Source of the DNA: Bacteroidota bacterium
GTDB taxonomy: Bacteria > Bacteroidota > Bacteroidia > Flavobacteriales > Flavobacteriaceae
Reading direction: 5' to 3'
Length of the DNA stretch: 34,697 bases
NCBI GenBank assembly: GCA_947460615.1
Contig: CANHHG010000016.1
Location: 1-34,697 of the forward strand
Shown here: piece by piece, positions 1-34,697 of the stretch
How the letters are laid out: each line of letters begins with the position of its first letter
Position numbering within the stretch: position 1 is the stretch's first letter
The notes under the pieces: model-generated
What the model was told of the DNA's origin: nothing
What the model saw: only the letters and a program-made list of their open reading frames with translations
The model's database searches: none
Translations under genes and position numbers: made by a program

Positions 1-2
1 AC

Positions 3-785
3 ATCTATATAATTTTAATTATTTTCGGTTTTTCGTCTTGTAGCGAATATCAAAAAGCCATCAAATCAGAAGATCTTACAGTAAAATTTGATCAGGCTTC
101 AAAGCAATACGAAAAAGGAAAATACTATAAAGCACTTACTCTTTTTGAACAAATGGCCCCTTCGTTTAGAGGTCAACCAGAAGCTGAAAAGATGTTTTAT
201 ATGTTTTCTCAATCATATTATAAAACAAAACAGTATTATTTATCGGGTTATCAGTTTGAGAGTTTTGCAGCTGGATATCCTAAAAGTGATAAAATTGAGG
301 AAGCTTCTTTTTTGGGAGCAAAAAGTTATTCAATGTTGTCGCCTGTATACAGTTTAGATCAAACAGATACTGAGAAAGCAATAGAAAAACTTCAATCATT
401 TATAGATGCCTTTCCTAATTCTACTTATTTAGGTGAGGCCAATATAGTGGTTAAAGCACTGAGAGAAAAAATGGAGAAAAAGGCTTACGAAAATGCTTTC
501 GAATACAATAAAATAGCTGATTTTAAATCGGCAATTGTTGCTTTAGAAAATTTTATAATTGATTATCCAGGTACCCCTTATAAAGAAAAAGCATTGTACT
601 ATAAATTAGATTCTGCATACCAGTTAGCAATTAATAGCGTGCCTGCTAAAATGGAAGAGCGTTTAAATGCAGCTAAAACTGCTTATAATAATTTAATAAA
701 ATTCAATTCGAATACAGAATTCAAACAAAAAGCCGATAATATGTTGGCAATAATTAATACAGATTTAAAACAATTTTCAAAATAA
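3..785 (+). CDS. bamD: Outer membrane assembly lipoprotein BamD (YfiO family), 5'-truncated at window edge
   Basis: Frame is open from the window start (IYIILIIFGFSSCSEYQKAIKSEDL...) and joins the ORF at 153; lipobox-like FSSC followed by TPR-like repeats (KYYKALTLFEQMAPSFRG, FIDAFPNSTYLGEA). Confidence 0.9.
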   Translation: MYIILIIFGFSSCSEYQKAIKSEDLTVKFDQASKQYEKGKYYKALTLFEQMAPSFRGQPEAEKMFYMFSQSYYKTKQYYLSGYQFESFAAGYPKSDKIEEASFLGAKSYSMLSPVYSLDQTDTEKAIEKLQSFIDAFPNSTYLGEANIVVKALREKMEKKAYENAFEYNKIADFKSAIVALENFIIDYPGTPYKEKALYYKLDSAYQLAINSVPAKMEERLNAAKTAYNNLIKFNSNTEFKQKADNMLAIINTDLKQFSK

Positions 786-796
786 TTAGAAAAGTC

Positions 797-1111
797 ATGG
801 ATTTAAAAAAGACGAATGCTCCAGTAAATACAATTACTTACAATAAAAGTAAAATTGAAGAGCCAACAGGTAATGTATATGAAGCAATTACTATTATGGC
901 AAAAAGAGCGAATCAAATTAACTCTGAAATTAAAAAAGAATTGACTGAAAAGTTGGAGGAGTTTGCAACCTATAATGATAGCTTGGAAGAAGTATTCGAG
1001 AATAAAGAACAAATCGAAGTTTCTAAATTTTATGAAAAATTGCCTAAACCACATGCATTAGCAGTTCAAGAATGGTTAGATGATAAAATCTACCATAGAG
1101 AATCAAAATAA
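797..1111 (+). CDS. rpoZ: DNA-directed RNA polymerase omega subunit (Rpb6-like, Bacteroidota type)
   Basis: Protein contains GNVYEAITIMAKRANQINSEIKKELTEKLEEF; located between bamD and coaBC as is usual in Flavobacteriia. Confidence 0.85.
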   Translation: MDLKKTNAPVNTITYNKSKIEEPTGNVYEAITIMAKRANQINSEIKKELTEKLEEFATYNDSLEEVFENKEQIEVSKFYEKLPKPHALAVQEWLDDKIYHRESK

Positions 1112-1122
1112 AAAAAAACAAA

Positions 1123-2364
1123 ATGTCAGTTTTAAGTGGTAAGAATATAGTACTAGGAATTTCTGGTGGAATTGCTGCTTATAAGACTGCTTCATTAGTT
1201 AGGTTATTCATAAAAGCAGGTGCACATGTCCAAGTGATAATGACACCTGCTTCTAAGGATTTTATTACCCCGTTAACGCTATCAACTCTATCTAAAAGAC
1301 CCGTTTTTTCAAGCTTTTATAAAGAAAAAGAAAACTTAGATCCTGAAGTTGAAAATCCAAATCAAAATTTAGAATGGAACAATCATGTAGAAATTGGTCT
1401 TTGGGCTGATTTTATGATAATTGCTCCCGCTACTGCTAATACCTTATCTAAAATGTCCAATGGAATTTGTGATAATTTGTTAATTGCTACCTATTTGTCT
1501 GCTAAATGCCCTGTTTATTTTGCTCCTGCAATGGATTTGGATATGTACAAACATCCTTCAACAATTGAGAGTTTTGAAAAACTTAAGTCATTTGGAAATA
1601 TAATTATCCCAGCGGAATCCGGAGAGCTTGCAAGTGGACTTTCAGGTGAAGGGAGAATGGCAGAGCCAGAAAACATAATTGCATTTATTGAAAACAATAT
1701 CCAATCGGAATTACCATTAACCGGTAAAAAAATTCTAATTACAGCTGGGCCTACCTATGAAGCAATAGATCCTGTTCGTTTTATTGGAAACCATTCGTCT
1801 GGAAAAATGGGGTATGATTTGGCATTATGTGCTGCGAATTATGGTGCTTCAGTAATATTGATTTCGGGCCCAACACACTTATCAATCAATCACGATTTAG
1901 TTCAAAAAATCAATATTTCCTCAGCGGAAGAAATGTATTTTCAATGTCACCAATATTTTAAATCATCTGATGTATTTATTGGAGCTGCAGCTGTAGCAGA
2001 TTATAAACCAAAAAACCCTGAAAATCATAAAATAAAAAAGTCTGATGAATCGTTTGTATTAGAACTAGAAAAAACAAAAGATATTTTACAATCATTAGGA
2101 AAAATAAAGGAAAATCAATTTTTAATTGGTTTCGCATTAGAAACAGAAAATGAAATTGAAAATGCAAAGCAAAAAATTCAGAAAAAAAACTTAGATTTGA
2201 TCGTTTTAAACTCTTTACAGGATAAAGGTGCAGGATTTGGTGGAACCACCAATAAAGTGACTTTTATTGACAGTGATTTTAATTTGTTCCCTATGGATTT
2301 AAAATCCAAAGAAGAAGTTGCAAACGATATTTTAATTAAAATAATTGCTCATTATGAAGCTTAA
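1123..2364 (+). CDS. coaBC: Bifunctional phosphopantothenoylcysteine decarboxylase/phosphopantothenate-cysteine ligase
   Basis: N-terminal flavoprotein domain (LGISGGIAAYKTASLVR, IIAPATANTLSKMSNGICDNLL) and CoaB domain (ILITAGPTYEAIDPVRFIGNHSSGKMG). Confidence 0.96.
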   Translation: MSVLSGKNIVLGISGGIAAYKTASLVRLFIKAGAHVQVIMTPASKDFITPLTLSTLSKRPVFSSFYKEKENLDPEVENPNQNLEWNNHVEIGLWADFMIIAPATANTLSKMSNGICDNLLIATYLSAKCPVYFAPAMDLDMYKHPSTIESFEKLKSFGNIIIPAESGELASGLSGEGRMAEPENIIAFIENNIQSELPLTGKKILITAGPTYEAIDPVRFIGNHSSGKMGYDLALCAANYGASVILISGPTHLSINHDLVQKINISSAEEMYFQCHQYFKSSDVFIGAAAVADYKPKNPENHKIKKSDESFVLELEKTKDILQSLGKIKENQFLIGFALETENEIENAKQKIQKKNLDLIVLNSLQDKGAGFGGTTNKVTFIDSDFNLFPMDLKSKEEVANDILIKIIAHYEA

Positions 2365-3244
2365 ATTATATTGCTTTTTCATATTATTATTTTTTGGAGT
2401 TGCTACCGCACAACAGTTAAATTGTAGTGTTAAAGTAAATTCGGATCAAATTACAATCACCAATAAACAAATTTTTAACACCTTAGAAAATTCTCTCTCT
2501 GATTTCGTAAACAAGACAGATTGGACCGGAATTCCTTATAAGCAGGAAGAAAAAATCAATTGTTCTATGTATATTACTATTACTGCTTATGATTCTAATC
2601 AATTTACAGGAACAATCCAAGTTCAATCTTCTCGTCCGGTATATAATTCAACATACTCGTCTCCAATTTTGAATTATAACGACAAAGATTTTTCTTTTAA
2701 ATATAATGAGTTTGAGAATTTAAATTTTAATCCTACTAATTTTGAATCCAATTTAGTATCTGTTATCGCTTTTTATTCTTTTGTTATCATTGGAATGGAT
2801 GGAGATACTTTTTCAAAACAAGGTGGAAGTAAATATTTAGAAACTGCCCAGGACGTTGCTAATGTAGCCGTAACCGGAGGTTATAAAGGATGGGGGCAAG
2901 CCGATGGAATTCAAAACCGCTTTTTCTTAATCAATGATATGCTTTCAAGTACTTTTGTTTCTTTTAGAGAAGCGTTATATGAATATCATTATGAAGGACT
3001 TGATGCTATGAATAACGATTTGCAATCTGCGAAACTTAAAATAAAACAGGCCATTTCAACACTTGGTAAAATTAATGAAATTCGACCTAACGCATTTATT
3101 ACAAGAGTATTCTTTGATTCGAAATCAGATGAAATTGTTTCTATTTTTTCTGCCGGACCATCAATGGATAATAAAGAGTTAATTTCAAAATTGAATACAA
3201 TTTCTCCTATGAATTTGTCTAAATGGGCAGAAATTAAGTATTAA
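2354..3244 (+). CDS. DUF4835 family protein (PorD-like, T9SS-associated family)
   Basis: Signal peptide MKLKLYCFFILLFFGVATAQQLNC, conserved QLNCSVKVNSDQI...DWTGIPYKQEEKINCSMYITI. Start set to ATG 2354 rather than TTG 2345; overlaps coaBC by 11 nt. Confidence 0.8.
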   Translation: MKLKLYCFFILLFFGVATAQQLNCSVKVNSDQITITNKQIFNTLENSLSDFVNKTDWTGIPYKQEEKINCSMYITITAYDSNQFTGTIQVQSSRPVYNSTYSSPILNYNDKDFSFKYNEFENLNFNPTNFESNLVSVIAFYSFVIIGMDGDTFSKQGGSKYLETAQDVANVAVTGGYKGWGQADGIQNRFFLINDMLSSTFVSFREALYEYHYEGLDAMNNDLQSAKLKIKQAISTLGKINEIRPNAFITRVFFDSKSDEIVSIFSAGPSMDNKELISKLNTISPMNLSKWAEIKY

Positions 3245-3274
3245 ATAGGTTATAAAAAATAAATAGAATTTTCA

Positions 3275-4927
3275 ATGCTGGTTTCACTTTCAATAAGTAA
3301 TTTCGCTTTAATTGATAAATTAGGAATTGATTTTTCTGATGGATTTTCAATTATTACTGGTGAAACAGGAGCAGGAAAATCGATTTTGCTTGGTGCCTTG
3401 GGATTAGTTTTAGGTAAAAGAGCCGACCTAACATCACTCAAAAACAAAGAAGATAAATGTGTTATTGAGGCTCATTTTCAAATTGAAAATTATAATCTTC
3501 AGTCCTTTTTTGAATCCAATGATTTGGATTACGAAAATGAAACAATTATTCGTCGAGAAATATTGCCTTCGGGAAAATCTAGAGCATTTATTAATGATAG
3601 CCCAGTAAATCTTCAAGAATTACAAGATTTAGGAGTTTTTCTAATTGATATTCATTCCCAACATCAAACACAAGAGCTTTCAGAAGAATTATTTCAATTT
3701 CAAATAATTGATTCAGTTGCCAATAATTTAGAAAATATCAATCGATATTCCACGATTTTAAGTTCCTATAAAAAAGATAAGTCTAATTTAGACAAACTAA
3801 ATTCTAAACTGCAATCATTATTAAAAGAGCAGGATTATAATACTTTTTTATTAGATGAATTGTTGTCGGCCAAACTAAAAGTACACGATCAAGAGGAGTT
3901 AGAACAAGTTTATGAGCAACTCAATAATGTTGAACTTATAAAGGAAAACTTGGTTAAATCACTTGCTATAGCTAATGAAGAGCAGTTTGGAATTCTTCAA
4001 AATTTGAAAGAAATTAAAATTGCTTTACAGAAAACAATAGCGTTTTCCTCAAATTATCAATCTTTATTTGACAGAGTTAATAGTCTAACAATTGAATTTA
4101 ATGATATTATTGATGAATTAAGCATGAATTCAGAGAGTTTAGTTCATGATCCTGAGAGTTTAGAATTGGTCAATCAAAAGTTACAAAATATTTATAACTT
4201 ACAAAAGAAACACCAAGTAAATTCAGTTGCTGAGCTGTTAGAAATTCAAAAAGATTTAGACGATAAAGTAGTTTCAGTGGTAGATCTTGAATTTGAGATA
4301 AAAAAATTAGCAGCTAAAATTGAAGAAACCACCTTAGAATTGGATAAATTAGCAATTGTTATTCGAAATAATAGACTGAAGTCTGTGCCAGTTTTATCTG
4401 AAAAATTGATATTTATTTTAGAACAATTGGGGATGCTAAATGTTCGTTTTAATATGGAATTGAAAGAAACGGAACATTATTTTGTCAATGGAAAAGATGA
4501 ATTACAATTTTTGTTTTCTGCTAATAAAGGCTCTGATTTTGGGTTGTTAAAAAAAGTTGCTTCAGGAGGTGAATTGTCTAGAATAATGCTTGCAGTAAAA
4601 GCAATTTTAGCTCAATATTCAGATTTGCCAACTATTATATTTGATGAAATTGATACAGGTGTTTCGGGAGAAATTGCTAATAAAATGGCAACTATTATGA
4701 AAGAGATGAGTAACAATATGCAGGTATTTTCAATTACCCATTTACCTCAAATTGCAGCTAAAGGGAAAACACATTATAAAGTATTTAAGTCAATTCAAGG
4801 CGATACGACCATATCAGAATTAAAACTATTGACCTATGAAGATAGAATTGTTGAAATTGCCGAAATGTTATCAGGAAAAGACATTTCTGATTCCGCTTTA
4901 AATCATGCCAAAGCCTTATTAAATTAA
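3275..4927 (+). CDS. recN: DNA repair protein RecN
   Basis: Walker A TGETGAGKSILLGALGLVLGKRAD; C-terminal signature VASGGELSRIMLAVKAILAQ...TIIFDEIDTGVSGEIA. Confidence 0.97.
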   Translation: MLVSLSISNFALIDKLGIDFSDGFSIITGETGAGKSILLGALGLVLGKRADLTSLKNKEDKCVIEAHFQIENYNLQSFFESNDLDYENETIIRREILPSGKSRAFINDSPVNLQELQDLGVFLIDIHSQHQTQELSEELFQFQIIDSVANNLENINRYSTILSSYKKDKSNLDKLNSKLQSLLKEQDYNTFLLDELLSAKLKVHDQEELEQVYEQLNNVELIKENLVKSLAIANEEQFGILQNLKEIKIALQKTIAFSSNYQSLFDRVNSLTIEFNDIIDELSMNSESLVHDPESLELVNQKLQNIYNLQKKHQVNSVAELLEIQKDLDDKVVSVVDLEFEIKKLAAKIEETTLELDKLAIVIRNNRLKSVPVLSEKLIFILEQLGMLNVRFNMELKETEHYFVNGKDELQFLFSANKGSDFGLLKKVASGGELSRIMLAVKAILAQYSDLPTIIFDEIDTGVSGEIANKMATIMKEMSNNMQVFSITHLPQIAAKGKTHYKVFKSIQGDTTISELKLLTYEDRIVEIAEMLSGKDISDSALNHAKALLN

Positions 4928-4936
4928 ATATTTTTA

Positions 4937-4944
4937 TAATTTTG
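4937..4944 (+). promoter_or_regulatory. Candidate Bacteroidota -7 element (TAATTTTG) upstream of fabV
   Basis: Matches TAnnTTTG, 36 nt before the fabV ATG; no clear -33 TTG. Confidence 0.4.
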
Positions 4945-4979
4945 CAGTACCCTATTATTAATTAGAATAAAATTAAAAA

Positions 4980-6170
4980 ATGATCATAGAACCAAGAATG
5001 CGAGGATTTATTTGCTTAACAGCACACCCAAAAGGTTGTGAGCAAAGTGTTAAAAATCAAATTGAATATGTAAAATCAAAAGGCACTATTGATGGTGCAA
5101 AAAAAGTATTAGTTATTGGAGCGTCAACAGGATTTGGTTTGGCATCAAGAATAACGAGTGCTTTTGGTTCTAATGCTTCTACTATTGGGGTGTTTTTTGA
5201 AAAACCACCTACAGAGGGAAAAACAGCTTCTCCAGGATGGTATAATTCTGCCGCTTTTGAGAAATTAACGAATGAATCAGGGTTATATGCAAAAAGTATC
5301 AATGGTGATGCATTTTCAAGCGAAATAAAAAATCAAACTATTGATTTAATAAAAGCCGATTTAGGTCAAATAGATTTAGTAATTTATAGTTTGGCCTCTC
5401 CGGTGAGGTTGAATCCAAATACAGGAATATTACACCGTTCCGTTTTAAAACCAATAGGAACTACATTTACAAATAAAACGGTTGATTTTCACACAGGAAA
5501 AGTTTCAGAAGTTTCAATTGAACCCGCTAATCAAGAAGATATTGATAATACAGTGGTTGTTATGGGAGGTGAAGATTGGAAAATGTGGATGAATGCTTTA
5601 AATGAGGCAGGAGTTTTATCCAATGACGCTATGACATTAGCTTACTCATACATCGGTCCGGAAGTTACTGAAGCGGTATATCGAAAAGGAACAATTGGTC
5701 GTGCAAAAGATCATTTAGAAGCGACTGCTTTTGAAATTACAAAACAATTAGAAAGTGTAAACTGTAAAGCATATGTTTCAGTTAATAAGGCTTTGGTAAC
5801 TCAAGCTAGTTCTGCTATTCCAGTAATTCCATTGTATATTTCACTATTGTATAAGATTATGAAAGAAGAAGGAATTCATGAAGGATGTATTGAGCAAATT
5901 CAACGTTTGTTTCAAGATAGATTGTATTCAGGTTCTAAAATACCAACTGATGATAAAGGTAGAATTAGAATTGATGATTGGGAAATGAGAGATGATATTC
6001 AAGAAAAAGTGGCTAAGTTGTGGAAAGAAGCTACCACAGAATCATTGCCAAATATTGGAGATTTAAATGGTTATACAAACGATTTTCATAATTTATTTGG
6101 TTTTGGATTTGATGGCGTAGATTATCAAGCTGATACTAATGAGATGGTTGATATTTTAAGTATTACCTAA
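4980..6170 (+). CDS. fabV: Enoyl-ACP reductase / trans-2-enoyl-CoA reductase (FabV/TER family)
   Basis: N-terminus MIIEPRMRGFICLTAHPKGCEQSVKNQI; Y-X8-K catalytic motif YRKGTIGRAK. Confidence 0.95.
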   Translation: MIIEPRMRGFICLTAHPKGCEQSVKNQIEYVKSKGTIDGAKKVLVIGASTGFGLASRITSAFGSNASTIGVFFEKPPTEGKTASPGWYNSAAFEKLTNESGLYAKSINGDAFSSEIKNQTIDLIKADLGQIDLVIYSLASPVRLNPNTGILHRSVLKPIGTTFTNKTVDFHTGKVSEVSIEPANQEDIDNTVVVMGGEDWKMWMNALNEAGVLSNDAMTLAYSYIGPEVTEAVYRKGTIGRAKDHLEATAFEITKQLESVNCKAYVSVNKALVTQASSAIPVIPLYISLLYKIMKEEGIHEGCIEQIQRLFQDRLYSGSKIPTDDKGRIRIDDWEMRDDIQEKVAKLWKEATTESLPNIGDLNGYTNDFHNLFGFGFDGVDYQADTNEMVDILSIT

Positions 6171-6186
6171 TTATATAAATATTTAT

Positions 6187-6235
6187 AAGCCACAAAGACA
6201 GAGGTTTTTAGAAATATCCTTTGAATTTGTGGCTT
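6187..6235 (+). terminator. Inverted repeat downstream of fabV, putative terminator with a long loop
   Basis: AAGCCACAAA (6187-6196) pairs perfectly with TTTGTGGCTT (6226-6235), followed by TTATATTTT; loop 29 nt. Confidence 0.5.
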
Positions 6236-6313
6236 TTATATTTTGAAAAAAACGATACTATGTCGATTTTGATTTATCTTTGTTAAATAATTGAACAAAT
6301 CCCTAAATTACAA

Positions 6314-7312
6314 ATGTATTTTTCAATAATTATTCCAGTATATAATCGTCCTGACGAGATAAAAGAACTTTTAGAAAGTTTAGCTAAAGCAGACTATAAA
6401 ACTGAATTCGAAGTAGTTATTGTAGAAGATGGTTCAACTGAAACCTGTGAAAATATAGTTAATGAGTTTAAGATCCTATTAAACATTTCCTATTTTGTAA
6501 AAGAAAATTCAGGACCTGGTGATTCAAGAAATTTCGGAATGAGAAAAGCTAAAGGTGATTATTTCTTGATTTTTGATTCCGATTGCATAATTCCAATTGA
6601 CTATTTATCTGAAGTTTCAAGACAATTAAATCTTGAATTTGTAGATTGTTTCGGTGGCCCAGATCGAGCATTGCCAAGTTTTTCTAATGTACAAAAAGCT
6701 ATTGATTTTACTATGACCTCTTTCTTAACTACGGGTGGAATTCGAGGGGGATCTGCCACAATTGATCGCTTTCAACCTAGAAGTTTTAATATGGGATTGT
6801 CTAAAAAAGCGTTTGAAGTTTCTGGCGGTTTTGGTGACATTCATCCAGGGGAAGATCCAGATTTATCAATCAGATTATGGAAATTAGGTTTTGATTCAAA
6901 GCTTTTTTTAAAAGCATATGTCTATCATAAACGGCGAATTGATTGGGATAAATTTTATCTTCAAGTAAATAAATTTGGGAAAGCTAGACCTATATTAAAT
7001 AAATGGTATCCAGAATACAATAAGATTACTTATTTTTTACCTTCTTTATTTATTGTTGGTTTTTATTTTTCAATTTTTTTGTTAATTTTTGCTCAGGACT
7101 TACTTTTAAAATTATATTTTATCTATTTTATTGTTTTGTTTTTAAATTCAACTTATAAATCCAAAAATATGATAGTCGGCTATTTATCAGTTAAAGCAGC
7201 TTGGAAACAGTTTTCTGGCTATGGTTTTGGGTTTTTAGAATCATATATAAAAATTGCTGTATTAAAACAGCTTCCTGAGCGAGCATTTCCAGAATTATTC
7301 TTTAAAAAATGA
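6314..7312 (+). CDS. Glycosyltransferase family 2
   Basis: FSIIIPVYNRPDEIKELLESL, EDGSTETCE, FDSDCIIP (DxD), C-terminal membrane segments. Confidence 0.92.
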   Translation: MYFSIIIPVYNRPDEIKELLESLAKADYKTEFEVVIVEDGSTETCENIVNEFKILLNISYFVKENSGPGDSRNFGMRKAKGDYFLIFDSDCIIPIDYLSEVSRQLNLEFVDCFGGPDRALPSFSNVQKAIDFTMTSFLTTGGIRGGSATIDRFQPRSFNMGLSKKAFEVSGGFGDIHPGEDPDLSIRLWKLGFDSKLFLKAYVYHKRRIDWDKFYLQVNKFGKARPILNKWYPEYNKITYFLPSLFIVGFYFSIFLLIFAQDLLLKLYFIYFIVLFLNSTYKSKNMIVGYLSVKAAWKQFSGYGFGFLESYIKIAVLKQLPERAFPELFFKK

Positions 7313-7893
7313 CAAAAATAATTGGATTGACTGGTGGAATTGGTAGTGGTAAAACAACTATTGCTAATCATATTAAATCTTTGGGGATTCCAGTTTATAA
7401 TTCAGACGAACAAGCAAAAAAAATACTTTATTTACCCAAAACTTTAAAATCTATAAAGTCAGTTTTTGGAAATGATATTTTTGAAAATGACAAACTTGAC
7501 AAAGTTAAATTATCAACTCTTGTTTTTAACAATCCCAAACTATTAAACCTTCTCAATCAAATTATTCATCCAGCAGTCAAAGTTGATTTTGAAAAGTGGC
7601 TTGTGAATAATATAAATTCACCTCTTGTAGTAAAAGAAGCAGCAATTTTATTTGAAAGTGGTAGTTATAAAGATTGTGATGTAATAATTTCGATTTCAGC
7701 TCCGCAAGAATTGAGAATTAAAAGAGTTATGGAAAGAGATCATCTCACCTACAAAGAAGTATTGTCTAGAATTAGCAATCAGTGGACTGACGAAATGCGA
7801 AGTAAAATGAGTAATTATGTTATTGAAAATCAAGATATTAAAAAAGCGTGTGCACAAACAGACGATTGTATTAAAATTTTATTAAATTACTAA
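7309..7893 (+). CDS. coaE: Dephospho-CoA kinase
   Basis: IIGLTGGIGSGKTTIANHI P-loop; overlaps the GT2 gene by 4 nt (ATGA). Confidence 0.96.
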   Translation: MTKIIGLTGGIGSGKTTIANHIKSLGIPVYNSDEQAKKILYLPKTLKSIKSVFGNDIFENDKLDKVKLSTLVFNNPKLLNLLNQIIHPAVKVDFEKWLVNNINSPLVVKEAAILFESGSYKDCDVIISISAPQELRIKRVMERDHLTYKEVLSRISNQWTDEMRSKMSNYVIENQDIKKACAQTDDCIKILLNY

Positions 7894-7963
7894 TAAAAGT
7901 ATAAATTGTTAATGTTTGGTTAATATATTAATAGAATAAATGTTAAAATATTAAATTTGATTG

Positions 7964-9547
7964 ATGAATAAATTATTTTTCCGATTATTAATTGTCTTAA
8001 TGAGTTTATCCCTAATTGGGATAATATTAGTTCAAGTTTATTGGTTTAATTCTTCCTTTCAGAATAATGATGAGCAATTTCGCTTTCACGTTCAACAAGC
8101 GATTGTAAATGTTTCAAACAAATTACAAAAAAGAGAAGCTTACAGTTTTTATGATAAATACAATCGATTTAGGGATAGCACCGGAAAAGCGCCTCAAAAG
8201 AAAGATTTATTAGAGTTTTATTATGTTCAAAAGAATACACAAACAAATGAAACTATAATTTACTCTAATAGTATAATTGCTGAGGATTATTCTATTTCAT
8301 CTTCTATTTTTGATAAGAAAGTTGATAGTGTTAAATTGAAAAGTTTTTCATCTAAAAGATCAACTGAAGTATATAATAATAATAAAATTGACAATTCGTC
8401 TGTTCAGAATAGTATTATTCCCGATTCCAAAATTCAAAAATCAGGAAGTTTAGATATTTTAGACAACGCCCAGTTTGAAATTTTCTTTAAAGATATTGCT
8501 TCAACAATGCCTATTCAAGAAAGAGTTTCAAATGAAATTTTAAAAAAATTATTGTTGAATGAATTGGATGAATTTGGAATTAAAACGTCATTTGAGTATG
8601 GAATTTATAGTAATGGACTAGCGACTAAAATTAAATCTGAAAAATTTAATTACGACAAACACAATACCTATTCAATTCCAGTATTCTCAGATAATGAAGG
8701 AGCAAGTTCTTATCAATTATTGGTTAGTTTTCCGAATAAAAAGACATTTTTGTTTTCGGAATTACTTGGGATAACGGTTTTATCTATAATCTTTACTTTG
8801 ATTATCATAATTGCTTATTCTAGTGCATTAAATCAATTGATTCGTCAGAGACAGATTTCTGAAATTAAAACAGATTTCATCAACAATATGACTCATGAGT
8901 TTAAAACCCCAATTGCAACTATAAATTTAGCTTTAGATGCAATTAAAAACCCTAAGATAATAGACGATAAGGATAAAGTACAACGGTATTTGCAAATGAT
9001 TAGGGATGAGAATAAGAGAATGCATGCTCAAGTTGAAAATGTTTTGCGAATTTCTAAATTAGAAAAAAGAGAATTAGAAATTAATAAAGAAAATAATAAT
9101 TTACAGGACATTATTGATGAAGCTGTCGAGCACATTAATTTGATAATTGAAGACCGTCAAGGTTCAATTACAACACATTTTGATGCAACCAGAACATCGG
9201 TTTTATTGAATGACGTTCATTTTACTAATGTAATTGTAAATATATTGGACAATGCCATAAAATATTCACCTGAAACACCAGTGATTGATATTTATACCGA
9301 AAATGTTAAAGATTTCATTATAGTTAAAATTAAAGATCAGGGTGCCGGGATGAGCAAAGTTGCTCAAAAGAGAATATTTGAAAAATTTTACAGGGAACAT
9401 ACAGGAGATTTACACAATGTTAAAGGACACGGATTAGGATTAGCCTATGTTAAGAAAATTGTAGAAAATCATGACGGAGAGGTTTATGTAGAAAGTGAGA
9501 AAGGAAAAGGAAGTACATTTATAATAAAATTACCACTAATTAATTAA
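7964..9547 (+). CDS. Sensor histidine kinase (two TM segments, HisKA + HATPase_c)
   Basis: H-box FINNMTHEFKTPIATINLALDAI; N-box NVILDNAIKYSPE; G-boxes KDQGAGMS and GHGLGLAYVKKIV. ATG 7964 preferred over TTG 7961. Confidence 0.95.
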   Translation: MNKLFFRLLIVLMSLSLIGIILVQVYWFNSSFQNNDEQFRFHVQQAIVNVSNKLQKREAYSFYDKYNRFRDSTGKAPQKKDLLEFYYVQKNTQTNETIIYSNSIIAEDYSISSSIFDKKVDSVKLKSFSSKRSTEVYNNNKIDNSSVQNSIIPDSKIQKSGSLDILDNAQFEIFFKDIASTMPIQERVSNEILKKLLLNELDEFGIKTSFEYGIYSNGLATKIKSEKFNYDKHNTYSIPVFSDNEGASSYQLLVSFPNKKTFLFSELLGITVLSIIFTLIIIIAYSSALNQLIRQRQISEIKTDFINNMTHEFKTPIATINLALDAIKNPKIIDDKDKVQRYLQMIRDENKRMHAQVENVLRISKLEKRELEINKENNNLQDIIDEAVEHINLIIEDRQGSITTHFDATRTSVLLNDVHFTNVIVNILDNAIKYSPETPVIDIYTENVKDFIIVKIKDQGAGMSKVAQKRIFEKFYREHTGDLHNVKGHGLGLAYVKKIVENHDGEVYVESEKGKGSTFIIKLPLIN

Positions 9548-9554
9548 TAATATT

Positions 9555-10274
9555 ATGGAAACAGAAAACAAAAAAATACTTTTAGTAGAAGACGATCAAA
9601 ATTTCGGAGCCATTTTAAAAGACTATTTAATGCTAAATGATTTTGATGTTACATTGGCAAAAAATGGTATGGAAGGTTTTGAGAAATTTAAAAAAGACAC
9701 CTATGACTTATGTATTCTAGATGTCATGATGCCTTATAAAGATGGGTATACTTTAGCAAAAGAAATTAGAGAAAAAAATAAAGAAGTGCCAATTGTTTTT
9801 TTAACTGCTAAATCTATGAAAGAGGATGTGTTGAAGGGATATAAGGTTGGTGCCGATGATTATTTGAATAAACCTTTTGATTCTGAGGTTTTATTGATGA
9901 AAATTAGAGCCATTATCCAAAGAAAGTCTACAGATACTAAAACGGATGCAACTAAATTTGAATTCCAAGTCGGGGCATTTCATTTGAATTCTAAATTGCG
10001 TTTCTTGACTTTTAAAGATCAAGAATCGATTAAATTATCTCCAAAGGAAAACGAATTACTAAAGTTATTAGTGCTGTATGAAAACGATTTAATGCCTAGA
10101 GAACTAGCATTGACGAAAATTTGGAGAGATGACAATTACTTTACTTCAAGAAGCATGGACGTTTATATTGCGAAACTTAGAAAGTACCTAAAACCAGACG
10201 CTAACGTTGAAATTTTAAACATTCATGGAGAAGGATTTAGATTAGTAATTAAAAATAAAGTTTCAGATAAATAA
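9555..10274 (+). CDS. OmpR-family response regulator, partner of the upstream kinase
   Basis: Receiver LLVEDDQNFGAILKDYL, phosphoacceptor CILDVMMPYKDG, KPFDSEVL; C-terminal winged helix (LSPKENELLKLL...SRSMDVYIAKLRKYL). Confidence 0.96.
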   Translation: METENKKILLVEDDQNFGAILKDYLMLNDFDVTLAKNGMEGFEKFKKDTYDLCILDVMMPYKDGYTLAKEIREKNKEVPIVFLTAKSMKEDVLKGYKVGADDYLNKPFDSEVLLMKIRAIIQRKSTDTKTDATKFEFQVGAFHLNSKLRFLTFKDQESIKLSPKENELLKLLVLYENDLMPRELALTKIWRDDNYFTSRSMDVYIAKLRKYLKPDANVEILNIHGEGFRLVIKNKVSDK

Positions 10275-10278
10275 TTTT

Positions 10279-10302
10279 AAAACTCCGAGAAATCGGAGTT
10301 TT
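10279..10302. terminator. Bidirectional intrinsic terminator between convergent genes
   Basis: AAAACTCCGA-GAAA-TCGGAGTTTT perfect hairpin flanked by A and T tracts. Confidence 0.9.
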
Positions 10303-11043
10303 TTATTTTAAATTAATATCTAATGCAAAATTTGTAAAATTTTCCTTTGTCACAGTAAATTGAATTTTATTGGAACTAATCCTTGTATTTATTTGCACGA
10401 GATCTTTTAATGATAATTCTTTTAAAAAATTCATTTCAAAGGAATCTATTTGTTGATTCAATATTATTTCAGGGTTTATATAATCCAAGCACCATTCGAG
10501 ATATTTCACATTGTTGACATGATTTACAATATCTAAGTCGGATATAACAACTTCTTTTTCATTAATTTTATCTAAAGAATCACTAATAGTGATCTTTGAA
10601 AATCCAATTTCCGTAGCTTTACTCTCAGGAAATAATTCAAAGTGGGAAATAGGTAATTTTAATTCTTCTGGCCTTCTAATTTTAGTATTAAATACAACCC
10701 AGAAAGTTTCACAGCCTATAATTTTCTTTTCATTTAATTGAACTTCAATAGCTCTAACTGAACGAGAATTCTCAATACTGTAGATCCAAGTATTTATTTT
10801 GATTACATCTTTCCATTTGGGTAATTCTGTAATTTCAACACGCATTCTGCTTAATACCCATGCTTGATTGAATTCTTGCATATCAGAGAAACTTATTCCG
10901 CCCATTTCTGAATGTGCAGCAGCAGTTAATTGAATTAAATTACATAATTCAGTGTATTTTAAAAAACCGTTTGGATTGCATTGTGTAAAATTAATTTCCC
11001 AATTTTTACTAAATATTGATGTGAATTCATTTGAAATTGGCAT
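10303..11043 (-). CDS. Acyl-ACP thioesterase (FatA/FatB-like, double hot-dog)
   Basis: NWEINFTQCNPNGFLKYTELCNLIQLTAAAHSEMGG...QAWVLSRMRVEI; second hot dog DLDIVNHVNNVKYLEWCLDYI. Confidence 0.9.
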   Translation of the reverse strand: MPISNEFTSIFSKNWEINFTQCNPNGFLKYTELCNLIQLTAAAHSEMGGISFSDMQEFNQAWVLSRMRVEITELPKWKDVIKINTWIYSIENSRSVRAIEVQLNEKKIIGCETFWVVFNTKIRRPEELKLPISHFELFPESKATEIGFSKITISDSLDKINEKEVVISDLDIVNHVNNVKYLEWCLDYINPEIILNQQIDSFEMNFLKELSLKDLVQINTRISSNKIQFTVTKENFTNFALDINLK

Positions 11044-11044
11044 A

Positions 11045-11962
11045 TTATAGTTGATTGTTTATATGTTCCACGATATCATTTTTGTTTACATCAAAATCAA
11101 ACCATTTGGTGTCAGAGTTTCTTTTAAACCATGTTATTTGTCTTTTTGCAAAACGGCGGGTATTTTTTTTTATTTCCTCAATCGCAAAATCTAACGTTGT
11201 TTCATTATTAAAATAACTAAACAACTCTTTGTAGCCAACTGTTTGAAGTGCGTTTAAATCTCTTTGAGAATATGTATTTTTGGCTTCTTCTAATAGGCCC
11301 TCTTTCATCATAGTATCTACACGTTGGTTGATTCTTTCATAGATTACTTCTCTTTCTGCCTCTAATCCGATTAAAATAGGTTTAAAACTTCTTTGATTTT
11401 TATTTTGATTAATAAAGGAAGAATAGGGTTTTCCGGTTCCAATGCAAACTTCTACAAACCGCATCATTCTTTGAGGATTTAATAGTGTTTGAGGGTTATT
11501 TTGAGATAGTTCAGTATAATAATTAGGGTCAAGTTTTTTTAAGCTTTCTATTAAAAATTTAATCCCATTTAATTCGTATTTTAATTTAATATTTTCTCTG
11601 ATGGTTTTTTCTATTTCAGGAATAGCATCGAATCCTTTTAAAATCGCGTCAACGTATAATCCAGAACCTCCAACAAGAATTACAAAGTCATTGTTAGTAT
11701 AAAGTCCTTCAAGTTTTAAAATGGCTTCTTTTTCAAAGTCGCCTACGTTATAAACTTCAAATATTGATTTGTTATGAATAAAGTGGTGTTTTGCAGATGA
11801 AAGTTCTAATTGGTTTGGCACTGCTGTTCCAATAGTCATTTCTTTAAAAAACTGTCGGCTATCACAGGAAATAATTTCACAATTGAAATGTTGCGCTAAA
11901 GCAATACTTAAGGAAGTTTTTCCTATTGCGGTTGGTCCAACAATGGTGATTAAATATTTCAT
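11045..11962 (-). CDS. miaA: tRNA dimethylallyltransferase
   Basis: IVGPTAIGKTSLSIALAQHFNCEIISCDSRQFFKEMTIGTA; FAKRQITWFKRN. Confidence 0.97.
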   Translation of the reverse strand: MKYLITIVGPTAIGKTSLSIALAQHFNCEIISCDSRQFFKEMTIGTAVPNQLELSSAKHHFIHNKSIFEVYNVGDFEKEAILKLEGLYTNNDFVILVGGSGLYVDAILKGFDAIPEIEKTIRENIKLKYELNGIKFLIESLKKLDPNYYTELSQNNPQTLLNPQRMMRFVEVCIGTGKPYSSFINQNKNQRSFKPILIGLEAEREVIYERINQRVDTMMKEGLLEEAKNTYSQRDLNALQTVGYKELFSYFNNETTLDFAIEEIKKNTRRFAKRQITWFKRNSDTKWFDFDVNKNDIVEHINNQL

Positions 11963-12060
11963 ATTTTTTTGTCAGGATAAATGTCTAAATCCCATTTTAT
12001 TGATCGTAATGAATTTAAAGAAGGATTAAAACGTATAGCTGGAAATAGATTTAAATAAAA

Positions 12061-13422
12061 TTAGAATTTTACAATTTTCAATAATTTATTTTTACGAATT
12101 TGACTTTGAATAATATTTCTGGCATCCCGATTATTTTGCATAGGAATGATAATATTCTTAAGAATTTCAATTTTTTGAACTTGGTAATTTAGATCATAAA
12201 ATGCGTAACCTTTGTAAATTCCATTTTCAATTAATACAGCACTGCGTTCATGTATAGTTCTTCCTTTATCTTTAAGTATCATGTTTTGATCTTCAAAAGA
12301 ATTCTTTTTTAAGAACTCTTTCACTCTTAAATTGTATGTTTCTGGGTTTATTTCGCATATACACGCTCCGTCACATTCTTTAATTTTGTATTGAAAACAA
12401 GCCTCATTCGAAGCGTATAATCCAGTTAATTTTTGACATAGTTTATAGTCGGCAGTAATTCGGAATAGCGTATTTTTAGCTTCCTGCATAGTTGAAAAAG
12501 AAGTAATTTCTCTCTTTCTACCATCGGCTTTTTGTAATTTTAAATTTAAATAGCCATTTTTGTCTTCCTCGGCATACAATGCAATGTTGAACAGGTTCTT
12601 TCTTTGTGCACGATTGTATATTGGCTTATGAATTTTAATCTCTTCGCTTTCTTTTAACAATGCAATTAGTTCACTTCCGGTTTCTTCAAAGGTAACTTTA
12701 AAAACATCGGATTGTAGTTTAATTGATTTTTTGTCGATACCCGTAAAATGCTGATTAATTCGTTTTTTTATATTTTTACTTTTGCCTATATATATTATAT
12801 TACCTTCTTCATTATGAATATAATAAACGCCAGTATTTGAAGTAACACTTTCAATTATTGAATATAATTTTGGAGTGATTCCTTTCAGTACTTCTGTTTT
12901 AATTAAGTCTTTAACAATTGTCTTTTCAACGTCTTTTGCAAGTAATAATTGGAATAATTTTAGCGTTGCTAATGCGTCTCCACTAGCACGATGCCTGTCA
13001 GCCATTGGAATTCCAAGAGCACGAACTAGTTTGCCTAAACTGTGTGAAGGTTGTTCGGGTAATAATTTTTGGGATAATTCTACAGTGCAAAGGGTTTGTT
13101 TATTGAAATCGAAACCTAATCTTCTAAATTCTGTTCGTAATATTCGATAATCAAAAGCCGTATTATGTGCTACTAAAACGCAGTCATTCGTAATTTCAAT
13201 TATTCGTTTTGCAACTTCGTAAAACTTGGGAGCACTTCTTAGCATCGCATTGTTGATGCCTGTTAATTTCACAACGAAAGGTTGAATAGGAATTTCAGGA
13301 TTCACCAAACTGATAAATTGATCTACAACTTCATAGCCGTCAAATTTGTATATGGCGATTTCCGTAATTCCCTCTTCGTTGAATTGTCCTCCAGTGGTTT
13401 CTATGTCGAGAATGCAGTAAAT
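12061..13422 (-). CDS. DnaQ-like 3'-5' exonuclease domain fused to GIY-YIG (UvrC/Cho-like) nuclease; proposed ATT start at 13422-13420
   Basis: The ORF track starts at a TTG (13308), but the frame is open upstream and encodes (I)YCILDIETTGGQFNEEGITEIAIYKFDGYEVVDQFISL, the ExoI motif of the exonuclease domain. GIY-YIG: GVYYIHNEEGNIIYIGKSKNIKKRINQH. Confidence 0.88.
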   Translation of the reverse strand: MYCILDIETTGGQFNEEGITEIAIYKFDGYEVVDQFISLVNPEIPIQPFVVKLTGINNAMLRSAPKFYEVAKRIIEITNDCVLVAHNTAFDYRILRTEFRRLGFDFNKQTLCTVELSQKLLPEQPSHSLGKLVRALGIPMADRHRASGDALATLKLFQLLLAKDVEKTIVKDLIKTEVLKGITPKLYSIIESVTSNTGVYYIHNEEGNIIYIGKSKNIKKRINQHFTGIDKKSIKLQSDVFKVTFEETGSELIALLKESEEIKIHKPIYNRAQRKNLFNIALYAEEDKNGYLNLKLQKADGRKREITSFSTMQEAKNTLFRITADYKLCQKLTGLYASNEACFQYKIKECDGACICEINPETYNLRVKEFLKKNSFEDQNMILKDKGRTIHERSAVLIENGIYKGYAFYDLNYQVQKIEILKNIIIPMQNNRDARNIIQSQIRKNKLLKIVKF

Positions 13423-13445
13423 GATTTTAAATTTTAAAGTTATTT

Positions 13446-14084
13446 TTAACGTCCACCAAAGATACTACTTCCAATTCGAATCATAGTACTTCCGCGCTCA
13501 ATTGCAAGTTGGTAGTCGCCCGACATTCCCATTGATAATGTGTTTAGATTTTTCAATTGATCAAAGATTGATTTTAAATGGTCGAATTCTTTATTGATTT
13601 GGATTTGGTTTTCAGTAAATGTTGCCATTCCCATTAAACCTATTATTTGGATGTTATTCAGATTATTAAATGATTCTGAACCTAATAAATCATGTAGTTC
13701 AACTTCATTTAAACCAAATTTTGTTTCTTCTTCTGCAATATGAATTTGTAACAAACAGTCAATAATTCTATTATTTTTAAGAGCTTGTTTATTTATTTCC
13801 TCTAATAATTTCAAACTATCCACGCCGTGAATCAAACTCACGTAAGGAGCCATGAATTTCACCTTATTCGTTTGAATGTGACCAATCATATGCCATTGAA
13901 TGTCTTTGGGCATCAATTCCCATTTTTCGGTCATTTCTTGGATTTTATTTTCTCCAAAAATGCGTTGGCCAGCATTGTAGGCTTCCATCAAATCGGCAAC
14001 GGGTTTGGTTTTTGAAACAGCAACTAGGGTTACATGTTCAGGTAGCGAGGATTTTATTTTGAGTAGGTTATCTTTTATTGACAT
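13446..14084 (-). CDS. yggS: YggS family pyridoxal phosphate homeostasis protein
   Basis: VTLVAVSKTKPVADLMEAYNAGQRIFGENKIQEM...WHMIGHIQTNKVK...SMGMSGDYQLAIERGSTMIRIGSSIFG. Confidence 0.96.
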   Translation of the reverse strand: MSIKDNLLKIKSSLPEHVTLVAVSKTKPVADLMEAYNAGQRIFGENKIQEMTEKWELMPKDIQWHMIGHIQTNKVKFMAPYVSLIHGVDSLKLLEEINKQALKNNRIIDCLLQIHIAEEETKFGLNEVELHDLLGSESFNNLNNIQIIGLMGMATFTENQIQINKEFDHLKSIFDQLKNLNTLSMGMSGDYQLAIERGSTMIRIGSSIFGGR

Positions 14085-14095
14085 TTAATATTCAA

Positions 14096-14986
14096 TTATG
14101 AAAGGAATTGTTTTGCGATTTTCTCTGCTTTTTTACTTTCGCTATAATCATAAAAACCTTCACCAGATTTAGATCCTAATTTTCCTGCACGAACCATGTT
14201 AACCAACAATGGGCAAGGAGCGTATTTTGGGTTTTTGAATCCATCATGCATTACATTTAAAATGGCCAAACAAACGTCAAGTCCAATAAAATCTGCTAAT
14301 TGTAGTGGCCCCATTGGTTGTCCCATTCCTAATTTCATAACCGTATCAATTTCATAAACACCAGCCACTTTATTGTATAAGGTTTCAATCGCCTCATTTA
14401 TCATTGGCATCAAAATTCTATTGGCAACAAATCCTGGATAATCATTCACTTCAACGGGAGTTTTTCCTAGTTTTTCAGATAAGTCCATGATGATTTTTGT
14501 AACTTCATCAGAGGTATTATAACCACGAATAATTTCTACCAATTTCATTATTGGTACAGGATTCATAAAGTGCATTCCGATAACTCTTTCAGGATGAGCA
14601 ACTACAGATCCTATTTGAGTAATTGAAATAGAAGAAGTGTTGGTTGCCAATATGGTATTGTGAGGACAAACGTCATTCAGTTGCTTGAAAATATTCAATT
14701 TTAAATCTACATTTTCTGTTGCTGCTTCAACTACTAAATCCACACCTACAACGCCATCTTTTATGTCGGTATAAGTGATAATATTTGAAATAGTTTTGAG
14801 TTTGTCTTCTTCAGAAATAGTTCCTTTTGCCACCATTCGATCCAAATTAGTAGCAATTGTCGCCATTCCTTTATCCAAGGATTTTTCAGAAATATCAATC
14901 AGTTTAACGGTAAATCCGCTTTGAGCAAAGGTGTGAGCAATACCATTACCCATTGTTCCGGCTCCAATTACAGCAATTATTTTCAT
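14096..14986 (-). CDS. 3-hydroxybutyryl-CoA dehydrogenase (3-hydroxyacyl-CoA dehydrogenase family)
   Basis: IAVIGAGTMGNGIAHTFAQSGF NAD-binding; GMHFMNPVPIMKLVEII; C-terminal domain DYPGFVANRILMPMINEA. Confidence 0.95.
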   Translation of the reverse strand: MKIIAVIGAGTMGNGIAHTFAQSGFTVKLIDISEKSLDKGMATIATNLDRMVAKGTISEEDKLKTISNIITYTDIKDGVVGVDLVVEAATENVDLKLNIFKQLNDVCPHNTILATNTSSISITQIGSVVAHPERVIGMHFMNPVPIMKLVEIIRGYNTSDEVTKIIMDLSEKLGKTPVEVNDYPGFVANRILMPMINEAIETLYNKVAGVYEIDTVMKLGMGQPMGPLQLADFIGLDVCLAILNVMHDGFKNPKYAPCPLLVNMVRAGKLGSKSGEGFYDYSESKKAEKIAKQFLS

Positions 14987-14989
14987 ATA

Positions 14990-15955
14990 TTATTTATTAA
15001 AACAATCAATTATTTGATAAGCAACTCGAAGAGCATTAGTACCTTGTTCTAAAGTAACTACAGGAGTTGTATTATTATTTATGGCGTCCGCAAAAGAATT
15101 TAATTCATCCAAAATAGCATTATTTTGTTCCACCTCAGGATTTGCAAAATAGATTTGTTTTTTTACACCCTCAGCATTTTGTAAAATCATATCAAAATCT
15201 CCAGGAACCTCGGGAGCATATTTCATTTTTACGACTTCACATTTTTTCTCAAGAAAATCAACAGAAATATAAGCGTCTTTTTGAAAGAATCTTGACTTGC
15301 GCATGTTTTTCAATGAAATTCTGCTCGCCGTTAAATTGGCGACACAACCATTTTCGAATTCTATTCGGGCATTTGCAATATCCGGAGTTTCACTAATTAC
15401 AGAAACACCACTTGCATTTATTAATTTTACTTTAGAAGGAACTACGCTCAAAATAGCATCGATATCGTGAATCATTAAATCTAATACTACGGGAACATCA
15501 GTACCACGAGGATTGAATTCCGCTAATCTATGCGTTTCAATAAACATTGGATTTTCAATCATATCCTTTGTGGCAATAAATGCAGGGTTGAATCTTTCCA
15601 CGTGACCTACTTGTCCTTTTACATTGAATTCATTTGCTAAAGCAATTATTTCTTCTGCCTCTGCAACAGTATTTGAAATGGGTTTTTCGATAAACACATG
15701 TTTTCCGGATTTAATAGCCACTTTAGCACATTTATAATGAGAAAGAGTAGGGGTAACAATATCCACAACATCTACGGCGTGAATTAAAGTTGCAATAGTA
15801 TTAAATTGTTTGTAACCAAATTCATCAGCAATTTTTGCCCCATTCTCCTGATTTTCATCATAAAAACCAATCAATTCGTATTTATCTGATTGTTGTAATA
15901 ATCGTAAATGTATTTTTCCGAGATGCCCCGCACCTAAAACTCCTACTTTTAACAT
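14990..15955 (-). CDS. Gfo/Idh/MocA family oxidoreductase
   Basis: LKVGVLGAGHLGKIHLRLLQ; KHVFIEKPISNTVAEAEEII; GHVERFNPAF. Confidence 0.93.
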   Translation of the reverse strand: MLKVGVLGAGHLGKIHLRLLQQSDKYELIGFYDENQENGAKIADEFGYKQFNTIATLIHAVDVVDIVTPTLSHYKCAKVAIKSGKHVFIEKPISNTVAEAEEIIALANEFNVKGQVGHVERFNPAFIATKDMIENPMFIETHRLAEFNPRGTDVPVVLDLMIHDIDAILSVVPSKVKLINASGVSVISETPDIANARIEFENGCVANLTASRISLKNMRKSRFFQKDAYISVDFLEKKCEVVKMKYAPEVPGDFDMILQNAEGVKKQIYFANPEVEQNNAILDELNSFADAINNNTTPVVTLEQGTNALRVAYQIIDCFNK

Positions 15956-16076
15956 AATTAAGTATTTTCAACAAAAATAGCAATAAATTGATAATAAATT
16001 AATGCATTTAAAATTAAATCTATCAATTGAATTAACAATTACTTTCTTAAATTTACAGAATAAATATTGATTAGTT

Positions 16077-16718
16077 TTGAAAGATACATCCAAGCATCAA
16101 GGACTTAGAAATCAGCTCGTAAAATTATTGCAAGAAAAAGGTATTACAGATAAAAATGTACTTAAAGCCATTAGTGCTATACCGCGCCATCTGTTTTTAA
16201 ATTCAAGTTTTGAAGATTATGCCTATCAAGATAAAGCGTTTCCAATTGGCGCAGGACAAACAATATCACAGCCTTATACAGTAGCTTACCAAAGTCAGTT
16301 ATTAGAAGTTAAAAAAGGGGATAAAATTTTAGAAATTGGAACAGGTTCGGGGTATCAAACCGCTGTTTTGCACTTGATGGGTGCTAAGGTTTATAGTGTA
16401 GAAAGGCAAAATGAGTTGTTCAAGCAAACATCAGCGTTGTTGCCAAAGTTAGGAATCCGCCCCAAACATCTTTCCTTTGGGGACGGGTATAAAGGATTGC
16501 CAAATCACGCTCCATTTGACAGTATTATCGTTACTGCTGGTGCCCCAACAATACCAAAACCACTAATGGCGCAATTAAAAATAGGAGGGAAGTTGATTAT
16601 TCCCGTTGGAGATGAAAATCAAATTATGATCAAGTTGATTAGAAAAAATGAAACCCAATTTGAGAAACACGAGTGTGGTGATTTTAAATTCGTGCCCTTA
16701 TTAGAAGATAAAAAATAA
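16077..16718 (+). CDS. pcm: Protein-L-isoaspartate O-methyltransferase, TTG start
   Basis: AFPIGAGQTISQPYTVAYQSQLL; LEIGTGSGYQTAVLHLMG. TGA stop lies three codons upstream of the TTG and no suitable ATG follows. Confidence 0.94.
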   Translation: MKDTSKHQGLRNQLVKLLQEKGITDKNVLKAISAIPRHLFLNSSFEDYAYQDKAFPIGAGQTISQPYTVAYQSQLLEVKKGDKILEIGTGSGYQTAVLHLMGAKVYSVERQNELFKQTSALLPKLGIRPKHLSFGDGYKGLPNHAPFDSIIVTAGAPTIPKPLMAQLKIGGKLIIPVGDENQIMIKLIRKNETQFEKHECGDFKFVPLLEDKK

Positions 16719-16721
16719 AAC

Positions 16722-16750
16722 AATAAACCCAGAAATATTGGGGGTTTATT
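16722..16750. terminator. Bidirectional terminator between pcm and the Fic gene
   Basis: AATAAACCC (16722-16730) pairs with GGGTTTATT (16742-16750); overlaps the 3' end of the Fic gene. Confidence 0.7.
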
Positions 16751-17795
16751 CTCCTATAATATTTAAATAACGCTCCAAACTTTCTTTCTCAATTTGAGCT
16801 ATAAACATCAAAAAATCTTCTTTACTGTTTTTTGTTTGAGCTGTTTCAAGTGCACTGTAATATTGTATTCTATTTTCATAATCTCCTTTAATGTTTGCAA
16901 TTACATAACCATGCTGGAGCAAAATTAGGTTCATTATTAAGCGAGCACTTCTACCATTTCCATCAATGAATGGATGAATGGCGACAAGTCTTTCATGAAG
17001 TTCAGCGGCTAAAATAACCGGATGTAATCTCTTTTTGTTGGATTCATACCAAATAAAGAAGTCTTCCATTTCTTTGACTACTTGAAATGGTTGTGGTGGT
17101 AAATGCGAACTTCCTTTAATCATCACTTGTACTTTTCTATATTTGCCAGCCTCTTCGGCTTTAATACCTCTTAAAATTAAGTTGTTAATCGAGAGCACTT
17201 CTCGCTCATTTAAAGGAAAATTTTGTTCTATTAATTGTTTAATGTAAACAATTGCCTCTTGATGATTGATAACTTCAAGGTGCTCTCTCATACTTTTTCC
17301 TGAAATAGTCAGTCCTTCATTTATAACTAAATCTGTTTCTCGAAGGGTTAAAGTATTTCCTTCAATTTTATTACTTTCAAAGGTATATTCCAACTCTAAA
17401 GCTTGAGCAATTTTAAAGTTATCCAATTTTTTTATAGCATCCAGTTTGGCTTTCAAAGCATCTATTTCATTGATGATTGTTGTTAAATTATTGGAAATAT
17501 TTCTTTTAGTAATACCGTAATTATTTTCAACTTCTTCTCTAATAATATTCATTGCTTTTAATGCAAATTCATCGTTTCCAATTTCATTTAATAATTTTTC
17601 TTTAAACCAAGCTATCATTATTGATTCAAGATCTATTTCTAATAGTGACGCTAATTTTATTACTTGTTCTTTAGTAGGCTTTCTTGAACCACTTTCAAAT
17701 TTACTAATAAGAGCTTGATCGATACCTAAGAGCTGTGCTACCTCTCTAGTTTTTAATCCTTTTTTTTCTCTAGCTACTTTTAATAGAATTTTCAT
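16746..17795 (-). CDS. Fic family protein with N-terminal XRE-type HTH domain
   Basis: HTH: REKKGLKTREVAQLLGIDQALISKFESGSRKPTKEQVIKLASLL; Fic motif HPFIDGNGRSARL; inhibitory-helix-like motif SNKIEG. Confidence 0.95.
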   Translation of the reverse strand: MKILLKVAREKKGLKTREVAQLLGIDQALISKFESGSRKPTKEQVIKLASLLEIDLESIMIAWFKEKLLNEIGNDEFALKAMNIIREEVENNYGITKRNISNNLTTIINEIDALKAKLDAIKKLDNFKIAQALELEYTFESNKIEGNTLTLRETDLVINEGLTISGKSMREHLEVINHQEAIVYIKQLIEQNFPLNEREVLSINNLILRGIKAEEAGKYRKVQVMIKGSSHLPPQPFQVVKEMEDFFIWYESNKKRLHPVILAAELHERLVAIHPFIDGNGRSARLIMNLILLQHGYVIANIKGDYENRIQYYSALETAQTKNSKEDFLMFIAQIEKESLERYLNIIGE

Positions 17796-17810
17796 TATTA
17801 ATTAAATTAA

Positions 17811-17820
17811 TGTCAAGACA
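17811..17820. promoter_or_regulatory. Perfect palindrome TGTC-AA/TT-GACA upstream of the XRE-Fic gene, candidate operator
   Basis: tgtcaagaca (TGTC-N2-GACA), 16 bp upstream of the start codon, next to near-palindromic ATTAATTAAATTAAT. Confidence 0.35.
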
Positions 17821-17856
17821 GATTTAGTCATATATTTTTGAAAAAAAATACTTTTT

Positions 17857-18309
17857 TTAATATTCTTTTTTTATTCTTTCTAAATCTCTTTTGGTATCTT
17901 GTTCTTTTAGTGATTCTCGCTTGTCATATGTTTTTTTTCCTCTGCAGAGCCCAATTTCTAATTTGGCGATCCCTTTTTCATTGGTAAATAATTTTAAAGG
18001 TACAATTGTGAGCCCTTTTGCTTGAACACTTCGTTCCAGTCCTTTTAGTTCTCTTTTGTTTAAAAGTAATTTTCTTTCACTTCGAGCTTTGTGATTGAAT
18101 TGATTTCCGTAGGTATATTCTTCGATGTAGGTGTTGATTGCGAATAATTCTAAACCGCTAAATTCACAAAAACTTTCTGTGATATTTGCTTTACCAAGGC
18201 GTATTGATTTAATTTCCGTTCCGGCTAAAACTATTCCGGCAGTATAGGTTTCGATTATTTCATAATCAAATCTGGCTCTTTTGTTTAATATGTTTATAGT
18301 TTTTAACAT
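17857..18309 (-). CDS. smpB: SsrA-binding protein
   Basis: [72 protein letters not shown]. Confidence 0.97.
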
Positions 18310-18393
18310 CTAAATGCAAATGTACAATAACAATTCATTAGTTTTGTTGGTATTCAAGATCTTTTTACCTCTTTAATTACACCAATTTATTTT

Positions 18394-18609
18394 ATGTCAA
18401 ACAATAATTCTGATCCACTTCATGGTGTTACCCTTCAAAAAATAATGGATCATTTAGTTGATTATTATGGTTTTGAGACCTTAGGGGAGCTGATTAAAAT
18501 AAAGTGTTTTACTTCCAATCCTAGTATAAAATCAAGTTTGACTTTTTTGAGGAAAACGGATTGGGCTAGAAAAAAAGTTGAAGAATTGTATATTAAATCT
18601 TTACGATAG
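18394..18609 (+). CDS. VF530-like DNA-binding protein (DUF2132 family)
   Basis: DPLHGVTLQKIMDHLVDYYGFETLGELIKIKCFTSNPSIKSSLTFLRKTDWARKKVEELY. Confidence 0.88.
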   Translation: MSNNNSDPLHGVTLQKIMDHLVDYYGFETLGELIKIKCFTSNPSIKSSLTFLRKTDWARKKVEELYIKSLR

Positions 18610-19476
18610 TTTTCTGTGTTTCCAACGTTTATGAGTCCACAGATAATATTCTGGTTGTTCATATATCTGTTGTTCAACCAATTTTAAAAATCGATCAGTA
18701 ATTTCGTAATTGGGTTCTTCTTTAGCATTTTCTGATAATACTTCTAATTCCGCTTCATAAAAACCTCTACCTAGTTTTTTTGTTCTTAAGAAAAGAACAT
18801 TCATATCGTATTTTTTTGCCAACATTTCACCTCCAGTATGAATTGGCACTTCAATACCCATAAATTTATTCCAATGAAAAAAGGAACCTAATCGAGGAGA
18901 TTGATCACTAATTAATCCATACAAACTCAATTTATTATTTCTATAATTGTTTCCCATTTCTGGAATTGTCTCTTTTGTAGTTATTAATGTAGCCTTAAAT
19001 TTAGATCGAATGTCGCGAACCAGTTTGTCAAAATAGCGATTATTGATTTTTTTATAAACGGCATAACCTTCAAATGAAATTTTGCTATTTATTGAAATTG
19101 CCCATTCATAACTTGCATAGTGAGCACAAAGTAAAGCGATACTTTTTCCTTTTTTCTCTAAATAGTCATAGACTTCTATATTTTTAAATTTATACCTTCT
19201 TTCCATTTCACTTTTCGAGATAGTCAGTGTTTTGATCATTTCTAAAAAAACGTCACACATGTTTTGATAGGACTTTTTCTCAATAATCAATCTTTCTTTA
19301 TCAGATAAATGGGGAAGTGTTAATGCTAAATTCTCTCTTACAATTTTTTTTCTATAACCAATAATGAAGTAGGTTAAAATATAAAACCCATCTGAAAGAA
19401 CATATAATAATCTAAATGGGAGTATAGAAATACACCATAAGATAGGATATAGGAATATATAAATTAATAATTGCAT
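18601..19476 (-). CDS. Lysophospholipid acyltransferase family protein (LpxL/HtrB-like)
   Basis: LLCAHYASYEWAISI (HX4[D/E]-like), DQSPRLGSFFHWNKFMGIEVPIHTGGEMLAKKY, YEQPEYYLWTHKRWKHR. Confidence 0.9.
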   Translation of the reverse strand: MQLLIYIFLYPILWCISILPFRLLYVLSDGFYILTYFIIGYRKKIVRENLALTLPHLSDKERLIIEKKSYQNMCDVFLEMIKTLTISKSEMERRYKFKNIEVYDYLEKKGKSIALLCAHYASYEWAISINSKISFEGYAVYKKINNRYFDKLVRDIRSKFKATLITTKETIPEMGNNYRNNKLSLYGLISDQSPRLGSFFHWNKFMGIEVPIHTGGEMLAKKYDMNVLFLRTKKLGRGFYEAELEVLSENAKEEPNYEITDRFLKLVEQQIYEQPEYYLWTHKRWKHRKLS

Positions 19477-19581
19477 TCGTATATAAATTTTTACAAATAT
19501 ACATTAAATAATTTTTTTCATATCGAATCTCTAATTCTAAAAAACTATCTTTACTTTTCAAATGTTTCTAAATTTATTTCT

Positions 19582-20223
19582 ATGAATATTTTATTAATTA
19601 TAATCATCCTTTTAACAGTAGTAGTTAGTTTCAAGGGTTTTGAAGACACCACTTTTTTTAGAAAATTTGAATTTCATATAGGTAGTATTCGTTCTGGTGA
19701 GCAATTTCGAATGATCTCTTCTGCTTTTTTACATGCAGATATTTCACACTTAGCTTTTAATATGCTGACGTTATATTTCTTTGCGCCAGTTGTCTATGGT
19801 TATTTGGGAAATTTTTCTTTTGGTTTAATTTATTTAGGAAGTTTAATTTTCGGAAGTTTATTGACATTATATTTTCATTCTAATGATTATTTCTATCGTG
19901 CAATTGGTGCTTCTGGAGCGGTCACAGGAGTTTTGTATTCAGCCATTTTATTGCAACCGGATATGAATTTGTATCTATTTTTCATACCTATTCCAATCCC
20001 GGCTTATATTTTCGGAATTGGCTATTTACTTTATTCTATTTATGGTATGAAGACCAAACGAGACAATATAGGACACACCGCTCACTTTGGTGGAGCTATT
20101 GGAGGTTATTTAATTACATTGGCCAAAGAACCCCATCTATTTATTGACAATCTTGAAATGGTAATTTTATTAGCGATTCCAATTGTTTTGTTATTTATCT
20201 TAGCCAAACTTGGAAAAATATAG
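19582..20223 (+). CDS. Rhomboid family intramembrane serine protease
   Basis: GASGAVTGVLY (catalytic Ser) and HTAHFGGAIGG (catalytic His); six or more hydrophobic segments. ATG 19582 preferred over 19471, which would overlap the divergent gene. Confidence 0.92.
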   Translation: MNILLIIIILLTVVVSFKGFEDTTFFRKFEFHIGSIRSGEQFRMISSAFLHADISHLAFNMLTLYFFAPVVYGYLGNFSFGLIYLGSLIFGSLLTLYFHSNDYFYRAIGASGAVTGVLYSAILLQPDMNLYLFFIPIPIPAYIFGIGYLLYSIYGMKTKRDNIGHTAHFGGAIGGYLITLAKEPHLFIDNLEMVILLAIPIVLLFILAKLGKI

Positions 20224-20234
20224 TCTTTGAATAC

Positions 20235-21383
20235 TTATTTTTTAAGATATTCTTGAGGTGATACTCCGGTTATTGATAGGAAACTTTTAAAGAAGGAACT
20301 ATAGGAGGTAAATCCAACTTCAGACGACAAAGATTCCATCGTATTTTTTTTGAGATATCCCTCTTGTATTAATTGAATTGTCTTTTGAATGCGTATTATT
20401 TTTTTAAATTCAGAGAATTTTATTTTTGAATGGTACTTAAAAAGATACAATACATGACTTTTTGGAATATTTAGTTCGTTAGCTAAATTAGTGGTGTTGA
20501 ATTTTTCAGTGAAGAAGGCATTTGAATTTACTGCTAAATTTTCAATAGTCATTATATAATTTTCAATATTAATTTCCATTTTTTCTTTCAAAATAGAATC
20601 TTGAATATTGCTTATTATAGGATTCTTGGTAATCCATATATTCTTATAAATAATAGTATTTTTTTTAAATTCTTTTATTTTTTTTTGAAATACATGATAT
20701 CCATAAATTAATTCAGGGGATTGAAGCATTTTTAAATAAAGTCCTATACATATTAAAGCACTGAACCAAAGAAATTGATTTTTATTAAAGTAGTCAATCC
20801 CCAATAAGTTAAGTGTAAAATTAAAGAAGAATCGTAAAAACATTAATAGGAATAACACATACAAGAATAGCGTCCATTGTTTGAATAATTTATTTTTTTG
20901 GTCTACATGTAGAAGGTCGTTTTTTCTGGACCAAACTTTATTTTTCAATAACTTATAGCTAGCCAGTGCATATAAAATACTTGTAATTATTATAAATACT
21001 ATTCCAATAAATACCACCTTATCAAAGATTTGTTTTGTTAAATGGCTATTAAACCAAATGAAGTAAAGAAAAAGCGTTGGAAAAACAAAGTGGAGCAAAT
21101 TCCTTTTGATAAAGCAGGGAGGGTTATTGACTAAATTATTAAAATACAAGTAAACAAGTGGCCATGCATATACATTAACGGCTACATCAAATTGATTTTG
21201 AAGATTCTGTAAGTTTGGAAAAACAGTTATAGTTCCATGTACAATAAATCTAGAGCTAGTCAATAATACAAGTATAAGAAAATAGGCATTAATGTTATGA
21301 TTTCTTTTAAATCTAAAAACCATTAACAAAAACACAATAAGTCCTAGCAAACCTGAGAATAAGTAAATATTTTTTTCCAACAT
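20235..21383 (-). CDS. AraC-family transcriptional regulator with N-terminal multi-TM domain
   Basis: C-terminal TTNLANELNIPKSHVLYLFKYHSKIKFSEFKKIIRIQKTIQLIQEGYLKKNTMESLSSEVGFTSYSSFFKSFLSITGVSPQEYLKK; hydrophobic N-terminal segments. Confidence 0.92.
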   Translation of the reverse strand: MLEKNIYLFSGLLGLIVFLLMVFRFKRNHNINAYFLILVLLTSSRFIVHGTITVFPNLQNLQNQFDVAVNVYAWPLVYLYFNNLVNNPPCFIKRNLLHFVFPTLFLYFIWFNSHLTKQIFDKVVFIGIVFIIITSILYALASYKLLKNKVWSRKNDLLHVDQKNKLFKQWTLFLYVLFLLMFLRFFFNFTLNLLGIDYFNKNQFLWFSALICIGLYLKMLQSPELIYGYHVFQKKIKEFKKNTIIYKNIWITKNPIISNIQDSILKEKMEINIENYIMTIENLAVNSNAFFTEKFNTTNLANELNIPKSHVLYLFKYHSKIKFSEFKKIIRIQKTIQLIQEGYLKKNTMESLSSEVGFTSYSSFFKSFLSITGVSPQEYLKK

Positions 21384-21462
21384 TTAATTAGTGGAAGTTA
21401 ATTTAGAAGACTTACAAAATTACTTATAAATAGAAGGTTAGCTTGGTTTTTATTGTTGCATA

Positions 21463-21494
21463 ATTATTGAAAATACTTGTATTATTATTGAAAA
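21463..21494. repeat. Exact 11-bp direct repeat ATTATTGAAAA at 21-bp spacing, putative AraC-type binding site
   Basis: ATTATTGAAAA at 21463-21473 and 21484-21494, 80-111 bp upstream of the AraC-type gene. Confidence 0.45.
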
Positions 21495-21714
21495 ATTAAT
21501 CAGTTTCTCTTAATTCAATAGCAGGGCAAGAAATAATTTCAGTAATTATATTTTTATGATATGGAATATAAGTGTTTATTTTATTGAATAATTATAAAAA
21601 GATCTACATTAAGTCAAGTTACTTTGCTGTATTAATTTTTTAATTACGGAGGTTTTTTTTCTAGACTATTTATAGACCAATTTTATTAGGAAACTATTGG
21701 TTATTTTTAAATAT

Positions 21715-21745
21715 AAAAAGCCCAGTTTAAAAACTGAGCTTTTTT
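21715..21745 (-). terminator. Intrinsic terminator downstream of tRNA-Tyr
   Basis: aaaaagcccagtttaaaaactgagctttttt hairpin immediately after the tRNA 3' end. Confidence 0.75.
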
Positions 21746-21746
21746 G

Positions 21747-21827
21747 TGGGGAGAGCAGGATTCGAACCTGCGAAGTTCACACAGCAGATTTACAGTCTGC
21801 CCTCGTTGGCCGCTTGAGTATCTCCCC
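21747..21827 (-). tRNA. tRNA-Tyr (GTA anticodon), CCA not encoded
   Basis: Reverse complement GGGGAGATACTCAAGCGGCCAACGAGGGCAGACTGTAAATCTGCTGTGTGAACTTCGCAGGTTCGAATCCTGCTCTCCCCA; acceptor stem pairs, T-loop GGTTCGAATCC, class II variable arm. Confidence 0.97.
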
Positions 21828-21861
21828 ATTAATTGGTTTGTTTTGACTCGGCAAACGGCTG

Positions 21862-21892
21862 CAAATATAACAACACTTTCCAGCTTTCCAAA
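21862..21892 (-). promoter_or_regulatory. Bacteroidota-type primary sigma promoter for tRNA-Tyr
   Basis: Minus strand TTTG (21892-21889) - 19 nt - TATATTTG (21869-21862): exact TTTG-N19-TAnnTTTG. Confidence 0.75.
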
Positions 21893-21950
21893 TAATTAAA
21901 GTACTTAATTTCGATACTTTTTTTAACCTGTTGGCATTGAATTAAATAAA

Positions 21951-21975
21951 AAAAATCTCCACTAGGGAGATTTTT
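21951..21975 (-). terminator. Intrinsic terminator downstream of the TlpA-like gene
   Basis: AAAAATCTCC-actag-GGAGATTTTT perfect hairpin with a T tract. Confidence 0.85.
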
Positions 21976-21997
21976 ATTGGTACTTAAATTTGGAAAC

Positions 21998-23155
21998 TTA
22001 GGATCCTAAAAGGGAAGCAATTTTAGCATTTAATTCTTCTCCACGTAGGTCTTTTGCAATGATAACTCCTTTTGCATCTAAAATATAAATGGATGGAATT
22101 GCATTGATACCATATTGTAAAGCAATTGGATCTTCAAATTCTTTTAAATTAGAAACGTGGTTCCAAGTTAGTTTGTCTTTTGCTATAGCAGCTTTCCAAG
22201 CAGATGCTTCTTTATCTAGGGAAACACTTAAAATATTCAAACCTTTTGCATGGTATTTTGCATATAATGCAACTACATTTGGATTTTCAGCACGACATGG
22301 TTTGCACCACGAGGCCCAGAAATCTATAATAGTAACTTTTCCTAGCGATTGTTTTAATGATATAGATTTACCTTCTGGATTGGGTCCTGTAAAATCTGGA
22401 GCTAGACTTCCTACATTAGCAGCGGCAGCAACGGTAACCGGGTTAGCTATTTTATCAAGTTTCGACTGGATTGATTTACCTGGTTTGTATTTTTTTAATT
22501 CAGGACTGAAACTAGCAAATATTTTTTTAATCTTAACTAAATCTACAGCTGGGTCGTTTAGCATGCTATCTAAAATTAATGCAGATAACAATGCTTTTGG
22601 ATTTGCTTCAGCAAATTTAATGTAAAATTCCATTCCTTCTTTTTGAATTAATTGGTATTCTTTCATTAACTTATTGATCGTAATGGTGTCTTTAGCTTCT
22701 TGAGCTGCATTCATTTTTGCCATATTAGCATTTTGAAATGTTGTCAGCTTCTTTTGAAAATCTTTTTGGAATTTTGTTAAATCGTCATTAAACTTTGAAA
22801 AAACATCATTATTGAAGGTTCCTGAAAATTTAGATTTTTGTAGACTATCTTTATCCACAATAATTTTTATATCACCATTTTCTAACACAAAAGGAACTTT
22901 CCCTTGAATAGCTTCCACTTGAAGCAACATAATTTCTGGTTCTTTTGCAGAACCTGTCATTGTAAATTTACCGTCTTTAACTTTCACAGTGTCTAAAGGA
23001 ACAACCTGTCCCATACCGTCTTGTTTCTCAAGTATTACTGTTTTACCATCAGCAATACCTTTTACAGTTCCTGAAATAATATATTCATTTTCACCTGCTC
23101 TATTACACGAAATTAAAACTGTGATTACAGTTAATAGCATTAAAATTCTTTTCAT
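21998..23155 (-). CDS. TlpA-like thiol:disulfide lipoprotein (DUF4369 + AhpC/TSA thioredoxin fold)
   Basis: Lipobox VLISCNRAGENEYIISGTVKGIADGKTVILEKQ; thioredoxin motif IIDFWASWCKPCRAENPNVV. Confidence 0.93.
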   Translation of the reverse strand: MKRILMLLTVITVLISCNRAGENEYIISGTVKGIADGKTVILEKQDGMGQVVPLDTVKVKDGKFTMTGSAKEPEIMLLQVEAIQGKVPFVLENGDIKIIVDKDSLQKSKFSGTFNNDVFSKFNDDLTKFQKDFQKKLTTFQNANMAKMNAAQEAKDTITINKLMKEYQLIQKEGMEFYIKFAEANPKALLSALILDSMLNDPAVDLVKIKKIFASFSPELKKYKPGKSIQSKLDKIANPVTVAAAANVGSLAPDFTGPNPEGKSISLKQSLGKVTIIDFWASWCKPCRAENPNVVALYAKYHAKGLNILSVSLDKEASAWKAAIAKDKLTWNHVSNLKEFEDPIALQYGINAIPSIYILDAKGVIIAKDLRGEELNAKIASLLGS

Positions 23156-23252
23156 TTTAAATTTGTTTTGATTTTAGGTTGCAAAAGTATTTAAAAATTA
23201 CAATGTTGTTACATTAAAAATACTTAATTTTTTGTTATTGTTTAAATTTTTT

Positions 23253-24665
23253 TTATTTTAAAGTGGTTGGACATACAAAAAGTGTTAATGGAACATTTGT
23301 GGTTCGAATTCCACTAATTCCCTTTTCAATATTTGTAAAATGGTGCAATCCTCTTGATTTTAATATTGAAGCCATTATTACTGAACGATAACCACCGGCA
23401 CAATGCAAAAAGAAATTTTCGTTTTTTGGAACTAAATCTAAATGGGTGTTTAGGGTGTCTAACGGTAAGTTTATTGCGTTTTCAACGTGTTCTGCCTCAA
23501 ATTCACTTGGTTTTCGGGCATCTACAATGATGCTTTGCTTATTAACTTCATTTGAAAATTGTTCTGGTGAAATCGAATAAATACTGTCCGTCTCATATCC
23601 TGATTTTTTCCAAGCGTCAATTCCTCCTTCAAGGTAACCTAAGACATTGTCAAAACCAACTCTAGAAAGTCGAGTTATCGTTTCATTCTCCATCCCATTT
23701 GGGGTAATCAATAAAATGGCCTGTTTTGTATTCATGATTAACGAACCTACCCAAGGTGCAAAATTTCCTTGTATTCCTATAAAAATTGATCTTGGTATAT
23801 GGCATTTTACAAAATCATTTTCATGGCGAACATCTAAAATTATTGCGTCAGTATCATTTGCAATAGAATTAAATTCGTCGGGGCTTAAAGGTTTTTTAGA
23901 CTTATCAATAACTGAATCTAAACTTGCATAACCTTTAATGTTCATCATTACATTTTGAGGAAAATAGGCTGGAGGAGCTCCTAAACCATCTAATACTTCG
24001 GCAGTAAATTCTTTTTTAGTCATATTGGCTCTTAGAGCATAATTTGTTTTCTTTTGATTTCCTAAAGTGTCTGTGGTTTCCTTGCTCATATTTTTTCCAC
24101 ATGCACTTCCGGCACCATGACTAGGATAAACAATTAAATCATCAGATAAGGGCATGATTTTGTTTCGTAATGAATCAAATAAATAGGAAGCTAGTTTTTC
24201 TTGAGTTAATTCTTTCTCTAACGATTGTGCTAAATCAGGTCTTCCTACATCACCGATGAATAGGGTGTCACCAGTAATAAGTCCATGTTCTTTTCCGGAT
24301 TGATCAATTAGTAAGTAGCAAGTACTTTCCATTGTATGTCCAGGTGTGTGAATTGCTTTTATGGTGTAATCACCCACTTTGAACTCTTGATTATCGGTTG
24401 CAACAATTGCCTCAAACTCAGGTTTTGCTGTTGGCCCAAATACAATTTTTCCACCTGTTTTATTGGCTAAATCCAAATGTCCTGAAACAAAATCAGCATG
24501 GAAATGAGTTTCAAAAATGTACTTTATTTTGGCATGATCTATATTGGCTTTGTCAATGTAAGGCTGAACTTCTCTTAATGGATCAAATAGAGCAACTTCT
24601 CCTTTATTTTCTATGTAATAAGCAGCTTGAGCAATACATCCGGTATAAATTTGTTCAATTTTCAT
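23253..24665 (-). CDS. MBL-fold hydrolase (persulfide dioxygenase-like) with two C-terminal rhodanese domains
   Basis: Metal motif THFHADFVSGH, GDTLFIGDVGRPDLA; rhodanese 1 IILDVRHENDFVKCHIPRSIFI; rhodanese 2 FFLHCAGGYRSVIMASIL. Confidence 0.93.
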   Translation of the reverse strand: MKIEQIYTGCIAQAAYYIENKGEVALFDPLREVQPYIDKANIDHAKIKYIFETHFHADFVSGHLDLANKTGGKIVFGPTAKPEFEAIVATDNQEFKVGDYTIKAIHTPGHTMESTCYLLIDQSGKEHGLITGDTLFIGDVGRPDLAQSLEKELTQEKLASYLFDSLRNKIMPLSDDLIVYPSHGAGSACGKNMSKETTDTLGNQKKTNYALRANMTKKEFTAEVLDGLGAPPAYFPQNVMMNIKGYASLDSVIDKSKKPLSPDEFNSIANDTDAIILDVRHENDFVKCHIPRSIFIGIQGNFAPWVGSLIMNTKQAILLITPNGMENETITRLSRVGFDNVLGYLEGGIDAWKKSGYETDSIYSISPEQFSNEVNKQSIIVDARKPSEFEAEHVENAINLPLDTLNTHLDLVPKNENFFLHCAGGYRSVIMASILKSRGLHHFTNIEKGISGIRTTNVPLTLFVCPTTLK

Positions 24666-24688
24666 TTTGGGATTTTGTTTGGTAATGT

Positions 24689-25483
24689 TTAGAATAAAAC
24701 TTCTTTTGTTAGTATAAAAATGGCCATTGTTAGTACAAACCAGCCGAATATTTTTTTCAAACTTCGGTCATTAAAATAACGACTGATATAGATTCCAATA
24801 AATATTCCGGTCATCGCAAATGCAGCGAATAAAAATAAGAAATTCCAATTTGGATTTATATTATGGACATCACCCGAAAAACCAATTAAGGAATTACAAG
24901 CAATAATAAATAAAGATGTTCCAATCGCTTTTTTTATGGGTAATTTAGCAAAATGTACTAATGCGGGGATAATCAAAAAACCTCCGCCAGCACCAATCAA
25001 TCCTATTAAAATCCCCACGCAAAAAATTTGAAATACAATCAGATGGATGGTTGTTTTTTTTTCTTTAACCTCTGAAGTTGTCATTTTTGGTGTCTTAAGC
25101 ATTGATAATGCGGCAAAAAACATCACTACTGCAAATAACACCATTAAAAATAAATCCTTGGTAATGGTAAAATTACTATTTTGAATTATTATTTCTGGGA
25201 TGGAATGAACAATATATTTTCTTGTAATATAAACCGAAATCAAGGAAGGAATTGCAAATAGCAAACCCGTTTTTATAACTACATTACCCTTTTTTAAATT
25301 AATTAAAGTTCCAAATGTAGAAGTTATACCAACGATGAAAAGGGAATAAGAAGAGGCAATTACAGGATTAAAATTTAAAATATAAACCAATACAGGAACA
25401 GTTAATATAGAACCTCCGCCTCCGGTTAAACCGAGAATCATCCCAATTAATAGTGCGCAAAAATATTCTATAAATTCAAACAT
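24689..25483 (-). CDS. Sulfite exporter TauE/SafE family protein
   Basis: MFEFIEYFCALLIGMILGLTGGGGSILTVPVLVYIL; second-half repeat GILIGLIGAGGGFLIIPALVHF. Start moved to 25483 because the ORF-track start (25504) overlaps a TAAATTTG promoter element. Confidence 0.92.
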   Translation of the reverse strand: MFEFIEYFCALLIGMILGLTGGGGSILTVPVLVYILNFNPVIASSYSLFIVGITSTFGTLINLKKGNVVIKTGLLFAIPSLISVYITRKYIVHSIPEIIIQNSNFTITKDLFLMVLFAVVMFFAALSMLKTPKMTTSEVKEKKTTIHLIVFQIFCVGILIGLIGAGGGFLIIPALVHFAKLPIKKAIGTSLFIIACNSLIGFSGDVHNINPNWNFLFLFAAFAMTGIFIGIYISRYFNDRSLKKIFGWFVLTMAIFILTKEVLF

Positions 25484-25501
25484 AATTAGTTTAATAATTT
25501 T

Positions 25502-25509
25502 CAAATTTA
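25502..25509 (-). promoter_or_regulatory. Candidate -7 element (TAAATTTG) for the TauE-MBL/rhodanese unit
   Basis: caaattta on the plus strand; fits TAnnTTTG, about 19 nt upstream of the proposed start. Confidence 0.45.
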
Positions 25510-25610
25510 GGAAAAATAAATTGGAGTGAATTAATAAATTTTAAATACTTTAACTAAAAATTATTATTCGTTTTTGTCTCTAAAACATAAATTATATTAA
25601 TTTTATTTTC

Positions 25611-26729
25611 ATGAAAAATGAATTTAGAAAAGGTTTTTATTTTAAGCAATATGAAGCGCCATTTCAATCGCCATTTGATAGACTTTTTGAAGTATTTAAA
25701 GAGTTAATAACCCATACCTCAGGTGACTTTGACGAGGCAATCGATTGGTTACGAGAGTTGGATAAAGAATATAAATTGACCGACTCAAGTTACACAATTG
25801 ATGATTTTATTGAAGATTTAAAGAAAAAGGGATATATTCGAGAAGAACTAAAAGAGGATGGTTCATCTGGAACAAGTATAACCGCCAAAACAGAACGTGC
25901 AATTCGCCAACAGGCTTTGGATCAAATTTTTGGGTATTTGAAGCGTTCCGGTAATGGAAATCATAAGACAAAACATTCAGGAAATGGCGACGAGCATACA
26001 GGTGAATTACGTGAGTTTCATTTTGGAGATGCATTAGAACAAATTTCACTAACTGAAAGTTTGCGTAACGCACAAATTAACAATGGAGTAGGAGATTTTC
26101 AATTGACAGAAAAGGATTTGGTTGTTGAAGAGACCCAATTCAAATCACAAATGAGTACGGTATTAATGATCGACATCAGCCACAGTATGATTCTGTATGG
26201 TGAAGACCGTATTACTCCTGCAAAAAAAGTCGCCATGGCATTGGCCGAATTGATAACCACCAGGTACCCAAAAGACACTCTAGATATTTTAGTTTTTGGT
26301 AATGATGCTTGGACCATTGCCATTCGTGATTTACCGTATTTGAAAGTGGGTCCTTATCATACCAATACTGTTGCAGGTTTACAACTAGCGATGGATTTGC
26401 TTCGGCGAAAGCGCAATACCAACAAGCAAATATTTATGATTACTGATGGAAAACCGAGTTGTGTTCGTGAAAAAGACGGTGATTATTATATGAATAGCAA
26501 CGGATTAGATGAATACATCGTTAATAAATGCTATAGCCAAGCGCAACAAGCAAGAAAATTACACATTCCAATTACCACCTTTATGATTGCAAATGATCCC
26601 TACTTGCAGAAATTTGTCAATCGTTTTACAGAAGAAAATCAAGGAAAAGCTTTTTATACCGGTTTAAAAGGATTGGGTGAAATGATATTTGAAGATTACG
26701 AAACCAATCGAAAAAAACGAATAAAATAG
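25611..26729 (+). CDS. von Willebrand factor type A domain protein
   Basis: MIDAS motif VLMIDISHSMILYGEDR (DxSxS) and MITDGKPS; N-terminal helical/acidic region. Confidence 0.88.
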   Translation: MKNEFRKGFYFKQYEAPFQSPFDRLFEVFKELITHTSGDFDEAIDWLRELDKEYKLTDSSYTIDDFIEDLKKKGYIREELKEDGSSGTSITAKTERAIRQQALDQIFGYLKRSGNGNHKTKHSGNGDEHTGELREFHFGDALEQISLTESLRNAQINNGVGDFQLTEKDLVVEETQFKSQMSTVLMIDISHSMILYGEDRITPAKKVAMALAELITTRYPKDTLDILVFGNDAWTIAIRDLPYLKVGPYHTNTVAGLQLAMDLLRRKRNTNKQIFMITDGKPSCVREKDGDYYMNSNGLDEYIVNKCYSQAQQARKLHIPITTFMIANDPYLQKFVNRFTEENQGKAFYTGLKGLGEMIFEDYETNRKKRIK

Positions 26730-26761
26730 GTTAATAATAAATAGAAAGATAATTTAATAAT

Positions 26762-28225
26762 ATGAAAATAGATACCATAACTACTTTAGGAGAATTAAAG
26801 ACTACAGGTTACCAGAGCAAAAGTATTAAAGACGAGTTACGAAACAACCTTAGAGAAAAAATAAAATCTGGAAAACCAGTATTTGAAGGTGTTCACGGAT
26901 TTGAAAATACGGTAATTCCAGAATTAGAACGAGCTATATTATCTAGACACAATATAAATTTATTAGGACTTCGTGGCCAAGCCAAAACAAGATTAGCCCG
27001 TTTAATGATTGAATTGTTAGATGAATACATGCCTATAGTTGCTGGTTCTGAAATCAACGATGATCCTTTGAAACCCATTTCCCGTTTTGCTAAGGATTTA
27101 ATTGCAACAGAAGGAGATAAAACTCCAATTCATTGGATTCATAGGAGCGAAAGATTCTTCGAAAAGTTAGCAACTCCTGATGTTACGGTGGCAGATTTAA
27201 TTGGGGATGTAGACCCAATAAAAGCCGCAAATTTAAAATTATCGTATGCAGATGACCGGGTGATTCACTTTGGGATGATACCAAGAGCCAACCGTTGTAT
27301 ATTTGTAATTAACGAATTACCGGATTTACAAGCTCGGATTCAAGTGGCTTTGTTTAATATTTTGCAAGAAGGCGACATCCAAATTCGTGGATTTAAATTG
27401 AGGATGCCATTGGAAATGCAATTTGTTTTTACAGCAAATCCGGAAGATTATACAAATCGAGGAAGTATTGTTACTCCTTTGAAAGATAGAATTGGTTCGC
27501 AAATTCTAACGCATTATCCGGAAACCATTAAAATTGCAAGAACAATAACAGAGCAAGAAGCAAAGTTGGATCAATTACAAAGTGATGTTGTTTACGTACC
27601 TTCATTAGCTAAAGACTTATTAGAGCAAATTGTTTTTGAAGCGCGGGAGAGTGAATATATTGACAATAAAAGTGGAGTGAGTGCGCGATTGAGTATTACA
27701 GCTTATGAGAATTTATTGAGTACTGCCGAACGTAGGGCTTTAAAATCTGGATTAGATAAAACTTCTGTTAGATTGTCCGATTTTATGGGAATTATTCCAG
27801 CAATTACTGGTAAAGTCGAACTAGTATACGAAGGAGAGCAAGAGGGAGCGGCAGTTGTTGCTCAGCATTTAATTGGTGATGCCATTCATACTTTTTTACC
27901 AGCTTATTTTCCAAAGATTGAAAAATTAGAAAAACAAGAGGAAAAAACAGCTTATTCTGATTTAATAGAATGGTTTTTTACCGAAAGTGGTTTTGAATTA
28001 TTAGACGATGCTTCAGAGGAGGATTACAAGTCAACTTTAGATTCAATTGCTCCTCTTGCAATTTTAATAAAAAAATACCAACCTCAACTAGATAGCGAGG
28101 ATACTTATTTTATGAAAGAGTTTGTTTTATGGGCTTTAGTAGAATACGATAAATTGAGTAAAGATAGAATTTCTCAAGGGTATCAGTTCAGCGATATTTA
28201 TGGAAATTACATCAATAAATTGTAA
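26762..28225 (+). CDS. MoxR/Mg-chelatase-like AAA+ ATPase paired with the vWA protein
   Basis: P-loop-like LLGLRGQAKTRLARLM; Walker B-like CIFVINELPDLQARIQVALFNILQEGDIQIRGFKLRMPLEMQFVFTANPEDYTNRGSIVTPLKDRIGSQILTHYP. Confidence 0.88.
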   Translation: MKIDTITTLGELKTTGYQSKSIKDELRNNLREKIKSGKPVFEGVHGFENTVIPELERAILSRHNINLLGLRGQAKTRLARLMIELLDEYMPIVAGSEINDDPLKPISRFAKDLIATEGDKTPIHWIHRSERFFEKLATPDVTVADLIGDVDPIKAANLKLSYADDRVIHFGMIPRANRCIFVINELPDLQARIQVALFNILQEGDIQIRGFKLRMPLEMQFVFTANPEDYTNRGSIVTPLKDRIGSQILTHYPETIKIARTITEQEAKLDQLQSDVVYVPSLAKDLLEQIVFEARESEYIDNKSGVSARLSITAYENLLSTAERRALKSGLDKTSVRLSDFMGIIPAITGKVELVYEGEQEGAAVVAQHLIGDAIHTFLPAYFPKIEKLEKQEEKTAYSDLIEWFFTESGFELLDDASEEDYKSTLDSIAPLAILIKKYQPQLDSEDTYFMKEFVLWALVEYDKLSKDRISQGYQFSDIYGNYINKL

Positions 28226-28268
28226 ATAAAAAGGGGTTTAAACAATTGTTTAAACCCCTTTTTATTTA
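28223..28268. terminator. Bidirectional terminator: 46-bp perfect palindrome
   Basis: TAAATAAAAAGGGGTTTAAACAATTGTTTAAACCCCTTTTTATTTA; includes the stop codon of the AAA+ gene. Confidence 0.92.
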
Positions 28269-28270
28269 AA

Positions 28271-28711
28271 TTAATCTTGGTTAATTGTTTTTCTCCAAGT
28301 AAAAGCATTTAAAATGTGTCTTTTTGCGAATCTACCAGGAGAATCAGCATTTACCATTTTAACGTAAGTTGCTTTAGGGACACTGATATATTCGTAAATG
28401 CTTCCATTTGAAAAATTTATAATTAATCGGCCATCAACAAATTTATAATCTGTGATTGTGGAAGTGCTAATCGTTTCAGTATATTCCGGTAAGTTTTGTT
28501 TGATAGTTTCTGGATTGATACTTACCAAAAAGTGATAAGCTTCAATTATTTTTTTACTATTTTCTTCAGCAGCTTTTAAACCTTCTTCATCACCTTGAAA
28601 TTTATCAGGATGTGCATCTTTCATTGCATTTCGATAAATCGTTTTCAAATCCTTTAAATCTACAGTTTTATCAACGTTTAGTAATTTTCTGTATTCAACT
28701 ATTTTTTTCAT
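28271..28711 (-). CDS. J-domain protein with C-terminal KTSC domain
   Basis: J domain YRKLLNVDKTVDLKDLKTIYRNAMKDAHPDKFQGDEEG (HPD motif); KTSC TSTITDYKFVDGRLIINFSNGSIYEYISVPKATYVKMVNADSPGRFAKRHI. Confidence 0.88.
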   Translation of the reverse strand: MKKIVEYRKLLNVDKTVDLKDLKTIYRNAMKDAHPDKFQGDEEGLKAAEENSKKIIEAYHFLVSINPETIKQNLPEYTETISTSTITDYKFVDGRLIINFSNGSIYEYISVPKATYVKMVNADSPGRFAKRHILNAFTWRKTINQD

Positions 28712-28923
28712 AAACTTATTAAATAAGCGTCTTTAAAATGATATAATTTATTTTACATACATTAAAAATGACAAATTTTTTGCAAAGGTACATTTAAATA
28801 AAACAATTCCAATTATTTTAAAATAAAAAGCCAATTTGTAGACAATCAAAACGATTAATATTTCGTATATTGTAAATTCTTTTTAATCAAATTTTGATAT
28901 TTATACAGTCAATTCCAAAATAC

Positions 28924-29415
28924 ATGAAAAATTTAATACTTATTAGACATGCAAAATCAAGTTGGGATAAACCAGTTATTGATAAAGACAGAGAGTTAAC
29001 CGAAAGAGGTAAAAACGATGCTATACTAGTTTCAAAGGAGAGTAGAGTTTTGCTTGAAGATCATTTTGTTCTATTTAGTAGTAATGCCAGGAGAGCATTG
29101 GAGACAGCTACTATTTTCGCAGCTAATTATTCACTACCCTTGAATGAAATTATTGTTAACGAAGATTTGTATACATTTGATGAAAATCAGTTAGAGATAG
29201 TAATTAAATCATTAAACAATGATTTAGAAAATGTTATTCTTTTTGGTCATAATGCGGCATTAACAAATTTTGTTAATAAATTTGGCGATATATTTATTGA
29301 AAATGTTCCGACTTCAGGTTTAATTTGGATTAAATTTAATAATCCGAAATGGAGTATATTAAAAAAAGGGATAATACAAAAAATACTATTTCCTAGAGAT
29401 TTAAAATATGAATAA
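28924..29415 (+). CDS. SixA-like histidine phosphatase family protein
   Basis: MKNLILIRHAKSSWDKPVIDKDRELTERGKNDA (RHA motif), ILFGHNAALTNFVNKFG. ATG 28924 preferred. Confidence 0.9.
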   Translation: MKNLILIRHAKSSWDKPVIDKDRELTERGKNDAILVSKESRVLLEDHFVLFSSNARRALETATIFAANYSLPLNEIIVNEDLYTFDENQLEIVIKSLNNDLENVILFGHNAALTNFVNKFGDIFIENVPTSGLIWIKFNNPKWSILKKGIIQKILFPRDLKYE

Positions 29416-31522
29416 AATTATAGAATACCAATATATAGATAGAGAAAAAAGCTGGTTGGCTTTTAATGCGAGGGTACTTCAAGAAGCTTCTGATGAAAAT
29501 GTACCATTATTAGACCGTTTGCGTTTTTTAGGGATTTTTTCAAACAATTTAGATGAATTTTTCCGAGTTCGATTTGCTGCAATTCGAAGATTGAGTTTGT
29601 CAGGGATTTCTGGTGAGAAAGTACTTATGGGAATTAGTGCAAATCAATTGGTAAAAGATATTACCGAAATTGTAATTGAACAACAAACAGAAAGTTTGAG
29701 GATATTAAAAATTATAGAAGATAAATTACAAGCTCAAAATATATTCATTATAGACGAAAGTCAAATTACAAGTGAACAAGAGAATTTTATCAAAGATTTT
29801 TTTATTCAAAAAGTAAGTCCTGCCTTGGTAACCATTATTTTAAATGACTTGGCTGAATTTCCTGTACTGAAAGACACGCTTGGTTATTTAGCGGTTAAGT
29901 TAGTGATGAAGCCAGATCTGGAGTTGGACAGTTCAGAATCGATTAAACCCAAAAAAGAAATTCGTTACGCAGTAATCGAAATTCCTAAATCCATTAATCG
30001 TTTTGTGGTTTTACCTTCAGTAGATGATAAACAATATGTGATTCTTTTAGACGATGTAATTCGACATAATTTATCTAGTTTATTTAATATTTTTGAATAC
30101 GAGAGTATCTCTGCACACATGATAAAAATTACTCGCGATGCTCAATTAGATATTGATAGCGACATGAGTAAAAGTATGCTTGAAAAAATTGCAACAAGTG
30201 TTAAAGATAGAAGAATAGGGGAGCCCGTGCGTTTTGTTTATGATCAATCCATTGGAAAAGATACTCTGAAATTTTTTCTTACTAATATGGGTATTGATGC
30301 TTCTGATAGCATTATTCCCGGCGGAAGATATCACAATAGACGTGATTTTATGGATTTTCCAAATTTAGGTAGGTTTGATTTATTATATGAGCCAAAAATA
30401 CCATTACCTGTTGAGGGATTAAGTCTTGAAGGGAGTATTCTAAATAAAATTGCTAAGAAAGATTATCTTGTTAATGCACCATATCAGTCGTTTTCTTATA
30501 TTATTAAATTTTTGAGAGAAGCTGCTTTGGATCCACAGGTAACTGCAATTAAAATTACGTTGTACCGATTAGCAAAAAACTCTCAGGTAATTAGTTCATT
30601 GATTAATGCAGCAAAAAACGGTAAGAAAGTTACCGTTCAAATTGAGTTGCAAGCCCGTTTTGATGAAGCAAGCAATATTTCTTATGCAGAACAAATGCAA
30701 ACAGAGGGAATTGAATTGATTTTCGGGATTAAAGGATTAAAAGTTCATAGTAAAATTTGTCTCGTTGAAAGAATTCAAAGTGGGAAATTAGTTCGTTATG
30801 GTTTTATTTCAACTGGTAATTTTAATGAAGCTACTGCAAGAGTTTACACCGATGTGACTTTATTTACTGGTCATCAACAAATATTAAAAGATGTTTCTAA
30901 AATATTTGATTTCTTTAATGTGAATTATCGAGTACATCGATACAAACATTTAATTGTTTCTCCGCATTATACCCGTTCTAAAATAAATAAATTAGTTGAA
31001 CGTGAAATTACTAATGCACAGAATGGTAAAACGGCTTATATCAAGCTTAAATTGAATAGTTTGACAGATATTCAATTAATTGATAAATTATATGACGCAA
31101 GTAATGCCGGTGTTACTGTACAGCTTCAAATTAGGGGAATTTGTTCATTAATTCCAGGTGTTAAAGGGATGAGTTCAAATATTGAAGCCATTAGTATTGT
31201 TGATAATTACTTAGAACACGCTAGAATATACATTTTTGCCAATGACAATGATCCTGAAGTATTCATTTCTTCAGCAGATTTTATGACCAGAAATATTGAC
31301 GGAAGAGTTGAGGTTACCTGTCCAATTTATGATGAAAGAATAAAAACGGAGTTAATAGATATTTTTAATATAGGTTGGAAGGGTAATGTAAAATCGAGAT
31401 TACATTCTGATAAATTAGACAATAAATATCGATTAAAAGATAATAATCCTGTTTTTAGAGCCCAACAAGAAATGTACAATTACTATTTAAATCGACTTGA
31501 TGTTGTTACTGAACAACTATAA
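29408..31522 (+). CDS. ppk1: Polyphosphate kinase 1
   Basis: REKSWLAFNARVLQEASDENVPLLDRLRFLGIFSNNLDEFFRVR; KVHSKICLVER catalytic His; YGFISTGNFNEATARVYTD. Confidence 0.97.
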   Translation: MNKIIEYQYIDREKSWLAFNARVLQEASDENVPLLDRLRFLGIFSNNLDEFFRVRFAAIRRLSLSGISGEKVLMGISANQLVKDITEIVIEQQTESLRILKIIEDKLQAQNIFIIDESQITSEQENFIKDFFIQKVSPALVTIILNDLAEFPVLKDTLGYLAVKLVMKPDLELDSSESIKPKKEIRYAVIEIPKSINRFVVLPSVDDKQYVILLDDVIRHNLSSLFNIFEYESISAHMIKITRDAQLDIDSDMSKSMLEKIATSVKDRRIGEPVRFVYDQSIGKDTLKFFLTNMGIDASDSIIPGGRYHNRRDFMDFPNLGRFDLLYEPKIPLPVEGLSLEGSILNKIAKKDYLVNAPYQSFSYIIKFLREAALDPQVTAIKITLYRLAKNSQVISSLINAAKNGKKVTVQIELQARFDEASNISYAEQMQTEGIELIFGIKGLKVHSKICLVERIQSGKLVRYGFISTGNFNEATARVYTDVTLFTGHQQILKDVSKIFDFFNVNYRVHRYKHLIVSPHYTRSKINKLVEREITNAQNGKTAYIKLKLNSLTDIQLIDKLYDASNAGVTVQLQIRGICSLIPGVKGMSSNIEAISIVDNYLEHARIYIFANDNDPEVFISSADFMTRNIDGRVEVTCPIYDERIKTELIDIFNIGWKGNVKSRLHSDKLDNKYRLKDNNPVFRAQQEMYNYYLNRLDVVTEQL

Positions 31523-31554
31523 ATTCTTAATTAATTTAGCCCATAAATAATTGA

Positions 31555-32445
31555 ATGATTACAATAAAAAAATATGCAGCAATAGACATTGGTTCAAATG
31601 CAATGCGACTTTTGGTAGCTAATATTATTGAAGAAGATGGTAAAGAGACGCATTTTAGTAAAAGTGCATTAGTGCGTGTCCCTATTCGTTTAGGACAAGA
31701 TGCCTTTACAGTTGGTGAAATTTCTGAAGAAAATATTGATAGAATGGTAGATGCTATGAAAGCATTTAAACTATTAATGAAAGTTCATAAAGTTGAAAAA
31801 TACATGGCCTGTGCTACATCTGCAATGCGAGAAGCTTATAATGGTCGCGAGGTAATTGATATAATTAAGAAAAAAGCAGATATAGATATCAATATTATAG
31901 ATGGGAAAACGGAGGCAGCAATAATTGCATCCACGGATTTACATTATTTATTAAAAACAGAGAAAACGTATTTGTATGTTGATGTTGGTGGGGGAAGTAC
32001 AGAATTTTCTTTGTTTTCAAATGGTAATATGATTGCTTCAAAATCATTTAAAGCAGGAACTGTGAGGCTTTTAAATGAGGTTGTTCCTGAAATAGTATGG
32101 CACGAAATTGAAAAATGGATTAAAACAAATACAGAGGTATTTGATGAGGTAACTCTAATAGGATCTGGTGGGAACATTAATAAGCTGTTTAAAATGTCGG
32201 GAAAAATGCAGGACAAACCATTGTCTTACATGTATGTAAATTCTCAATTTGCATTTTTAAATTCACTTACCTACGAACAAAGGATTACAGAATTAGGATT
32301 AAATGCTGATAGAGCAGATGTTATTGTTTTAGCTACAAAAATTTATCTTAATGCAATGAAATGGAGTGGTGCAAGAAGTATTTACGTTCCTAAAATTGGA
32401 CTTTCAGATGGTATAGTTAAAGCGCTATACTACGGAAAAATCTAA
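31555..32445 (+). CDS. ppx: Ppx/GppA exopolyphosphatase family protein
   Basis: AAIDIGSNAMRLLVANI; YLYVDVGGGSTEFSLFSNG; LIGSGGNINKLFKM. Confidence 0.93.
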   Translation: MITIKKYAAIDIGSNAMRLLVANIIEEDGKETHFSKSALVRVPIRLGQDAFTVGEISEENIDRMVDAMKAFKLLMKVHKVEKYMACATSAMREAYNGREVIDIIKKKADIDINIIDGKTEAAIIASTDLHYLLKTEKTYLYVDVGGGSTEFSLFSNGNMIASKSFKAGTVRLLNEVVPEIVWHEIEKWIKTNTEVFDEVTLIGSGGNINKLFKMSGKMQDKPLSYMYVNSQFAFLNSLTYEQRITELGLNADRADVIVLATKIYLNAMKWSGARSIYVPKIGLSDGIVKALYYGKI

Positions 32446-34265
32446 ATGTCTAACTCAAAAGTTTTTCTTAGTAGGTCTAAATTTTGATTAAGCTCTGTTA
32501 ATCGATTGTACTTTTCCTGTGGTGTAAATGCCATTTTAGTCGTAACACTTTCATTTACAATTACTTCAATTGTAATATTGTGATTGTGTAAATGCCCTTT
32601 TAAATAGCCTAACAAACCGATTTTTTCCGATTCAAAATCTATTTTAGAACCTTGATTGGGCAATTCCAAAGTAATAGTAGTTCCATTTAATTTAGGATCA
32701 TTAATAAGTAATAATGATTCCATTATTTTATAGCCTTTATCACCTAATCGTTGTGCGTATTTATTCCAATACAACAACATATCAGTTTCATTAATATCTT
32801 CTGTAGGTAAATGAACTTCTTCCTTTACAATAGATTTTCCGGCTTCTAATAGTTCCTTTTTCGCCTTTATACTTGACAATGAAAATGCAGAAACTTTGGG
32901 TTCCGATGCGAGATCTATCGAAGTGGTTGTTTCTATTTTTTCAATTGATTCTTCAGGATCATTATTTTCAATTGGAGCAATTTCAGTTTCACTCTTTTCT
33001 GAGGTGGTCTTTTCAAATTCACTTTGTATTATAACACTATTATCTGTGTCAGAAATGCTATTACTAGTGACTACTTCAGAACTAATATCACTTGGTACTT
33101 CAATTGCAACAATTGTTTTTACATCAACTGTTTTGTCAGTAATTGAATAATTGGAAATCCTAAAATGTGTTGGGGGAATTATATAAGATTCAGTCTTTTT
33201 TTTTTCTCCATCAAAAGTGATAGAGGCCAATTGCATTAAGCAAAGTTCAACCAGTAAACGCTGGTTTTGGCTAATTTTGTATTTTAAGTCACAATCATTG
33301 GCAATTTGAATTCCTTCTAATAAAAATTCTTGTGAAGTTTTTTGGGATTGAATTTCGTATAATTTTTGTGCTTGTTCACCTACTTCTAATAGTGAAATAG
33401 TTGTGGGTGTTTTACAAACTAATAAATCTCTAAAATGGGAAGCTAATCCAGCAATAAAATGATGGCCATCAAATCCTTTTGAAAGAATTTCATTGTATGC
33501 CATTAATAATTCTGGAATTTTATTTTCTATAATTAAATCGGTAATATTGATATAAGTTTCATAGTCAAGAACGTTTAAATTTTCCGTAACCGCTTGACGA
33601 GTAAGATTATTCCCGCAAAATGAAACTACTCGATCAAAAATTGATAAAGCATCTCGCATGGCACCATCCGCTTTTTGCGCAATAATGTGTAATGCATCGT
33701 CTTCAAATTTTACCCCTTGACTTTCAGCGACTTCAGCTAAATGTTCTTTAGCATCCTTAACGGTAATTCTTTTGAAATCAAAAATCTGGCAACGAGATAA
33801 AATTGTAGGTATTATTTTATGTTTTTCTGTGGTAGCCAATATAAAAATAGCATGTTTTGGTGGCTCTTCCAGTGTTTTCAAAAATGCGTTAAAAGCAGCA
33901 GAGGACAGCATGTGAACCTCGTCAATAATATAAACCTTGTATTTTCCTGTTTGTGGAGGGATTCTAACTTGGTCTATTAAATTTCTTATATCATCAACAG
34001 AATTATTAGAAGCCGCATCCAATTCAAATACATTAAATGCAAAATCTTCTAAAGGATCATCATAACCGGGTTGGTTGATTTTTCTTGCTAATATCCGGGC
34101 ACAAGTTGTTTTCCCAACTCCTCTAGGTCCAGTAAATAAAAGTGCTGACGCCAAATGATTGGTTTCTATGGCGTTTAATAAAGTATTGGTAATGGCTTTT
34201 TGACCTACAACATCTTTAAATGTTTGAGGACGATATTTCCGAGCCGATACTACAAATTCTTCCAT
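32442..34265 (-). CDS. dnaX: DNA polymerase III subunit gamma/tau
   Basis: ARKYRPQTFKDVVGQKAITNTL; LFTGPRGVGKTTCARILAR; VYIIDEVHMLSSAAFNAFLKTLEEPP; LATTEKHKIIPTILSRCQIFDFKRI. Confidence 0.97.
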   Translation of the reverse strand: MEEFVVSARKYRPQTFKDVVGQKAITNTLLNAIETNHLASALLFTGPRGVGKTTCARILARKINQPGYDDPLEDFAFNVFELDAASNNSVDDIRNLIDQVRIPPQTGKYKVYIIDEVHMLSSAAFNAFLKTLEEPPKHAIFILATTEKHKIIPTILSRCQIFDFKRITVKDAKEHLAEVAESQGVKFEDDALHIIAQKADGAMRDALSIFDRVVSFCGNNLTRQAVTENLNVLDYETYINITDLIIENKIPELLMAYNEILSKGFDGHHFIAGLASHFRDLLVCKTPTTISLLEVGEQAQKLYEIQSQKTSQEFLLEGIQIANDCDLKYKISQNQRLLVELCLMQLASITFDGEKKKTESYIIPPTHFRISNYSITDKTVDVKTIVAIEVPSDISSEVVTSNSISDTDNSVIIQSEFEKTTSEKSETEIAPIENNDPEESIEKIETTTSIDLASEPKVSAFSLSSIKAKKELLEAGKSIVKEEVHLPTEDINETDMLLYWNKYAQRLGDKGYKIMESLLLINDPKLNGTTITLELPNQGSKIDFESEKIGLLGYLKGHLHNHNITIEVIVNESVTTKMAFTPQEKYNRLTELNQNLDLLRKTFELDI

Positions 34266-34393
34266 GGAAAATTATTGGTTTACAAATATAGATTTATTAT
34301 TTCAATTTTGAAATTCTAATTTTCAAATTTATTCTATATTTTATTTAATTAATTAAACCTATAATCTTTCAAATATTTATTCAATTATTATTG

Positions 34394-34401
34394 TAGATTT
34401 G
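34394..34401 (+). promoter_or_regulatory. -7 promoter element TAGATTTG for rnpB
   Basis: Exact TAnnTTTG immediately upstream of the RNase P RNA 5' end. Confidence 0.6.
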
Positions 34402-34407
34402 CACCGC

Positions 34408-34697
34408 AGACCGCCTTATCGCCACGCTTAGGTGTGGAGGAAAGTCCGGACACCAAAGAGAAGCATAGCGGGTAACGCCCGTCATTTCGAGTAATCGAAA
34501 GAGGACAAGTGCAACAGAAAGCAGGTACAGGTAATGCTGTAGTGAAACCAGGTAAACTCTATGCGGTGAAATTTCAAGTATATCAATAGTTAAGGGCTTC
34601 TCGTCCGTTGTTGAAGGGTAGAAAGATGGAGCTCGCGAGTAATTTCGAGCCTAGATAAATGATAAGGCCACGCAAAACGTGGACAGAATCCGGCTTA
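34408..34697 (+). ncRNA. rnpB: RNase P RNA (bacterial type A), 3' end beyond the window
   Basis: GGAGGAAAGTCCGGACACC near the 5' end, GTGAAACCAGGTAAACTC in the middle, GGACAGAATCCGGCTTA at the 3' end. 5' end is approximate. Confidence 0.95.

What the first reader, a model, noticed from the sequence alone, without database searches (positions are those of the whole stretch)
33179..33206. A10 slippery run in dnaX after domain III with an immediate -1 stop: likely gamma/tau switch
On the minus strand the coding sequence reads GGA GAA AAA AAA AAG ACT GAA, with ten consecutive A (33205-33196). This lies right after the domain III segment (LLVELCLMQLASITFDGE) and before the low-complexity tau linker. 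If the transcript gains one A or the ribosome slips -1, the frame becomes AAA AAA GAC TGA, stopping at 33192-33190 to give a product of about 358 aa ending KKKD versus 607 aa for tau. In the +1 frame a TAA follows within six codons (33181-33179). The known E. coli dnaX site (A AAA AAG, then GAG UGA in the -1 frame) and T. thermophilus dnaX transcriptional slippage at an A9 run have the same architecture. The run and stops are seen directly; gamma production is inference.
Basis: partly seen in the sequence, partly recalled or inferred. Interest (0 to 1): 0.72.

Follow-up and report, generated by a model that had tools for sequence, protein, structure and literature searches.

The report
Slippery A10 gamma/tau switch in dnaX
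A stretch of exactly ten As in the gene for the DNA-polymerase clamp loader, with an RNA hairpin directly in front of it, almost certainly makes the cell produce a long and a short version of the protein by copying slippage; nearly all Flavobacterium relatives keep the stretch, even where the long version is in the 'wrong' reading frame.

Summary
It is far beyond chance. In 98 Flavobacterium genomes with the site the run is A10 in 95 and A11 in 3, never interrupted. In 90 Flavobacteriaceae entries (one per genus) 89 keep at least 9 As (73 exactly 10). A9 runs in two other genes of the window are not conserved. The frame carrying tau varies: in 91 of 97 scorable Flavobacterium genomes the zero frame ends as gamma and tau needs one extra A; in the window and five others the zero frame is tau. 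The flip arose several times, in the window by an indel outside the run, and the length stayed 10. There is no 3' stem-loop; instead an 8-bp hairpin abuts the run on its 5' side, significant against synonymous recoding. Bacteroidia ribosomes do not use Shine-Dalgarno sequences. This favours transcriptional slippage of the Thermus thermophilus dnaX kind, probably aided by a nascent-RNA hairpin as in a Roseiflexus IS. Slippage itself was not measured. Verdict: a real gamma/tau switch, a new variant of a known kind.

The parts
32442..34265 (-). dnaX, DNA polymerase III gamma/tau; the unshifted frame gives tau, 607 aa
   Evidence: NF011531, E 6e-210; AAA domain, lid and gamma3 domain III up to residue 348
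33216..34265 (-). part shared by gamma and tau: domains I-III, residues 1-350
   Evidence: dN/dS 0.033 between genus members
33206..33225 (-). 8-bp RNA hairpin CUCUAUCA-cuuu-UGAUGGAG ending directly at the run
   Evidence: -9.3 kcal/mol with the run, z -2.46; for conservation
33196..33205 (-). A10 slippery run
33190..33192 (-). TGA reached after +1 nt (equivalent to -1 frame): gamma of 358 aa ending EKKKD
33179..33181 (-). TAA reached after -1 nt (or +2 nt): gamma of 361 aa ending EKKRLNLI
32895..33194 (-). tau-only linker, beginning with the conserved ..YIIPP motif just after the run
   Evidence: II within 16 aa after the run in 92 of 97 tau frames
32445..32894 (-). tau-only conserved C-terminal region, residues 458-607
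   Evidence: dN/dS 0.078 between genomes in which it lies out of frame

Best explanation
The A10 is a programmed switch that makes both gamma and tau from one dnaX gene. RNA polymerase slips while the RNA:DNA hybrid consists of the A10 run, giving mRNAs with more or fewer As. One of the three resulting frames reads through to tau, and the other two stop within a few codons and give gamma. A hairpin in the nascent RNA, formed directly upstream of the run, probably promotes the slippage. In this genome the templated length (and changes of 3 nt) gives tau and all other lengths give gamma; in most Flavobacterium the roles are reversed. Shown: run, stops, conservation, polarity flips, hairpin and its excess over synonymous recoding. 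Inferred: that slippage occurs, that it is transcriptional, that the hairpin stimulates it, and that gamma is made and used.
For: Run length: A10 in 95 and A11 in 3 of 98 genus genomes; 73 of 90 family entries (one per genus) exactly 10, 89 of 90 at least 9; 47 of 67 in a wider phylum sample. In 91 of 97 scorable genus genomes the tau part is out of frame, yet its C region is under purifying selection (dN/dS 0.078), and the first ATG in the tau frame lies about 100 codons after the run in most of them, so a frame change is needed to make tau there. Off-frame stops are enriched (99% and 85% against 13-14%). The direction of shift needed differs between lineages (70 none, 14 +1 nt, 4 -1 nt in the family) and the codon phase of the run varies, while the length stays; this is what frame-blind polymerase slippage predicts, and it meets the criterion of PMC3711429. 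No 3' stem-loop (mean z about 0; E. coli dnaX control z -2.8). 5' hairpin: mean z -2.45 (genus) and -1.90 (family) against -0.30 and -0.09; hairpin end 0-2 nt from the run in 96 of 98 and 82 of 88; synonymous-codon null z -2.40 and -1.84 against about -0.2; pairing above all 500 shuffles in genus and family. Precedents: a hairpin 5'-adjacent to the slippery site drives slippage in a Roseiflexus IS, and the hybrid is 9-10 bp (PMC5009743). Bacteroidia ribosomes do not recognise Shine-Dalgarno sequences (PMC9976891).
Against: No cDNA, proteomic or ribosome-profiling data were available, so slippage was not observed. The window's run also contains the E. coli heptamer A_AAA_AAG in the right phase, and only tRNA-Lys(UUU) was found in the 88%-complete genome, so ribosomal frameshifting could contribute. 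Outside the family the hairpin is weak on average (synonymous-null z -0.62; top 5% of positions in only 21%). Three of the four '-1 nt' cases are A11 runs, which sequencing errors could mimic.
Confidence: 0.78

Rival explanations
1. E. coli-type programmed -1 ribosomal frameshifting at A_AAA_AAG makes gamma in this genome (and tau in most of the genus).
For: The heptamer is present in the right phase; AAG ends the run in most of the genus; only tRNA-Lys(UUU) was found, as in E. coli; -1 is the commonest direction among genes that need a shift (14 of 18 in the family, 91 of 91 in the genus).
Against: No 3' stem-loop. Shine-Dalgarno stimulation is unlikely in Bacteroidia (PMC9976891) and the only GGAG touches the run. 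A heptamer needs 7 As, not a constant 10. In family genera the last codon is mostly AAT or AAC (52 of 80 phase-1 cases), a poorer site from general knowledge. Some lineages need the opposite direction. An upstream hairpin next to the slippery site is reported to attenuate -1 frameshifting, in human cells (abstract of PMC6321510).
Confidence: 0.15
2. The run is only a by-product of an E-K-K-K peptide and A-rich codon usage, and no programmed switch exists.
For: AAA is 87% of lysine codons in the genus genes.
Against: At that usage GAA AAA AAA AAG has a chance of about 0.08 per gene given EKKK, yet 91 of 98 have it (relatedness reduces the number of independent cases). Control A9 runs decay, in miaA by synonymous change. 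In most of the genus tau could not be made without a shift although its C region is conserved.
Confidence: 0.03
3. The split genes of the genus are two separately translated proteins or pseudogenes, and the window's fused frame is the exception.
For: The open reading frames are split in 91 genomes.
Against: No ATG in the tau frame for about 100 codons in most; the motif just after the run is conserved in the tau frame; dN/dS is low; both off-frames stop at once.
Confidence: 0.02
4. Polarity differences are sequencing or assembly errors in a homopolymer.
For: Some oddities coincide with a changed run length (A9 in L042; A11 in L008, L177, L292).
Against: The window, L005, L006 and L007 have A10 exactly; window and L009 differ by one base outside the run (A10-GACTGAATC against A10-GTTGAATC), and window and L005, separate genomes, share the state (99% support).
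Confidence: 0.02

Closest known systems
Thermus thermophilus dnaX transcriptional slippage (A9)
   Same: Homopolymeric A run in dnaX after the gamma part; stops close by in both other frames; tau in the unshifted frame as in the window
   Different: Ten As, not nine; a conserved hairpin abuts the run on the 5' side (not checked in Thermus); in most close relatives the polarity is reversed; here predicted, there measured (PMC1088944, PMC5009743)
Two-ORF dnaX genes predicted by GeneTack (nine with 10 As)
   Same: Tau needs a shift at A10, exactly as in most Flavobacterium genomes here; transcriptional slippage proposed by those authors
   Different: The window has the opposite polarity; that paper's main text does not mention Flavobacterium; its supplement, which lists the nine, was not readable here
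E. coli dnaX -1 programmed ribosomal frameshift
   Same: Same products and gene position; the heptamer A_AAA_AAG is present in the window
   Different: No 3' stem-loop and no usable Shine-Dalgarno stimulator; run length and not the heptamer is conserved
Roseiflexus IS stem-loop-mediated transcriptional slippage
   Same: Hairpin directly 5' of a slippery motif about as long as the RNA:DNA hybrid
   Different: Motif T5C5 and one-base deletion there; homopolymer A10 here, where insertions and deletions are both possible

Membership tests
dnaX gamma/tau gene | Clamp-loader ATPase domains I-III plus a tau-only extension | tested here: met
T. thermophilus-type transcriptional slippage dnaX | A/T homopolymer of 9 or more at the gamma/tau boundary, conserved | tested here: met
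T. thermophilus-type transcriptional slippage dnaX | Nearby stops in both shifted frames | tested here: met
T. thermophilus-type transcriptional slippage dnaX | mRNAs of mixed A-run length | not testable with these tools
   no read data available
T. thermophilus-type transcriptional slippage dnaX | Gamma and tau both present in cells | not testable with these tools
   no protein data available
E. coli-type -1 PRF dnaX | A_AAA_AAG slippery heptamer in frame | tested here: met
   but the last codon is mostly AAT/AAC in other genera
E. coli-type -1 PRF dnaX | 3' stem-loop a few nt after the site | tested here: not met
E. coli-type -1 PRF dnaX | Shine-Dalgarno stimulator about 10 nt upstream | tested here: not met
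   the only GGAG lies immediately before the run; SD recognition is blocked in Bacteroidia (PMC9976891)
Stem-loop-mediated transcriptional slippage | Stable RNA hairpin directly 5' of the slippery motif | tested here: met
   (family-wide; weak outside the family)
Stem-loop-mediated transcriptional slippage | Slippage depends on the hairpin | not testable with these tools
   needs hairpin mutants

The most novel reading that the evidence does not exclude
Flavobacteriaceae dnaX carries a self-contained slippage cassette, a nascent-RNA hairpin abutting an A run as long as the RNA:DNA hybrid, that sets the gamma:tau ratio independently of reading frame. Because the ratio depends on slippage and not on which product is unshifted, the polarity of the gene can flip freely, and has flipped many times.
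Probability: 0.5. Interest if true: 0.72.

Novelty: new variant of a known kind. Interest (0 to 1): 0.62.

Why it matters
It would make polymerase slippage a routine, conserved part of DNA replicase expression across a large bacterial family, with a hairpin stimulator not reported for dnaX in the papers I could search. It also gives a natural experiment: close relatives with the same run but opposite polarity should show similar gamma:tau ratios if slippage sets them near 1:1. It warns annotators that the split dnaX of Flavobacterium is not a pseudogene or an assembly error.

Tried and rejected
A downstream stimulatory stem-loop was looked for and not found. Independent initiation of the tau C part was considered and rejected. 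Chance A-richness was rejected with codon and other-gene controls. A first ORF check of those runs looked at one orientation only and was repeated. The primary papers on Roseiflexus and Thermus slippage are not held, so the review PMC5009743 is cited. Covariation is modest and its shuffles ignore relatedness; the synonymous-codon test is the stronger support for the hairpin.

Full report
What is there. The minus strand of the window encodes DnaX (32442-34265, 607 aa). After domain III comes GAT GGA GAA AAA AAA AAG ACT GAA with ten As at 33205-33196. One extra A leads to EKKKD-stop (358 aa), one A fewer to EKKRLNLI-stop (361 aa).

Is it more than chance. Only 13 A/T runs of 10 or more exist in the 2.11-Mb genome, and five lie in ORFs of at least 90 aa on the A strand. 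I collected dnaX from about 100 Flavobacterium genomes, 90 family entries (one per genus), 67 from the wider phylum and 80 named Bacteroidota records. The run is A10 in 95 and A11 in 3 of 98 genus genomes; in the family 73 of 90 are A10 and 89 of 90 at least A9; in the phylum sample 47 of 67 are at least A9. Several Bacteroidaceae-like loci lack it (L068, L082, L088, L095). No AAG interrupts the run in the genus. As a control, A9 runs in miaA and in a TauE/SafE gene of the same window are shortened in most relatives, in miaA by synonymous AAG codons within a conserved I-K-K-N motif.

Polarity. In 91 of 97 scorable genus genomes the unshifted frame ends within about 8 codons of the run start and tau lies one inserted base away; six genomes, the window included, have tau unshifted. 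On a tree of the shared N-terminal part the tau-in-frame state is scattered among gamma-in-frame genomes (nine changes with outgroups; window and L005 are sisters at 99%). In the family 70 are tau-in-frame, 14 need +1 nt and 4 need -1 nt, with 14 changes between the two polarities on a weakly supported tree. The window and its near relative L009 differ by one base just after the run, not in it. So run length is kept while polarity drifts. L008 (A11 followed by the sequence seen after A10 in split genes) looks like a possible intermediate, though a sequencing error cannot be excluded there.

Tau is really made where it is out of frame (inference from selection). The C-terminal region of split genes has dN/dS 0.078, the first ATG in its frame is about 100 codons after the run in most, and the II(P) motif straight after the run is kept in the tau frame in 92 of 97. 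The two other frames stop within 5 codons in 99% of genus and 85% of family cases, against 13-14% at control positions.

Transcription or translation. No 3' stem-loop exists (genus and family mean z 0.2 to -0.4; E. coli dnaX z -2.8 and -19 kcal/mol in the same 40-nt test). The ribosomes of Bacteroidia do not recognise Shine-Dalgarno sequences (PMC9976891). The heptamer's last codon is not conserved across genera while the length is, and lineages need different directions, the criterion used for transcriptional slippage in PMC3711429. Against this, A_AAA_AAG is in frame in the window and only tRNA-Lys(UUU) was found in the incomplete genome, so a ribosomal contribution stays possible.

The hairpin. 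Directly 5' of the run lies CUCUAUCA-cuuu-UGAUGGAG (33225-33206), eight pairs with no spacer. In the genus it ends 0-2 nt from the run in 96 of 98, in the family in 82 of 88, with mean z -2.45 and -1.90 against -0.30 and -0.09 for control windows. Against synonymous recoding of the same peptide z is -2.40 and -1.84, controls about -0.2. In 75% of family genera it is within the top 5% of positions of its own gene. Pairing exceeds all 500 column shuffles, but relatedness is not controlled there. In some other orders hairpins of unrelated sequence abut the run or lie within 3 nt of it (L069, L057, L099, L066, L111), yet the average outside the family is weak. A nascent-RNA stem-loop 5'-adjacent to the slippery motif is the described stimulator of polymerase slippage in a Roseiflexus IS, and the hybrid is 9-10 bp (PMC5009743 section 43). 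An A run of hybrid length with a hairpin at its upstream edge fits that model; the stimulation itself is inferred.

Relation to the known. dnaX slippage at A9 is established in Thermus thermophilus, and tau-by-slippage genes with 10 As were predicted in 2013 (PMC1088944, PMC3711429). New here, as far as the held papers show, are the family-wide constancy of A10 irrespective of polarity, the repeated flips within one genus, and the 5' hairpin. I therefore call it a new variant of a known kind.

Noticed in passing
window 34403-34697 +: RNase P RNA (RF00010, class A) begins next to dnaX on the opposite strand and is cut by the contig end.
   Followed up: no
window 11163-11171 (miaA, 11045-11962 -): An A9 run in the sense strand of miaA; off-frames stop within 12-16 codons; not conserved in relatives, so probably not a recoding site.
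   Followed up: yes
window 20659-20686 (AraC-type regulator, 20235-21383 -): A9 and A8 runs only a few codons apart in the sense strand of a helix-turn-helix regulator; off-frames of the A9 run stop within 7 codons. Conservation not tested.
   Followed up: no
L042 (Flavobacterium sp. YO12): A9 instead of A10, so that tau would need one base fewer or two more; either a real variant or a homopolymer sequencing error.
   Followed up: no
L299 (family sample), within about 260 nt after domain III: The one Flavobacteriaceae genus whose dnaX has no A run of 9 or more and no long frame after the run site in the automatic check; may have lost the tau extension or be misassembled.
   Followed up: no
L353 (G000 contig C96, run at 2784-2793): Another A10 inside a 382-aa frame of the same genome (..VLKKKKSNK..), one of only five such runs inside ORFs; not examined for recoding.
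   Followed up: no
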